64,000 nt of DNA from Tatumella sp. JGM118 (lineage in GTDB: Bacteria > Pseudomonadota > Gammaproteobacteria > Enterobacterales > Enterobacteriaceae), in the NCBI RefSeq assembly GCF_018257515.1, contig NZ_JAERJR010000001.1, positions 62,001 through 126,000 of the forward strand. Direction: 5' to 3'. Under the pieces are notes generated by a model that did no database searches, was not told the origin of the DNA, and saw nothing but the letters and a program-made list of their open reading frames with translations. Below, one piece after another: positions 1-64,000 of this stretch (its first letter is position 1; each line of letters opens with the position of its first letter). Both the position numbers and the translations under genes were made by a program.

Positions 1-538
1 CCTGTTGCCACTGGCTTCCCCAGGCGGCAATCACCAGCGAAGAACGTAATGTCAGATTGGTGATAATGTCATTGAGCACCGTGTTTCCGGCCACCGCATG
101 CAGACGGGTATGAAACAGGGCCGAGTAGCGGATAGCGGCGGCCATATCCCTGTCATGACTGGCACGATGCTCTTGCGCCAGAATCTCCTCCAGCCCGGCA
201 ATATCTTTTTCATTCAACCGGCGGATCACTTCAGGAAGGTTTCCCAGCTCAATCAGCATCCGGCTTTTAAAAATCATCGCGGATTCTTCCGCCGAAGGAT
301 TCGCCACATATGCCCCTTTTTTGGGCATCATATTCACCATTTGCACCGTAGCGAGGCGGGTGAGGACTTTCCGGATACCGGTCCGGCTGATACCGAAGGC
401 TTCAGCCAGCGCTTCTTCCGGCAGTTTGCTGCCGGGGAGTAGCTGATGTTCCACCATAGCTTTGATTAATGCCTCGCGGATCTGCTGCTCTTTCTCCTGC
501 CCGTCTGTGCCTTCGCGGTAAAGCGTGCTGTTCAACAT
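1..538 (-). CDS. GntR-family transcriptional regulator (FCD/FadR subgroup), 3' part missing
   Basis: The minus-strand frame opens with ATG at 538, preceded by a CAGGAG-type ribosome site, and runs off the left edge after 179 codons. Residues about 19-82 form a winged helix-turn-helix of the GntR type (LPEEALAEAFGISRTGIRKV), followed by the usual 'KKGAYVANPS' wing. The rest is a helical domain like the FCD ligand-binding domain of FadR-type regulators. It is divergent from an NCS1 permease gene, so it probably controls that gene in response to a nucleobase-like compound; this is inferred from position. A 16-base perfect palindrome lies between the two starts. The C-terminus is outside the window. 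Confidence 0.9.
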   Translation of the reverse strand, partial: MLNSTLYREGTDGQEKEQQIREALIKAMVEHQLLPGSKLPEEALAEAFGISRTGIRKVLTRLATVQMVNMMPKKGAYVANPSAEESAMIFKSRMLIELGNLPEVIRRLNEKDIAGLEEILAQEHRASHDRDMAAAIRYSALFHTRLHAVAGNTVLNDIITNLTLRSSLVIAAWGSQWQQ

Positions 539-586
539 AGTCATCTCCTGAGTATCTGCTTCTGACAAGGTATACTTTTTTTTATG

Positions 587-602
587 TTTTTGTATACAAA
601 AA
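587..602. promoter_or_regulatory. Candidate GntR operator, perfect 16-base palindrome
   Basis: The sequence TTTTTGTATACAAAAA is a perfect inverted repeat in the 135-base interval between the divergent GntR gene (start 538) and permease gene (start 674). A further GTATAC half-like element lies at 570-575. FadR-subgroup regulators commonly bind short palindromes centred on TATA- or GTAC-like cores, so this is the natural candidate for the adjacent regulator. Binding is inferred. Confidence 0.55.
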
Positions 603-673
603 ATAAAAGTGGTCCGGATCCTGCAGGCTGTCAGAGACATTTCTTATCAGTATCTCGACAGGGGACTTCAGCT

Positions 674-2155
674 ATGCCAAAAAAAAAGGAACCACACCTC
701 ACGGGGCACAGCAAGCCGGGCTATAGCCCGCGGCTGACCAACGATGATCTGGCACCGGTCAGAGACCAGCACTGGAACTGGTATAATATTTTTTCTTTCT
801 GGATGTCAGATGTTCACAGCATGGGCGGTTATGCGGTCGCCGCCAGTTTCTTTACTCTCGGGCTGGCGGGATGGCAGGTCCTGGTCTGTCTGCTGGCGGG
901 CATCTGTATTGTCCAGTGGTTTGCCAATCTGGTCGCTAAACCCAGCCAGATGAGCGGCGTTCCTTTTGCCGTCGTTTGCCGGCAGGCCTTTGGGGTGTTT
1001 GGCGCGAATATTCCGGCGGTGATCCGCGGGCTGATTGCCTTTGCCTGGTACGGTATTCAGACCTGGCTGGCATCCAATGCCCTGATGCTGGTTCTGCTGA
1101 AATTCTGGCCTGCACTGGCCCCGATGACGAAGATGCATTTTCTCGGTTTGTCTGCCTTAGGCTGGGGCTGTTTTGCCGTGATGTGGGTGCTGCAGGCGCT
1201 GGTTTTCTGGCATGGGATGAATGCTATCAAACGGTTTATCGATATTGCCGGCCCGGCGGTATACATCGTGATGCTCTCCCTGGCTATCTGGATTATTTCC
1301 CGCACCGGTTTTTCGGGCATCTCGCTGACACTGGCTGAAAAGCAATTATCCGGCGGTGAACAGGTCTGGCAGATGGTGTCAGCAGTGGCCCTGGTCGTTT
1401 CCTATTTCTCCGGCCCGTTACTGAATTTTGGCGATTTTTCCCGCTATGCCGGCAGCATGGACGATATCCGTCGTGGAAACCGCTGGGGGTTACCGTTTAA
1501 TTTCCTGCTGTTTTCTATTATTACGGTAGTGATTGTTTCGGGGACTCATTCGTTATTTGGCAGGATGATCACAGACCCTATCGAAACGGTGGCGAATGTG
1601 GGAAGCGGGGTGGCGATGGCGGTCGCGTTACTGACCATGATCATTGCGACCATCGGCATTAATATCGTGGCAAACTTTGTCTCGCCGGCGTTCGATTTTT
1701 CAAACTGTTCACCACAGAAGATCAGTTTCCGCATGGGAGGGATGATCGCCGCTGTCGGATCTGTGGTGCTGACCCCGTGGAATCTGTTCCATTCGCCGGA
1801 GCTTATCCACTATACCCTTGATGTGCTGGGCTCTTTTATCGGCCCGATCTTCGGTGTCCTGTTATGCGACTTTTACCGGGTCAACCAGAGTCAGATTAAC
1901 ACCGATGAACTCTTTAATGACTCGCCTGCCGGCCGTTATTGGTATGCGCGTGGCGTTAACCCGAAAGCCATTCTGGCGCTGGTGCCCGCTGTCGCTTTAT
2001 GCCTGCTGATGAGCTTTATTCCGGTGTTACATCCGCTGGCCAGTTTTAGCTGGTTTATCGGCGTGGGTATTGCAGCGGCCATCTATGCCGGTATCTCGCG
2101 CCAGCCCGCACCGGTCGTGGAGGGGCATATCTCTCCTGCGGTGGCAAAAAAATAG
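674..2155 (+). CDS. NCS1-family permease (nucleobase, allantoin or hydantoin type)
   Basis: A 493-residue inner-membrane protein with about 12 hydrophobic segments. It has NCS1 hallmarks: an N-terminal 'NWYNIFSFWMSD' segment, 'WYGIQTW' in the third helix region (the glutamine/tryptophan pair lines the substrate site in Mhp1) and 'NFGDFSRY' near the middle. NCS1 carriers take up purines, pyrimidines, allantoin, hydantoins or thiamine-related compounds with Na+ or H+; the exact substrate cannot be read here. The ATG at 674 is preferred over one at 584 because GGGGAC lies just upstream and family proteins start close to the conserved region. No catabolic genes adjoin it, only the divergent GntR regulator. 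Confidence 0.9.
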   Translation: MPKKKEPHLTGHSKPGYSPRLTNDDLAPVRDQHWNWYNIFSFWMSDVHSMGGYAVAASFFTLGLAGWQVLVCLLAGICIVQWFANLVAKPSQMSGVPFAVVCRQAFGVFGANIPAVIRGLIAFAWYGIQTWLASNALMLVLLKFWPALAPMTKMHFLGLSALGWGCFAVMWVLQALVFWHGMNAIKRFIDIAGPAVYIVMLSLAIWIISRTGFSGISLTLAEKQLSGGEQVWQMVSAVALVVSYFSGPLLNFGDFSRYAGSMDDIRRGNRWGLPFNFLLFSIITVVIVSGTHSLFGRMITDPIETVANVGSGVAMAVALLTMIIATIGINIVANFVSPAFDFSNCSPQKISFRMGGMIAAVGSVVLTPWNLFHSPELIHYTLDVLGSFIGPIFGVLLCDFYRVNQSQINTDELFNDSPAGRYWYARGVNPKAILALVPAVALCLLMSFIPVLHPLASFSWFIGVGIAAAIYAGISRQPAPVVEGHISPAVAKK

Positions 2156-2385
2156 ACCCCCGCGATAACTGTCTGTACGGGGTTTCTGAGAAGTACCCGC
2201 CCAGGCTTGTGCGAAAGGGCCCGGGGCCTGGCCGGGGGCGTTCCGTTGTCAGTCACCCCGGGTTTTTTCTTTGTCCCCGCTGCTATCCCGCAGCAAAGTG
2301 CGCCCGGTCAGTGAATCCTGTGGTTGACCGGGGATCACTCCGGTATACTCCTGCCACAGTTCAGTATGAGAGATGGCAGGGCGCT

Positions 2386-2988
2386 ATGCCGGATTATCAG
2401 GCGTTAATTCAACAAGTTTGTGACCAGGGCTGGTACTACCAGCAAAATGTTCTGGACCCGCAGTGGGTTTCAGAACTGGCTGCGCTTTGCCACAGCCGGA
2501 CTTTCCTGCAGGCAGGCATTGGTAATGGCTTAAAAAATATTATTAATGAGTCGATCCGTTCTGACAGCATCAGCTGGATTGATAGTAATGAACAGGATCC
2601 TGCTATCCGGCGTTATCTGGCGCTGGTGGAAGAGCTGCGTGTACTGCTGAACCGGGAATTTTATCTGGGGCTGAATGATTTCGAAGGCCATTTTTCCCGT
2701 TATCCGCAAGGGGCGTATTACAAACCCCACTACGACTGCTTCGCCAACGACCGGCGCCGGGCCATTACTTTTATTGTGTATATTAATCAGAACTGGCAGA
2801 CGCAGGACGGGGGACAACTTTGTCTGCATTTGCCTGACGGGGAACACATGATAGAGCCGGTCGCCGGCAGCATGATTTGCTTCCTGTCTGAACAGATCCT
2901 GCACGAGGTCAAACCGACTCATTCCGAACGGATGGCATTAACCGGCTGGTTTATGCGGAATAACGGACGGGATTACTACTACAGTTAG
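2386..2988 (+). CDS. 2-oxoglutarate/Fe(II)-dependent oxygenase, prolyl 4-hydroxylase-like
   Basis: A 200-residue cytoplasmic protein. The iron triad is visible as H-x-D in 'KPHYDCF' and the distal His in 'ILHEVKPT', followed by the 2-oxoglutarate-binding Arg in 'SERMALTGWF'. This layout is that of the SM-20/prolyl 4-hydroxylase alpha-subunit family, which hydroxylates protein or small-molecule substrates using O2 and 2-oxoglutarate. The ATG at 2386 was chosen because an in-frame start at 2209 would add 59 residues of unlike, Arg/Pro/Cys-rich sequence. It stands alone between the permease and a convergent transporter, so its substrate is unknown. Confidence 0.85.
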   Translation: MPDYQALIQQVCDQGWYYQQNVLDPQWVSELAALCHSRTFLQAGIGNGLKNIINESIRSDSISWIDSNEQDPAIRRYLALVEELRVLLNREFYLGLNDFEGHFSRYPQGAYYKPHYDCFANDRRRAITFIVYINQNWQTQDGGQLCLHLPDGEHMIEPVAGSMICFLSEQILHEVKPTHSERMALTGWFMRNNGRDYYYS

Positions 2989-3362
2989 TCGCAGTCACCC
3001 GCATAAAGAGAAGGCCGGGGCATCCGCCCGGCGTGAGCGGCAGGCCTTCCTCTGCACCTGTTCTGCCGGCAGGCATACCGCCGGGTTGCCCGCTGATAGC
3101 ACCCTGCCGGGCGTTGCACGGAAAGACAGTCACGGGAAAATGATGCCCGGACGGCATCCGCGGGCAGCTCATCATCCCCTGTCTGATCAGGCCTCTGTGC
3201 CGCAATGGCCAGGCTGAAAGATAAGCCCGGGTCTGAGAGTCTTTTTCTGCCGGGTGACCGTGGGGCAGGCGGCAATACCGACGGATATTTCGCGAACGTC
3301 AAGTGCGGTCGTGGGTATCGACCCTCTGACCTGCCTCCGAACGATACCCGGTTTCCTGAAAT
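2989..3362. other. Gene-free interval with a large hairpin
   Basis: This 374-base stretch lies between two convergent genes. At 3010-3049 the arms GAAGGCC and GGCCTTC enclose a GC-rich loop, a possible REP-like or terminator structure without a T run. Several overlapping short frames occur, but none has a ribosome site or a recognisable protein, so I call no gene. Confidence 0.45.
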
Positions 3363-4790
3363 TCAGCCCGGCCGGTCTGTTTTACCGGTTATCTGGCTGC
3401 CCGCCTGTTTATCCAGTAACAGAATATCCGCCATCGCGACCAGGCAAAGCAGGGCCAGGGCAACAAAAGCCAGACGATAGCTGATGGCCGGTAACTGCGA
3501 AAGATACGCCGAAGTCCGGCTGAGTTTATCGGCCAGGTAGAGGCAGAGCGCAGAAAAAGAAATTCCCACCCCCATAGAGAGTTGTGATGAGGTGCTGAAC
3601 AGCGCATTGGCGTGACTCATCTGTGCCTTTGGAACATCACAATATACCAGGGTATTGATGGCGGTGAACTGCAGAGAACGGAACATTCCGCCGGTAAACA
3701 GGACCAGTAGTACCGCCCAGTGAGGCGTTTGCGGGGTGAAAAACGCGCAGGCCAGCATTCCGCCGACATTCAGGAAACCGTTCACCGTCAGTACGGTTTT
3801 AAAACCGTACTTTCGCAGGATGGGCGTGGTGAACGGTTTAATCAGCAGATTACCGGCAAAGACGGCCAGCACCAGTAATCCGGAACGAAAGGCGTTCAGA
3901 TGAAAACCCATCTGAAACAGTAACGGCAGCAAAAAAGGGATGGCGGAAATCGCTGCTCTGAACAGAAAGCCTCCGGCAAGCGTCGCCCTGAAGGTAGGAA
4001 TGGTCAGTGCCTGCATCGCGATCATCGGAAACGGAACCCGCTTCATATGGCGGAAGCTCAGCCGGAATCCGTACAGACTTAGCAACAGTAACCCCGCAGG
4101 GAGATACCAGGGCAATGATGAGGAGACCATTTCCATACTGCAGACGAAAGCTACCATCGAGAGGGTCGACAACATAAAGCCGGGGATATCAAAGGGCCTT
4201 TTTTCCGGTTCAAACGGCGCTTTCATCAGCCTGCGCGCCAGCAGAAAAGCGATGAACCCCAGCGGTAAATTCAGGAAGAAAATCCAGCGCCAGCTCAACC
4301 AGGTGGTAATCAATCCGCCCAGCGGTGGGCCGATGATCGGCGCGATCAATGCAGGCCAGGTCAGGGTGGCAACGGCCGTGATCAGCTGGTGTTTGGGCGT
4401 ATTTTTTAAGACGGCCAGTCTCCCCACCGGCACCATTAAGGCACCCCCGACCCCCTGCAGGATCCGCATGGCGACAAACAGTGGCAGGCTGTCTGCCAGT
4501 CCGCACAGCACAGAGGATAAAGTAAAAATAACCAATGCCAGCGAAAAAACATTACGGGCACCGAAGCGGTCGGCTATCCAGCCACTGACCGGAATCAGCA
4601 CCGCCAGCGTCAGAAGGTAGGCACTGATCCCCAGATTGAGCCGGGTGACGTCTACGGCAAACGTGGTGGCCATGTACGGCAGGGCCGTCGTGATCACCGT
4701 TCCATCCAGAAACTCCATAAAAAAGGCGCCGGCGACCAGCAGGGCTACCCCGGAGACGGACTGCGTTCTTTTATTAAGCGTTTCTGACAT
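3363..4790 (-). CDS. MFS multidrug transporter, DHA2 (14-helix, EmrB/QacA) family
   Basis: A 475-residue inner-membrane protein of the proton-driven drug exporter type. The loop motif 'GWIADRFGARNVF' after helix 2, 'RILQGVGGALMVPVGR' in helix 4 and 'GPPLGGLI' in helix 5 (antiporter motif C) support an exporter of the DHA2 family. It resembles MdtD/HsrA-type proteins of E. coli, but I do not assign orthology. The ATG at 4790 begins 'MSETLNKRTQ'; the longer frame from 4961 would add 57 residues running over the neighbouring promoter. It is divergent from a second MFS gene across about 125 bases. Confidence 0.88.
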   Translation of the reverse strand: MSETLNKRTQSVSGVALLVAGAFFMEFLDGTVITTALPYMATTFAVDVTRLNLGISAYLLTLAVLIPVSGWIADRFGARNVFSLALVIFTLSSVLCGLADSLPLFVAMRILQGVGGALMVPVGRLAVLKNTPKHQLITAVATLTWPALIAPIIGPPLGGLITTWLSWRWIFFLNLPLGFIAFLLARRLMKAPFEPEKRPFDIPGFMLSTLSMVAFVCSMEMVSSSLPWYLPAGLLLLSLYGFRLSFRHMKRVPFPMIAMQALTIPTFRATLAGGFLFRAAISAIPFLLPLLFQMGFHLNAFRSGLLVLAVFAGNLLIKPFTTPILRKYGFKTVLTVNGFLNVGGMLACAFFTPQTPHWAVLLVLFTGGMFRSLQFTAINTLVYCDVPKAQMSHANALFSTSSQLSMGVGISFSALCLYLADKLSRTSAYLSQLPAISYRLAFVALALLCLVAMADILLLDKQAGSQITGKTDRPG

Positions 4791-4915
4791 GAATCTGGCT
4801 GACCTGCATAGGATGGCAAAAAGTGTGGCTATAATAGCGGAGGTAAGGTTTTTCCTTACTGATGAATGTATGTAAAAATGTTTAGTAAATATTAATAAAA
4901 TGTATTGGAGTGTTC

Positions 4916-6082
4916 GTGGATCAACAAAAAAACCTGCATGTCGGTCTCGCGTTACTGGCAATGGCTCTCGGGGGGTTTGCTATCGGTACCGGTGAGTTTG
5001 TCATTATGGGACTGTTACCGGATGTGGCTCACGGGCTGGGCCGGTCGGTCACGACTGCCGGGAATGCGATTACCAGCTATGCGTTGGGGGTCGTGGTCGG
5101 TGCGCCGCTGATTGCGGTCCTGGGCGCCAGAATATCACGCCAGCGCTTACTGATTTTCCTGATGACTCTCTTCGCTGCCGGCAACCTGGCCAGTGCTTTT
5201 GCCCCGGGCTATCTCAGTTTTATCGCAGTGAGGTTTATCAGTGGTCTGCCGCACGGCGCATATTTTGGTGTCGCCTCACTGGTGGCGGCCTCCATGGTTC
5301 CGGCGCAACAGCGCGGAAAAGCCATTGGCCGTATGATGACCGGCCTTACGATCGCGACGTTGCTGGGTGTTCCGCTTGCCGCCTGGGTAGGGCATCATCT
5401 TAGCTGGCATTATGCTTTCCTGTTTGTGGGCATCTGCGCGGTGATCAGTGTGCTGATGATTATCGGCTTCATTCCTTACAGCAAGGGGGACCCGTCAGCA
5501 CATCCTTTACAGGAACTGACGGCGCTGAAAACCCCGCGCGTTCTGCTGAGTCTGCTGACCGGAGCCGCCGGTTTCAGCGGGATGTTTGCGGTCTTCAGTT
5601 ATATTAACCCGACTCTCACCCATGAATCAGGATTGCCTCAGCAAGAGATCCCCTGGGTCATGGCGGCTTTCGGTCTGGGTATGGTTGCAGGCATGATGGC
5701 GGGCGGACGTTTATCGGACTGGAGTGTGACCAAAGCCATTACCGTGGCACTGGTCTGGAATCTGGTCGTGATGGCGCTGTTTCCACTGATGGCCCACCAT
5801 ATTGCCAGCGGGTTACTGGTGACGTTTCTGATCGGCACAACCTCGGTACTGATCCCGTGTCTGCAAATCCGTCTGATGGATGTCGCAGGTAAGGCACAGA
5901 CGCTGGCGGCGGCCATGAACCATTCCGCACTCAATATTGCTAATGCGCTGGGGGCTTTTTTTGGTGGCATGATCATTAATGCCGGCCTGGGATGGACCTC
6001 CACCGCCTGGGTGGGCGGAGCGCTCGGTATCTTCGGGCTGGTGGTTTATCAGTGCTCATTATTGCTGAAACACCGCGATTAA
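4916..6082 (+). CDS. MFS transporter, DHA1 family, AraJ-like
   Basis: A 388-residue, 12-helix inner-membrane transporter. 'GTGEFVIMGLLPDVA' at the N-terminus, 'GVVVGAPLIAVLGARISR' in the helix 2-3 loop and 'SGLPHGAYFGVASLVA' in helix 4 closely resemble E. coli AraJ and the sugar-efflux/drug-efflux DHA1 group. The substrate is unknown. The GTG at 4916 is chosen because GGAG at 4907-4910 sits five bases upstream; a GTG at 4910 would overlap that site. It is divergent from the DHA2 transporter and may share its control region. Confidence 0.85.
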   Translation: MDQQKNLHVGLALLAMALGGFAIGTGEFVIMGLLPDVAHGLGRSVTTAGNAITSYALGVVVGAPLIAVLGARISRQRLLIFLMTLFAAGNLASAFAPGYLSFIAVRFISGLPHGAYFGVASLVAASMVPAQQRGKAIGRMMTGLTIATLLGVPLAAWVGHHLSWHYAFLFVGICAVISVLMIIGFIPYSKGDPSAHPLQELTALKTPRVLLSLLTGAAGFSGMFAVFSYINPTLTHESGLPQQEIPWVMAAFGLGMVAGMMAGGRLSDWSVTKAITVALVWNLVVMALFPLMAHHIASGLLVTFLIGTTSVLIPCLQIRLMDVAGKAQTLAAAMNHSALNIANALGAFFGGMIINAGLGWTSTAWVGGALGIFGLVVYQCSLLLKHRD

Positions 6083-6287
6083 GCCTCTGCCGGCAGGCTC
6101 CTCAGGGGGCCTGACCGGTGAAATATTTTGTCACTTTTTTACCCTCTCCGGCGTCCCTCTGCGCCATTCCCCGGGTTTACAAAAGGTCCCCTGGCTTTTA
6201 TACCTGGAACAGACAACGTTACTGCGACACTTCATCTTCAGGTGTTTACCTGAATTGTCCTGAGATAAATCAACCCGGGGGGAAAAA

Positions 6288-6893
6288 ATGCAGATCGATT
6301 CCCGAAGAGATTTTTTACGTTTAATGACTCAGATCGCCGTCAGTTCGCCGTTGATCCTTGCGGCGGCGGCACGGGGTGAGTCTGCCTCGCCGGTGGCACC
6401 GCAACATTTTATGTTGTCTGCTAATGGCTGGGTACCGAATAACCCGCACCTGCCGGTGCTTCTCTACCGCCAGGCACTCTCGCTGTCCGGTGATGTGACA
6501 CAGCAATCAGAACAGGCGCTGACGCACAATGGCTGGCCGCCGCAGTGGGTTGCCGGGGTATTTAACTTCCATCATTACCACAGCACTGCCCATGAGGTTT
6601 TAGGCTTTGTCGGCGGGGAGGCCCGGCTGATGCTGGGTGGCCCGGGCGGGAAGACCGTGACGGTTCATGCCGGGGATGTAGCCCTGCTACCCGCCGGCAC
6701 CGGACATTGCAATTTAGGCAGCAGTGACGATTTTCTGGTGATCGGGGCCTATCCGCCGGACCAGCACTGGGATATCTGTCGCTCGGCCCCCACAGCCGCG
6801 ATGCGTCAGCGGATAGCCACCTTACCTTACCCTCATCAGGACCCGGTCAGTGGTCAGCCACAACCCTTAATGTCACTCTGGCAACAGGCATAA
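6288..6893 (+). CDS. Exported cupin-domain protein with Tat-like signal
   Basis: A 201-residue protein. The start '[10 protein letters not shown]' followed by a hydrophobic, Ala-rich stretch is a twin-arginine signal, so export to the periplasm is predicted. The rest is a small cupin: '[19 protein letters not shown]' carries the His/Glu metal-binding set and '[17 protein letters not shown]' the second cupin motif with its His. Similar proteins are annotated only as cupin-domain proteins; no reaction can be assigned. A strong purine-rich ribosome site (GGGGGGAAAAA) precedes ATG 6288. The next gene starts 22 bases downstream and is also predicted to be exported, suggesting a two-gene operon. 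Confidence 0.8.
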
Positions 6894-6915
6894 TGTCATC
6901 TTCACAGGAGGTCCC

Positions 6916-7614
6916 GTGTCAGGAATTAAATCATTACTGAGTGCAGGTCTGTTAGTCATTGCCTCTCTGGCCACCGCCCGGGCGGCGTCGTTACCGTCCA
7001 TTGGTATTATCGGTGCGGGGCAAATGGGCGGTACGCTCGCCACACTCTGGAGTAAAGCCGGCTATCCGGTGATCCTCAGTTCGCGTCATCCGGAGGCTCT
7101 GAAACAGCAGGTGGCTGAACTGGGGCATCAGGCCAGTGCGGCGAGTGTCGGACAGACGGCACAGCAAGCCAGCATCATCGTCCTGGCCGTCCCGTACGGC
7201 GCGTTACCTTCGCTGGCTAAGAGTATTGGTGCCAGTGTGAAGGGTAAAGTTGTGCTGGACGTCAGCAACCCTTATCCCGGCAGGGATGGGCAGGTAGCCG
7301 ACGATGCGCTTAAAGAGGGGGTAGGGCGTTACAGTGCCGGATTATTCCCCGGGGCGCATCTGGTGCGTGGCTTTAACTCGGTAGCGGCCTATACCCTCAG
7401 TTCAGAGGCACACCGCTCAGGCGCGAAACTCGCCATCCCGCTGGCAGGAGATGATAAACAGGCGCTGAATACCGTCTCACAGCTGGTGGAAAAAGCCGGT
7501 TTTGACCCGGTCATCGCAGGCAATCTGGATAAAGCGCGTTTGTTCCAGCCAGGCAGCAGTCTGTTTTTAAGTAATCTCACTCAGCAGCAACTGAAACAGC
7601 AGCTGACGCAATAG
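6916..7614 (+). CDS. Exported NAD(P)-binding Rossmann protein, F420-reductase/NADP-oxidoreductase-like
   Basis: A 232-residue protein that begins with a clear Sec-type signal peptide (hydrophobic 'AGLLVIASLATARA', likely cleavage after ARA). It continues with a dinucleotide-binding fold: 'IGIIGAGQMGGTLA' with GxGxxG, then 'SSRHPE', the type of segment that binds the NADP phosphate. The family (F420_oxidored-like) is normally cytoplasmic, so the signal peptide is odd. GTG 6916 follows AGGAGG at 6906-6911. It is probably co-transcribed with the cupin gene. The hairpin CCCCC-GTTAC-GGGGG at 7627-7641 may end the unit. The substrate is unknown. Confidence 0.8.
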   Translation: MSGIKSLLSAGLLVIASLATARAASLPSIGIIGAGQMGGTLATLWSKAGYPVILSSRHPEALKQQVAELGHQASAASVGQTAQQASIIVLAVPYGALPSLAKSIGASVKGKVVLDVSNPYPGRDGQVADDALKEGVGRYSAGLFPGAHLVRGFNSVAAYTLSSEAHRSGAKLAIPLAGDDKQALNTVSQLVEKAGFDPVIAGNLDKARLFQPGSSLFLSNLTQQQLKQQLTQ

Positions 7615-7626
7615 CCTTCCGTCCCA

Positions 7627-7641
7627 CCCCCGTTACGGGGG
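7627..7641 (+). terminator. Stem-loop after the cupin/Rossmann gene pair
   Basis: A perfect five-base-pair GC stem, CCCCC-GTTAC-GGGGG, lies 13 bases after the Rossmann gene stop. It is followed by CTCCTTCTG rather than a true T run, so it is at best a weak intrinsic terminator. Confidence 0.4.
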
Positions 7642-7897
7642 CTCCTTCTGTCCGCTCCGGTACCGGGCGGACAGGATTTTATCCGTTGACCCGCTGGCGT
7701 CTGCGAAGCCCCTGAATTCACAGGCTTCCGCCAGTGCCTGCCGGTGACGGTATCCGTCTTTACCCGTTACGCGTATTCACGTAATCTGAGTGGCTCTGCA
7801 CGCCAGCCCGTCGCGCCTGTAAAGCGGAGGCCATCTTCCTCTTCTCTGGCCGGCGGCGCTGTGTGACGATTTTCCCCGGATAGCTGCTGAGTGAGTA

Positions 7898-8452
7898 ATG
7901 ACAACCGATACCTTTCTTCCTCTGACTGAACTTGGGCCACGTATCTGTATTTTAGGGCCGTCAAATAGCGGGAAATCCACGTTAGCCCTCGCGCTGGCAG
8001 AAAAAACAGCCGCACCGGTCATACATCTGGATCAGCTGTTTCACCGGCCGGGAACCCGCTGGCAGGAGCGTCCTGAAGCGGAGTTTTTAGCGCTGCATGA
8101 GGCCGCAATACAGCAGGAATGCTGGGTAATGGAGGGAAATTATACCCGTTATCTTGAAGCCCGGCTCGCGCGGGCAACCGGACTGATTATGTTGGATATT
8201 TCCATGCCGGTCATGCTCAGACGCTATTTTTACCGGACGCTGATACAAAAGGATCGTGCGGGGAATGTCCTGCCCGCAGGGCTGCGGGACAGGCTGTCAA
8301 AAGAGATGCTGAAATATCTGCTGGTTGTGACGCCAGGCAAGAGGGTACAAAACCGCACCCTCTATCTGAATTGTTCGCTACCTAAAGTTTACCTCGCCTC
8401 ACCGGCGCAAACCGCAGCCTGCCGGCAACAATGGCAGCTGACGAGGGGGTAA
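7898..8452 (+). CDS. Small P-loop ATPase, adenylate kinase-like
   Basis: A 184-residue cytoplasmic protein with a Walker A motif 'GPSNSGKST' at about residues 18-26, followed by 'VIHLDQLFHRPG' and 'WVMEGNYTR'. This pattern is typical of the AAA_17/FlaR-like ('DNA topology modulation') group of small kinases. No substrate is assigned. No strong ribosome site precedes ATG 7898. It stands alone, with 283 bases to the upstream gene and a convergent cytochrome gene downstream separated by a strong hairpin. Confidence 0.75.
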   Translation: MTTDTFLPLTELGPRICILGPSNSGKSTLALALAEKTAAPVIHLDQLFHRPGTRWQERPEAEFLALHEAAIQQECWVMEGNYTRYLEARLARATGLIMLDISMPVMLRRYFYRTLIQKDRAGNVLPAGLRDRLSKEMLKYLLVVTPGKRVQNRTLYLNCSLPKVYLASPAQTAACRQQWQLTRG

Positions 8453-8476
8453 AAAAGAGGGGGGCGTTAGCCCCCC
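8451..8476 (-). terminator. Intrinsic terminator of the dehydrogenase operon
   Basis: Read on the minus strand, the stem GGGGGGC-TAAC-GCCCCCC is followed by TCTTTTTT, 15 bases after the cytochrome c gene stop. This is a standard Rho-independent terminator for the minus-strand operon. It lies only just beyond the convergent ATPase gene. Confidence 0.8.
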
Positions 8477-8490
8477 GAAACAGGATGATA

Positions 8491-9915
8491 CTAGTGGCGG
8501 CGGTTACGCCGTAATCGTAAGCCGATGATCAGCAGAATAACGATCACCAGAACGACGGCAATGGCAGGGACCATATAAGGCTGCAATGAGACCAGCGCAG
8601 GCGGATGCCCCCCTTTACGAACCCAGGCGACATCACCGGCCTGAACGGTGACCGAAGGATTACCAAAGTTATGCAGGACATAGTTACTGATGTCGGCGAC
8701 CTGCTGATCGGTCAGGTGATCCACATAAGAAGAGGTAGAGCCGAAGCCCGGCATCAATACCTCATGACCGTTGGTCGTCCGCTGAACACCGTAAAGGATC
8801 GTTGCGATCAGGTTTTGCGGATGGATCATGCCGGTCGCCGTATTATGGAATAATGACGGGTAAGCCTGATTCTGACTACCGGCACCGTCCGGCTGGTGGC
8901 AGCTGGCACAGTTACCACTGAACAGGGCTGCGCCGGAGATCACCGAATTGCGGGCGTTGTAGGGCGCCTTGCCGCGGACTTCATTGTCCACGTTGACTGC
9001 CGTGGAACCATAGCTGTAGGCGGCCTGCGTCTCACCCTCTGTGCGTATCGGGGGTGTCTGTTTCAGGTAGGTGGCGATAGCATGCAGATCGCTGTCCGGC
9101 AGGTATTGCAGGCTGTGTTCCACTGCTTCAGCCATCCCCCCTGCGGCCTGGTTTTTTCCGGCAACACGTCCGGTCTTCAGGTATTGCACGATCTCGTCAT
9201 CGCTCCAGCCCCCGATCCCGCTGATTTTATCGGAGGTGATATTCGGCGCATACCAGCTGCCCAGGGGGGCACCGGCCAGAGGCTGGCTGCTGACCTCATT
9301 CATCATAAAACCGCGTGGCGTATGGCAGGTATCACAGTGCGCCAGGCCATTCACCAGATAGTTACCACGATTCCATTCCGCGCTCTTTTGCGGATCTGTC
9401 TGGTAATCTTTGTGGTCGGCATACAGCAGGTTCCAGATTTTCATACTGAAACGGATACTGAACGGAAAAGCCAGGGCTGTCGGGGTGTTTTTCTGGTCGA
9501 CGGGTTTTACGCCATGCATAAAGTAGTAATACAGGGCATGTAAATCACTGTCGGTCATCATCCGGTAAGAGGTATAAGGCATGGCGGGATAAAGTTGTGC
9601 CCCATCGGCACGGACACCGTGTCTGACCGCATCTGAGAATTGCGCCTCGGTATAATGGCCGATCCCGGTGACAACATCCGGAGTAATGTTGGTGGAGTAG
9701 ATGGCCCCCATCGGTGAGGCGATGGCATACCCCCCGCTGAAGGCGGTTTTACTGCCGGGGGCGGTATGACAGGCCTGACAGTCTGAGGCGGTAGCCACCT
9801 GCTGCCCCTGAGTTAACAGTGACTGGTCAATATCGGCCGCGCTGGCTGTCATCAGATGGCATCCGGCATACACTAAGGCCAGCGCACTCATTTTGACGGA
9901 GAAGGAACGTTTCAT
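8491..9915 (-). CDS. Membrane-bound dehydrogenase, triheme cytochrome c subunit
   Basis: A 474-residue exported protein with an N-terminal signal peptide (ending near 'TASA') and three CxxCH heme sites: CQACH (residues 46-50), CDTCH (about 195) and CASCH (about 335). A C-terminal membrane anchor at about residues 445-465 is followed by Arg residues. This is the build of the cytochrome subunit of FAD-dependent gluconate, 2-ketogluconate, sorbitol or alcohol dehydrogenases, which passes electrons from the flavoprotein to ubiquinone. Its ATG overlaps the stop of the flavoprotein gene (ATGA), indicating translational coupling. Confidence 0.92.
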   Translation of the reverse strand: MKRSFSVKMSALALVYAGCHLMTASAADIDQSLLTQGQQVATASDCQACHTAPGSKTAFSGGYAIASPMGAIYSTNITPDVVTGIGHYTEAQFSDAVRHGVRADGAQLYPAMPYTSYRMMTDSDLHALYYYFMHGVKPVDQKNTPTALAFPFSIRFSMKIWNLLYADHKDYQTDPQKSAEWNRGNYLVNGLAHCDTCHTPRGFMMNEVSSQPLAGAPLGSWYAPNITSDKISGIGGWSDDEIVQYLKTGRVAGKNQAAGGMAEAVEHSLQYLPDSDLHAIATYLKQTPPIRTEGETQAAYSYGSTAVNVDNEVRGKAPYNARNSVISGAALFSGNCASCHQPDGAGSQNQAYPSLFHNTATGMIHPQNLIATILYGVQRTTNGHEVLMPGFGSTSSYVDHLTDQQVADISNYVLHNFGNPSVTVQAGDVAWVRKGGHPPALVSLQPYMVPAIAVVLVIVILLIIGLRLRRNRRH

Positions 9916-11567
9916 GCGAACTCCTTCATGCGCAGAGAGATATCATGAGCGGCCTTCAGACCTAATGCGGCCATACTCAGGGTACTGTTCACCACACTGG
10001 CTGACGGGATCGCACCGCCGCCTGGCAGCCATAAATTCTCATGGTCAAAGGTACGGCAGTTACCATCCACCACCGCGTCTTTGGCCGATTTACCCATAAT
10101 GGTTCCGCCCATAATATGGTTATTCGCATTCAGACTGGTGGTGATATTGAACTCTTTACCATTAAACAGTGAACCGATGTGTTCTAACTGCTCATGGGCT
10201 GCCGTCGCGCCTTTACGCACATAATCGCCGACGTCGTAATGGATATCCGGGCAGGCGAGGCCATGCGGATCGTTACGTGTCTTGCTGAGTGTCAGACGGT
10301 TTTCAGGGTCCGGCAGCGGCTCCAGACTGATTGAGATATCTACCCCGTGGATAGAGCGGTAACGAATTTCTTCATCCAGCGCTTTACCAACCAGACCTTT
10401 CGCCAGAGCCTGTTTGGTGGCGGGCACCACGCGGGAAATATTATTCAGGATCATTTTGTTAGCCGAATACTGGCTGCGGAAATCGCCATCACGCGGACCG
10501 ACCATACAACTGCTCTGAGCAGGCCCACGGCCCAGCCATACCGGTTCTTCTGTCAGGAAGCTGCAGTGAAAACCGGAGTGGTCCATCATGTTACGTCCCA
10601 CCATATCCGAGCTGTTAGCAATCCCGTTCGGGTTGGCTTTATTGGCGGCCAGCAGTAGCAGGCGTGGGGTTTCTATACCGTTACAGGCCAGTGCGAAGGC
10701 TTTCCCTGTCGCTTTGTGTGATGCGCCCTGGTTATCGCGCCAGTGGACGGCCGTCACACGGTTATTGCCATCGGTATCTATCTTATACACCACCGATTCA
10801 GCCAGAACGACAGCGCCTTTCTGCTCGGCACGTTCAATATGGTGGATACCGTTATACATCGCACCGATAGGGCAGATAGGCTGGCAGTTGTTATTACCAC
10901 AGCAGACCGGTCGGCCTTCCCACGGGCGGGTGCTGCGTCCCTGAGGGATCGGCACCAGGTTATAACCGTGCGGGTTTACGACGCTGGCGAAATAGGCATC
11001 CCCGTGGGCGAAGGGGACCATTTCCATCGGATAAGGTTTGCTGCGCTCACGCGGGGACTGCATCGCCGGATCGCTGGGGCCGGCCACACCAATCTCATAC
11101 TCTGCCTCACAGTACCAGGGTTCCATTTCATCATACGTTATCGCCCAGTCGCGCCCGACGCCATACTTACTCTGCATCACGAAATCGCTGGGCATATGGC
11201 GCCAGCATGATGCAGCCCAGTGCCAGGTGGTACCGCCGACGGTCCGCAGGTAGCCCTGCTGGAAGCTACCGGCACTCGGCCCGGTGACATTGACATAATT
11301 GTTCGGCGGGAAGTAGAGCGGAGCCGGGGCCAGCGGAGACTGAGGATACAGCCCCTGAAAATCCGAACCTGCACGGTTAGCAAATGGCATATTTCGCCAG
11401 TTTTCAACCGCCTGCGCACGGCTAATCCGTAAACCGGCTTCCAGTACCAGTACCGAGTATCCCTGGCTGACTAATCTGTCTGCAATCATTCCGCCAACAA
11501 TACCGGAGCCCACAATCACAATATCTGCGGAGGCATCGCCGCCGGCAGTAAATTCAGGTTTTTTCAT
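9912..11567 (-). CDS. Membrane-bound dehydrogenase, GMC-family FAD flavoprotein subunit
   Basis: A 551-residue catalytic subunit. The N-terminal 'VIVGSGIVGGMIA' is the GxGxxG FAD-binding motif. 'GGTTWHWAASCWR' and the C-terminal 'NHIMGGTIMG ... LWLPGGGAIPSAS' are typical of the GMC oxidoreductase group of gluconate/2-ketogluconate/sorbitol dehydrogenases. A Cys-rich segment ('PVCCGNNNCQPICPIGAM', about residues 225-242) matches the 3Fe-4S cluster region found in related FAD-dependent dehydrogenases. No signal peptide is present; export is probably by piggy-back on the Tat signal of the small subunit. The protein should face the periplasm and oxidise a sugar or sugar acid; gluconate to 2-ketogluconate is the likely reaction by family, not proven. 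Confidence 0.9.
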   Translation of the reverse strand: MKKPEFTAGGDASADIVIVGSGIVGGMIADRLVSQGYSVLVLEAGLRISRAQAVENWRNMPFANRAGSDFQGLYPQSPLAPAPLYFPPNNYVNVTGPSAGSFQQGYLRTVGGTTWHWAASCWRHMPSDFVMQSKYGVGRDWAITYDEMEPWYCEAEYEIGVAGPSDPAMQSPRERSKPYPMEMVPFAHGDAYFASVVNPHGYNLVPIPQGRSTRPWEGRPVCCGNNNCQPICPIGAMYNGIHHIERAEQKGAVVLAESVVYKIDTDGNNRVTAVHWRDNQGASHKATGKAFALACNGIETPRLLLLAANKANPNGIANSSDMVGRNMMDHSGFHCSFLTEEPVWLGRGPAQSSCMVGPRDGDFRSQYSANKMILNNISRVVPATKQALAKGLVGKALDEEIRYRSIHGVDISISLEPLPDPENRLTLSKTRNDPHGLACPDIHYDVGDYVRKGATAAHEQLEHIGSLFNGKEFNITTSLNANNHIMGGTIMGKSAKDAVVDGNCRTFDHENLWLPGGGAIPSASVVNSTLSMAALGLKAAHDISLRMKEFA

Positions 11568-11598
11568 CGTATGCGTTCTTTTTTTTATCAGGGTGCAA

Positions 11599-12168
11599 TT
11601 ACAGGTTATCGATTAATTCAGGATCAAGCGGGTCCGGTACCGGGGCAGTCCACCATAGCGGGCCATTGCCGCAATAGGTGGGAACCACCAGTCCGTCGCT
11701 GACCGTGGCATACATCAGGGCGTCTTTATAAGCGACCAGGGTGCCCTTGTAGTCATCGCCGATAGTGCCGGTGTACCAGGCAGTGATAATGTCCTGCAGA
11801 AAATTGCCCAACCCGGCGGCGACCGCTTGCTGTTTAAAGTCAGCGGCCGACATTGGAGACTGGATCACTGCGGCCAGACGGGCAATTTTGCTGTTAAATT
11901 GCGGGTGTCGCTGACTGAAAGCCCCCAGAAAACGTGAAGCCAGTTGGGGACTGATATGCTTATGTTCAGTGATAGTTTGCGACACGCGGATAAAATCCCG
12001 CGCCGCGTCGCGGCCATGAATGACGCTATCGGCGAAACTCTGTAATGGCAGTGAGGCAGCAAGGCCGGCGGCAGAAATAATCAGTGCAGAACGGAGAAAC
12101 TCCCTCCTGCTGGAACCGGTTCCAATCCCGGATATATCAGACGACAATGGCTCAAAATTTTGCTTCAT
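11599..12168 (-). CDS. Membrane-bound dehydrogenase, small (gamma) subunit with Tat signal
   Basis: A 189-residue protein with the twin-arginine motif 'SSRREFLRSA' and a hydrophobic stretch ending near 'SFA', a Tat signal. The remainder ('GLGNFLQDIITAWYTGTIGD ...') resembles the small subunit of FAD-dependent sorbitol/gluconate dehydrogenases (gluconate 2-dehydrogenase subunit 3-like). It is needed for export and stability of the flavoprotein. It is the first gene of the three-gene minus-strand operon, ending 31 bases before the flavoprotein start, so the operon promoter should lie upstream of 12168. Confidence 0.88.
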   Translation of the reverse strand: MKQNFEPLSSDISGIGTGSSRREFLRSALIISAAGLAASLPLQSFADSVIHGRDAARDFIRVSQTITEHKHISPQLASRFLGAFSQRHPQFNSKIARLAAVIQSPMSAADFKQQAVAAGLGNFLQDIITAWYTGTIGDDYKGTLVAYKDALMYATVSDGLVVPTYCGNGPLWWTAPVPDPLDPELIDNL

Positions 12169-12731
12169 AAATATTCCACATCTGTAACGCTACATGTGAT
12201 TAAAGTCACATTCTATAGCTAAAAGAAACGTAAATGTTAAATAAATTAATGTCCAGCTACGCAGGGATCGCACTTTTTGTTAATATTACAGCCCCTGTTA
12301 ACACCGGTATGGCAGCAAAAGCGTTGTCAGCCTGCGGCAGAGAGTCGTCTGTCAGAGAAATATCTTTCTGAAAAACAGCAGGAAATATTGTGCTGATCTT
12401 CGTGAACGGCAAACACTGGCACAGACCGTCTTCCCTCTGCCTGTGGTCACGGAGGACTGCCCGGGGTGTAGTGACTCGCGTAACAGAACATTCTTATTAA
12501 TGTTAGACCGGAATCTGGCTAATTCCGGAAAAAATGTGTGGATTTGTATCAAAGGAAATCGCCCTGCAAACCCGATGATCTTCGGCCCGGAAGGGCCCCC
12601 GGTTCAGGAACAGGAAATGACTGCCGCTACAACGCCGGTAAAACGGATCCGCTGACCACACAGACCAACAGGTGCTGAGGAAGGGGGAGCGCATATCGGT
12701 AAATATTTTGAAACAGAGAGTCACGGGGCAG

Positions 12732-12880
12732 CAGAGTCACAACGCCGCGCAAATACACTGTGAAATAAGGATATCCGGCGCGGGCGTAGCCTGTAAACCC
12801 GTCCTCATCGTGAAAGGAGATCCCCCCTAACCGTGTAGTCATACGGCAACCTCAGAGGTACGAATGCTGAAGAGGGGTCT
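12732..12880. repeat. Direct repeat, copy 1 (about 149 bases)
   Basis: This unit starts CAGAGTCACAACGCCGCGC and ends GCTGAAGAGGGGTCT. It is repeated 172 bases downstream. The first 93 bases differ at only two positions between copies; the tail diverges slightly. A minus-strand frame is open in both copies, but both core substitutions change amino acids, so nothing indicates a conserved protein. Confidence 0.85.
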
Positions 12881-12903
12881 GTGCAACGTTCATCGCCACG
12901 GAG

Positions 12904-13053
12904 CAGAGTCACAACGCCGCGCAAATACGCTGTGAAATAAGGATGTCCGGCGCGGGCGTAGCCTGTAAACCCGTCCTCATCGTGAAAGGAGATCCCTTCC
13001 AACCGCGCAATTATACGGCAACCTCAGGGATACGAATGCTGAAGAGGGGGTCT
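12904..13053. repeat. Direct repeat, copy 2 (about 150 bases)
   Basis: This is the second copy of the unit at 12732-12880, with the same boundaries plus one extra G near the right end. Both copies are preceded by CACGG-type sequence a few bases before the unit. It may be a member of a dispersed intergenic repeat family of this genome; that is an inference. Confidence 0.85.
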
Positions 13054-13093
13054 GAAGGGCGGTGCCCGTGAGGGCACCGGGAGAGAATATTTG

Positions 13094-14602
13094 TCAGTCC
13101 AGCTTACCGGTCAGTCGCTGATGGATAACTTTACTTTGTCCTTCGAGGCCGGTGATCGTTACCCGGGTGTGATAACGCTGGTAACGTTGTTCGATGGCAT
13201 CCAGCGCCGCAACGGTAGAGGCGTCGAGGATCATGGCTTCAGATAAGTCTATTTCCACATGTTCAGGGTCATTCGCGTAGTCAAAATGCTCATACAGATC
13301 ATTACTGCTGGCAAAGAATAACGGGCCATGAATTTTGTAGTGCGCGGTTTTGTTGTCGTCCGACAGTTGGCGGTCGGCGGTGATAACATGACTCAGACGT
13401 CGTGCAAACCACAAAATAGCCAGCAGCACGCCACTCACTACACCCAGGGCCAGATTACTGCTCCATACCGTGATGGCAACAGTGGCCAGCATAATTAATG
13501 TCTCGGATAAGGGAATACGCCGTAATGTGGCCGGTTTCACGCTATGCCAGTTCAGTGTTTTCACCGCAACCACCATCATAATGGCGGCCAGAACCACCAT
13601 CGGGATATGTGCCATCACCTGACTCAGGACACTGACCAGCAACAGCAGGACTATCCCGGCCACCACAGTGGAAACGCGACTGCGCGCCTTACCTAACTCC
13701 ACGTTGACCACGGTCTGACCTATCATTGCGCAGCCGGCGATGCCGCCATAAAAACCGGCCAGAATATTGGCGACGCCAAGTCCGGTGGCTTCTTTTCGTT
13801 TGGACGAGTGGGTATCGGTGAGGTCGTCCACCAGTTTTGCCGTCAGCAGAGACTCGATCAGTCCGACCAGCGCGACACTGATTGCCGTTGGCCAGATAAT
13901 CTGCAAGGTCTGCATATTCAGCGGCACCTGCAACAGTGTCAGTCCCGGTAGTCCGCTGCTCATCGGGCCTTCGTCACCGACGTTTGGCAGAGAATACCCC
14001 ATTCCCCAGGCAATCGCGGTAATCATCACTATAGCCACCAGCGGTGCCGGTATTTTGGTGGTCAGTCGCGGCAACAGCAGCACAATTGCCAGTGTCAGAA
14101 CAAAAAAGAGCAGCACCAGCGGTGACTGCTTCCAGACATGGGGGACCTGGGCAAAAAATATCAATATACCTAATGCGTTTACAAACCCGGTCATCACTGA
14201 ACGGGGAATATAACGCATCATCCGGGAAAGCCCGGCAAGGCCGAAGATTATCTGCAGTATCCCCGCCAGCAAGACCATCGGCAGCAGATAGGCGATGCCG
14301 TGCTGATGGACCATCGGGCCGATCACCAGGGCGACCGAGCCAGCGGCTGCACTTACCATCGCCGGGCGACCTCCGATCAGTGATAAGGTCAGGCAGATCA
14401 CCACAGAGGCTATCAGGCTAACCTTCGGATCCACTCCGGCTACCACAGAAAAGGAGATGACTTCGGGGATTAAAGCGAGTGCGGTCACAATACCGGCCAG
14501 TGATTCGCGGGTCAGCAACGCCGGCTGGCGTAATACAGATAATATGCCGGGGGGATCCACGGCATGTTGTGTCGCAGAGTGAGAATGTGATTCCTGATCC
14601 AT
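13094..14602 (-). CDS. SulP-family anion transporter with STAS domain
   Basis: A 502-residue inner-membrane protein. The transport domain opens with 'LAGIVTALALIPEVISFS', typical of SulP (SLC26-like) carriers, and has about 12 membrane segments. It is followed from about residue 415 by a cytoplasmic STAS domain ('VEIDLSEAMILDASTVAALD'). SulP proteins move sulfate, bicarbonate, dicarboxylates or other anions; the substrate is not readable here. ATG 14602 is preceded by a modest AAGAG site. It lies downstream of mdoC on the same strand, with 147 bases and a long hairpin between them, so it is probably separately transcribed. Confidence 0.88.
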   Translation of the reverse strand: MDQESHSHSATQHAVDPPGILSVLRQPALLTRESLAGIVTALALIPEVISFSVVAGVDPKVSLIASVVICLTLSLIGGRPAMVSAAAGSVALVIGPMVHQHGIAYLLPMVLLAGILQIIFGLAGLSRMMRYIPRSVMTGFVNALGILIFFAQVPHVWKQSPLVLLFFVLTLAIVLLLPRLTTKIPAPLVAIVMITAIAWGMGYSLPNVGDEGPMSSGLPGLTLLQVPLNMQTLQIIWPTAISVALVGLIESLLTAKLVDDLTDTHSSKRKEATGLGVANILAGFYGGIAGCAMIGQTVVNVELGKARSRVSTVVAGIVLLLLVSVLSQVMAHIPMVVLAAIMMVVAVKTLNWHSVKPATLRRIPLSETLIMLATVAITVWSSNLALGVVSGVLLAILWFARRLSHVITADRQLSDDNKTAHYKIHGPLFFASSNDLYEHFDYANDPEHVEIDLSEAMILDASTVAALDAIEQRYQRYHTRVTITGLEGQSKVIHQRLTGKLD

Positions 14603-14707
14603 TTGTTAAGCTCTTTATCGTTGTTGCAGGTGATTTTTTTATGTCAGGAGGTCTTTATACAGGGTATTGACTCATACGGTAAATCGTTACGTGACAGTGG
14701 ACGGAGT

Positions 14708-14744
14708 CTGTTACCTGCCAGCCGGCGCGGCCGACAGGCAACAG
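14708..14744 (-). terminator. Long imperfect hairpin after mdoC
   Basis: Arms of 16 bases (plus-strand CTGTTACCTGCCAGCC and GGCCGACAGGCAACAG) pair with three non-Watson-Crick positions around a GCGC loop, just after the mdoC stop. No T run follows on the minus strand. It could be a 3'-end stabilising or Rho-assisted element rather than an intrinsic terminator. Confidence 0.4.
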
Positions 14745-14749
14745 AGGCT

Positions 14750-15877
14750 CTATTTTTTACCCGAGAATAAGAAACGCAATACCGGAATACGGCGGTGGAT
14801 TTCATAGAGCAGGAACGACAGCCCGAAGACAAACAGCAATCCGGTGAAGAAGCCTGTGGTATCGCCCGGGATATGGGGCATGACAAACAGGCCAAAAATC
14901 AGCGTCAGCGGATGGTGCACCAGGTAAATAAACAGCGATGCATTCACCAGATAGGAAATGCGGGGTGATGCACGGTTAAGAAAGCGGTGACCGCAGCTGT
15001 AACATACATTCAGCATACACAGCCCCATCCCGGTAGAAATCAGGGCATCCAGTTCATACAGCCAGCCATCTCCGGCGCTGTATTGCTGGTTAAAGTGGTA
15101 GGCGATAAACAGTACGACGGCCCCGGTCCATAACACCGGGTGAGGGCGGACAAACAGGGCTTTTGCTGCCGGGTTTGTCCAGGCAATGGCCCCGAGCACA
15201 AAGAACGGCAGATAAAACAGGGTCTGCATCACCGCGATATTAAACAGCCCGTCCATCAGTAACTGCGGAGCCTGCCACAGCAGCAGGCGACGAAACAGCC
15301 CCCAGACCACGACCGGGCAGGCCAGGGCCACAAAAATACGTGGCCAGGTCAGGGTCAGTTGTGAGAGCCGTTGCTGGTGTTTTTTTAGTACCGCAAAAAT
15401 AAACATTCCGCTGGCGGTCAGCAGAAGTAACACCAAAAGGAACCATAAATGTGAAATCAGTTCCCAGACCAGGGTGTTATAACGCTGATAGGCAGAGTAT
15501 TCCGGCCAGCCGCTAAATTTCGCCGACAGATTTTTCAGCATGAAAAACTGCGGCAAGGTGATCAATGGAATGGCGGCCAGAAAAGGGATCCCGACCCGCT
15601 CAGCACGGACTTTCAGCCAGCGTAAGGGCTGATAACGCAGGTAGAGCATATAAGAAAAATAACCTGAAATAACGAAAAACACCTGCATGCGAAATGAGTG
15701 TATAAATTCGTTAAACAGGGTCAGCCAGAGTGACGCATTTGCGCTGTTCACTGTCCATTGCTGACTGGAGTAGATCAGAGACACATGGAATGGCACACCC
15801 AGTAGCATCAGCCACGCACGGATGGAATCCAGAAAATACTCACGTTCAGGTTTTACGGGGGTCATAAAAGCACTCAT
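14750..15877 (-). CDS. mdoC: Glucans biosynthesis protein C, OPG succinyltransferase
   Basis: A 375-residue membrane protein of the acyltransferase 3 family, close to E. coli MdoC/OpgC along its length: '[18 protein letters not shown]', '[21 protein letters not shown]' cut at the conserved start, '[13 protein letters not shown]', and a C-terminal 'FLFSGK'. It adds succinyl groups to osmoregulated periplasmic glucans at the inner membrane. It is divergent from mdoGH, as in E. coli. The start is uncertain: ATG 15877 and ATG 15865 are both possible and neither has a strong ribosome site. About ten hydrophobic helices are visible. Confidence 0.95.
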
Positions 15878-16090
15878 CTGATAAATTAGAACTTTTCGGC
15901 AGTAAGCTTAAGAAAAGTCGTACTATAATTGTATCAGACATGTAAGCAGCCTGACGGGTTTCGTTAAAGATTCTGAAAAAAAGCTTTTCAGGAGGATAAT
16001 GCTGACATTCTTTCGGGGCCGCTGTCAGAATCCTTAAGAATCCATTACTATGAAAGCGATTTCTCAGGCACACGCACGAAAGGGGGAGAT
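15878..16090. promoter_or_regulatory. Divergent mdoC/mdoGH control region
   Basis: A 213-base AT-richer interval that must hold promoters for both directions. A perfect TATAAT occurs at 15924-15929 on the plus strand, but no good -35 box lies 17 bases upstream. Osmotic control is known for mdoGH in E. coli; no specific operator can be recognised here. Confidence 0.4.
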
Positions 16091-17656
16091 GTGCTCAATA
16101 AAGAACAAAAAAAATCAGGGCTGATGAAAATGCACCTGGCAAGTGCCGCAGTGATGCTGGCAATGTATGCAAGCAATAGCTGGGCATTCGATCTTAATGA
16201 TGTTGCAAAAGAAGCAAAGTCTCTGGCAGGTCAAAGTTATGAAGCGCCTAAAAGCAATCTGCCCTCACAATTCCGTGATTTGAAATATGCTGACTATCAG
16301 CAAATCCAGTACAAACGTGATAAAGCTTACTGGGGAAAATTACGTACCCCTTTCAAACTCGAATTCTATCCTGAAGGGATGTATTTTGATGTTCCGGTAA
16401 AAGTAAATGAAGTCACGGCGAATTCTGTGCGTGAAATAAAATACAGCCCGGATGATTTCACCTTTGGCACGATCCAGCATGATGCTGATTCGGTCAAAAA
16501 CCTCGGCTTCGCCGGTTTTAAAGTGCTCTATCCGCTGAACAGCAAAAATAAAGAAGATGAAATCACCAGTTTCCTGGGTGCCAGCTATTTCCGTGTGATC
16601 GGGGCAGGGCAGGTCTATGGTCTGTCCGCCCGGGGTCTGGCCATTGATACCGCATTACCGTCCGGTGAGGAATTCCCGCGCTTTAAAGAATTCTGGATCC
16701 AGCGTCCTAAACCTCAGGATAAGCAGCTGGTGATCTACGCATTGCTGGATTCCCCGCGGGCGACCGGTGCGTACCGGTTTGTACTGCATCCGGGTAAAGA
16801 AAGCACCGTAGATGTTAATTCTAAAATTTTCCTGCGCGATAATGTCGGGAAACTGGGTATCGCTCCGCTGACCAGTATGTTCCTGTTCGGGGCTAACCAG
16901 CCGTCGCCGACCCTGAATTACCGTAACGAGTTACACGATTCAGATGGACTTTCTATTCATAACGGTAACGGTGAATGGATCTGGCGTCCGCTGAATAATC
17001 CGAGACGGCTGGCAGTCAGCACTTATACGCTTGAAAATCCGAAAGGTTTTGGTTTGTTACAACGTAACCGTGACTTTAGCCATTATCAGGACCTGGATGA
17101 CCGTTATGACCAGCGTCCGAGTGGCTGGGTAGAGCCGCTGGGGAACTGGGGCAAGGGCCATGTGGAGCTGGTCGAAATTCCGACCAATGATGAAACCAAC
17201 GATAATATCGTCGCTTTCTGGTCTCCGGAAAAAATGCCTGAGCCAGGTAAAGAAACCGACTTTAATTATCGCTTACATTTTACCCGTGATGAAGCTCAGC
17301 TGCATTCACCAAATGTTGCCTGGGTCGCCGACACACTCCGCTCTGCCGGGGATGTGAAACAATCTAATCTGGTGCGTCAGCCGGACGGTTCTATTGCCTT
17401 TATCGTCGATTTTGCCGGCAAAGCCATGAGTAAACTGCCACAGGATACTCAGATCGCGCCTCAGGTCAGTATCGGTGACAACGGTGAGGTGGTGGAACAA
17501 AGCGTCCGGTACAATCCGGTCACTAAAGGCTGGCGCCTGGTGTTGCGTCTGCGGGTTAAAGACCCGAAAAAGACCACTGAAATGCGCGCTGCTTTAGTCA
17601 GTGGCGATAAAACGTTGACGGAAACATGGAGCTATCAGTTACCAGCCAATGAATAA
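16091..17656 (+). CDS. mdoG: Glucans biosynthesis protein G, periplasmic
   Basis: A 521-residue protein nearly collinear with E. coli MdoG/OpgG ('[19 protein letters not shown]', '[19 protein letters not shown]', '[13 protein letters not shown]', C-terminal 'SYQLPANE'). It has a signal peptide ending 'NSWA' before the mature '[10 protein letters not shown]'. OpgG acts in the periplasm on the glucan backbone made by MdoH, in branching or shaping it. GTG 16091 directly follows AGGGGGAG; an internal ATG at 16124 ('[10 protein letters not shown]') matches the usual start but lacks a comparable site. The last eight bases overlap mdoH. Confidence 0.97.
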
Positions 17657-20201
17657 ATCAACTTTTACCCCCGAAAAATATGTCGACGCTCTGCCGCTTC
17701 CTGCGGCGGAGCAGGCGACGCTTCGTGCATCCGCCGGAACAGATTTTGCCGGATTCCAGCACCAGCTGGGTCACGACACTGCGGCCAGCAGTCGTGAGGA
17801 TGATGCCCCTCTAACCTCGGTCTCTTCCCGTATTGAGATGGCCTGGCCGGATGCGCTGGATGAAGGCAAACAGTTCGGAAAGGATGACCTCGGGCGCACC
17901 ACGCTGAAGGCGATGCCGCCGGTGAAACGTGCCGGCATGTACCCGGACGCGTGGGAAACCAACCCGGTGACCCGGTTGTGGAACAAGCTGCTGGGTCGCT
18001 CGAAAGCACACCATCCGCGTGATCAGGAAAGCATCGATGCCCGCATCGCCGAAGAAAAGTGGCGTTTTGTCGGATCTGTACGTCGTTATATTCTGCTGTT
18101 CCTGACACTTGCGCAGACAGTGGTCGCGACCTGGTATATGAAAACTATTCTGCCTTACCAGGGCTGGGCGCTGATCGATCCTTCAGAGCTGATGAGCCAG
18201 AACTGGCAGCAATCGGTTCTGCAGTTACTGCCCTATGTGCTGCAAACCGGAATACTGATCCTGTTCGCTATCCTTTTCTGCTGGGTTTCTGCCGGGTTCT
18301 GGACCGCACTGATGGGCTTCGTACAGCTGATGATGGGTAAAGATAAATACAGTATCTCTTACTCCACCACCGGTGATGAGCCCCTGAATCCGGAGCACCG
18401 TACTGCACTGATCATGCCTATCTGTAATGAGGATGTGGAGCGCGTCTATGCAGGGCTGCGGGCAACCTGGGAATCGGTGGTACGCACCGGTAACGCAGAA
18501 CACTTTGACGTTTACATTCTGAGTGACAGTTATGATGCCGATATCGCGGTCGCTGAACAGAAAGCCTGGATGGAGCTGGTCAGGGATGTGGGTGGCGCCG
18601 GTAAAATTTTCTACCGTCGTCGTCGTCGTCGCGTAAAACGTAAAAGCGGTAACATCGATGATTTCTGCCGTCGCTGGGGCAGCCAGTACAGCTATATGGT
18701 AGTACTGGATGCCGACAGTGTGATGAGCGGTGAATGTCTCACCGGACTTGTCCGCATGATGGACGCTAATCCGAATGCCGGCATCATCCAGTCATCGCCG
18801 AAAGCCTCGGGGATGGATACGCTCTACGCCCGTTGTCAGCAGTTTGCTACCCGTGTGTACGGACCGCTCTTTACCGCAGGTCTGCACTTCTGGCAGCTGG
18901 GGGAATCCCATTACTGGGGACACAATGCGATTATCCGCGTGAAACCCTTTATCGAGCACTGTGCACTGGCACCGCTGCCAGGGGAAGGGTCGTTTGCCGG
19001 CTCCATCCTGTCCCATGACTTTGTGGAAGCGGCACTGATGCGTCGTGCCGGCTGGGGTGTGTGGATTGCGTATGATCTGCCCGGTTCTTATGAAGAACTG
19101 CCACCTAACCTGCTGGATGAGCTGAAACGCGACCGTCGCTGGTGTCACGGTAACCTGATGAACTTCCGGTTATTCCTGGTGAAAGGGATGCACCCGGTAC
19201 ACCGTGCCGTCTTCCTGACCGGGGTGATGTCCTACCTTTCGGCTCCGCTATGGTTTATGTTCCTGGCGTTGTCCACGGCACTTCAGGTCGTTCATACCCT
19301 GATGGAACCGCAGTACTTCCTGCAGCCCCGGCAGTTGTTCCCGGTCTGGCCGCAGTGGCGTCCGGAACTGGCCATCGCTCTGTTCTCGACCACGCTGGTG
19401 TTGCTGTTTTTACCTAAGCTGTTAAGTGTCATCTTAATCTGGTGTAAAGGCTCAAAACCTTACGGGGGAGCTTTCCGCGTCTTTATTTCTCTGATGCTGG
19501 AAATGCTGTTTTCGGTACTCCTGGCCCCGGTCCGTATGCTTTTCCATACGGTCTTCGTCGTCAGTGCCTTCCTCGGTCTGAAAGCCGTCTGGAACTCACC
19601 ACAGCGTGATGATGATGCGACCCCGTGGAGCGAAGCCTTTGCCCGCCATGGCATGCAGATGGTACTGGGTATTGTCTGGGCGACCGGAATGGGCTGGCTG
19701 AACCTCAACTTCCTGTGGTGGCTGGCACCGATCGTCTTCTCGCTGATCCTGTCGCCTTTTGTCTCGGCATTCTCCAGCAGGGCTACCCTGGGCCTGAAAT
19801 CCCGGCGGGCAAAACTGTTCCTGATCCCGGAAGAATATGCGCCGCCACAGGAACTGGTGGATACGGATAAATATCTGACACTGAACCATCGCCGCGCATT
19901 GTCTGATGGCTTTATGCATGCGGTGTTTAACCCAGCCTTCAATGCGCTGGCGACAGCCCTGGCAACGTCACGACATAAACAGAGTCAGTTACTTGACCAT
20001 GCCCGTGACCGTCAGGTTGATCAGGCACTGAGCGAGGCCCCTGAAAAACTGGGACGTGAACAACGTTTACAGATAATCAGTGACCCGGTCGTGCTGGCCC
20101 GTGTGCATAGTCGTCTGTGGCAGTCCGGTGAGAAATATCATCAGTGGCTGAGCAGTTACCAGAAAATGGCACTCTCCCCGGAGGTGTTGCCGCAACGGTA
20201 A
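17649..20201 (+). CDS. mdoH: Glucans biosynthesis glucosyltransferase H
   Basis: An 850-residue inner-membrane enzyme that polymerises UDP-glucose into the beta-1,2-glucan backbone of osmoregulated periplasmic glucans and probably exports it, with acyl carrier protein as a known partner in E. coli. The family 2 glycosyltransferase core is clear: '[11 protein letters not shown]' (Asp-x-Asp-like), '[19 protein letters not shown]' and '[10 protein letters not shown]' (RRW motif). It is flanked by two N-terminal and about six C-terminal membrane helices. The central part is nearly identical to E. coli MdoH; the first 100 residues diverge. Translation is coupled to mdoG by an eight-base overlap. 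A terminator follows. Confidence 0.97.
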
Positions 20202-20623
20202 CCGCTGACTGCGACCCTGCTGAAAAACCTCCCTCATCATGACGGAGGTTTTTTTATCTCACGGCAATTCCCGGCGCTCGTGGTAACCCTGCCCGGAATC
20301 TGCGGCAACACAGGAAGACAGACAGTGGCTGTTATTGCCGTTAATTCGTATTACTTTGTGGCCTCCGATGTTTGTAGCCCCCGATGCCGGCAGGTGAGTA
20401 TTCTGTCCGCAGGCGAAGCGGGGAGGTCAACAGATCTGCTGGCACGAAAATCCCCGGGCAGTCAGAGAGAACCGGTCGGAAGGGTAAGATTCAGGGGAGA
20501 TTTTGACCGTCGGCAGGGAGTTAATAAAAACAGGGCAAAAACGGCGGGTTCCTTTTCCATAAAAGGGGCCAAAACAGGCCAGACCAGGCATCGGTCCGTT
20601 AACGTGTACAGGTGACAGAAATA
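20202..20623. other. Gene-free interval between mdoH and yceK
   Basis: 422 bases. The first part holds the mdoH terminator at 20223-20255. The rest has an open frame from 20280 with no ribosome site, an Arg-rich composition and no recognisable domain, so I do not call it. The last 60 bases before yceK are AT-richer and may carry its promoter. Confidence 0.5.
20223..20255 (+). terminator. Intrinsic terminator of mdoGH
   Basis: The stem AAAAACCTCC / GGAGGTTTTT with an 11-base loop, followed by more Ts, begins 22 bases after the mdoH stop. The A/T flanks make it usable in both directions. Confidence 0.85.
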
Positions 20624-20851
20624 ATGAAATTTTTAATCTTAACCGTCAGCATGATAATGCTGACGGGATGCGGCAGCATTATCAGCCGGACGGTTCCCGG
20701 TCAGGGAAACGGTCACCAGTATTATCCCGGCGTTCAGTGGGATATGCGTGAGGGGGCGTGGCGTTATCTGACGGTACTTGACCTGCCGTTATCCCTCATC
20801 GTCGACACGCTATTGTTGCCGGTGGACGCCAAACACGGCAGTTATGACTGA
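20624..20851 (+). CDS. yceK: YceK family lipoprotein
   Basis: A 75-residue lipoprotein precursor with lipobox 'LTGC' after a short hydrophobic signal. 'GSIISRTVPGQG' and 'DLPLSLIVDTLLLPVDAKHG' match E. coli YceK closely. The function of YceK is unknown. ATG 20624 gives the family-like start and follows AGGTGAC at 20610-20616; a GTG at 20612 would overlap that site. The neighbour order mdoH-yceK-mysB is as in E. coli. Confidence 0.9.
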   Translation: MKFLILTVSMIMLTGCGSIISRTVPGQGNGHQYYPGVQWDMREGAWRYLTVLDLPLSLIVDTLLLPVDAKHGSYD

Positions 20852-20868
20852 GTAAGGTAACGCCGGGG

Positions 20869-21264
20869 TTACCAGCGTTCAGCTTCACTGTCATCATCCG
20901 TCCACTCTTCGGCAGCACGTAGCCCTTCTTCAGTATCGGTCGGCGGGCTTAGCTGGAATTCGCCATCGTCCCATTCATGCAGCGTATCTTCCTCTGACCA
21001 CTCCTGCAGCAGCTCCTGCGGGTCAAAATCCCCGGACCAGACGGACTGTGCCGCTTCGTCGAACAGCAATGGCAGACATTCGCCGGTTTCTGTCTCTTCT
21101 TCACCCGAAAACTCTGCCTGCCAGCGGGTTTCGCCTTCCTGCATCACGTATTTTTGTAGTGAAAACTGCCGGATATCCGGTTCGCTGTCAGAGTCCGGAA
21201 AGTTTGCCAGAAATGTTTCGCGTGCGGCTTCAATTGCTTCCGACAAGGTACTGTAAAGATCCAT
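20869..21264 (-). CDS. mysB: MysB family acidic protein
   Basis: A 131-residue, strongly acidic protein. 'EETETGECLPLLFDEAAQSV' and 'NTLHEWD'-like 'DTLHEWDDGEFQLSPP' match E. coli MysB/MsyB, an acidic stress-related protein first found as a suppressor of secretion mutants. It is convergent with yceK, 17 bases apart. mdtG, which lies between this gene and lpxL in E. coli, is missing; only 123 bases separate mysB from lpxL here. Confidence 0.92.
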   Translation of the reverse strand: MDLYSTLSEAIEAARETFLANFPDSDSEPDIRQFSLQKYVMQEGETRWQAEFSGEEETETGECLPLLFDEAAQSVWSGDFDPQELLQEWSEEDTLHEWDDGEFQLSPPTDTEEGLRAAEEWTDDDSEAERW

Positions 21265-21387
21265 AATAAGTGCTCCGGTTAGGTGTGCAGGAACCTAAAG
21301 CATAGATCAAATCAGTCAGGGATAAAGGGGAGGGAAAAAATTAATACTGGCCCCGGCGATCAGAAAAAACGCCGGGGCTGTGGGCAC

Positions 21388-22311
21388 TCAGTAGAGCGAA
21401 GGTTCCCCTTCAGGGCGGGTCTTAAAGCGGCGGTGCAGCCACATATACTGGTCGGGAGCCAGCAGAATACCTTCTTCGACGATCTGATTCATACGGGCAG
21501 CCGTCGCCAGCTCATCACTCAGCGGCATATCGTCGCTGGCATCGGGTAAAATCACCATTTCATACCCCCGTCTGTTGGGCAGACGGCGCGGAACAAACGG
21601 GATCACCGCAGGGTGACTGGTGCGGATCAGCATATAGCTGCCACGGGTGGTGGCCGCGTTATCCACGGCAAACAGGGGGGCAAACACACTGGCGCGCGGA
21701 CCGTAATCATGATCCGGGGCATACCAGATAATGTCGTTATTCTTCAGGGCACGGATCATCCCTTTGATATCTTTACGATCCAGCATCGATTTATTGGAGC
21801 GCATCCGTCCGTAGGTCTGCAGCCAGTCAAGCAGCCGGTTATCATTAGGGCGGTAAACCCCGATACCCGGGTTGTAGATCCCAAAAATACGCGCACCCAG
21901 TTCAAGCGTCAGAAAATGAATACCGATCAGTAACACGCCACGCTTATCGTGAAGCGCCTTATCTATATGTTCAAGTCCGGACACCGCAAACCATTTTTTA
22001 ATCCGCCAGTCCGGCCAGAACCAGGCCATACCGGTCTCCATCAGTCCCATGCCGACAGATTCAAAATTATGCACTAACAGCGCCTGACGATCAGCCTCCG
22101 GCATGTCAGGAAAACAGAGTTCAAGGTTACGACGTGCAATATCAACGCGGCTTTTCAGAAAACGCATCGACAGCCGGCCCAGATTCGTGCCCAGAAAATT
22201 AAGCACCGGATAGGGCAACAGAACCACCAGGTAGAGTATTCCGATACCCAGCCATGTGATCCAATAACGGGGATGAAGAAGGCTGCGATTAAATTCAGGC
22301 AATTGTGTCAT
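21388..22311 (-). CDS. lpxL: Lipid A biosynthesis lauroyltransferase
   Basis: A 307-residue inner-membrane enzyme that transfers laurate from acyl-ACP to the Kdo2-lipid IV(A) precursor. It matches E. coli LpxL/HtrB along its length: '[14 protein letters not shown]', '[20 protein letters not shown]', the HxxxxE catalytic motif in '[12 protein letters not shown]', and the C-terminal '[16 protein letters not shown]'-like end (here DQYMWLH). ATG 22311 ('[10 protein letters not shown]') gives the family length; the open frame extends to 22461 but runs into the divergent control region. A single N-terminal membrane helix is present. Confidence 0.97.
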
Positions 22312-22475
22312 TTTATTGTTTTCCCACATTCCATTTCCCGGGCAGAGAAGGTTCCTCTCTACAATTTTCCTGTTATTGTGCCATTTTTTAACATTATCTA
22401 AAATGTTATATCCTGTTTGCGGTGATTTTACTCTGCTTTTTATGCTGCAAAGTGAAAACACTGCGGAGCTATCGT

Positions 22476-22503
22476 TTTGCCGGGCGGATAATTCGGGTAT
22501 GAT
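22476..22503 (+). promoter_or_regulatory. Candidate promoter of trhO
   Basis: TTTGCC at 22476-22481 and TATGAT at 22498-22503 are separated by 16 bases and lie 43 bases before the trhO start, in the divergent lpxL/trhO interval. The -10 element is good and the -35 weak. Confidence 0.4.
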
Positions 22504-22546
22504 ATTGCCCCTTCAGAATTTCGTATAACTCACAGGAATGAACACC

Positions 22547-23605
22547 ATGCCAGTGTTACACAACCTTGTTTCCAATAAAGAGCTCAAAGAGCGCATGCTC
22601 GCTGAAACTGAGCCACGTACCACCGTCTCATTTTATAAATATTTCCGAATTGAAGACCCGCAGGCCTTTCGCGATAAGCTCTACCAGACGCTGACAGCGA
22701 TGAATGTTTTCGGGCGTATTTATGTTGCCCGTGAAGGGATTAATGCCCAAATCAGCGTTCCGCAAAGTCGTTATGAAGCGATGAAGCAGGCACTGTATGA
22801 TTTCGATCCGGCCCTGGATCAGTTACGCATGAATATTGCTCTGGATGATGACGGTAAATCCTTCTGGGTGTTACGCCTTAAAGTGCGGGAACGCATTGTG
22901 GCGGATGGTATCGAAGATGAAACCTTCGATGCCGCCGATGTCGGCGAATATCTGAAAGCGGATGAGGTCAACCAGATGCTGGATGATCCGGATGCGGTTT
23001 TCGTGGATATGCGTAACCATTATGAGTATGAAGTCGGCCACTTCGACAATGCACTGGAAATTCCTGCGGATACCTTCCGTGACCAGTTACCGATGGCCGT
23101 CGAAATGCTGGAACAACAGAAAGACAAAAAAATTGTGATGTATTGCACTGGCGGGATCCGCTGCGAAAAAGCCAGTGCCTGGATGCGCCACAGTGGGTTC
23201 GATAATGTCTATCATATCGAAGGCGGGATCATCGAATACACCCGTCGCGCACGGGAGCAAGGTTTACCGGTTCGTTTTAAAGGTAAAAACTTCGTCTTTG
23301 ATGAACGGATGGGCGAGCGGATCTCTGACGATGTTTTAGCGCATTGCCATCAGTGCGGGACGTCCTGCGATACTCATGTGAACTGTATCAATGACGGGTG
23401 CCACCTGCTATTTATCCAGTGTCCGGCCTGTGCTGAAAAATATCATGGCTGTTGCAGCCCGATGTGTATGGAAGAGTCGCAGCTTCCGCCGGAAGAACAG
23501 CGGTTACGCCGTGCCGGCCGTGAAACCAGCAACAAAATCTTTAATAAATCCCGTGGCGTGTTACGGATGACCATTCCGCAGCCGGTGAAAGACGGCGGGG
23601 AATAA
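22547..23605 (+). CDS. trhO: tRNA uridine(34) hydroxylase, rhodanese family
   Basis: A 352-residue cytoplasmic protein matching E. coli YceA/TrhO, which makes 5-hydroxyuridine at position 34 of some tRNAs in an O2-dependent reaction. An N-terminal acylphosphatase-like domain ('[17 protein letters not shown]') is followed by a rhodanese domain with active Cys in '[12 protein letters not shown]' and a C-terminal Cys-rich segment ('[11 protein letters not shown] ... [13 protein letters not shown]'). ATG 22547 is chosen since AGGA at 22534-22537 is nine bases away and 'MPVLHN' is the family start; ATG 22538 is too close. Confidence 0.96.
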
Positions 23606-23607
23606 CC

Positions 23608-23637
23608 CAAAAAAGCCTGACAATGTCAGGCTTTTTT
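23608..23637. terminator. Bidirectional terminator between trhO and the phosphoesterase gene
   Basis: The stem GCCTGAC-AAT-GTCAGGC is flanked by an A run (23609-23614) and a T run (23632-23637), so it can end transcription of both convergent genes. It lies just after the trhO stop and 21 bases from the end of the phosphoesterase gene. Confidence 0.9.
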
Positions 23638-23657
23638 ATCTCCGTGCCCCGAAGAAC

Positions 23658-25391
23658 TCAGGCAGGGAATTCCAGAGCCCCGGTCAGGTCACCCATCGGC
23701 GGATGCCCGTTTTTCTCCAGAGCGTCATCACGTTGTTTCAGGCCAGGTAACTGCGGAAGATCGTAAATACGGCTGATCAGTCGCAGTATCGACCCGGTAT
23801 CATACTGGGTATGATCCACATAACCTTTGCGCGCGTAAGGCGAAATCACCAGTGCCGGAATTCGGGTGCCGGGCCCCCAGCGATCGCCTTTCGGCGGAGC
23901 AACGTGATCCCACCAGCCGCCATTTTCATCAAAGGTGATCACGACCAGCGTATTCTCCCACTGCGGGCTTTGCTGCAGCCGGTCAACAATATGAGCGATG
24001 TGACGGTCACCGGACTCGACGTCGGAATAGCCGGCATGCATATTCAGGTTGCCCTGCGGTTTATAGAAGGTCACCGGCGGCAGTTTGCCCGCCTCGGCAT
24101 CGGCCAGGAATTTATTGGTCTCTGCCGTATCACCCAGGCCGCCGTCACGCAGATGCTGGCGGCGGTTTTCAGGGTGTTCCGGACCGAGATCTGCAAAATA
24201 GTTTAACGGCTGGTGATGCAGCTGGAAATCCGGACGGGCAGGGAAATCGTTACTGTCCTTCTTACCGTCGATAGCAAACTGCCAGCCGCCGGCATACCAG
24301 GCCCAGTCGATATTACGGGCTGACAACAGATTACCGATATGCGGGTGGGTCTGTGGCGGCAATGTTTTCGGCGAGGAGCGATCGGCCAGTGCGGGGTTCG
24401 CTTTATCACGGCTGCCTGATGGCCAGTACGGGGGTAACATCGTATTGACGGCAAACCCGTCGGGGGTGATCTGGCTGGGCCCGAATCGCGGGATACCGTC
24501 CAGTGCGCTGGCGGGTGAGTCCTCCAGTGGCTTCAGGCGCGGATCTGCCGGGTCATCGCTCATCAGTGTGGCGACCTGATCTTTGGCCGGAGACTGGTGT
24601 ACCTCCGGATAGACCGGTGGCCGCGCCGCGACCAGATACTGGTGATTAAGAAAGGATCCACCAAAGGCTCCCTGGAAGAAGTTATCACACAGCGTGTATT
24701 CGCGGGCCAGGTTCCATAGCCGCATATTCCAGGCACTGTCCCCGTAATAGCCCATGGTCAGCGCCCCGGAATCTGCCCAGGCGACGAATTTATCGTTTTT
24801 ACCGCCGTTGATTTGCATCTGATTCTGATAGAACACATGCCACAAATCACGGGTGATCACCCCCTGGGGCAGGGCTTCACCGCCGGGGCCTTTCAGGGCA
24901 AAGGGCTGATTTGGTAGCTGCTGCATATAGTCAGCGTTTTCCGGCACCTGGTAACGGGTATGATTGACAGTCTGTTCATTGGGCACCAGCCCTTTCCAGA
25001 CCGGGGGCAGATGACTGAGAACGTCTCCGTTACGGTCACGTTGCCGGATGTCTTCCGCTTTCAGGGCAGACAGCGGGTGTTTTACGCCCGGGAAGTTGGC
25101 AAACAGGTTATTAAAGCTGCGGTTTTCTGCATAGATCACCACCACATGACGAATATGTTTCCGCAGTAAGCTATCCTGCGCTTTACGTGGCAGTTGACTC
25201 AGCAGGAGCCGGTTATCCGTGCAGTTTTCCGTCCCTGTGGCTGCATTCGCCAGCGGCAGAATACCGGAACTGAGGCCAAGAACAGAAGCGCCGGCCAGGA
25301 AACGGCGGCGGGCCGGATTATCCGGCGTCAAACCTTCTGCGGCGGGGGATTTCTCTGTATTTTCAGGGTGTTCACTGTCTGGCTTTTTCAT
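23658..25391 (-). CDS. Exported acid phosphatase/phospholipase C-type phosphoesterase
   Basis: A 577-residue protein of the AcpA/phospholipase C phosphoesterase family. An N-terminal twin-arginine signal ('PARRRFLAGASVLGLSSG') predicts folded export. The active region 'VVVIYAENRSFNNLFANFPG' carries the nucleophile Ser after ENR. Other metal-site segments are 'FDENGGWWDHVAPPKGDRWG' and 'GDRHIAHIVD'. Family members release phosphate from phosphoesters or split phospholipids; the substrate is not known. ATG 25391 is preferred to ATG 25397 because of its distance to AAGG. Positions of yceI and yceJ in E. coli are occupied here by this gene. Confidence 0.85.
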   Translation of the reverse strand: MKKPDSEHPENTEKSPAAEGLTPDNPARRRFLAGASVLGLSSGILPLANAATGTENCTDNRLLLSQLPRKAQDSLLRKHIRHVVVIYAENRSFNNLFANFPGVKHPLSALKAEDIRQRDRNGDVLSHLPPVWKGLVPNEQTVNHTRYQVPENADYMQQLPNQPFALKGPGGEALPQGVITRDLWHVFYQNQMQINGGKNDKFVAWADSGALTMGYYGDSAWNMRLWNLAREYTLCDNFFQGAFGGSFLNHQYLVAARPPVYPEVHQSPAKDQVATLMSDDPADPRLKPLEDSPASALDGIPRFGPSQITPDGFAVNTMLPPYWPSGSRDKANPALADRSSPKTLPPQTHPHIGNLLSARNIDWAWYAGGWQFAIDGKKDSNDFPARPDFQLHHQPLNYFADLGPEHPENRRQHLRDGGLGDTAETNKFLADAEAGKLPPVTFYKPQGNLNMHAGYSDVESGDRHIAHIVDRLQQSPQWENTLVVITFDENGGWWDHVAPPKGDRWGPGTRIPALVISPYARKGYVDHTQYDTGSILRLISRIYDLPQLPGLKQRDDALEKNGHPPMGDLTGALEFPA

Positions 25392-25538
25392 GGGCATAAC
25401 CTTAATAGGATCCGAAGAACAGAAGCAGCAGGGATGCTATTAAGCGACGGTGACAGTCATATTACGCTTTTATAAAGAAATCATGACGGTGTCCCGGGGC
25501 GGCGGCTCCGCCCCGGCAAAGGTGACCCCCCGGGCAGG

Positions 25539-26657
25539 TCAGCCGGTAAAGCGGCTAAGAGAGAAAGGGCGTAATGTCTCCGGCAGGGTGCCCTGTCGGG
25601 CGAATTCACTCGCAATTTCACCCAGCAGCGGGGCGAATTTAAACCCATGTCCGCTTAAGCCGGTGATGACCAGGCAGCCCGGATTCTCTGGCAGGGTATC
25701 GATAATAAAATCGCCGTCCGGGGAGTTATCATAGCTGCAGCTTTCCCCGTATAAACACCCGCCGACGCCCGGCAGGCAGTGGCGCAGGAAGGCGAAGCAT
25801 TCGCTACCGTCTTCAGGATAGCTGCCGAAAGGGAAGGCCTTATTGTCTGATACTCCGGGCTGTCCGCCGTCATGACGACCCACTTTCAATGCATTATCCT
25901 GCGCCGGAAATCCATAATAATGGCTGCCGTCGTCCAGACCGATGCTGAAGCCCGGAAAGTGATTATTCTCGCTATATCGGCCATCGGCCTGAAACCAGGC
26001 AAAGACTTTCCGCGTCCGGATGACCGGCAGAGACGCCACAAAATCGTTGACCCGGCTCCCCATGCTGATAAGCAAGCGGGTTGCGCGGAAGGTTCCCTCG
26101 CCGGTGACCACCTGTTGCAGGTCGCCGTCGCGGGAAATACCGGTGACCGGGCAGTTAAACAGCTGTGCTGCCCCCTGCTCACGGGCGAGGCGGATCCAGT
26201 GTTCGACGGCCAGTTCACTGGACAGATAACCGGCCTCCGGTTCAAAAACCGCCGCAAAATGCGCGGGCAACGTAATTTCCGGCCAGCGTTGGGTGACTTC
26301 CTGCGGGCTCAGAGGTTCAGCCTGCAGTGACCAGCGCTCAGCACTTTCCGCCAGGCGGGTCATAAACTGAGAATCCTGCGGGCCTGCATTCAGCACGCCG
26401 CAGGGATGAAGCAGCCGCACACCGGCATCGGCTTCAAACTGTTGCCAGAGCTGCCGGCTGCGCAGCAGCAGCGGGACATATTTTTCACCTTCTCCGTAGG
26501 CATAACGGATCAGCCGGTTCTTTCCGTGGTGGGCACCTTCTGTATGAGGCGGATGAAAGGCATCCACCATCAGCACCTTTAAACCGGCCTTGCTGGCATA
26601 ATAACCGGCCGCCGCACCGGCAGACCCGCTGCCGGCGATGATCAGATCATAAATCAT
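25539..26657 (-). CDS. solA: N-methyl-L-tryptophan oxidase
   Basis: A 372-residue flavoprotein matching E. coli SolA: 'YDLIIAGSGSAGAAAGYYAS' with the FAD GxGxxG motif, 'NRLIRYAYGEGEKYVPL', and 'GCLYGESCSYDNSPDGDFI', in which the Cys should hold FAD covalently. Proteins of this sarcosine-oxidase-like family oxidise N-methyl amino acids to the free amino acid, formaldehyde and H2O2. ATG 26657 ('MIYDLII') gives the family length; the open frame begins at 26696 without support. Convergent or antisense frames inside are shadows. Confidence 0.94.
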   Translation of the reverse strand: MIYDLIIAGSGSAGAAAGYYASKAGLKVLMVDAFHPPHTEGAHHGKNRLIRYAYGEGEKYVPLLLRSRQLWQQFEADAGVRLLHPCGVLNAGPQDSQFMTRLAESAERWSLQAEPLSPQEVTQRWPEITLPAHFAAVFEPEAGYLSSELAVEHWIRLAREQGAAQLFNCPVTGISRDGDLQQVVTGEGTFRATRLLISMGSRVNDFVASLPVIRTRKVFAWFQADGRYSENNHFPGFSIGLDDGSHYYGFPAQDNALKVGRHDGGQPGVSDNKAFPFGSYPEDGSECFAFLRHCLPGVGGCLYGESCSYDNSPDGDFIIDTLPENPGCLVITGLSGHGFKFAPLLGEIASEFARQGTLPETLRPFSLSRFTG

Positions 26658-26829
26658 TCCCTGTGAGCTCCTGAATGAAGACAGATAACGCAGCATAGCA
26701 GAGCAGGGGGGAGAATAAAAAACGGGGTAATGCAGGTGTTAATGCCATCGTCAGACGAAGAATTTACCGGGGCGGGCACGTGATGCCGCAGACATCAGGC
26801 ACCCGTCAGGGTGCCTGTCAGATGAGAGA

Positions 26830-27084
26830 TTAATGTTTGAGCGGTAGGGATGAGCTGTTTTCGGCAGATTCTATTTTGGCGATACCCGCTTCCAGAATCG
26901 AAATAAATTGCCGGGCGACATCTGTCGTCAGCCAGTACGTCGGGCCGACATCGGCATCTTCTTCACTTTGCTGCATGGATGATAAAGAATGCAGGCGAAT
27001 CATCATGGCATCATAGACATCAACGGTACTGATATCCCAGCCAACCAGGGAATGGGTCTGAATAACATCTTTCTCTCTGTCCAT
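26830..27084 (-). CDS. bssS: Biofilm formation regulator BssS
   Basis: An 84-residue cytoplasmic protein. 'VIQTHSLVGWDISTVDVYDA' and 'WLTTDVARQFISILEAGIAK' are nearly the same as in E. coli BssS (YceP). In E. coli this small protein influences biofilm formation and indole/AI-2 signalling; its biochemical activity is unknown. AGGAGG lies just upstream of ATG 27084. dinI, the next gene in E. coli, is missing here. Confidence 0.95.
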   Translation of the reverse strand: MDREKDVIQTHSLVGWDISTVDVYDAMMIRLHSLSSMQQSEEDADVGPTYWLTTDVARQFISILEAGIAKIESAENSSSLPLKH

Positions 27085-27537
27085 AAAACCTCCTGATTAC
27101 TCGTTAGACTACGTGTAGGTTGAGGTTTACATCCGACCTTCTTTAACAGAATGAAGGTGGATCCAGTATAGCATGGCTGTGCAAAACACGCATATTCAGG
27201 GTGACGAATTTGAGACAGCAAAGATGATGACAGGAAAATATTCAGGGAGCTCTCCGGTTTACCGGGGCCGGTCGTGTGTCGCCTGCAACACAAGACTGCC
27301 TGCCTTTTAGCGGGATTTGAGCACCGGGCTACGCCAAGGGCAGCAGGACAGTCTTCAGGAAACTGACAGAGAATGGTTACTGCTGAGACGAATAAAAAAG
27401 CCGGATGGCGACACCCGGCACGGCGTATGACACGCTTAATCGTTACTGAAATATCCGGTAAAACAGCCGAAGTGATGGCTGTTTTGTGCTGTATATATTT
27501 ACAGTGCTTTGGCGGGAAATGCAACCCCTGATACTGC
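27085..27537. other. Interval between bssS and pyrC, no gene found
   Basis: 453 bases at the place where dinI lies in E. coli. I found no DinI-like frame on either strand. It holds a minus-strand terminator at 27393-27419. The segment next to bssS probably carries that gene's promoter; a long open minus-strand frame here overlaps bssS, is rich in Cys and Arg, and looks like chance. Confidence 0.55.
27393..27419 (-). terminator. Probable intrinsic terminator after pyrC
   Basis: Read on the minus strand, GCCGG and CCGGC arms with a ten-base loop are followed by TTTTTT. It lies about 120 bases after the pyrC stop, the only gene it could serve in that direction. Confidence 0.7.
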
Positions 27538-28584
27538 TCAGGCCTCTACGGTCCAGTTCAGTGTTTCACCGGCCAGGAAAGGCACCAGCACATCGTCACC
27601 GGCCGGAATGGTCTCCGGTACGGTCCAGGGTTTGCGGACCAGTGTGACGGTATCGGTATTGACCGGCAGGCCGTAGAATTGCGGCCCATTCAGTGAACAG
27701 AAGGCTTCCAGGTGCTGCAGAGCGCCGAGTTCATCAAACACGGTGGCATAGGCTGACAGTGCTGTCGGGGCATTAAAGACCCCTGCACAACCGCAGGAGG
27801 ATTCTTTACGTCCGCGCAGGTGAGGTGCGGTATCTGTCCCGAGGAAGAAACGGCTATCTCCGCTGGCCACCACCTGACGCAGGGCTTCCTGATGGACATT
27901 ACGTTTCAGGATTGGCAGACAGTACAGATGCGGACGGATGCCGCCGCTGAGCATATGGTTACGGTTAAACATCAGGTGCTGCGGCGTGATAGTCGCGGCG
28001 ATATGATGTTCTTCACTGCTGACAAACTGGGCCGCATCCCGGGTGGTGATATGTTCCATCACAATCCGCAACTCAGGAAACTGGCGGCGGAGCGGGATTA
28101 GCACCTGATCAATGAATTGTGCTTCACGATCAAAAATATCAATATGGGCGTCGGTCACTTCACCATGGATCAGTAATGGCATACCGATAGCCTGCATGCG
28201 CTCCAGCACCTTCGCAATATGCTGAACACTGGTAACACCGTGGCTGGAATTGGTGGTCGCATGGGCCGGATAAAGCTTGGCCGCCGTAAAGACCTTCTCT
28301 TTGAAACCTGTCTCGATTTCGTCCGGGTCCAGAGAGTCGGTCAAATAGCAAGTCATCAGGGGCTGAAAGCGATGTGCCGCTGGCGTCGCGGCCAGGATAC
28401 GTTCACGATAGGCTTTCGCGGCGGCAACGGACGTGACCGGGGGCACCAGGTTGGGCATGACGATCGCCCGCGCAAAAACATCACTGGTATACGGCAGGAC
28501 GGTATTGAGCATTTCATCGTCACGTAAATGAATATGCCAGTCATCGGGGCGGCGTAAAGTGATTGTATCTGGGTGAAGAGTCAT
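27538..28584 (-). CDS. pyrC: Dihydroorotase
   Basis: A 348-residue cytoplasmic zinc enzyme that closes carbamoyl-aspartate to dihydroorotate in pyrimidine synthesis. It matches E. coli PyrC: metal ligands in 'DDWHIHLRD', the lysine that is carboxylated in '[12 protein letters not shown]', '[15 protein letters not shown]', 'MEHITT' and the Asp in 'FLGTDTAPH'. ATG 28584 is preceded by CGGAG at a nine-base distance. The leader is short and GC-rich. E. coli pyrC is controlled by start-site switching; I could not establish the same here. Confidence 0.97.
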
Positions 28585-28712
28585 GCATCGGGCTCCGGCG
28601 TCAATGAATAAAGGTGGGATTTAACCGGGGAGTAAGGATAAAGCTCCCCGCGCCGGAATGCACATGTTTTTTCGCGTGATTGATGCCGTCAGCAGAAATG
28701 ACTGCCCTGGCC

Positions 28713-29276
28713 TTAACGGGTGAGTGAAATCACTAATTCACCCGGCCTGACTTCCAGCCCCTGTGCCAGTTTTTTCGCCATGGCTTCCCCGGTACTGTGA
28801 TCTGCATTCAGAACATACGCAGGATGTGTCCTGAAATAGTCCTGCAGTGACTGGTTCAGCACCGGCATCAGCGCATTAACCGCCTGTTGCAGTTTGTCCG
28901 GCCGGACCTGGCTGTCAGTCACCTGCAGATCCTGCAGATAGATGGCTCCCTGCTCCGGGTTATATACCGGTTGGGCTTTCATCTTCAGGAAAATATCGGC
29001 GTTCTGCTGACCAAACAGCGACTGTAATTTCAGACTGGCTTTCCCGGAGAGGGTCATCTTACCGGGTTCTTCACGACCGATGGCAGACTGTAAGTCCGTC
29101 AGGGTAATATGTGCGGTGGCGAGGCCGTTCACACCGATATCTTTCTCATAATTGTCATGTTTCTGCAGCGCCTGATTCACTTCCTGTTCCGTAATGGTAT
29201 AGCGGGCCAGATGGTCACAGGCACTCAGTAACAGAACACTGATCAGTAACGGTACAAACAGAATAACCTTACGCAT
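28713..29276 (-). CDS. yceB: YceB family lipoprotein
   Basis: A 187-residue lipoprotein precursor: lipobox 'LLSAC' after a hydrophobic signal, then 'RYTITEQEVNQALQKHDNYE', 'IGREEPGKMTLSG' and 'GEAMAKKLAQGLEVRPGELV', matching E. coli YceB (DUF1439). The function is unknown; membrane attachment is expected. It precedes pyrC on the same strand by 128 bases, so they may be read together in part. grxB and mdtH, which follow yceB in E. coli, are absent. Confidence 0.94.
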   Translation of the reverse strand: MRKVILFVPLLISVLLLSACDHLARYTITEQEVNQALQKHDNYEKDIGVNGLATAHITLTDLQSAIGREEPGKMTLSGKASLKLQSLFGQQNADIFLKMKAQPVYNPEQGAIYLQDLQVTDSQVRPDKLQQAVNALMPVLNQSLQDYFRTHPAYVLNADHSTGEAMAKKLAQGLEVRPGELVISLTR

Positions 29277-29555
29277 TTTTCCTCACTTACCGGGAATGTT
29301 ATTAGGCGGACTCCGGCATTCTGCCTGACTCCGGCCGGGGTGTATATCTCAGCGGGTCCGATATTCCCGGCGATACCGGACCGTGGCAACGATCACTGCG
29401 GGCGACAGCCTGAAATATCCTTCGCCACATAAAGTGATGCGTTTTTAATGGGATAAACCGCCTGACGGGTTTAACATAGCAGGCTTACACCGCCACCGGC
29501 ACGGAGCAACGCGTGATGGCGCTATTCTCCGGGGGATCTATTTTAGGGAGCGTTT

Positions 29556-30146
29556 ATGTTCGGATATCGCAGTATGGCACCACGGGTGAGTCTGACCACC
29601 GATCGCATGGTTGTACGCCTGATTAACGAGCGTGATGCGTGGCGGATGGCAGACTATTATGCCGGTAACCGTGACTATCTTCTGCCCTGGGAGCCTATCC
29701 GGGACCAAAGCTACTTTCAGCCGTCCGGCTGGCAGACGCGGCTATCGATCATGGCTGAACAGCAACGACAGGGAGCGGCTTATTATTTTATTCTGACGGA
29801 TCCCGCCAGCGAAGAAGTCATGGGCGTTGCCAATTTCAGTAATGTGGTACGCGGATGTTTTCATGCCTGTTATCTGGGGTATTCGCTGGGTGAAAACTGG
29901 CAGGGGCAAGGACTGATGCAGGAAGCATTACAATCGACTCTTCGCTATATGCAGCGTCAGCAGAAAATTCATCGCATTATGGCTAACTATATGCCCCGTA
30001 ATCAGCGCAGTGGTAACCTGCTGGCGCGGCTGGGATTTGAAAAAGAAGGCTATGCCCGGGAATACCTGCTGATTAACGGGGTCTGGGAAGATCATGTGCT
30101 TACCGCCCTGACCTGGAAAGAGGGTACGGCGGACAAGTACCGCTGA
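29556..30146 (+). CDS. rimJ: Ribosomal protein S5-alanine N-acetyltransferase
   Basis: A 196-residue GNAT-fold enzyme that acetylates the N-terminal alanine of ribosomal protein S5. It matches E. coli RimJ: '[20 protein letters not shown]', acetyl-CoA segment '[18 protein letters not shown]' and '[20 protein letters not shown]'. AGGGAG lies upstream of ATG 29556. It is followed directly by murJ; yceH and mviM, which lie between them in E. coli, are missing. Confidence 0.97.
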
Positions 30147-30271
30147 ATCATGCCTTGTAACAAACAGTACTGGTCATTTTTATCCGGGGCAGTAGACTAA
30201 CGCCGGCACACCGGGAGAGTTATCTCCCGGAAGGGACATAAATGTCAAAATAGCAGGATGTCAGACACACT

Positions 30272-31810
30272 ATGAATTTGCTCAAATCACTGGCTCAGGT
30301 CAGTTCAATGACGTTATTTTCCCGTATCCTGGGGTTTGCCCGGGATGCCATCGTCGCCAGAGTCTTTGGTGCAGGCATGGCCACGGATGCGTTCTTTGTG
30401 GCATTTAAACTGCCAAATCTGTTAAGACGTATCTTTGCTGAAGGCGCATTCTCGCAAGCCTTTGTGCCTATCCTGGCCGAATATAAAAATACGCAGGGTG
30501 AGGAAGCGACCCGTATTTTTGTCTCTTATATCTCCGGACTGCTGACGCTGGTGCTGGCCGTAGTCACTCTGCTGGGGATGCTGGCCGCCCCCTGGGTTAT
30601 CTATATTACGGCTCCCGGCTTTGCGGATACCGCCGATAAATTTGCGCTGACCACGTCACTGCTGCGTGTGACGTTTCCCTATATTCTGCTGATCTCACTG
30701 GCTTCGCTGGTGGGCGCCATCCTGAATACCTGGAACCGCTTTTCGGTGCCTGCGTTTGCCCCGACGCTGCTGAACATCAGTATGATTTTCTTTGCATTGG
30801 TCGCCACGCCCTGGTTCCATCCTCACATCATGGCCCTGGCCTGGGCTATCGTCGCCGGCGGCGTGCTGCAACTGGGGTATCAGTTACCCCATTTACGTAA
30901 AATCGGGATGCTGGTCCTGCCGCGGATCAATCTGCAGGATACCGGGGTCTGGCGTGTTTTACGGCAGATGGGACCGGCGATCCTCGGGGTCTCGGTCAGC
31001 CAGATTTCCCTGATCATTAACACGATCTTTGCTTCTTTCCTGGCCTCCGGGTCGGTCTCCTGGATGTATTATGCTGACCGTCTGATGGAGTTTCCTTCCG
31101 GAGTGCTGGGCGTCGCGCTGGGAACTATCCTGCTGCCGTCATTATCACGCAGTTTTTCCAGCGGTAATTTAAAAGAGTATTCGCATCTGATGGATTGGGG
31201 GTTGCGTCTGTGTCTGTTACTGGCCATCCCCAGTTCGGTGGCCATTGGTATCCTGGCCGGTCCGTTGGTCTCAGCTCTCTTTCAGTATGGTAAGTTCAAC
31301 GCCTTTGATGCATTGATGACCCAGCATGCACTGGTGGCTTATGCGGTCGGTCTGGTCGGGGTGATCGTGGTAAAAGTGCTGGCTCCCGGATTCTATTCGC
31401 GTCAGGACATTAAAACCCCGGTAAAAATTGCCATCGTTACCCTGATATCCACACAGTTAATGAACCTGATGTTTATCGGACCACTGAAGCATGCCGGATT
31501 ATCTTTATCTATCGGTCTGGCCGCCTGCCTGAATGCCTCACTGCTGTTCTGGCAACTGCGTAAGAAAAACTTCTTCCAGCCTCAGCCCGGCTGGTACAGT
31601 TTTCTGAGCCGGCTTATCCTTGCGGTGATCATTATGGCGGTGGTGTTATGCGCCGTGCTGCACTTTATGCCCTCCTGGGGTGAAGGCAAAATGGTCTGGC
31701 GTATTTTACGCCTGATGGGCGTGTGTGCGCTGGGCGGTTTTGCCTACTTTGCCAGCCTGGCGGCTTTTGGCTTCCGTCTGAGGGACTTTTCCCGCCGCAG
31801 TGTTCAGTAA
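30272..31810 (+). CDS. murJ: Lipid II flippase MurJ
   Basis: A 512-residue inner-membrane protein with 14 predicted helices that moves lipid II to the periplasmic face for peptidoglycan synthesis. '[20 protein letters not shown]', '[20 protein letters not shown]' and '[20 protein letters not shown]' match E. coli MurJ/MviN, and the Arg residues of the central cavity are present. The gene is monocistronic here: 125 bases after rimJ, followed by an inverted repeat and a gene-free region. Confidence 0.97.
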
Positions 31811-31823
31811 CTTATCATCACCG

Positions 31824-31859
31824 CGCTACGGCTTACCCTGCTCAGGGTGGGCCGTAGCG
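31824..31859 (+). terminator. Inverted repeat after murJ
   Basis: Arms CGCTACGGC and GCCGTAGCG, with inner ACCCT/AGGGT pairing, form a long hairpin 14 bases after the murJ stop. No T run follows, so it may be a REP-like 3'-end element rather than a classical terminator. Confidence 0.5.
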
Positions 31860-32040
31860 GCATCCGCCAGCTTGCAGTCAATCTTATTTCTTCTCTGTAG
31901 TATCCCTTCCTGGTGTCCGTCCTGTCTTCCGCCTGAGATCTATTCACCACGTCGCTCCCCGTTCTGTTTGCATATAGCGGAGAGGGCTTAGAACGTTCAC
32001 TCCCGGTCTGTCCGGTCAGCCTCTGATGACCGCGGAACAG

Positions 32041-32285
32041 GACCTCCATGCACTGCATAGCTTACTGTTGAAGGGATGGCCGGATGAGTCCTCCGCAGCG
32101 TCCTGGCCGGGTCAGTCGCCGGTGACGGGAATACGGTTCTCCATGTACTGCAAAGCTTACTGTTGAGGGATGGCCGGAGTTGGAGCCGGATTAGTCCTCC
32201 GCAGCGTCCTGGCCGGGGCAGTCGCCGGTGACGGGAATACGGACCTCCATGCAGTGCATAGCTTACTGTTGAGGGATGGCCGGGA
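32041..32285. repeat. Tandem repeat, about 95-106 base units, 2.5 copies
   Basis: Units start GACCTCCATG or GTTCTCCATG and end GTGACGGGAATACG: copy A 32041-32135 (95 bases), copy B 32136-32241 (106 bases, with an 11-base insertion after GGCCGG), and partial copy C from 32242 to about 32285. Each holds CTTACTGTTGA and CCTCCGCAGCGTCCTGGCC. No coding role is evident. Confidence 0.85.
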
Positions 32286-32525
32286 CAGTCTCCGGTGCGC
32301 GTTTGCCGGCTGTATTTTTTCGGGCGGGTAAGGTGCTGACAGGGTTACACCAGGTCTGCGATGATGGTTGCGGGCAACAGGGGGGCCGGGAGAGGTCCGA
32401 CAGGCCACTGAGCGCAGGGGCGGTTCAGATTGCACGCGGGCAGCGGGGATGCTCCGGCGGAAGGCTCGTCAGCAGGGAGGACTGGCTGGCCGGCATCGGA
32501 TTCCGGCGGGCGAAGAGACCTGCGG

Positions 32526-32945
32526 TTATCGCCCCTGGCCATCCGGCCCATACAGTGCTTGTGTCTGCAACGGATGAAGCAGAGTCAGGGCCTGTGCGGT
32601 CCGGTCCATTTGCTGTTGGAGTAATAGTGCGGTGTGCTGATTCATTTGCTGTAATTCCGTCACCCGCAGATGGATCTGCTGCCAGCGGGCGTGTAATGCA
32701 CTCTCCCGCAGATACGGAGCCTGCAGACCGGCCGCAGTGCCTGCGTTCATCCGTTGTTTATCGAGATAGTCCAGCGTGTTCAGTGCAGCCTGTTTATCTT
32801 CTGCCAGGTTCTGTAGCCGGTAACTGTCCGGGTGGGCGGATATCAGTTGTTGCTGTTCTGCCAGCATCATCTCTTTCAGTGAGCCGAGTAATTGCTGCAT
32901 ATCAGATAATATATCCGGCAGCGGAGGGCGGAAATCAGTCTTCAT
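32526..32945 (-). CDS. flgN: Flagellar export chaperone FlgN
   Basis: A 139-residue, largely helical cytoplasmic protein. It is the chaperone for the hook-filament junction proteins FlgK and FlgL. It is recognised by position after flgM and by features shared with E. coli FlgN: 'MLAEQQQLIS', 'ALNTLDYLDKQR', 'RVTELQQMNQHTALLLQQQ' and the tail 'QALYGPDGQG'. ATG 32945 overlaps the end of flgM by 11 bases; GTG 32960 is an alternative without a ribosome site. Sequence similarity is modest, as usual for this family. Confidence 0.9.
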   Translation of the reverse strand: MKTDFRPPLPDILSDMQQLLGSLKEMMLAEQQQLISAHPDSYRLQNLAEDKQAALNTLDYLDKQRMNAGTAAGLQAPYLRESALHARWQQIHLRVTELQQMNQHTALLLQQQMDRTAQALTLLHPLQTQALYGPDGQGR

Positions 32946-33234
32946 CCGGGCCGTTTGCACTCAGGGTTCGCAGTAATCCGGCGGCAATTTTACTGCTGTC
33001 GGCGCGGTAAGTGCCGCTGCTTATGGATTCACGCAGGGCATCGACCTTTTCTGAACGAATATCCTGACCGGAGTGAGTCCGGAGTGCCGTCATTGCCTGG
33101 CTCAGGGTAAAGTGAGTTGCCGCGGAGGGCTGTTCACTGGCACCGGGCTTCAGGTGCCTGGCAGGGCCGCGTTGCATCAGTTGTGGTTCAGCGGGCCGGA
33201 TAGCGGATACCGCGTGTGTTTTATTAATACTCAT
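32935..33234 (-). CDS. flgM: Anti-sigma-28 factor FlgM
   Basis: A 99-residue protein that binds and holds sigma-28 (FliA) until the hook is finished, then leaves through the flagellar export channel. The start 'MSINKT' resembles E. coli FlgM, and the C-terminal half ('SEKVDALRESISSGTYRADS', 'KIAAGLL') is the conserved sigma-binding part. ATG 33234 follows GGAG nine bases upstream; a GTG at 33249 overlaps that site. A strong sigma-28 promoter lies between flgA and this gene. Confidence 0.94.
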   Translation of the reverse strand: MSINKTHAVSAIRPAEPQLMQRGPARHLKPGASEQPSAATHFTLSQAMTALRTHSGQDIRSEKVDALRESISSGTYRADSSKIAAGLLRTLSANGPDED

Positions 33235-33287
33235 AAGTGACTTCTCCACTGCCGAAAGAGCGCCCGGAGTCCCGGGGGGTATCCGTT

Positions 33288-33314
33288 ATATCGGCTACCG
33301 ATAACAAAACATTA
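33288..33314 (-). promoter_or_regulatory. Sigma-28 (FliA) promoter of flgM
   Basis: Read on the minus strand: TAATGTTT (33314-33307), 11 bases, then GCCGATAT (33295-33288). This agrees at 14 of 16 positions with the consensus TAAAGTTT-N11-GCCGATAA and has the exact spacing. It lies about 54 bases before the flgM start, giving class 3 expression of flgMN in addition to read-through from flgA. Confidence 0.85.
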
Positions 33315-33326
33315 GCGTATCACGCG

Positions 33327-33980
33327 TTAATTTATTGCTGCCTGCAGCACGCCCTGATCATCAACGGTCGCGACGATCAGTTGCCCTGCCGGGGTACGGA
33401 CCCGGACCTGGTCGCCGGTAGCCGCGTTATTCAGAGCCTTACCTGCCGTGGCGGCACTGAAACCAGGTCCCTGAACAATCACCCGCACATTATCGCCATT
33501 GCGTACCCGCCAGGGTTTACGCAGCAGACTGGTCAGTATCACTTTTCCCGGACTGAGATTTTGTAAGGCAATGGCCGGCAGCGCGGAGGATATGTCCAGC
33601 AGCACCCGGGCCGGTAACCTGTCCAGCCGGCCCTGACAAGGAGTGAGTTGTGCCAGAGTGACTTCGCTGCCCCGGGGGATCCTCTGGCGCGCCACATAAT
33701 AGGTGCCGGTGACCGCCACCACAACCTGCAGAAAATGTCTTGACCGTCCGCACTGTGCCGTAAGGGTGAGGGTTCCCCAACGCCGGCTATTACCGGGCAA
33801 TGAAAATTCCGGCGCAGGGCAGTCCGGCCACTGTCCGGCCGGGGTACGGACGGTCACTTCTGTCTGGCTGGCATAGAGCGGATCACGCTGGCGGAAGAAT
33901 TGTGTCACCTGCTGTGGCAGGGTATCCGCCCATGCACCGATGGATAACAGTATCAGAAAGAGTATCAGGCTCTTATTCAT
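33327..33980 (-). CDS. flgA: Flagellar P-ring assembly chaperone FlgA
   Basis: A 217-residue periplasmic protein with a signal peptide ('MNKSLILFLILLSIGAWA'). It contains the SAF-domain core ('YYVARQRIPRGSEVTLAQL') and ends with 'VRVRTPAGQLIVATVDDQGV' typical of FlgA. It assists FlgI assembly into the P ring. ATG 33980 gives the signal peptide; the frame from 34049 would place 23 unlike residues in front and enter the FlhDC region. It is divergent from flgB, as in E. coli. Confidence 0.95.
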   Translation of the reverse strand: MNKSLILFLILLSIGAWADTLPQQVTQFFRQRDPLYASQTEVTVRTPAGQWPDCPAPEFSLPGNSRRWGTLTLTAQCGRSRHFLQVVVAVTGTYYVARQRIPRGSEVTLAQLTPCQGRLDRLPARVLLDISSALPAIALQNLSPGKVILTSLLRKPWRVRNGDNVRVIVQGPGFSAATAGKALNNAATGDQVRVRTPAGQLIVATVDDQGVLQAAIN

Positions 33981-34041
33981 AGGCGTGACCGGGAAATAGT
34001 CTGGTATTTCAATTAATTCTAAACACCCCTGGCCGTCTTCA

Positions 34042-34083
34042 AACAGCAAAATAACCCTGTTTTTTCCGGCTATTCCACCGATT
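34042..34083 (+). promoter_or_regulatory. Candidate FlhD4C2 box between flgA and flgB
   Basis: AACAGCAAAATAACC (34042-34056), an 11-base spacer, then GGCTATTCCACCGATT (34068-34083) fit the described FlhDC inverted repeat AAYGGSN(2-3)AAATARCG-N(10-12)-CGYTATTT.. with a few mismatches. A -10-like TATTCT follows at 34103-34108 before flgB. The place and layout match class 2 flagellar promoters. Confidence 0.6.
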
Positions 34084-34141
34084 TCGCTGCCCTCTGTCCG
34101 CGTATTCTACAGGCATGTTACCGGGAAAACGGAGAGCAGTT

Positions 34142-34552
34142 ATGTCCGACAGACTGGACGCGGAGATGGGATTTGCCAGAGAAGCGATTAACCTGCGTGA
34201 GCTGCGGCAGAAGGTGCTGGCGTCGAATATTGCCAATGCGGATACCCCGGGGTATCAGGCACGGGATATTGATTTCTCAGCTCAGCTGACCCGGGCCCTT
34301 ACGCGGGGGCGGGCCGCTGAACCTGCGTTATCGCTGACACTGACTGCGGGTCAGCATATCCCGGCGGTGGCCCGGCCGGTGATATTGCCTCACCTGCTGT
34401 ACCGGGTGCCGGACCAGCCTGCAGCAGACGGTAATACCGTCGATATGGACCGGGAAAGGGTGCAGTTTGCAGATAACAGTGTCCGGTATCAGACCGATCT
34501 CACTCTGTTATCCGCCAGGATTAAACAAATGATGAGTGTCATGCAAGGATGA
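34142..34552 (+). CDS. flgB: Flagellar proximal rod protein FlgB
   Basis: A 136-residue rod protein, first gene of flgBCDEFGHIJ. '[20 protein letters not shown]' is the rod/hook family signature. The C-terminus ('[20 protein letters not shown]') resembles E. coli FlgB. ATG 34142 follows GGAGAG and yields the family start 'MSDRLDAEM'; the frame extends nine codons upstream. Exported by the flagellar type III system, no signal peptide. Downstream of a candidate FlhDC box. Confidence 0.96.
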
Positions 34553-34559
34553 TAAGCCA

Positions 34560-34964
34560 ATGAGCTTACTGAGTATTTTTGATATATCCGGCTCCGCGCT
34601 GAGTGCACAGTCTCAGCGACTGAATGTCAGCGCCAGTAACCTGGCGAACTCGGAAAGCCGGGTCGGGCCGGACGGCCAGCCATACCGTGCGAAACAGGTC
34701 ATTTTCCGGCCTGAAAATGTGCAGCAGAACGGTATTGGCGGGGTGCATGTGGCGCAGGTCATCGATGATCCCTCACCGATGAAGTTGCGTTATGCCCCGG
34801 GGGATCCGATGGCAGACAGCAACGGGTATATCCGTATGCCGAATGTGGATGTGGTGGCCGAGACCGTTAACACCTTGTCTGCGTCACGAAGTTACCAGGC
34901 CAACGTGGAAGTGATGAATACCGTTAAAAGCCTGATGATGAAAACACTGACCCTGGGTCAGTAA
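34560..34964 (+). CDS. flgC: Flagellar proximal rod protein FlgC
   Basis: A 134-residue rod protein. '[20 protein letters not shown]' and 'ASNLANSES' form the N-terminal rod motif; '[20 protein letters not shown]' is the C-terminal one. ATG 34560 lies seven bases after the flgB stop and overlaps no ribosome site problem (AAGGATGATAAG just upstream). An upstream in-frame start at 34536 would overlap flgB. It builds the proximal rod with FlgB, FlgF and FliE. Confidence 0.96.
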
Positions 34965-34976
34965 GCGGAGAGTTCC

Positions 34977-35681
34977 ATGAGTAGCACAGCCACTGTCGGC
35001 AGCATTTTGCCTTCGCCCTCGATGCAGCGGGCAGGGAGTCCGGGGGTCAGCGACGGAACGTCCGCTGAGGATTTACAGAATCAGTTTATGACCATGCTGA
35101 TTGCTCAGTTGAAGAATCAGGACCCGACGAATCCGATGGATAACAGCCAGCTGACGTCTCAGCTGGCACAAATCAATACTCTGAGTGGTATCGAAAAGTT
35201 AAACGGGACGCTGGCTTCCATTTCCGGACAAATTAATACCAGTCAGTCCATGCAAAATACCCTGCTGATCGGCCATGGGGTGATGGTGCCGGGCGATGTG
35301 ATTCTGGCCGGTAAAACCGGGGAAGAGGGCGATGATACCACCACGACAACCCCGTTCGGGCTGGAGACGTCGGCCAGTGCTTCGGATGTTGTGGCAACCA
35401 TTAAGGACAAAGACGGCAACACCGTGGCCACACTGCAGCTCGGCAGTATGACTGCCGGGGTACACAGTTTTCAGTGGGACGGTACCACCGACGATGGGGA
35501 TCCCGTGCCGGCAGGACAATACACCGTGAGTTTCACGGCCACCGACGGGGATACCCCGGTCGATGTCACCAGCCTGTGCTATGCCGTGGTGAATGGCGTC
35601 AATCCGGGGGACAACGGGACCACGCTGGATTTAGGTAATTACGGTACGACCACACTGGATCAGATCCGTCAGATCCTTTAA
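34977..35681 (+). CDS. flgD: Flagellar hook cap scaffold FlgD
   Basis: A 234-residue protein that caps the growing hook and guides FlgE polymerisation, then is discarded. The N-terminal export region has 'FMTMLIAQLKNQDPTNPMDN', the FlgD signature. A central FlgD Ig-like/Tudor-like part includes 'GVHSFQWDGTTDDGDPVPAG'. A segment of about 12 residues with a Thr run ('EEGDDTTTTTPFG') is unlike E. coli FlgD. ATG 34977 follows GCGGAGAG. Confidence 0.96.
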   Translation: MSSTATVGSILPSPSMQRAGSPGVSDGTSAEDLQNQFMTMLIAQLKNQDPTNPMDNSQLTSQLAQINTLSGIEKLNGTLASISGQINTSQSMQNTLLIGHGVMVPGDVILAGKTGEEGDDTTTTTPFGLETSASASDVVATIKDKDGNTVATLQLGSMTAGVHSFQWDGTTDDGDPVPAGQYTVSFTATDGDTPVDVTSLCYAVVNGVNPGDNGTTLDLGNYGTTTLDQIRQIL

Positions 35682-35698
35682 CCGACACAGGAGTCATT

Positions 35699-36901
35699 AT
35701 GTCTTTTTCTCAGGCCGTCAGCGGGCTTAACGCCGCTTCGGCAAATCTGGATGTTATCGGGAATAATATCGCTAACTCAGCGACTTCAGGCTTTAAATCC
35801 AGCACGGCAGCCTTTGCCGATATGTTCGCCGCCTCACAGATTGGGCTGGGGACAAAAGTCGCCGCGGTACTGCAGAACTTTGGAGACGGTGCCACAACGG
35901 GAACCGGTCGTGCGCTGGATGTCGCACTGAGCGGAAATGGCTTCTTCCGGCTGACGGATCAGGCAGGGAATGTCTATTACTCACGAAACGGTCAGTTCTC
36001 GCTCAATGCTAACCGCGAGCTGGTGAACACTGCCGGGATGAATGTGACAGGGTATCCGGCCAGCGGGATCCCCGCCGTGGTGCAGACCGGCGCAAACCCC
36101 GGGCCGTTAACTATTCCGGACGTTCAGATGCCGGCCAATGCCACGACCAAAGCCTCGCTGACCGCGAATCTGAACTCGACCGATGAAATACCGTCAGTCA
36201 CCCCGTTTGACCCGACCAATGTCGACAGTTTCAATGCGAAAAGCACGATCACGGTATTTGACTCCCAGGGGAACGCTCATCAACTGGACCTCTATTTTGT
36301 CAAAGACGCGGATAACAAGTGGACGGTAAATCCGAGAGATTCCACCACCGGGATTGACGGTGATCCTTTTGAGATGACATTTGATGAAAACGGCGTACTG
36401 ACCAGTGACCCTCAGCAGACGCTGGTGATTCAGGGCGCCAACGGGGCGGCTGCCGATCAATCGATCAGCCTGAGTATGCTGAACAGTATGCAGCAAAATA
36501 CCGGCACCTCTACCTTCGGTAACCCGATCCAGGACGGATTCGCCCCCGGCGTACTGACCGGTTATATGATCAATGATGACGGTACCATCACCGGTGCGTA
36601 TTCCAATCAGAAAACACAACTGCTGGGGCAAATTGTCCTGTCGAACTTTGCTAACCCGGAAGGGCTGCAACCCCAGGGAGACAATGTCTGGGCTGAAACC
36701 AGCGCCTCGGGTCAGCCATTAATCGGCCTGGCGAACACCGGAAATCTGGGGTCGATGACCGCCGGCGCACTCGAAGCCTCTAATGTCGACCTGAGTAAAG
36801 AACTGGTCAATATGATCGTTGCACAGCGTAACTATCAATCCAATGCCCAGACCATCAAAACCCAGGATCAGATCCTCAATACGCTGGTCAATCTACGGTA
36901 A
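35699..36901 (+). CDS. flgE: Flagellar hook protein FlgE
   Basis: A 400-residue hook subunit, about the length of E. coli FlgE (402). 'SFSQAVSGLNAASANLDVIG' and 'NNIANSATSGFKSS' form the N-terminal D0 motif. The C-terminus 'EASNVDLSKELVNMIVAQRN' is the matching helix. 'GFFRLTDQAGNVYYSRNGQF' is the D1 segment shared with FlgF and FlgG. AGGAG precedes ATG 35699. Exported by the flagellar system. Confidence 0.97.
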   Translation: MSFSQAVSGLNAASANLDVIGNNIANSATSGFKSSTAAFADMFAASQIGLGTKVAAVLQNFGDGATTGTGRALDVALSGNGFFRLTDQAGNVYYSRNGQFSLNANRELVNTAGMNVTGYPASGIPAVVQTGANPGPLTIPDVQMPANATTKASLTANLNSTDEIPSVTPFDPTNVDSFNAKSTITVFDSQGNAHQLDLYFVKDADNKWTVNPRDSTTGIDGDPFEMTFDENGVLTSDPQQTLVIQGANGAAADQSISLSMLNSMQQNTGTSTFGNPIQDGFAPGVLTGYMINDDGTITGAYSNQKTQLLGQIVLSNFANPEGLQPQGDNVWAETSASGQPLIGLANTGNLGSMTAGALEASNVDLSKELVNMIVAQRNYQSNAQTIKTQDQILNTLVNLR

Positions 36902-36917
36902 TTAAGGGCTTAACGTC

Positions 36918-37676
36918 ATGGATCATGCGATTTATACCGCCATGGGGGGAGCCAGCCAGACGCTGATGACGCAGGCGATCACCACCGCCAACCTCGCCAA
37001 TGTCTCCACGCCCGGCTTTAAGGCCCAGCTGTCGGCGTTACGGGCCGTACCGGTCGACGGCTTATCGTTACCGACCCGGACACTGGTGGCAGCGTCCACC
37101 CCGGGGGCCGATATGTCTGCCGGAAAACAGGATAACACTGACCGTCCGCTGGATGTGGCTGTGGAGCCTGCCGGCTGGCTGGCGGTCCGGCTTGCCGATG
37201 GCAGTGAAGCGTACACCCGTAACGGGAATATGCAGCTCGATTCACAGGGCATGCTGACGATCAGCGGGCATCCGGTCATCGGGGAGGATGGTCCCATCGC
37301 TTTGCCTCAGAATGCCCGTCTGACTATCGCGACCGATGGGTCGATTACGGCGCTCAACCCGGGGGATCAGCCGAATGCCACGGTTCAGGTCGCCAGGCTG
37401 AAACTGGTCAGGGCTGACGGAAAAATGCTGCAACGCGGGGATGACGGATTTTTCCGTCCTTCGCCCGGCCTCGCACAACAACAGGGTGCGGTACTACCTG
37501 CAGATGTGACTCTGAAAGTGATGCCCGGCGCGCTGGAAGGCAGCAATGTGAATCCGGTCACCGCCATGGTGGAGATGATCAGCAATGCCCGCCGTTTCGA
37601 AATGCAGATGAAAGAAATCAGCAGTGTCGACCAGAATGAACAGAAAGCGAATCAGCTGCTGTCATTCACCAGCTAA
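36918..37676 (+). CDS. flgF: Flagellar proximal rod protein FlgF
   Basis: A 252-residue rod protein. It starts '[20 protein letters not shown]', like E. coli FlgF, with '[19 protein letters not shown]'. The C-terminus '[20 protein letters not shown]' is the shared rod helix. It lies 16 bases after flgE and 16 before flgG, tightly packed in the operon. Confidence 0.96.
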
Positions 37677-37692
37677 GGGGAACAGAAAAGCA

Positions 37693-38475
37693 ATGATACG
37701 TTCTTTATGGATAGCTAAGACCGGTCTGGATGCTCAGCAGACCAATATGGATGTCATATCCAACAACCTGGCAAACGTCAGTACCAATGGCTTTAAACGC
37801 TCACGGGCGGTCTTTGAAGATTTGCTGTATCAGACCTTACGTCAGCCAGGAACGCAGTCTTCGGAGCAGGACACGCTGCCTTCCGGGTTACAGATAGGGA
37901 CCGGCGTCAGACCGGTCACGACCGAGCGTCTGCATAGCCAGGGCAATCTCTCGAAAACCGATAATTCGAAAGATATCGCGATTAATGGTCAGGGCTATTT
38001 TCAGGTGCTGTTACCGGACGGCAGTTCGGCCTACACCCGCGACGGTTCATTCCAGGTCGATCAGAACGGGCAACTGGTGAATAACGCCGGTTTTCAGGTA
38101 CAGCCCGGGATCACCATCCCGCCGAATGCCTTGAGTATTACCGTGTCCCGGGACGGTGTGGTCAGTGTCACACAACCGGGGCAGACCCAGGCCGCGCAGG
38201 TGGGGCAGCTGACCCTGAATACCTTTATCAATGATGCGGGCCTGGCAAGTCAGGGGGAAAACCTCTATCAGGAAACCCAGGCCTCCGGCGCGCCGACCGA
38301 GAGTACCCCCGGGCAAAACGGGGCCGGCCTGCTGTATCAGGGGTATGTGGAGACCTCCAACGTGAATGTCGCGGAAGAACTGGTCACGATGATCCAGACG
38401 CAACGGGCCTATGAAATTAACAGTAAGGCGATCAGTACGTCCGATCAGATGTTGCAGCGACTGACCCAGCTATGA
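37693..38475 (+). CDS. flgG: Flagellar distal rod protein FlgG
   Basis: A 260-residue protein, equal in length to E. coli FlgG, building the distal rod. It opens '[20 protein letters not shown]' with '[20 protein letters not shown]' next, and ends '[20 protein letters not shown]'. ATG 37693 follows AAGGGGAA within the normal distance; the longer frame from 37624 overlaps flgF and is rejected. Confidence 0.97.
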
Positions 38476-38538
38476 CCGGCATCGCTTACCGGCCGGCAGT
38501 GATCGGCCGTTTTTTGTCTGAGAAACGGAGGTAACACT

Positions 38539-39234
38539 GTGGTGAGATCGGCACTTTACCGTGGCATCCTCCCGGCACTTCTGCTGCTGACCGAAGGTTG
38601 TACGTTGATCCCCCGGACACCGTTAGTCAAAGGCGCAACCAGTGCAGAGCCTCCGGCGGCCGGGGCACCCTCGGCAGACGGCTCCATTTTTCAGGGCGTC
38701 GCCCCGCTCAGTTACGGGTATCAGCCCCTGTTCGAGGACAGACGACCGAGAAATATCGGCGATACGCTGACGATTGTATTGCAGGAAAATGTCAGTGCCA
38801 GTAAGAGTTCTTCAAGCAATGCCAGCCGTAAAGCCAGCAGTAATTTTGGGCTATCTGCCACTCCGCGTCTCCTGAGCGGTCTGCTGGGGGGCGATAAAAC
38901 GAACTTTGATGGCAGCGGCGGGAATGACTTCAATGGTAAGGGAGGCGCGACCGCGAATAATACCTTTACCGGGACCATTACGGTCACCGTAGAAAAGGTG
39001 CTGGCTAACAGTAACCTGAAAGTCGTGGGTGAAAAACAGATCGCCATCAATCAGGGCACTGAATTTATCCGTTTCTCCGGGGTAGTCAACCCGCGTACCA
39101 TCACCGCCAGTAACTCGGTGGTGTCAACCTCGGTGGCCGATGCCCGGATTGAGTATGTGGGTAACGGCTATATCAATGAAGCCCAGCAGATGGGCTGGCT
39201 GCAACGCTTTTTCCTGACTATCTCACCTATGTAA
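38539..39234 (+). CDS. flgH: Flagellar L-ring protein FlgH
   Basis: A 231-residue outer-membrane lipoprotein that forms the L ring. The signal ends in the lipobox 'LTEGC' and the body has '[20 protein letters not shown]' and '[20 protein letters not shown]', matching E. coli FlgH. The start is GTG 38539 (an adjacent GTG at 38542 is also possible) with GGAG at 38527-38530. Between it and flgG are 63 bases with a GC-rich hairpin-like segment, so partial polarity is possible. Confidence 0.96.
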
Positions 39235-39245
39235 GAGGCCAGTAA

Positions 39246-40355
39246 ATGCCTGTAATGATGCGCCTGCTAAGCGGCTTACTGTTAGCTTGCTCTCTTTCTT
39301 TAAGCGTTCATGCCGAACGTATCAGAGATCTGACCACGGTTCAGGGCGTCCGCGATAACCAGTTAATCGGTTACGGGCTGGTGGTCGGACTGGACGGTAC
39401 CGGGGATCAGACGACCCAGACCCCGTTCACCACCCAGACCATGAGTAATATGCTCTCTCAATTAGGGATCACCGTGCCCGGCGGGACCAATATCCAGCTG
39501 AAAAATGTCGCTGCCGTGATGGTAACAGCGACGCTGCCTCCGTTTGCCCATCAGGGGAAAAATATAGATGTCGTCGTTTCCTCAATGGGAAATGCAAAAA
39601 GTCTGCGTGGCGGGACATTGCTGATGACTCCGCTAAAAGGCGTGGATAATCAGGTCTATGCGCTGGCCCAGGGCAACATTCTGGTCGGCGGGGCGGGGGC
39701 CAGTGCCGGCGGCAGCAGTGTCCAGGTCAATCAGCTTAACGGCGGACGGATCACCGGTGGGGCTATTGTGGAACGGGAACTGCCGACAGATTTCGGCACC
39801 CGTAATGAACTGGTGCTGGAACTGAATGATGTCGATTTTACCGTGGCGCAGCGCATATCGGATGCCATTAATCGGTATGCAGGTTACCCGGCAGCTTCTG
39901 CGGAAGATGGCAGTGCCGTTAAAATCAAAGCGTCGGCGTCCCATGCCTCACAGGTCAGCCTGCTGGCAGCAATACAGAATCTGAAAGTCTCCGTGCCAGT
40001 GGAAGATGCCAGGGTCATTATCAATTCCCGTACCGGGTCGGTGGTGATGAACCGGGAAGTGATCCTTGGCACCTGTGCCGTTGCCCAGGGGAATCTGTCG
40101 GTGACCATTAACCGCCAGGACCGGGTGAGCCAGCCGGATACGCCGCTGGCCGGCGGTCAGACGGTGGTCAGCCCGGAAACGCAAATAGATATGCGGCAGC
40201 AGGGCGGAACATTACAACATGTGAAGGCCAGCGCCAGCCTGAATAATGTGGTTCGTGCCCTGAATACTCTGGGCGCGACACCGATTGAGCTGATGTCAAT
40301 TCTGCAGGCCATGGAATCTGCCGGGTGTCTGCGGGCAAAGCTGGAGATCATCTGA
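39246..40355 (+). CDS. flgI: Flagellar P-ring protein FlgI
   Basis: A 369-residue periplasmic protein with signal peptide ('[12 protein letters not shown]'), forming the P ring in peptidoglycan. '[20 protein letters not shown]', '[19 protein letters not shown]' and '[20 protein letters not shown]' match E. coli FlgI. Two Cys residues ('LGTCAVAQG' and 'ESAGCLRAK') correspond to the known disulfide. Its stop overlaps the flgJ start (TGATG). Confidence 0.97.
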
Positions 40356-41281
40356 TGAAAATCACACAGGACACCGGGGCGCTGGCTTTTGACAGTCATT
40401 CACTGGATAAGCTTAAACGTGAAGCCGCGCGTCATCCGCGTCAGCAGTCGATGGCCGTTGCCCGCCAGCTCGAAGGGGTGTTTCTGCAGATGATGCTGAA
40501 AAGTATGCGACAGACCCTGCCGGGGGATACGCTATCCGGCAGTTCCCCGAGCCGGCTGTTTACCTCGTTGTATGACGAGCAGATTGCCCGGCAAAACGGC
40601 GAACGGGGTCTGGGGTTGGGGCTGGCAAAACTCATTGCACAGCAAATGCAGCCCGCGGTGGCACCGGATGAACAGGCAGGGACCCGTCCGATGCCCCTCG
40701 GGCCGTTACGCGTGCCAGTGCAGCCGCCGGCGGCGGTACTGCGTGACACATTACGCCAGGTGATCCCGGCGTTACCGCAGCCGACGGCAGCTATGACGTC
40801 GTTTCTGAACCGTATCCGGCAACCGGCACAGCAAATCAGTGCCCGCAGTGGTATCCCTCACCAGTTGATTCTGGCTCAGGCGGCGCTGGAATCCGGCTGG
40901 GGACAGCGGCAAATCCTGCGTCGTGATGGTCAGCCCAGTTTTAACCTGTTCGGGATCAAAGCCGGCGCGCATTGGCAGGGAGAAACCACGGCGATCATGA
41001 CGACCGAATATCATCAGGGGATACCCGAAAAACGGCGTGACAGTTTCAGGGTTTATCACTCCTATCGCGAAGCGCTGGAAGATTACGCCCGGCTTATTAC
41101 AGAAAACCCCCGTTACCGCGCGGTGACCGGTGCCGTGACGGCAGAATCAGCCGCACACGCATTACAGAAGGCGGGATATGCCTCTGACCCGGCCTACGCA
41201 AAAAAACTGATCACGGTGATCCGTCAGTTGCAAACAATGTCAGTGCAAGCCGTCAGTGCAGATCTCAGCAATTTATTCTGA
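40355..41281 (+). CDS. flgJ: Flagellar rod cap and muramidase FlgJ
   Basis: A 308-residue protein with two domains. The N-terminal third is the rod-capping part ('RQLEGVFLQMMLKSMRQTLP'). The C-terminal half (about 150-308) is a GH73 beta-N-acetylglucosaminidase domain, with catalytic Glu in 'LAQAALESGWGQRQI' and 'NLFGIKAGAHWQG'. It opens peptidoglycan for the rod. ATG 40355 overlaps the flgI stop by one base. Usual length is 313 in E. coli. Confidence 0.97.
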   Translation: MKITQDTGALAFDSHSLDKLKREAARHPRQQSMAVARQLEGVFLQMMLKSMRQTLPGDTLSGSSPSRLFTSLYDEQIARQNGERGLGLGLAKLIAQQMQPAVAPDEQAGTRPMPLGPLRVPVQPPAAVLRDTLRQVIPALPQPTAAMTSFLNRIRQPAQQISARSGIPHQLILAQAALESGWGQRQILRRDGQPSFNLFGIKAGAHWQGETTAIMTTEYHQGIPEKRRDSFRVYHSYREALEDYARLITENPRYRAVTGAVTAESAAHALQKAGYASDPAYAKKLITVIRQLQTMSVQAVSADLSNLF

Positions 41282-41288
41282 GCACCTC

Positions 41289-41316
41289 TCAAGAATTGCC
41301 GCGACATTACCGATAA
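41289..41316 (+). promoter_or_regulatory. Candidate sigma-28 promoter of flgKL
   Basis: TCAAGAAT (41289-41296), 12 bases, then ACCGATAA (41309-41316) resemble the sigma-28 consensus, with one extra spacer base and a mismatch in the first -10 base. It lies in the 110-base flgJ-flgK interval, where a class 3 promoter is known in E. coli and Salmonella. Confidence 0.5.
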
Positions 41317-41391
41317 CACCCTAAAGCATCCTGAAACACTCTGACCGGAAGGCCATCCCTGGCCTCCGGCAGCACAATTACGGAGACAACT

Positions 41392-43029
41392 ATGTCCGGT
41401 CTGATTAACTCTGCCATGAGCGGGCTGAATGCAGCGCAATCTGCACTGATGATCACCAGCCTTAATATCAGTAACTACACAGTGGCCGGCTATAACCGGC
41501 AACTCCTGTTAATGTCTCAGGCGGGCAGTACTCAGTCCGGAAATGCCTGGTACGGTAACGGTGTCAGGGTCGACGGGGTTCAGCGGCAATACGATGAACT
41601 GATCAGCCGTCAGTTAATGGAAGCCAGCGCGAAGAACAGTGCGGCGAACAGTCAGTTTACGCAGATCTCCGGTATCGATAACATGCTGACGATGGACGGT
41701 AATGATCTGTCGGACGCCTTACAGCAGTTTTTTAAAAATATTCAGAATGTGGTTGATAATGCGGAAGACCCGGCAGCCAGGCAGGCATTGTTAAGTGATG
41801 CCAAATCTCTGGCCGGACAGATAAGAACCTTCCAGCAATATCTGGATAATCAGCAAGCGTCCGTCAATAATCAGATAAAAGACTCTGTCAGTGCCATAAA
41901 TAAATATACCTCTCAGATAGCGGCGCTGAATGAGCAAATCGCCAAACTTTCAGCCACCGGTCAGGCCCCGAATAACCTGCTGGATCAGAGGGACCAGCTG
42001 GTCAGCGAACTGAATAATATCACCGCGGTGAATGTCAGTATGCAGGACAACAGCATGGTGGTTTCCTTACCTAACGGACTGACTCTGGTCAACGGTAATC
42101 AGAGTACCGAAATGAAGGCGGTGCCTTCCGCTGAGGATCCGGGCCGTCTTATCCCGGGATATACCGATAAGCTGGCCGGGGACATCGGCTTACCGGATAA
42201 AATGTTTACCTCCGGGTCACTGTCGGGGGGACTGGCTTTCCGGCGGGAGGATCTCGATAGCGTGCAGAACCGCCTGGGGCAACTCACCGTCGCCTTCGCC
42301 AGTCAGATGAACATCGTACAACATCAGGGGTATGACAGTAACGGCGACCCGGGGACCGATTTCTTTACGATGGGACAGCCGGAGACATACCGTAACAGTA
42401 ATAATACGTCAGATACGACGCTGGATGCCTCCTTCACAGACAGCAGTGCACTGAAAGCCTCCGACTATCGTGTCTCATGGGAGCAGGGGCGCTGGACTGT
42501 GACCCGTTTATCGGATAACCAGGTCCTGATGCCGGAAGTCACTTCTGCCGACGGGAAAACTCATCTCAATATCGATGGTCTTGATATCACGGTGAACGGT
42601 GATCCCGCAGAAAAGGATTCATTCCTGGTAAGGCCGCTGGCCGGCGCGGCCCGTGGATTTGATGTGGCGCTCACCGACGGGTCTCAGATAGCGGCAGCTG
42701 CAGAACCCGGCGGGGCCAGTGATAACCGGAATGCACAGGCGATGCTGGCACTCCAGGACAGTCCCATCGTGGGAGGATCCACGCTGACCGAGGCGTATGG
42801 CTCACTGGTCAGTTTTGTGGGTAATGAGACCAGCAGCCTGGAAGGACGCTGTCAGACCGGACAGCAGGTGGTGGATCAGTTAACCCAGCGTCAGCAGTCG
42901 GTATCCGGCGTGAATCTGGATGAAGAGTATTCATTACTGACTCAGTATCAGCAATATTACATTGCCAATACCCGGGTGCTGCAAACTGCCGGTGAGCTGT
43001 TTGATGCCATTATCAATATCAGGAACTAA
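41392..43029 (+). CDS. flgK: Hook-filament junction protein FlgK
   Basis: A 545-residue protein, first of two junction proteins (HAP1). 'GLINSAMSGLNAAQSALMIT' and 'NISNYTVAGYNRQ' make the N-terminal motif. The C-terminal 'GVNLDEEYSLLTQYQQYYIA' is the family end. The middle domain diverges freely, as expected. ACGGAG precedes ATG 41392. FlgN, encoded at the other end of the cluster, is its export chaperone. Confidence 0.97.
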   Translation: MSGLINSAMSGLNAAQSALMITSLNISNYTVAGYNRQLLLMSQAGSTQSGNAWYGNGVRVDGVQRQYDELISRQLMEASAKNSAANSQFTQISGIDNMLTMDGNDLSDALQQFFKNIQNVVDNAEDPAARQALLSDAKSLAGQIRTFQQYLDNQQASVNNQIKDSVSAINKYTSQIAALNEQIAKLSATGQAPNNLLDQRDQLVSELNNITAVNVSMQDNSMVVSLPNGLTLVNGNQSTEMKAVPSAEDPGRLIPGYTDKLAGDIGLPDKMFTSGSLSGGLAFRREDLDSVQNRLGQLTVAFASQMNIVQHQGYDSNGDPGTDFFTMGQPETYRNSNNTSDTTLDASFTDSSALKASDYRVSWEQGRWTVTRLSDNQVLMPEVTSADGKTHLNIDGLDITVNGDPAEKDSFLVRPLAGAARGFDVALTDGSQIAAAAEPGGASDNRNAQAMLALQDSPIVGGSTLTEAYGSLVSFVGNETSSLEGRCQTGQQVVDQLTQRQQSVSGVNLDEEYSLLTQYQQYYIANTRVLQTAGELFDAIINIRN

Positions 43030-43056
43030 TGTCACTGTGACGATGTTGGAGTGTTT

Positions 43057-44019
43057 ATGAGACTCAGTACAAACCTAATCTTTTCGTTACAGATGCAAAG
43101 TATCAGCAAGTCCCAGTCGGCCTGGCTCGCCAGTGGTATGCAGGTCTCCACAGGGAAACGCGTAACAAAGCCCTCCGATGACCCTATCGCGGCCTCTCAG
43201 GCGCTGAATATCTTACAAACGCAGACCAAAGATGCACAGTATGCCATGGCACAATCTTTCGCCGGCCAGTCTTTAAGCAATGAAGAAAATGCGCTGGGGA
43301 ATGTGAGTGATAATCTTCAGTCGGCGTTAACACAGATTATTTACGGAACCACCGGGACACTGAATGATGATGACCGTGCGGTGATTGCCACCCAGTTGCA
43401 GAATATCCGTGATCAATTGGTGAATCTGGCAAATACACAGGACAGTAATGGCCGGTATATTTTTGCCGGTTACAAGACTCAGCAGCCGCCGTTTGTCAGT
43501 GGTGATGACGGTGTGACTTATCAGGGGGGCGACCAGGCCATTACACAGCAGGTGGATGCCCAGCGCACAATGACCATCGGACATCCGGGGGATAGTGTAT
43601 TTATGTCGCATACCGGCAATGCCATTCCGGAGCCGGATGGGTCGGCCAGTGAAACCAATGTCTTTACTCTGCTGGATGAGGCAATAACGGCGCTTAAGAC
43701 GCCTCAGGGTGGACAGGGTGATGAGGTTCTGAAACAGTTTGAGGAGACCATGGGCAAAGTTAACCGGGGTCTGCATAATTCACTGAACAATGTGCTGAGT
43801 GTCCGGTCCGAAATAGGGACGCAGCTTGCCGAACTGGATACCCTGGGGGATCAGCGTCAGAACCGGCAGGTGATCCTGAGTGATCAGCTTAGCCAGCTGA
43901 CGGATATCGATATCACAGAATCGATTTCCCGCTATGTGATGCAGCAGACCGCATTACAGGCCAGCTATAAAACCTTCAGTCAGATAACACAGTTATCACT
44001 GTTTCAGCTTAACCGTTGA
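43057..44019 (+). CDS. flgL: Hook-filament junction protein FlgL
   Basis: A 320-residue junction protein (HAP3) between FlgK and the filament. 'MRLSTNLIFSLQMQSISKSQ' and 'GKRVTKPSDDPIAASQAL' are the FlgL/flagellin-type N-terminus; the C-terminal helix is 'QQTALQASYKTFSQITQLSL'. ATG 43057 is preferred to GTG 43051, which lies within the GGAG ribosome site. It is the last flagellar gene here; a strong terminator follows at 44031. Confidence 0.97.
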   Translation: MRLSTNLIFSLQMQSISKSQSAWLASGMQVSTGKRVTKPSDDPIAASQALNILQTQTKDAQYAMAQSFAGQSLSNEENALGNVSDNLQSALTQIIYGTTGTLNDDDRAVIATQLQNIRDQLVNLANTQDSNGRYIFAGYKTQQPPFVSGDDGVTYQGGDQAITQQVDAQRTMTIGHPGDSVFMSHTGNAIPEPDGSASETNVFTLLDEAITALKTPQGGQGDEVLKQFEETMGKVNRGLHNSLNNVLSVRSEIGTQLAELDTLGDQRQNRQVILSDQLSQLTDIDITESISRYVMQQTALQASYKTFSQITQLSLFQLNR

Positions 44020-44030
44020 ATCCGCAAGTA

Positions 44031-44064
44031 AAAAAAAACCTGACCGCAAGGTCAGGTTTTTTTT
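44031..44064. terminator. Bidirectional terminator between flgL and rne
   Basis: The stem CCTGACC-GCAA-GGTCAGG is flanked by eight As and eight Ts, a strong intrinsic terminator in both directions. It ends both flgKL and rne, whose stops are 12 and about 31 bases away. Confidence 0.95.
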
Positions 44065-44094
44065 GGCCGGCAACAGGGCCGGCATCGCCAGGGA

Positions 44095-47000
44095 TCACTC
44101 GCCGGTTTTCGTCACCGGTGCGGTGGCATGATGGGTAGCAGCATGACCACCCGCTGAACCTTTACCGGTAAACGCGTATTGAGGACGGACCCAATCGCTG
44201 TGCGGCAGAGGTTCCGGTTGCCATTCCGGCGCCGGAGCTTTGGTCATCGGTGCCGTTGCGTGGTAACGGTAACGCGCAGTGGCTGAGCTATCAGACGGTG
44301 CGGCTGTCTTAACAGGTGCAGTTGCCTTAACAGGCTCTGCGGTCTCAACAGGCGCTGCTGCTTTAACAGGTTCTGCTGTCTCAACAGATGCTTCCGTCAT
44401 CGCGGCCTGCGGTGCAGGTACGTTCGTCTGAACCGGTGATGGCTCTTCAGCTTCTGCCGGCGGTACTGCAGCCTGCTCAGTCTGAGGGGCTTCAACAGGC
44501 GCGATCGTTTCAGCAACCCCATGTTCTGCGACCGGTGCGGAGGCCACCTCTGTGTCGGTCTGGCTGACGGCCGGTGTTTCTTCGGCGACAGCCGTCACAT
44601 CGATAACCTCGGCTTCGCTGACCGGAGTGACGGTGTCAACGTCATGCTTCTCTGCCACCACGGCGTTGGTTTCTGCAACATCCGCGGCTTGCTCAGGTAA
44701 GGCCTGAGGTTCTGCCGGCGTCGCGGTGACTGCAGGAGCCCGGGTTTCTGTCTGCGGAGCAACTTCAGCAACTTCAGTCGCCGTATGCGGTGTTTCTGTC
44801 TCTGCCTGAACTGCCGGCAGATCGTAACGGATCCAGACTTTACCTGATGCCATTTCCGGGGAGGCTGCGGCCGTCTCCAGTGGCATTGGTGACTGCTGCG
44901 GATAACGCTCATCACGGTAACGACGACGACGCTGACCACTGACACGCAGGTGACGTGGTGAACGGCGTGAACGGCGCGGGATATTCGCGTTATTGTCGCG
45001 GCTGTCTGCGGACACTTCATGGCTGGTTTCGCTGGCAGTCTCTTCCGGAGCGACCGGTGAGGTTTCGACGACCGGCGTTTCAGCCACCTGATCCTCTGCA
45101 GAAACATAGCGGACTTTCTGTATCAGCGTACGTTGCTGACGACGCGCCGTCACCTGAACCTGTTCTTCATCACGGGCCGGTTGCTCTGTCTCTGTTTCCG
45201 GAGCGGCGACGACGGCTTTTTCTGCCGCGTTATCGGCCTGTTGCTGACGACGTTCTTCCTGACGACGACGCTGGCGTTCAGCGCGTTGTTCGCGACGCTG
45301 TTGCTCACGCTGCTGACGGGCTTCTTCGCTCAGTGGCTGACGAGGTTCAGCGGTTGTGTCACGATTCTCAGTCGCAGCCGCATTACGGCGGTTGTTACGG
45401 CGATTATCGTCACGGTTATTCGCGTTCTCGCTGTTTCGGTCATTGTTGCGTGTCTGGCGGTCATTACGCTCGTTGCGGTCATTACGCTCATTGCGGTCAT
45501 TACGCTCGTTGCGGTCATTACGCTCATTGCGGTCATTACGCTCGTTGCGGTCATTACGCTCGTTGCGGTCATTACGCTCGTTACGGTCATTACGCTCGTT
45601 ACGGTTATTGTTGTTACGGCGATTAGTCCGGCGGTCATTACGATTACCGGAGGTATTTTCACGGGAACGTTCCGGCGTCGCTGCTTTTTCCGGTGCCACA
45701 GTCGCCGCAGGGGTTTCTTTATCCTGAGTGGCGCCGCCAAACAGATTTTTCAGCCCGCTGACCAGACGACTGAAGAAACATGACGCTTTGGCGGGGGTTT
45801 CCTGCTCTTTACCGGTCGTCACGGCGGCACGACTTTGAGCAGCCACGGATTCTGTGACCGCCGGAGGTGCTTCCTGAATGGCAAAGGCGGCCAGAGCCGG
45901 TTGCTCCGGACGACGGCGCTCTGCCGGCTCTTCATCAGAAATAGATGCGATTTCAACTTCATGCAGTTTCGGCAGGTGATAGCTGAGCGTCTTAGTCTCT
46001 TCACCTTTACGTACACGCAGCACCGAATAGTGCGGGGTTTCCATGCGCTCATCAGGAACGATGATGGTACGTACACCCCCCTGGCGGGTTTCAATGGCAT
46101 TAACCGCTTCACGTTTTTCGTTCAGCAGGTAAGAGGCAATCTGGACCGGCACAATGGCATGAACTTCTTTGGTATTTTCTTTCAGCGCTTCTTCTTCGAT
46201 CAAGCGCAGAATAGACAGAGAAAGTGACTCGTTGTCACGCACTGTACCGGTACCACTGCAACGCGGGCAAACGTGGTGGCTGGACTCACCCAGTGACGGG
46301 CTGAGACGCTGGCGGGACATTTCCAGTAAGCCGAAGCGTGAAATATGGCTGATCTGAATACGGGCGCGATCCTGACGTACCGCTTCACGCAGGCGATTTT
46401 CCACCGCACGCTGGTGGCGTACCGGGGTCATATCGATAAAGTCGATAACAATCAGGCCACCCAGGTCACGTAAGCGCAACTGGCGGGCGATTTCGTCTGC
46501 CGCTTCCAGGTTGGTATTGTAGGCCGTTTCTTCAATATCACCACCGCGGGTTGCACGGGCGGAGTTGATATCGATAGCCGTCAGGGCCTCGGTGCTGTCG
46601 ATAACAATCGAGCCACCGGAAGGTAACCGGACTTCACGCTGGAAAGCGGATTCGATCTGCGATTCGATTTGGTAGTGGCTGAACAGCGGAATTTCACCGG
46701 TATACAGTTTGATTTTGCTGCTGAAGTCAGGGCGGCCGAGTGCAGCGATGTGCTGACGTGCCAGTTCCAGAACTTTCGGGTTATCGATAAGAATTTCACC
46801 GATATCCTGGCGCAGGTAATCACGGAAGGCGCGGACAATGACATTACTTTCCTGATGGATCAGGAAAGGTGCAGGGCGGTTTTCTGCCGCTTTTTTAATG
46901 GCATCCCAGTGTTTCAGACGGAAGCTGAGATCCCATTGCAGAGCTTCTGCGGATTTGCCGACACCGGCGGTACGTACGATCAATCCCATGCCTTCCGGCA

Positions 47001-47478
47001 GTTCCAGCGAGGAGAGCGCTTCTTTCAGCTCAGTACGATCGTCACCTTCGATACGACGGGAGATCCCACCGGCCCGCGGGTTGTTCGGCATCAGTACCAG
47101 ATAGCTTCCCGCCAGGCTGATAAAGGTGGTCAGCGCAGCGCCTTTGTTACCGCGTTCTTCTTTATCAATCTGAACAATGACTTCCTGACCTTCGCGTAAC
47201 ACGTCTTTAATATTCGGACGACCGTGCATGGAGTAATTGGCAGGAAAATATTCGCGGGAGATTTCTTTGAGAGGAAGGAAACCGTGACGTTCAGCACCGT
47301 AATCAACAAATGCCGCTTCAAGGCTGGGTTCAATTCGGGTGATTTTACCTTTGTAGATATTCGCTTTTTTCTGCTCATGACCCGGGCTTTCGATATCCAG
47401 GTCATACAGGCGCTGTCCATCCACCAGGGCGACACGCAACTCTTCCTGCTGAGTTGCGTTTATTAACATTCTTTTCAT
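44095..47478 (-). CDS. rne: Ribonuclease E
   Basis: A 1127-residue endoribonuclease, the core of the RNA degradosome, bound to the inner membrane. The N-terminal 530 residues are almost the same as in E. coli: an S1 domain, DNase I-like sites with Asp in '[14 protein letters not shown]' and 'VIDFIDMTP', and the Zn-link 'CPRCSGTG'. A membrane-targeting amphipathic segment ('[15 protein letters not shown]') follows, then an Arg-rich scaffold. Residues about 625-672 are eight exact copies of NERNDR, encoded by 18-base repeats. '[20 protein letters not shown]' is the RNA-binding part; the C-terminal 'GGHAATHHA' region resembles the PNPase-binding end. It is longer than E. coli RNase E (1061). Confidence 0.98.
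45462..45605 (-). repeat. Eight tandem 18-base units inside rne
   Basis: On the plus strand the unit is CATTACGCTCGTTGCGGT, with variation at only two positions (CGTT/CATT, TGCGG/TACGG). Eight copies span 144 bases and encode (NERNDR)8. Because the unit is a multiple of three, gain or loss of copies keeps the frame. Confidence 0.95.
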
Positions 47479-47850
47479 TTATAAGTACTCGTCATTTTTT
47501 CATAAGTGACTCAGCTGTGGGCATCATTGCCCCGGACGAAAATAAACCGATGGCTCCGTGGCTTATTGCAATCACGTCAGCCTCACGGCTGTCGATCGCT
47601 AAAGGAGCGCAAATAATGTCGGAGGTGAGGTTTCTCATCGAAACCGCGACCGGAAGGATGTCAGCTGCATGAAAAACAGTGGCAGGTCCCCCCCTACGTC
47701 CGGGCTACAACCCGCAGCCCGCTAAGTGCCTGAGTTAACATTACGTCTTATGCCATTGCTGCGTGTCTGTTTAATCCGGCAAAAATTTCTGCTTCATGTT
47801 TCTTTTATTCCGGATTTCCGGAAAAAGAAACCAGAGCATTATTCCATTGC
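47479..47850 (-). promoter_or_regulatory. Long 5' leader of rne with hairpins
   Basis: From the likely promoter to the rne ATG there are about 370 bases without a gene, matching the 361-base autoregulatory leader known in E. coli. Two hairpins are plain: GGGCT/AGCCC at 47702-47720 and TTCCGG/CCGGAA at 47808-47823. In E. coli such leader hairpins let RNase E control its own mRNA; here it is inferred from position and length. Confidence 0.6.
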
Positions 47851-47857
47851 TGACCTT

Positions 47858-47885
47858 AATATAGCAAGGTGACTTTCACTGCGAA
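47858..47885 (-). promoter_or_regulatory. Candidate main promoter of rne
   Basis: On the minus strand TTCGCA (47885-47880), 16 bases, then TATATT (47863-47858). The predicted start is about 370 bases before the rne ATG, close to the leader length in E. coli. The -35 box is imperfect. Confidence 0.5.
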
Positions 47886-48038
47886 GATCACTTTATTTGT
47901 TATTTATTTGATCTGCTGAACAGGCAGCCCCGGCGACAGGACAAAAAGGAAACGCATTGCTGATGAATTGACCAGCGTGCTCGCGGGCCGGTGACAAAAA
48001 AGTAGCACTCAGGAATAACTCTCTTTAGAATTGCACCC

Positions 48039-48995
48039 ATGAAAAATGAGAACCCGGGCGTACAATTTGTCGCCATCACGGCGGAAAACGCCGGACAACG
48101 TATCGATAACTTTTTGCGCACCTTTCTGAAAGGGGTACCGAAAAGTATGATTTACCGTATTTTGCGTAAAGGTGAAGTACGGGTAAACAAAAAGCGGATC
48201 AAACCTGAATATAAACTGGAGGAAGGTGACGATATCCGTATCCCGCCGGTTCGGGTCTCCGGGCAAGAAGCGCCTGAAGTCTCCCCTAAGCTCGACAAGG
48301 TGGCACAACTGGAGCGGGCCGTTATCTATGAAGACGAAGCGATTCTGGTACTGAACAAGCCTTCCGGTACCGCAGTGCATGGAGGCAGTGGCCTGAATTT
48401 CGGCGTGATCGAAGGGTTACGAGCTTTGCGTCCTGATGCCCGTTTTCTGGAGCTGGTGCACCGTCTGGATCGCGATACCTCCGGCGTCCTGCTGATCGCC
48501 AAAAAACGCTCGGCATTACGTTCTCTGCATGAACAGCTCCGTGAGAAGGGGATGCAAAAGGATTATCTGGCACTGGTCCGTGGCCAGTGGCCATCGCATA
48601 CCAAATCGGTGAAAGCGCCACTGTTAAAAAATATTTTACAGAGCGGTGAGCGGGTGGTGCGGGTCAGCAGTGAAGGGAAACCGTCTGAGACGCGTTTTAA
48701 AGTGGAAGAGCGCTACCAGCATGGCAGTCTGGTTAAAGCCAGCCCGATCACCGGGCGTACGCATCAGATCCGTGTGCATACTCTGCATGCCGGACACCCG
48801 ATAGCCTTTGATGATCGTTATGGTGACAGTGAGTTTGACCGGCAGCTGGCGAAAACCGGACTCAACCGGCTTTTCCTGCACGCGGCCGCCATTACCTTTA
48901 CCCATCCGTCGACGGGCGAAACATTACGTCTGGAAGCGCCGATGGATGAAAAACTGCGTCGTTGCCTGGCGATCCTGCGTCAGGATAAACCGTAA
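48039..48995 (+). CDS. rluC: 23S rRNA pseudouridine(955/2504/2580) synthase
   Basis: A 318-residue enzyme that converts three uridines of 23S rRNA to pseudouridine. An N-terminal S4 RNA-binding domain ('AGQRIDNFLRTFLKGVPKSM') is followed by the RluA-type catalytic domain with Asp in 'ELVHRLDRDTSGVLL' and 'GRTHQIRVH'. It matches E. coli RluC closely. No strong ribosome site precedes ATG 48039. It is divergent from rne, with its promoter in the 560-base shared interval. Confidence 0.97.
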   Translation: MKNENPGVQFVAITAENAGQRIDNFLRTFLKGVPKSMIYRILRKGEVRVNKKRIKPEYKLEEGDDIRIPPVRVSGQEAPEVSPKLDKVAQLERAVIYEDEAILVLNKPSGTAVHGGSGLNFGVIEGLRALRPDARFLELVHRLDRDTSGVLLIAKKRSALRSLHEQLREKGMQKDYLALVRGQWPSHTKSVKAPLLKNILQSGERVVRVSSEGKPSETRFKVEERYQHGSLVKASPITGRTHQIRVHTLHAGHPIAFDDRYGDSEFDRQLAKTGLNRLFLHAAAITFTHPSTGETLRLEAPMDEKLRRCLAILRQDKP

Positions 48996-49040
48996 TCGTC
49001 TTTCCTGCCGGGGAACACCCCCGGCGGCCTCCGGGGAGGC

Positions 49041-49628
49041 TTAATCTGTCAGCGGATTGATGCCCGCGTCACGCAGAAATTCCCCGAGAGCAATCAGCGG
49101 TAACCCGACCAACGTATTGGGGTCTCTGCCCTGTAACTTTTCAAACAAACTGATCCCCAGCCCTTCCGCTTTGAAGCTCCCCGCGCATTGTAAGGGCTTT
49201 TCCTTCGCGACGTAGCCCGCGATTTCCTCGGTCGTAAGCGAGCGGAAAGTGACATCAAAGGTTTCACAGCATTGCCAGAATTGACGGCGCCGTGAACAGT
49301 AGACCGCAAGTCCGGTATAAAAAGTGACGGTGTTCCCGCTGGCGGCTTTCAGTTGCTGTATGGCGCGTTCTTCTGTGTGAGGTTTGCCGAGGAACTGACC
49401 GTTCAGCACACCCGTCTGGTCAGAACCGATGATAAGAGTATCAGGCCAGGACTCAGCCAGGGCCAGCGCCTTGTGTTTTGCCAGCCGGATCACCAGCTGT
49501 TCTGCGGTTTCGCCGTCCTGTGCGGTTTCATCAATTTCCGGCGCCGCCCACTGAAAGGGCAGGCCAAGTTTTTCGAGAATGGCGCGACGAAAAGGGGAGG
49601 AGGATGCAAGTAACAGTGCTTGTTTCAT
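49041..49628 (-). CDS. yceF: Maf-family 7-methyl-GTP pyrophosphatase YceF
   Basis: A 195-residue nucleotide pyrophosphatase of the Maf family. The N-terminal '[20 protein letters not shown]' is the phosphate-binding loop, and '[18 protein letters not shown]' carries the catalytic Asp. The gene order rluC-yceF-yceD is that of E. coli, where YceF hydrolyses 7-methyl-GTP, probably to clear modified nucleotides. It is convergent with rluC and divergent from yceD. Confidence 0.95.
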
Positions 49629-49731
49629 ATTTTTTTCATTATCTGTAGCGAATTGAACGTTCTCATTTTAAACTATCCGCCGCACCGGATGCGAATATTG
49701 GGTGAAAGATGCCTGAAAACGGCCTTTTTCT

Positions 49732-49760
49732 TTGACTCTCTGACATTACAAAGTTAATAT
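49732..49760 (+). promoter_or_regulatory. Sigma-70 promoter of yceD-rpmF, abutting the start codon
   Basis: TTGACT (49732-49737), exactly 17 bases, then TAATAT (49755-49760): one mismatch in each hexamer. The predicted start at about 49767 leaves only about 0-3 bases before ATG 49770, so the transcript should be leaderless or nearly so. Confidence 0.75.
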
Positions 49761-49769
49761 GCGCGCCCT

Positions 49770-50291
49770 ATGCAAAAGGTAAAATTACCCCTGACACTGG
49801 ATCTGCTCCGTTCTGCTCAGAAACGCCTTGATTATCATGGCGTCTATACTCCTGAACTCACGGAACGTATTGCGGCCTCAGTTGTGAGTGTGGACAGTGA
49901 TGTAGAATGCACCATGAGTTTTGCAATCGATAACCAGCGCCTTGCGGTGCTGAAGGGCACGGCCGGAGTTGAGGTCACCCTGCGTTGTCAGCGTTGCAAT
50001 AACACGTTTCCGCACACTGTAAACGTAAGTTATACCTTCAGTCCTGTCCGTAATGACGAACAGGCGGAGGCGCTACCGGAAGGTTACGAGCCAGTTGAAG
50101 TCGATGAGTATGGCGAAATCGATTTGCTCGCGGTCATCGAGGATGAAATTATCCTCGCATTGCCTGTCGTTCCGGTGCATGATTCTGAACACTGTGAAGT
50201 GTCCGACGCGGATATGGTCTTTGGTGAATTGCCTGCAGAGGCAGAGAAACCAAACCCGTTTGCCGTATTAGCCAGTTTAAAGCGTAAGTAA
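49770..50291 (+). CDS. yceD: YceD, 23S rRNA accumulation protein (DUF177)
   Basis: A 173-residue cytoplasmic protein. '[20 protein letters not shown]', the Cys pair in '[12 protein letters not shown]' and '[20 protein letters not shown]' match E. coli YceD. The family is linked to 23S rRNA accumulation in bacteria and plastids; its exact action is unknown. ATG 49770 has no Shine-Dalgarno sequence and lies directly after a strong promoter. It is transcribed with rpmF, 14 bases downstream. Confidence 0.95.
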
Positions 50292-50305
50292 TAGGAGTAA
50301 GGTCC

Positions 50306-50476
50306 ATGGCCGTACAACAGAATAAACCCACCCGTTCTAAGCGTGGTATGCGCCGTTCTCACGATGCGCTGACCACTACCACTCTGTCAGTAGATAAAGT
50401 TTCCGGCGAAACTCATCTGCGTCACCACATGACTGCCGACGGTTACTACCGTGGTCGCAAGGTCATCACTAAGTAA
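50306..50476 (+). CDS. rpmF: 50S ribosomal protein L32
   Basis: A 56-residue basic ribosomal protein, beginning '[20 protein letters not shown]' and ending 'RGRKVITK'. It matches E. coli L32 nearly exactly. AGGAG at 50293-50297 precedes ATG 50306. L32 is a small protein of the large ribosomal subunit. Here, as in E. coli, it heads the fatty-acid/phospholipid genes plsX-fabHDG-acpP-fabF, tying ribosome and membrane synthesis. Confidence 0.98.
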
Positions 50477-50503
50477 TTTCTTGCTGCGACGCAAGGCGTT
50501 ACT

Positions 50504-51544
50504 TTGACACGTTTGACCCTGGCAGTTGATGCCATGGGCGGGGATTTCGGTCCTCCCGTGACGGTGCCTGCTTCATTGCAGGCACTGGCCTCACATTCGC
50601 AACTTGAACTTCTTTTAGTCGGTTATCCCGACGAAATTCAGCCATTACTAGCCAGAGCGGATTCTGCGTTACGACAGCGGGTGCATATTGTCCCGGCTGA
50701 GTCGGTTATTGCCAGTGATGCTATACCTTCCGTTGCCATGCGTCACAGCCACGGATCTTCAATGCGCATCGCATTGGAACTCTTAAAAGAAGGGCGGGCT
50801 GATGCCTGCATCAGTGCCGGGAATACCGGTGCCCTGATGGGGCTGGCCACCTTGTTATTACGGCCGCTTGACAATATTAAGCGACCGGCGCTGGTCTCAG
50901 TGGTTCCCCATATTCATCAGGGTCGGACCGTGCTGCTGGACCTGGGAGCGAATGCCAGCGCAGACAGCACCATGCTGGTCCAGTTTGCAATGATGGGCGC
51001 AGTGCTGGCCGAAGAAGTGATGGGGATAAAAACCCCGCGCGTTGCCCTGCTGAATATCGGGCAGGAGGCCAGTAAAGGGCCACGGCATATCCGTGATGCC
51101 GCCAGAAGGATACGCTTACTCGACGGACTCAATTACGTCGGTTTTCTGGAAGGCAGCGATTTGCTAAGTGGCAAAACAGATGTTTTAGTGTGTGATGGCT
51201 TCGCAGGAAATGTCTCACTGAAAACTATGGAAGGTGTGATAAAAACATTTCTGACCCTGATGACAGGGACAGGACAGACAATGAAGCGATCATGGTGGCG
51301 TCACCTGGTTGTCCGTAGTATGAAGGGACGTCTGATGAAGCGTTTTGGCGAAATCGACCCCGATCAGTATAACGGTGCATCCCTGTTAGGATTGCCCGGA
51401 ATTGTTATTAAGAGTCATGGTGCCGCAAGTGAGCGAGCCTTCGCCGTTGCCATCGAACACGCGATTCAGGCGGTGATCCGTAATATCCCTGAAAAAATTT
51501 CGGTTCGGCTTGATACAGTACTAGCCAGGAGTGACATAGCCTAG
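50504..51544 (+). CDS. plsX: Phosphate acyltransferase PlsX
   Basis: A 346-residue peripheral membrane enzyme that turns acyl-ACP into acyl-phosphate for phospholipid synthesis. '[20 protein letters not shown]', '[18 protein letters not shown]' and '[20 protein letters not shown]' match E. coli PlsX. The start is TTG 50504, giving '[14 protein letters not shown]' as in E. coli; no better start fits. It ends directly against fabH (no gap). It is about ten residues shorter at the C-terminus than E. coli PlsX. Confidence 0.97.
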
Positions 51545-52498
51545 ATGTTTAGCAAAATTATTGGTACGGGCAGCTATCTGCCTCAACAGGTTCGCACCAA
51601 TGCCGATCTGGAGAAAATGGTAGAGACCTCAGACGAGTGGATTGTCACCCGGACAGGTATTCGTGAACGACGTATTGCCGCTGCCGATGAAACGGTCGCG
51701 ACAATGGGCGTGACCGCGGCGCAGAATGCGCTGCAGATGGCCGGGATCGATGCCAATGACATCGGGCTTATCATTGTCGCCACCACTTCGTCGTCACATG
51801 CCTTCCCAAGCTCAGCCTGTATGATCCAGCAGCAATTAGGGATCCGGGATTGCGCAGCCTTCGATCTGGCGGCGGCCTGTGCCGGTTTTACCTATGCACT
51901 TAGCGTGGCCGACCAGTATGTGAAAAGCGGCGCGGTCAAAAATGCGCTGGTGATCGGGTCAGATACCTTATCCCGCACGCTGGACCCTGCAGATCGCGGT
52001 ACCGTTATCCTGTTCGGCGACGGTGCCGGAGCGGTGGTGCTGGGTGCCAGTGAACAGCAGGGCATTATCTCTACCCATTTACATGCCGACGGTAATTACG
52101 GTCAGTTGCTGACGCTGCCTAACCAGGCGCGTGATGAGGCGGCAGAACCGGCTTATCTGACGATGGCAGGTAATGAAGTCTTCAAGGTTGCCGTTACTGA
52201 ACTGGCTCATATCGTTGAAGAAACGCTGACGGCGAATAATATTGACCGTCAGGAACTTGACTGGCTGGTGCCACATCAGGCGAATTTACGCATCATCAAT
52301 GCCACGGCGAAAAAGCTGGGCATGGGGATGGATAAAGTCGTGGTTACGCTGGACCGTCACGGGAACACCTCGGCCGCTTCTGTGCCGACGGCCCTCGATG
52401 AAGCCGTGCGTGACGGCCGTATTAAGCCAGGCCAACTGGTGCTGCTGGAAGCCTTTGGTGGCGGGTTCACCTGGGGTTCAGCGTTAGTTCGTTTTTGA
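51545..52498 (+). CDS. fabH: 3-oxoacyl-ACP synthase III
   Basis: A 317-residue enzyme that starts fatty acid synthesis by joining acetyl-CoA to malonyl-ACP. The Cys-His-Asn triad is visible: Cys112 in '[12 protein letters not shown]', His in 'VPHQANLRI' and Asn in '[10 protein letters not shown]'. The length equals that of E. coli FabH. Its ATG follows immediately on the plsX stop (TAG ATG), with a ribosome site inside plsX (CAGGAG). Confidence 0.98.
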
Positions 52499-52514
52499 TA
52501 GACAGGAACTCGAA

Positions 52515-53447
52515 ATGACACAATTTGCAATTGTATTCCCGGGTCAGGGGTCACAGGCTGTTGGCATGCTGGCTGAGCTGGCAGAACAGTATCCGTCAGT
52601 GGAAGCGACGTTCGCCGAGGCTTCTGCGGCTCTGGGTTATGACTTATGGCAATTGGTTCAGCAGGGACCGGCTGAAGAACTGAATAAAACCTGGCAGACA
52701 CAGCCGGCATTGCTGGCGGCCTCCGTGGCCATTTACCGTGTCTGGCGTGAGCAGGGGGGCGACGTCCCCGCGCTGATGGCCGGCCATAGCCTGGGCGAAT
52801 ATTCTGCACTGGTGTGTGCCGGTGTCCTGGATTTCGCGGATGCTATCCGTCTGGTAGAATTACGCGGCAAACTGATGCAGGATGCCGTCCCGGCAGGGAC
52901 CGGCGCCATGCAGGCCATTATTGGTCTGGACGATGCGGCCATCCGTCAGGCCTGTGAAGAGAGTGCGCAGGGGCAGGTGGTTTCACCGGTCAACTTCAAC
53001 TCTCCGGGCCAGGTGGTGATTGCCGGTGATAAAGATGCGGTTGAACGTGCAGGCGCGGCCTGTAAAGCCGCCGGTGCGAAGCGTGCACTGCCGTTACCGG
53101 TCAGTGTGCCGTCCCATTGCGCACTGATGAAGCCTGCAGCCGATAAACTGGCGCTGGCTCTGCAGGATCTGACGTTTAACACCCCGTCAGTCCCGGTGGT
53201 CAACAACGTGGATGTGAAGTGCGAAGAGTCACCGGAAGCTATCCGTGATGCCTTAGTGCGTCAGCTTTACAGCCCGGTCCGCTGGACCGAAAGCGTTGAA
53301 TTCATCGCTTCACGTGGCGTGAGCCAGTTAGTTGAAGCGGGTCCGGGCAAAGTTCTGACCGGCCTGACCAAACGTATTACGGACTCATTGACAGCCGTTG
53401 CTGTGAATGACCCGGCGTCCCTGACGGCGGCGCTGGTAAAAGAATAA
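52515..53447 (+). CDS. fabD: Malonyl-CoA-ACP transacylase
   Basis: A 310-residue enzyme that loads malonate on ACP. 'FPGQGSQAVGMLAEL' is the N-terminal motif; the nucleophile Ser92 is in 'AGHSLGEYSALVCAG', and the partner His in 'VSVPSHCALM'. The length and sequence match E. coli FabD. ACAGGAA precedes ATG 52515. It lies between fabH and fabG. Confidence 0.98.
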   Translation: MTQFAIVFPGQGSQAVGMLAELAEQYPSVEATFAEASAALGYDLWQLVQQGPAEELNKTWQTQPALLAASVAIYRVWREQGGDVPALMAGHSLGEYSALVCAGVLDFADAIRLVELRGKLMQDAVPAGTGAMQAIIGLDDAAIRQACEESAQGQVVSPVNFNSPGQVVIAGDKDAVERAGAACKAAGAKRALPLPVSVPSHCALMKPAADKLALALQDLTFNTPSVPVVNNVDVKCEESPEAIRDALVRQLYSPVRWTESVEFIASRGVSQLVEAGPGKVLTGLTKRITDSLTAVAVNDPASLTAALVKE

Positions 53448-53457
53448 GAGGATAATC

Positions 53458-54192
53458 ATGAACTTCGATGGTAAAATTGCACTGGTCACCGGCGCAAGCC
53501 GTGGGATTGGTAAAGCAATCGCAGAAAAACTGATCGCACAAGGTGCCACAGTTATCGGTACGGCTACCAGTGATAAAGGCGCTGAAGCTATCAGTGCTTA
53601 CCTGGGAGCGAACGGTAAGGGTATGACCCTGAACGTTACCGATGTTGATTCTGTCGAGTCTGTACTGAAAAACATCCGCGCAGAATTTGGCGAAATTGAT
53701 ATTTTGGTGAATAATGCCGGGGTAACCCGTGATAATCTGCTGATGCGTATGAAAGATGACGAATGGCAGGATATCCTGGAGACCAACCTGACTTCAGTGT
53801 TCAGGCTGTCTAAAGCCGTGTTGCGTGCTATGATGAAGAAACGCAGCGGACGAATCATTACCATTGGTTCAGTTGTTGGAACAATGGGTAATGCGGGCCA
53901 GGCAAACTACGCGGCAGCAAAAGCGGGTTTGATTGGCTTTAGCAAATCACTGGCGCGCGAAGTTGCGTCACGTGGTATTACTGTAAACGTTGTGGCTCCG
54001 GGCTTTATTGAGACGGACATGACGCGAGCACTAAATGAAGAGCAACGGGCCGGTATTCTTGCAGAAGTTCCTGCAGGCTGTCTGGGCAGTCCTGCAGACA
54101 TCGCGAATGCCGTTGCATTTTTGTCCTCTGATGAGGCGGGTTACATCACTGGTGAAACCCTCCACGTCAATGGCGGAATGTATATGGTCTGA
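53458..54192 (+). CDS. fabG: 3-oxoacyl-ACP reductase
   Basis: A 244-residue NADPH-dependent short-chain dehydrogenase that reduces 3-oxoacyl-ACP. It has 'VTGASRGIGKAIA' (cofactor loop), 'NNAGVTRDN' and the Ser/Tyr/Lys set in 'ITIGSVVGTMGNAGQANYAA' and the following AK. It matches E. coli FabG in full. AGAGGATAATC precedes ATG 53458, ten bases after fabD. Confidence 0.98.
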   Translation: MNFDGKIALVTGASRGIGKAIAEKLIAQGATVIGTATSDKGAEAISAYLGANGKGMTLNVTDVDSVESVLKNIRAEFGEIDILVNNAGVTRDNLLMRMKDDEWQDILETNLTSVFRLSKAVLRAMMKKRSGRIITIGSVVGTMGNAGQANYAAAKAGLIGFSKSLAREVASRGITVNVVAPGFIETDMTRALNEEQRAGILAEVPAGCLGSPADIANAVAFLSSDEAGYITGETLHVNGGMYMV

Positions 54193-54345
54193 TAACTGCG
54201 AAAATTAGTTGCTTTTTTTGTGCAAAAAAACGCAAAATATAGCAAATCGTGGTTTGACCAGATTGGTTTTAGTTGCATCTTTTTCAACATTTTATACACT
54301 ACGAAAACCGTCGCGAAAGCGAGTTTTGATAGGAAATTAAATAGT
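54193..54345 (+). promoter_or_regulatory. AT-rich fabG-acpP interval, likely acpP promoter
   Basis: This 153-base interval is markedly AT-rich compared with its neighbours and holds TTGACC (54255-54260), TTGCAT and TATACA-like hexamers ahead of acpP. acpP is highly expressed and has its own promoter in E. coli. I cannot fix which hexamer pair is used. Confidence 0.5.
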
Positions 54346-54582
54346 ATGAGCGATATCGAACAACGCGTTAAGAAAATCATTGCTGAGCAGCTGGGTGTTA
54401 AAGAAGATGAAGTGACCAACTCTGCTTCTTTCGTAGAAGACCTGGGTGCCGATTCTCTTGACACCGTTGAGCTGGTGATGGCTCTGGAAGAAGAGTTTGA
54501 TACTGAGATTCCAGACGAAGAAGCTGAGAAAATCACTACCGTTCAGGCAGCGATCGACTACATCAATAGCCATCAGGGCTAA
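54346..54582 (+). CDS. acpP: Acyl carrier protein
   Basis: A 78-residue acidic protein that carries growing acyl chains on a phosphopantetheine arm attached to the Ser of '[20 protein letters not shown]'. It is almost identical to E. coli AcpP. It is also a known partner of MdoH, encoded at 17.6 kb here. GATAGGAAATTAA precedes ATG 54346. An in-frame upstream extension from 54220 is noncoding leader. A terminator follows. Confidence 0.99.
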
Positions 54583-54591
54583 TGAATATCT

Positions 54592-54622
54592 TCAGGCGGT
54601 CATTCGACCGCCTGAGTTTTTT
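54592..54622 (+). terminator. Terminator after acpP
   Basis: The stem TCAGGCGGTC-ATTC-GACCGCCTGA followed by G and six Ts lies nine bases after the acpP stop. It is strong, so fabF is probably expressed in part by read-through or its own promoter. Confidence 0.9.
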
Positions 54623-54667
54623 GTCCGTCCCACTTAGTGTTTTTTTCCCCCTCCCTGGAGGACGAAC

Positions 54668-55909
54668 TTGTCTAAGCGTCGTGTAGTTGTGACCGGTCTT
54701 GGCATGTTGTCTCCTGTCGGCAATACCGTAGAGTCTACCTGGAGTGCTCTCCTTGCCGGTCAGAGCGGCATCAGCATGATTGACCACTTTGATGCCAGTG
54801 CCTATGCAACCCGTTTTGCAGGTCTGGTGAAAGATTTTAATTGTGAAGATATCATTTCGCGTAAAGAACAGCGCAAAATGGATATATTCATTCAGTATGG
54901 AATTGCAGCGGGTGCGCAGGCGATGGCGGACTCCGGTCTGGTTGTCACCGAAGAAAACGCACCGCGCATTGGTGCAGCGATCGGTTCCGGCATTGGCGGC
55001 CTGGGGTTAATTGAAGATAACTATCTTGCAATGAGCCGTGGCGGTCCGCGTAAAATCAGTCCTTTCTTCGTACCGTCCACCATCGTTAACATGGTCGCCG
55101 GACACCTGACCATCATGTATGGTCTGAAAGGACCGAGCATCAGTATTGCGACGGCCTGTACCTCAGGTGTGCACAATATTGGTCACGCGGCCCGAATGAT
55201 CGCTTATGATGATGCGGATGTCATGCTGGCCGGTGGCGCTGAAAAAGCCAGTACCCCGCTGGGTGTTGGTGGCTTCGGTGCAGCACGTGCGTTGTCAACC
55301 CGTAACGATGACCCTCTGGCGGCGAGCCGTCCGTGGGATAAAGATCGTGACGGTTTCGTACTGGGAGACGGTGCCGGTATCGTGGTCCTCGAAGAGTACG
55401 AACACGCGAAGAAACGTGGTGCAAAAATCTATGCTGAGCTGGTGGGCTTTGGTATGAGCAGCGATGCTTACCATATGACCTCACCGCCGGAAGATGGTGC
55501 AGGGGCTGCGCAGGCGATGGTTAACGCCTTACGTGACTCCGGATTATCTGTGGATCAAATCGGCTATATCAACGCGCACGGTACGTCTACGCCGGCCGGG
55601 GATAAAGCAGAAGCACAGGCGGTTAAATCTGTGTTTGGTGCGGCAGCGGATAAAGTGATGGTCAGCTCGACCAAATCAATGACGGGTCACCTGCTGGGTG
55701 CGGCGGGCGCTGTTGAGTCGATTTTCTCGATTCTGGCGCTGCGCGACCAGGCGATTCCGCCAACACTGAATCTGGACAATCCGGATGAAGGCTGTGATCT
55801 GGACTTTGTACCACACACCGCCCGTCAGGTGAGCGGACTGGAATACAGTCTGTGTAACTCCTTCGGATTTGGCGGAACCAATGGTTCTCTGATTTTCCGT
55901 AAGATCTGA
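54668..55909 (+). CDS. fabF: 3-oxoacyl-ACP synthase II
   Basis: A 413-residue condensing enzyme for chain elongation, including the temperature-controlled step from palmitoleate to cis-vaccenate. The Cys-His-His triad is seen in '[16 protein letters not shown]', '[15 protein letters not shown]' and '[15 protein letters not shown]'. It is nearly the same as E. coli FabF. The start is TTG 54668 with GGAGGAC upstream, giving '[19 protein letters not shown]'; no ATG fits. Confidence 0.98.
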
Positions 55910-55927
55910 TGGTTCAGTGACTGCCTG

Positions 55928-55953
55928 AGGCCCGCAATGCGGGCCTTTTTTTT
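55928..55953 (+). terminator. Terminator after fabF
   Basis: The stem AGGCCCGC-AAT-GCGGGCCT followed by a run of Ts lies 19 bases after the fabF stop, a strong intrinsic terminator. It separates fabF from pabC. Confidence 0.9.
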
Positions 55954-56011
55954 AGGATGCCTCCTGAGCTGAGGCCAGCGCAAGGTCCCTCATTCATTAT
56001 CCGGAGAGCTG

Positions 56012-56821
56012 ATGATATTGATCGATGGTTATGAGACAGAATCCCTGCCGGTCAGCGACCGGGGATTACAGTTCGGTGACGGCTGTTTTACCACGGCGTT
56101 GATCCTCGAAGGTCAGATTTGCCGTCTGCAGGCACATCTGCAGCGTCTGGAAGAGGGCTGTGAACGGTTGACGATCCCGTTTACCGACTGGCAGACACTG
56201 GCGCAGGAGATGAAGGCGCGGGCCGCCACGCTGCAGCGCGGGGTACTGAAAGTGGTCATCACCCGCGGTTCCGGCGGGCGGGGATACAGCAGCACCGGGT
56301 GCAGCCAGCCGCGACGCCTTGTGTCGGTGGCGGCCTATCCGGCACAATATGATCAGTGGCGGAAGCAGGGGATTAGCCTGCTGACCTGCCCGATGCGTCT
56401 GGGGATCAATCCTGTACTGGCCGGGATCAAACATCTGAACCGGCTGGAACAGGTGATGATCCGTCAGTTTATCGATCAGTCTGCCGCAGAGGAAGCGCTG
56501 GTATTGGACTGCCGTGACCGGATTATTGAATGCTGTAGCGCAAATATATTCTGGCGCAGCGGTGAGCAATTGTTTACACCACGGGTAGACGAAGCCGGTG
56601 TGAACGGTACAATGCGACGTTATCTTATTCGCCTGCTGGCGGAGCAGGGATATGATTGTCAGGAAGTCCGGGCCGGTTTACCGGCCCTGCAGCAGGCTGA
56701 TGAAGTCTTTATCTGTAACTCGTTGATGCCGGTGGTTCCGGTGACCCGGGTCGATACCCTGACCTATTCTCCGGGAACGCTGACACACAGATTGTCTGAG
56801 CTCTGTTATTCACCAGGTTAA
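56012..56821 (+). CDS. pabC: Aminodeoxychorismate lyase
   Basis: A 269-residue PLP enzyme that releases pyruvate from 4-amino-4-deoxychorismate to give p-aminobenzoate for folate. The fold type IV signs are '[17 protein letters not shown]', the PLP lysine in '[15 protein letters not shown]' and '[14 protein letters not shown]'. It matches E. coli PabC in features and position. GGAGAG precedes ATG 56012. It ends two bases before mltG. Confidence 0.95.
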
Positions 56822-56823
56822 GC

Positions 56824-57981
56824 ATGCAGAAAAAAATAAAATTTACCTTAGGATTAGTGGTGGTGGCCGGTGCGCTGATCGCCGGCGGTGTCTGGAAAAC
56901 ACGGCAACTGGCCGAATCGCCTCTGCTGATTTCACAACAGACGATTTATACCCTCCCGGCCGGGAGTGGACGCGTGGCACTTGAGCAACAGCTCGAAGCG
57001 CAAAAAATTATCCCGGACAGCTTCTGGTTCGGCTGGTTACTGAAAGCGGAGCCGGATCTGGCGCGCTTTAAGGCCGGTACTTACCGGCTGACACCCGGCA
57101 TGACCGTCCGCCAGCTGCTGCAGTTGCTGGCCAGTGGCAAAGAAGCCCAGTTTCCGGTACGGTTTATCGAAGGCCAGCATCTGACGGAATGGCTGAAAAC
57201 CTTGCGTGATGCGCCTTACCTGCGTCATGAACTGAAGGATGATCAGCTCAGTACCGTCGCCGCGGCTCTTAAACTGTCCCCTGAGGATACCGAAGGCTGG
57301 TTTTATCCGGATACCTATCTCTATACCGCACATATGAGTGACCTGTCGCTGCTGGAAAAGGCGCATCAGCGGATGGTGAAAGAAGTCAGTCACGTCTGGG
57401 ACACCCGTGCTCCCGGTCTGCCGTATAAAGATCAGAACCAGTTACTGACGATGGCCTCTCTGATCGAAAAAGAGACCGCCGTCAGTGAGGAGCGGGGCAT
57501 CATCGCCTCGGTCTTTGTTAACCGGTTGCGGCAGGGAATGAAATTACAGACCGACCCGACCGTGATCTACGGGCTGGGAGATCGCTATAGCGGGGTCCTG
57601 AGCCGTAAAGATCTGGAAACCCCGACGGCCTATAACACCTATGTGATTGCCGGGTTACCTCCGGGCCCTATCGCTATTCCGAGTATCGCCTCATTGCAGG
57701 CAGCAGCGCATCCGCTGATGACCGGCTACCTGTACTTTGTCGCGAACGGTCGCGGCGGTCATACGTTTACGACCAATCTGGCCAGTCATAACCGGGCGGT
57801 TCAGGTCTGGCGTACGCTTGAAGACAAACGGGCTGCAGAAGCGAAAGCTACCGGGACTCCTTCCGGAAGTGCGGCCGGTCAGACTCAGGATGCACAGACC
57901 CCGCCCGGGGCGCAACCGCCGGTCACTGAGACCGGGCCGGCAGCAAAAGGACAGGATAAGAATACAGCCAATGAAAAATAA
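56824..57981 (+). CDS. mltG: Endolytic murein transglycosylase
   Basis: A 385-residue inner-membrane enzyme with one N-terminal helix and a periplasmic YceG domain. It cuts nascent glycan chains. '[20 protein letters not shown]', the catalytic Glu in '[11 protein letters not shown]' and '[20 protein letters not shown]' match E. coli MltG (340 residues). The C-terminal 45 residues are a Pro/Gly/Gln/Ala-rich extension without a domain, and its last 11 bases overlap tmk. Confidence 0.96.
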
Positions 57982-58603
57982 ATTTATTGTCATTGAAGGT
58001 CTGGAGGGTGCGGGCAAAACCACGGCCCGTGATCTTCTGGTGGAGGTTCTTCGCCAGCATGGTGTGACAGATATTGTTTTTACCCGGGAACCCGGCGGAA
58101 CCCCGCTGGCGGAAGCCTTAAGGACACTGATTAAAGAAGGGGTTACCGGTGAAGATATTACAGATAAGGCAGAATTGCTGATGCTGTATGCTGCACGGGT
58201 ACAACTGGTCGATACCATCATTAAACCTGCGCTGGCACGCGGCGCCTGGGTGATCGGTGACCGGCATGATCTCTCTTCGCAGGCCTACCAGGGAGGCGGC
58301 CGGGGGTTTGACCCGGCGCTGATGGCTAGCCTGCGTCAGACCGTACTCGGCGATTTTGCTCCGGATCTGACGCTGTATCTGGATGTCGCCCCGGAAACGG
58401 GTCTGCAGCGGGCGCGTAGCCGCGGTGCGCTGGATCGTATTGAACAGGAATCGCTGGATTTCTTCCATCGCACCCGTGCGCGTTATCAGCAACTTGCCGC
58501 CCTGGACCCGTCGATCCTGACGGTCGATGCCAACGGTACGCCGCAACAGGTCAGTGAGGCATTACGCCAGACCCTGACCCGCTGGCTGTCGGAACAAAAC
58601 TGA
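57971..58603 (+). CDS. tmk: Thymidylate kinase
   Basis: A 210-residue kinase that makes dTDP from dTMP. The P-loop is '[14 protein letters not shown]', followed by '[15 protein letters not shown]', and '[19 protein letters not shown]' is the LID-side motif as in E. coli. ATG 57971 lies inside the end of mltG, and the stop overlaps the holB start. The longer frame from 57737 runs through mltG and is a shadow. Confidence 0.97.
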
Positions 58604-59592
58604 TGCAATGGTATCCGTGGCTGAATGCCCCTTATAAGCAGGTGATCACCCGTTGTCAGGCCGGGCGGGGGCATCATGCATTGCTGATACAGTCATTGCC
58701 TGGTATGGGTGATGACGCGCTGGTCTGGGGGATCTCACGCTGGCTGATGTGTACAGCGCCTGATGGCATCAAAAGCTGCGGTCACTGTCATGGATGTCAG
58801 TTAATGCTGGCCCGTAACCATCCTGACTGGTACTCGCTGGCGGTGGAAAAAGGGAAGTCATCGCTGGGGGTGGATGCTATCCGTCAGGTGACCGACAAAC
58901 TTTACCATTTTGCTCAGCAGGGTGGGGCGAAGGTGATCCATATTCCGGATGCGGCCCGGCTGACCGGGGCTGCGGCGAATGCCCTGTTAAAGACGCTGGA
59001 GGAACCACCGGCAGATTGCTGGTTTTTCCTGGGAACGCATCAGCCGTCTGCGCTACCGGCCACGCTGCGAAGCCGCTGTATGACACTACATCTGCCGATC
59101 CCTGCAGAACAACAGAGCCTGCACTGGCTGAGTTCACAGGTGCAGGCAGATCCCGCGGCCATCACCACGGCATTGAGACTGGCAGCCGGGGCACCTGCCG
59201 CCGCGCTGGAATTTCTGAACGGTGAGCTGCAGCCCCGGCGTCTGCAATTCTGTCAGACGCTGTCCGGGGCTATCCCGGACGACAGCTTGTCTCTGTTACC
59301 CCAGCTGAGCCAGGACGATGTTGCCCTGCGCCTGCACTGGCTGATGAGCCTGCTACTGGACTGCATGAAATATCAGCAGAACAGTCTGCAATGGATGACA
59401 AATACTGACCAGCAGGCCCTGATTGCCCGGCTGGCCAGCGTGATTTCTTTGCCGGCCCTGCATCAGAGCCTGGCACTCTGGAAGCAGTGTCGCCACCGTA
59501 TTCTGGAAACCCCGGCGGTTAACCACGAGTTATTAATCACAGAAGCGCTGCTGGACTGGGAACAATTGTTCCTCCCGTCGCGCCCTGGTTGA
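58603..59592 (+). CDS. holB: DNA polymerase III delta-prime subunit
   Basis: A 329-residue subunit of the sliding-clamp loader. 'GRGHHALLIQSLPGMGDDAL' is the degenerate nucleotide site, the zinc module Cys residues are in 'MCTAPDGIKSCGHCHGCQL', and 'ALLKTLEEPPADCWFFLGTH' contains the SRC-type region that ends 'TLRSRC'. It matches E. coli HolB. ATG 58603 overlaps the tmk stop (TGATG). Confidence 0.96.
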   Translation: MQWYPWLNAPYKQVITRCQAGRGHHALLIQSLPGMGDDALVWGISRWLMCTAPDGIKSCGHCHGCQLMLARNHPDWYSLAVEKGKSSLGVDAIRQVTDKLYHFAQQGGAKVIHIPDAARLTGAAANALLKTLEEPPADCWFFLGTHQPSALPATLRSRCMTLHLPIPAEQQSLHWLSSQVQADPAAITTALRLAAGAPAAALEFLNGELQPRRLQFCQTLSGAIPDDSLSLLPQLSQDDVALRLHWLMSLLLDCMKYQQNSLQWMTNTDQQALIARLASVISLPALHQSLALWKQCRHRILETPAVNHELLITEALLDWEQLFLPSRPG

Positions 59593-59610
59593 ATGTTCAG
59601 AGAGTAATAT

Positions 59611-60411
59611 ATGTTTTTAGTCGATTCACATTGCCATCTTGATTGCCTGGATTATGAAAAAGATCACAGTTCTCTGGATGACGTTATCCGTAAAGCCGCA
59701 GAGCGCGATGTTCGTTTTATGCTGGCGGTGGCCACCACTCTGGACGGATTCAGCCGTCTGAAATCCTTCGTCGGCGACCGGCCCGACGTGGCATTTTCCT
59801 GCGGGGTACACCCGCTGAATATGGATCCCCTGTGCGATCCGCAACGTCTGGCCTCACTGGCCGCTGACCCGCAGGTGATAGCCCTCGGTGAGACCGGGCT
59901 GGATTACTTCTATGAGAAAGAGGCGGAGCAGCAGCGTCAGCAGCAGATTGCTTTCCGTCACCACATCCGTATCGGACGTCAGCTGAATAAGCCGGTAATT
60001 GTGCATACCCGCGATGCCCGGGAAGATACTCTGGCACTGCTGAAAGAAGAGAAAGTGGAAGAGTGCGGCGGGGTGCTGCACTGCTTTACGGAAGATAAAG
60101 AGACCGCCGCCAGATTACTGGATATGGGGTTCTATATCTCCTTCTCGGGAATTATCACGTTCCGTAATGCCGAACAGATACGTGAAGCCGCACGCTATGT
60201 CCCTCTGGACAGAATTCTGGTGGAAACCGACTCTCCTTATCTGGCCCCGGTTCCGCATCGTGGCAAGCAGAATCAGCCAGCCTTCACCCGTGATGTGGCC
60301 GACTTTGTGGCGGAACTGAAAGGTGTGGATACAGAAACGCTGGCCCGCCAGACCACCGAAAACTTCTCCCGACTGTTCCATACTCCGGTCGGCAACCGCC
60401 ACGACGGATAA
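59611..60411 (+). CDS. ycfH: TatD-family metal-dependent hydrolase YcfH
   Basis: A 266-residue TIM-barrel hydrolase of the TatD family. Metal ligands are seen in 'VDSHCHLDCLDYE', 'ALGETGLDYFYE', 'VIVHTRDARED', 'LHCFTED' and 'LVETDSPYLAPVPHRG'. TatD relatives act as DNases or D-aminoacyl-tRNA-like hydrolases; the role of YcfH is not settled. It follows holB by 18 bases and is the last gene of this operon. ptsG, the next gene in E. coli, is absent. Confidence 0.95.
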   Translation: MFLVDSHCHLDCLDYEKDHSSLDDVIRKAAERDVRFMLAVATTLDGFSRLKSFVGDRPDVAFSCGVHPLNMDPLCDPQRLASLAADPQVIALGETGLDYFYEKEAEQQRQQQIAFRHHIRIGRQLNKPVIVHTRDAREDTLALLKEEKVEECGGVLHCFTEDKETAARLLDMGFYISFSGIITFRNAEQIREAARYVPLDRILVETDSPYLAPVPHRGKQNQPAFTRDVADFVAELKGVDTETLARQTTENFSRLFHTPVGNRHDG

Positions 60412-60812
60412 CGGCAGTCACACCGGGGACAGCACCCGGGAGCGTCGGGGCCTCTGCGCCCGGGTCAGCCTGCCGATATGCGGGGAGGCTGGTCACCGTC
60501 CCCCGGGGAGTTCAGCGGGTTCCGTGACGCGTCCGGGGAGCAAAAGTTAGCCTGAACCTGGATAGCGGACTACGCTAAAGAGGTTATTGAGATCTCTCCG
60601 GAGGCCAGCAGTGGCACGGTACATGTCCCTGCTGAAGCGGAATCGCCACGTCAGCCCGTACTTTCCGGACGGGCGACGCCCGGATTTTTATGGCTTTCCT
60701 GCAAATAAATAATGTAAAGTCAGGTAACTACTCACACTTAGTCTTATACAGTATGTTGTTTACTGTGGGTGTTTCGCCAGCAGCGAACACCGGATAATCA
60801 GGAAACCGATGG
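60412..60812. other. 401-base interval where ptsG and fhuE lie in E. coli
   Basis: No recognisable gene or remnant. A frame from about 60566 to 60708 stays open without a start codon or known similarity. A hairpin (arms TCCGG and CCGGA) followed by five Ts lies at 60664-60687. The AT-rich part 60690-60790 should hold the hinT promoter. Confidence 0.5.
60664..60687 (+). terminator. Candidate intrinsic terminator before hinT
   Basis: TCCGG and CCGGA arms, with GGGC/GCCC able to pair alternatively inside, are followed by TTTTT. It could end read-through from the holB-ycfH operon about 250 bases upstream. Confidence 0.5.
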
Positions 60813-61163
60813 ATGGCCGAAGAAACTATTTTCAGTAAGATTATTCGCCGTGAAATACCGGCAGATGTGGTGTATCAGGATGAACTGGTGACGGCATTTC
60901 GCGATATTTCACCTCAGGCACCGACCCATATTCTCATTATCCCTAATCAGCTGATCCCGACCGTGAATGACCTCACGACAGAGCATGAGCCGGCACTGGG
61001 ACGGATGATGACGGTTGCCGCCGGAATTGCAAAACAGGAAGGGATTGATGAAGACGGCTACCGTTTGATTATCAATTGTAACCGCCATGGTGGCCAGGAA
61101 GTTTATCATATCCATATGCACCTGGTCGGTGGTCGTGTACTGGGACCGATGCTATCCCGGTAA
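60813..61163 (+). CDS. hinT: Purine nucleoside phosphoramidase HinT
   Basis: A 116-residue HIT-family enzyme that hydrolyses nucleoside 5'-phosphoramidates such as AMP-lysine. The motif HIHMHLVGG near the C-terminus carries the catalytic His residues, and '[19 protein letters not shown]' is the N-terminal sign. It matches E. coli HinT. It heads a compact set with ycfL, lpoB and thiK. Confidence 0.97.
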
Positions 61164-61180
61164 TGATTCGGAGAGACCCT

Positions 61181-61549
61181 ATGCGAGCGGTTTTATCTGC
61201 ACTGCCACTGTTGCTGTTATTAACCGCCTGCAGCGGTCATCAGCCACAGATCAGTATTTCACAGCCGCTGGTGATGGAAGCCGATGTCTTGTCAGCCGGT
61301 ATCACCACTGACGGGCCGACCCTGAGCAGTGAAAGCGGGCAGCAAAAAGCCAGTGTCATACTCTATAATGATCGTGACGTTCCGGTCACTCTGCACTATC
61401 GTTACTTCTGGTACGATGACAAAGGCCTGGAAATTTTACCGGAACAACCGGCAGAAACTATTGTGGTGCCCGCGCATCAGAATCGTCAGGCTGTTTCATG
61501 GTCAGGTAACCTGAGTGCCAGCCAGGTCCGTGTGTCTCTTTATCTCTGA
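61181..61549 (+). CDS. ycfL: YcfL family lipoprotein
   Basis: A 122-residue lipoprotein precursor with lipobox 'LLTAC' and a C-terminal domain of the DUF1425 type ('RDVPVTLHYRYFWYDDKGLE'). The function is unknown; it accompanies lpoB in enterobacteria. ATG 61181 is chosen because GGAGAG lies at the right distance; an ATG at 61163 overlaps the hinT stop. Confidence 0.92.
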   Translation: MRAVLSALPLLLLLTACSGHQPQISISQPLVMEADVLSAGITTDGPTLSSESGQQKASVILYNDRDVPVTLHYRYFWYDDKGLEILPEQPAETIVVPAHQNRQAVSWSGNLSASQVRVSLYL

Positions 61550-61559
61550 GGATGTTCAA

Positions 61560-62186
61560 GTGATTCGCAGCATAAAATTCAGCAGTCCGTTATTATTTGC
61601 CTTTGTTCTGTCCGGGTGTGTCATCAATCAGACGCAGAAACCTGCACCGGTAGAGCCGGCACAGCCTGCGACTCCAGTGCCGCAACAGACGCAACAGCCT
61701 ATCCAGGCACCGCCGACACCTCCACAGATCACACAGCCACAACCGCAGGAAGTGCCTCAGCCACCAAAGCTACAGAGCATCAACTGGCAGAACAGCGTTC
61801 AGCCGCTGGTCAGCAGTATGATGAATACCCCGGGCATCACCCCCGGCAGCGTATTGCTGGTGGATCGCCTGAAGAACAGCACCAATGGCTCGATTCAGAG
61901 CGACAATGCTGATCTGGCCATTAATCAGGCGCTGAGCAATAACAGCAAGTTTACGCTGGTCACCACAGCGCAGCTGAACCAGGCTAAACAGGCACTGGGG
62001 CTTTCGCCGCAGGACAGCCTCAACTCGCGCAGTAAAGCGATTGGCCTGGCGCGTAACCTGAATGCGCAATATGTGCTTTACAGCACGGCACGCGGGGATG
62101 CCAAATCGCCTAAACTGCAGATGCAGCTCATGCTGGTACAGACCGGTGAGATTGTCTGGAGCGGCAGTGGCAACGCCGTCAATTGA
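61560..62186 (+). CDS. lpoB: Penicillin-binding protein activator LpoB
   Basis: A 208-residue outer-membrane lipoprotein that reaches through the periplasm to stimulate PBP1B. The lipobox is 'LSGC', followed by a Pro/Gln-rich, unfolded stretch at about residues 25-72 and the globular domain ('GSVLLVDRLKNSTNGSIQSD', 'QMQLMLVQTGEIVWSG'), as in E. coli LpoB. The start is GTG 61560 with GAGGA eight bases before it; the frame from 61515 overlaps ycfL. Confidence 0.95.
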   Translation: MIRSIKFSSPLLFAFVLSGCVINQTQKPAPVEPAQPATPVPQQTQQPIQAPPTPPQITQPQPQEVPQPPKLQSINWQNSVQPLVSSMMNTPGITPGSVLLVDRLKNSTNGSIQSDNADLAINQALSNNSKFTLVTTAQLNQAKQALGLSPQDSLNSRSKAIGLARNLNAQYVLYSTARGDAKSPKLQMQLMLVQTGEIVWSGSGNAVN

Positions 62187-62994
62187 TCCCTCGCTGGCAG
62201 CGCTGCTTCGTCAACATCACCCGGCCGGTCTCTCTGCCGGGTGTTTTTTATCCCTTCCCGGGCTGAGCGGTCAGTCGGTTAAAATCACGCTTCCCGACGC
62301 GACGCTGGTGGCCCGGCAGCAGCCGCGCCCGCCTTTGCCGTTTGTCGACCGCCGGCGTGAATACCGGGTGCTGAAAAAACTGGCCGCCGGACATCTGGTA
62401 CTGCCGCCGCTGGCGGCTGACCGGCACTGGTTAGTACAACCCTGGCAAACCGGGGAAGAGCTATCGCCGCAGACCTTCTCTGAACACTCTTACGGGATCA
62501 CGGCACAGCTTATCCGCTTACATCACCAGCCACTCACCGGTTACCGGCTCTCTGTAACTTCGCTTCTGGAACAGTACTGGCTGCTGTGCCGTGAGCACCA
62601 TATTCACTGGCTCCGTCACTGGCGACGCCTGCGACAACGGGGAGAACCTGCGCCGTTGCGCCTCGCGCCGGTGCATATGGACCTCCACGCCGGGAATGTG
62701 GTGCAGGGGAGTGACGGGTATCGTTTTATCGACTGGGAATATACCGCCGACGGTGATATTGCGGTTGATCTGGCCATCATTTCCATGAATGATCCGCAAC
62801 ATGCATCACACTGGATAGCCTGTTATGCCCGCCAGTCAGGGATCTCTTCTCAACGGTTAGCCCGGCAGGTCGGTCACTGGCGGCCGTGGCTCAGCCTGCT
62901 GGCCGCCTGCTGGTATCAGTTACGGGCAGAGCAGACAGAACACCCGCAACTCAGGCAGCTCGCCCGTCAGAGCTGGCAGACGCTCTCATTTTAA
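62167..62994 (+). CDS. thiK: Thiamine kinase
   Basis: A 275-residue kinase of the aminoglycoside phosphotransferase-like fold that phosphorylates thiamine for salvage. The catalytic loop is '[20 protein letters not shown]' and the metal-binding Asp is in '[17 protein letters not shown]'. It resembles E. coli ThiK in position and motifs; overall identity is modest. GTG 62167 with GGAG five bases upstream overlaps the lpoB end by 20 bases and is the best start. Confidence 0.9.
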
Positions 62995-63029
62995 ATCAAG
63001 ACTATTGCGCACGGATTAGGAAAAGTATT

Positions 63030-64000
63030 ATGACAACTTCATTGCCCGGACCACTGATGCTGGATGTGGAAGGCTACGAACTCGACCGCGAAGAGTGCGA
63101 GTTGCTGCAGCATCCGCTGACCGGCGGCGTGATCCTGTTCAGCCGTAACTACCACTCTCCGGACCAGCTGGCTGAACTGGTTCGCCAGATCCGTGCCGCG
63201 TCCCATACCCGGCTGGTGATCGCCGTGGACCAGGAAGGCGGGCGCGTCCAGCGTTTCCGCGAAGGCTTCACGCAACTGCCGGCCATGCAGTCGTTTTCGG
63301 CGCTGAGTGAAAATGAGCACCAGGCCGGTCAGCTGGCAAAAGAAGCGGGCTGGCAGATGGCTTCGGAAATGACGGCGATGGATATCGATATCAGCTTTGC
63401 GCCGGTCCTGGATATCGGCCATATCAGTGCGGCGATCGGTGACCGTTCGTTTCATGACAACCCGCAGATAGCCCTGTCAGTGGCCGAACAGTTTATTGCC
63501 GGTATGCACGACGCCGGCATGAAAACCACCGGCAAGCACTTCCCGGGGCATGGGGCCGTACAGGCCGATTCACACAAAGAAACGCCGATCGATTTACGGG
63601 ATGAAAAAACCTTACGTGAACACGATATGGCGATCTTCAGCCAGCTTATCCGCCGTCAGGGGCTGGATGCTGTCATGCCCGCCCATGTCATCTATCCGGC
63701 CGTGGATCCGCAACCGGCTTCCGGCTCATCGTACTGGCTGAAAACCGTTCTGCGTCAGGAGCTGGGCTTTGCCGGTGTTATCTTCTCTGATGATCTGTCG
63801 ATGGAAGGGGCAGCAGTGATGGGCTCTTACCCTGAAAGGGCGCAGCAATCACTGACCGCCGGGTGTGATGTTATCCTGGTCTGTAATCATCGTGCCGGGG
63901 CCGTTGAAGTCCTCGACCGCCTGCCACACACTACGGCCGAACGTCTGACCCGCCTGTTCCACCGCGGCACACCCGGCTACGCCAGCCTGCAACAGCAATC
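63030..64000 (+). CDS. nagZ: Beta-N-acetylhexosaminidase NagZ, 3' end cut by the window
   Basis: The frame opens at ATG 63030 and stays open to the window end (323 codons; the family length is about 341). It is a cytoplasmic GH3 enzyme that removes N-acetylglucosamine from recycled muropeptides. '[20 protein letters not shown]', '[19 protein letters not shown]' (catalytic His loop) and the nucleophile Asp in '[14 protein letters not shown]' match E. coli NagZ. TTAGGAAAAG precedes the start. In many enterobacteria it affects AmpC induction through cell-wall signals. Confidence 0.96.

Follow-up and report, generated by a model that had tools for sequence, protein, structure and literature searches.

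A leadered cupin and Rossmann gene pair in Tatumella, and the association of its Rossmann clade with an NTT-like transporter

The gene pair and its surroundings

The window, i.e. the whole stretch of 64,000 nucleotides of Tatumella sp. JGM118 that was analysed, contains two neighbouring genes for proteins with export-type leaders, a cupin and a Rossmann protein, with the following features.

6288 to 6893, plus strand: cupin protein, 201 aa, ATG start, Tat-type leader (sequence; Cupin_2; genus copies)
6303 to 6320, plus strand: twin-arginine core RRDFLR of the cupin leader, within the motif SRRDFLR (sequence, alignment)
6573 to 6707, plus strand: cupin metal-site motifs HxH(x4)E ... H (sequence, alignment)
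6906 to 6911, plus strand: Shine-Dalgarno AGGAGG, four bases ahead of the GTG at 6916 (sequence)
6916 to 7614, plus strand: FNO-like Rossmann protein (PF03807), 232 aa, GTG start (sequence, Pfam match, model)
6916 to 6984, plus strand: Sec-type leader of the Rossmann protein, 23 residues ending ARA (sequence; leader kept in relatives)
7012 to 7029, plus strand: GxGxxG dinucleotide-binding loop, GAGQMG (sequence, alignment)
7078 to 7092, plus strand: SSRHP turn after strand 2, aligned to SRNP of STEAP3 (alignment)

The GTG start of the Rossmann gene lies 22 bases past the cupin stop. An earlier reading of the same DNA from its letters (further, the sequence-only reading) described here a Tat cupin followed by a Rossmann protein with a Sec-type leader, and according to our analysis its reading frames, leaders and pairing all hold: 6/6 genus genomes have both genes, in the same order and with both leaders, and therefore the pair is not a product of chance.

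The cupin scores 26.5 bits (E 5.4e-6) with Cupin_2 (PF07883), just under the gathering score of 27.2, and possesses the HxH(x4)E...H pattern, which we take to be the cupin metal-site motif. Its copies in the five other genus genomes (5/5) are 80-97% identical, and the RR pair is present in 10 of the 11 aligned cupin rows, the window included, the exception being L127, which is without a leader. The adjacency of cupin and Rossmann genes was seen only in this genus, and no cupin homologue was found in the stretches around 22 leadered Rossmann genes from outside it. The suggestion that the two proteins form one small pathway is weak beyond the genus; the recurrent partners of the non-genus leadered Rossmann genes are an NTT-like transporter and exported aldo/keto reductases (AKRs).

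Homologues of the cupin occur in 263 plasmid records, 184 of them from Rhizobium or Sinorhizobium, and among the 40 plasmid matches listed many of the cupin alignments start past the leader (residue 25-41) and some at 1-14. Two genus members have, together with the transporter and an aldo/keto reductase, another Tat cupin of lower similarity (36-40% within the genus), and a Tat cupin also stands beside transporter and aldo/keto reductase on one Pantoea plasmid; these transporter-linked cupins, from the two genus members and the Pantoea plasmid, are without the motif-2 His. In two Azotobacter plasmids, like in the window, a GMC/cytochrome c dehydrogenase is encoded close to a cupin homologue. 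The cupin is probably a lineage-specific partner, being a metal enzyme or a small-molecule binder in the same compartment as the Rossmann protein.

Convergent with the pair, a membrane dehydrogenase set (cytochrome c, GMC flavoprotein and FAD-SLDH-type Tat small subunit) occupies positions 8491-12168 of the window on the minus strand, and such a set is found at the same place in G398, G394 and G396. The FAD dehydrogenase may be a partner of the pair. Between this set and the Rossmann gene lies a small kinase-like ORF (7898-8452, plus strand; AAA_18, below cut-off), whose counterpart is also present in G396, on the opposite side, and is not listed in the other four genus members.

The Rossmann protein and its leader

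The Rossmann protein matches F420_oxidored (PF03807) with 68.7 bits, the gathering cut-off being 21.6. With TIGR01915 (npdG, NADPH-dependent F420 reductase) it reaches 51.3 bits, which is below the curated equivalog cut-off of 149.8, and its identity as an F420 reductase was rejected for this reason. A sequence search of the PDB places human STEAP3 first, through its oxidoreductase domain (E 1.6e-17). The AlphaFold2 model (pLDDT 78.8, from a six-sequence alignment) has 4huj, a protein of unknown function, STEAP4 and F420:NADPH oxidoreductase as nearest fold neighbours, and several of the STEAP/FNO sequence and fold neighbours are NADP-bound.

Two motifs place the protein among the FNO/STEAP-like NADP(H)-binding proteins, namely the GxGxxG loop and the S-R turn, both present in the STEAP3 alignment and in the clade rows. 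The turn after strand 2 is, as we take it, the site for the NADP 2'-phosphate, and its S/T-R form is kept in 27/27 leadered Rossmann rows of the alignment. Judged by its sequence, the protein likely binds NADP(H). In the usual view there is no free NAD(P)H in the periplasm, and the paradox to which the sequence-only reading drew attention is a real one: an NADP-type motif is maintained in a protein with a Sec-type leader.

The leader itself, MSGIKSLLSAGLLVIASLATARA with A as the following residue, has a single Lys, a hydrophobic core, an ARA site and no RR, and reading by eye found no Tat-type motif in the Rossmann leaders of the window and the five other genus genomes. A start-codon artefact was considered and rejected, as AGGAGG stands ahead of the GTG and the leader is conserved. 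A leader, seen as a hydrophobic and signal-like N-terminus, was read by eye on the Rossmann protein in 27/27 further clade loci, of which 5 belong to the genus and 22 lie outside it, with AxA-like sites and Tat motifs among these relatives. The leader rule of our script is a coarse one, as 717 of 5000 shuffled versions of the mature sequence pass it, so that the claim of a leader is carried by its conservation and not by a single score. The evidence for an export signal, like that for the cofactor motif, is strong at the level of sequence, and the protein is predicted to be exported.

A scan of genome contigs kept 80 loci, and only a few of them align with the greater part of the query. The tree was built from 69 rows after the removal of 5 badly cut ones, and in it the 28 leadered rows fall into one branch with support 99/100, and this branch also holds one leaderless row, L003, on a long branch of its own. 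Leaderless orthologues were what the sequence-only reading had named as refuting it; a leader is present in 27/27 of the clade loci read, and L003 is the single exception. The relatives counted as unleadered make up 46 rows, of which five are badly cut; in 26 of the 46 the closest in-frame start lies exactly 6 residues ahead of GxGxxG. The leaders, labelled by eye and with L185 ambiguous, are Tat-type in 13 and Sec-type in 15 of the 28 rows, and the tree needs several changes between Tat and Sec.

The leaderless gene of L003 occupies positions 1489-2112 of that locus, and the ORF before it resembles, by eye, a carboxymuconolactone decarboxylase.

Linkage to an NTT-like transporter

The transporter is present in the stretches around 9 of the 22 non-genus Rossmann loci, being labelled MFS in the two annotated records. 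When 7 of these transporters were scanned, models of the TLC ADP/ATP carrier or of NTP/NDP exchange were matched by 2, and the rest hit MFS_1 alone; the PF03219 (TLC) cut-off was reached by 1/7 (L109, 25.0 vs 21), and the TIGR00769 scores of 27.3 and 20.4 bits in the two transporters scanned with it are below the cut-off of 387.2. A profile built from 11 transporter proteins has, in the PDB with E up to 1, a sole match, ADP,ATP carrier protein 1 (9J3N, E 1e-11), and this suggests that the transporter is remotely related to the plastid ADP,ATP carriers (NTT).

The NTT-like gene adjoins a leadered Rossmann gene in 8 loci (L107, L109, L172-L175, L177, L178), for some of which the leader was missed by the script and called by reading. 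It is two genes away in L187, where the run is Sec-type Rossmann, Tat flavodoxin, Tat AKR, NTT-like transporter and Tat SDR.

The Rossmann and transporter searches at the phylum level, 398 genomes each and overlapping, were taken as one sample, in which a Rossmann score of 250 bits marks the leadered genes. The transporter profile is matched in 46 of these genomes, in 24 at >380 bits (the top group). A top-group gene is found in 10/10 leadered-Rossmann genomes vs 24/398 overall, and in 1/20 genomes with only lower-scoring relatives, misses being possible in these counts, as no more than 7 Rossmann or 4 transporter candidates per genome entered the first scoring. Counted by genus, the transporter is present in 6/6 leadered-Rossmann genera and in 16/213 genera overall. 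In the class sample (369 genomes), where the transporter search covered the 7 leadered-Rossmann genomes and G378, all of the 7 match the profile, 5 of them in the top group (>380 bits); all 5 top-group copies stand beside a Tat-type AKR, and 2 lower-scoring copies are without such neighbours. In three of these seven genomes (G901, G994, G887) the Rossmann gene scores 175-181 bits, less than the mark of 250, and its leader was read by eye.

Seen from the side of the transporter, a leadered AKR, SDR or Rossmann gene lies within 1.5 kb and on the same strand in 23/28 top-group loci, the adjacent SDR of L257 being leaderless by one script and leadered by another. Such a gene lies within 1.5 kb in 0/15 of the lower-group loci examined (of 26), and the division into top (28 places) and lower (26 places) groups, between 385 and 340 bits, was drawn after the neighbours had been seen. 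Fisher's test gives 1.0e-7, and 2.5e-7 without the five profile-seed loci, when 19/23 top-group loci have a leadered reductase gene; the genomes in these counts are not phylogenetically independent. No AKR, SDR or Rossmann gene is found on the same strand within 1.5 kb in 4/28 top-group loci. As for plasmids, a Tat aldo/keto reductase adjoins the NTT-like gene on the Cupriavidus metallidurans megaplasmid, and no AKR, SDR or Rossmann neighbour is listed at the plasmid NTT-like loci of Comamonadaceae OTU4NAUVB1 and Mycetohabitans. Four transporter-linked SDRs have an A-R-N turn after strand 2, presumably typical of NADP use in SDRs, the region of two more having been left unprinted by the script. 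Taken together, there is good comparative evidence for a functional linkage of the leadered Rossmann clade to the transporter.

The only NTT-like gene of the window genome (L192) stands on a contig other than that of the Rossmann gene, and the aldo/keto reductase found 1.6 kb away from it has no leader. This aldo/keto reductase matches DkgA/DkgB below cut-off. An exported AKR and an exported SDR, used as queries against the genome, found 3 and 9 weak matches, respectively. The AKR at the NTT-like gene is leaderless in five genus genomes and on one Pantoea plasmid (L192, L201, L202, L204, L205, L274), and in G397 (L203) no AKR adjoins the NTT-like gene.

Some details of these loci deserve mention for themselves. 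An ORF of 299 aa (L192, 9879-10778) lies between the transporter and the aldo/keto reductase of the window genome, the two genes being adjacent in G396 (L205). The transporter gene of G395 (L202, 6533-7898) is split over two frames, as a possible pseudogene or through a sequencing error. The Pantoea At-9b plasmid holds at L274, 2405-11230, a PQQ glucose dehydrogenase, the NTT-like gene, an aldo/keto reductase, a Tat cupin, a quinol monooxygenase, a tautomerase, an SDR and a cytochrome c.

Interpretation

We propose tentatively, with a probability of about 0.42, that the Rossmann protein is part of an extracytoplasmic NADP(H)-dependent reductase system which is fed by the NTT-like carrier. The protein would be a hydride-transfer enzyme of the FNO/STEAP type that is exported and depends on NADP(H), with which a small acceptor able to diffuse, for instance a flavin, would probably exchange the hydride. 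It would belong to an extracytoplasmic set of NADP-type proteins that comprises FNO-like members, Tat aldo/keto reductases, leadered SDRs and, once, a Tat flavodoxin. Since a Sec-type leader implies unfolded export, the Rossmann protein of the window would cross the membrane unfolded and would have to find its NADP(H) outside; the source may be the NTT-like transporter, whose gene has such enzymes as neighbours in many proteobacteria and sits apart from the pair in the window genome. Several changes between Tat and Sec leaders are what one would expect if the proteins need not bring a bound cofactor with them.

The cargo of the transporter, as well as the acceptor and the physiological role of the system, we infer. 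NADP(H) supply of this kind is made plausible by a 2017 survey, according to which free-living bacteria also have NTTs and PamNTT4 transports NAD (PMC5381601). Among the open-licence papers listed we found no report of periplasmic NADP(H) supply; a manganese-oxidising protein is described as needing NAD+ in the title of one paper (PMC6247904).

It is a further and rather doubtful, if possible, generalisation that in many proteobacteria an NTT-like carrier brings NADP(H) across the inner membrane for the use of exported reductases of the aldo/keto, short-chain and FNO-like kinds, and that the periplasm thereby has NADPH-driven chemistry of its own. A recurrent module made of a nucleotide-carrier relative and exported NADP-type enzymes would make the assumption of no free NAD(P)H directly testable; if true, it would give a role to the uncharacterised NTT-like genes of free-living bacteria and explain the Sec-type leaders on some NADP-type enzymes.

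Another solute, either a substrate or product of the enzymes or ATP/ADP, may be what the NTT-like transporter carries, and the enzymes would then keep their cofactor firmly bound and serve a pathway of detoxification or of sugar conversion in the periplasm. The remoteness of the homology to NTT agrees with this, and so do the leaderless AKR beside the transporter in enterobacteria, the below-cut-off DkgA/DkgB likeness of the one in the window genome, and the sugar- or polyol-type dehydrogenases that occur close to the pair, to one Pantoea transporter and to an Azotobacter cupin. However, the linked enzyme classes (AKR, SDR, FNO-like) differ and have no obvious common substrate, and we consider this explanation unlikely. 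What these three families have in common is NAD(P)-type cofactor use.

It may also be that NADP is loaded in the cytoplasm, exported in the bound form and recycled internally, like in glucose-fructose oxidoreductase (GFOR) of Zymomonas, while the transporter does something else; carriage of the cofactor from the cytoplasm had been one of the ways out of the paradox offered earlier. It is possible for the Tat members, as Tat-type leaders are found on most transporter-linked AKRs and on 13/28 Rossmann proteins, and GFOR gives a precedent: its export needs the RR motif and cofactor binding, according to the title of Halbig 1999 as cited in PMC7317946 and PMC6708511. The Sec-type leaders without RR, in the window genus and in others, do not easily agree with such carriage, nor does the repeated interchange of Tat and Sec, and the linkage to the transporter is left unexplained, all of which makes this account, to our mind, quite improbable.

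It appears very unlikely that the leader stays uncleaved and anchors a Rossmann domain that works at the membrane: a helix is predicted, with low confidence, at residues 4-21, but an ARA-type site follows it, AxA-like sites and Tat motifs are found in the relatives, and with a Lys in front of the helix the domain would in any case come to lie outside. An anchor that faces the cytoplasm was rejected.

We give hardly any credence to the view of an ordinary exported pair of unrelated small proteins with a linkage from shared ancestry and horizontal transfer of gene islands, for which it speaks that 5/10 leadered-Rossmann genomes of the phylum sample are from one genus, g185, and that the samples are not phylogenetically independent, as the linkage recurs over several families and with two other enzyme classes and stands at 6/6 by genus.

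Comparison with known systems

Among the known systems that may be compared with the proposed NADP(H)-fed reductase system, the NTT/TLC ADP,ATP carriers are represented by 9J3N, which the profile of the linked transporter matches. The likeness is nevertheless remote and mostly below the family cut-offs.

FNO enzymes (F420H2:NADP oxidoreductases) presumably have no leader, unlike the Rossmann protein of the window. The fold, the GxGxxG loop and the NADP-type S-R turn are common to the two (e.g. FNO structures 1JAX and 5N2I).

The oxidoreductase domain of the STEAP metalloreductases (2VNS, 2YJZ, 6HCY) resembles the Rossmann protein both in sequence, being its best PDB match, and in fold. Excerpts of one report describe this domain as cytoplasmic and, for STEAP4, a passage of electrons from NADPH to a flavin that may diffuse (PMC6194020). 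STEAP proteins combine a haem membrane domain with the cytoplasmic oxidoreductase domain, whereas the Rossmann protein has a leader and is without the C-terminal six-helix haem domain of the STEAP type, its 232 aa being mostly filled by the Rossmann match.

The glucose-fructose oxidoreductase of Zymomonas belongs, as we assume, to another family than the Rossmann protein. By the title of Halbig 1999 it is an exported enzyme that contains NADP; it goes by Tat, whereas the Rossmann protein of the window has a Sec-type leader.
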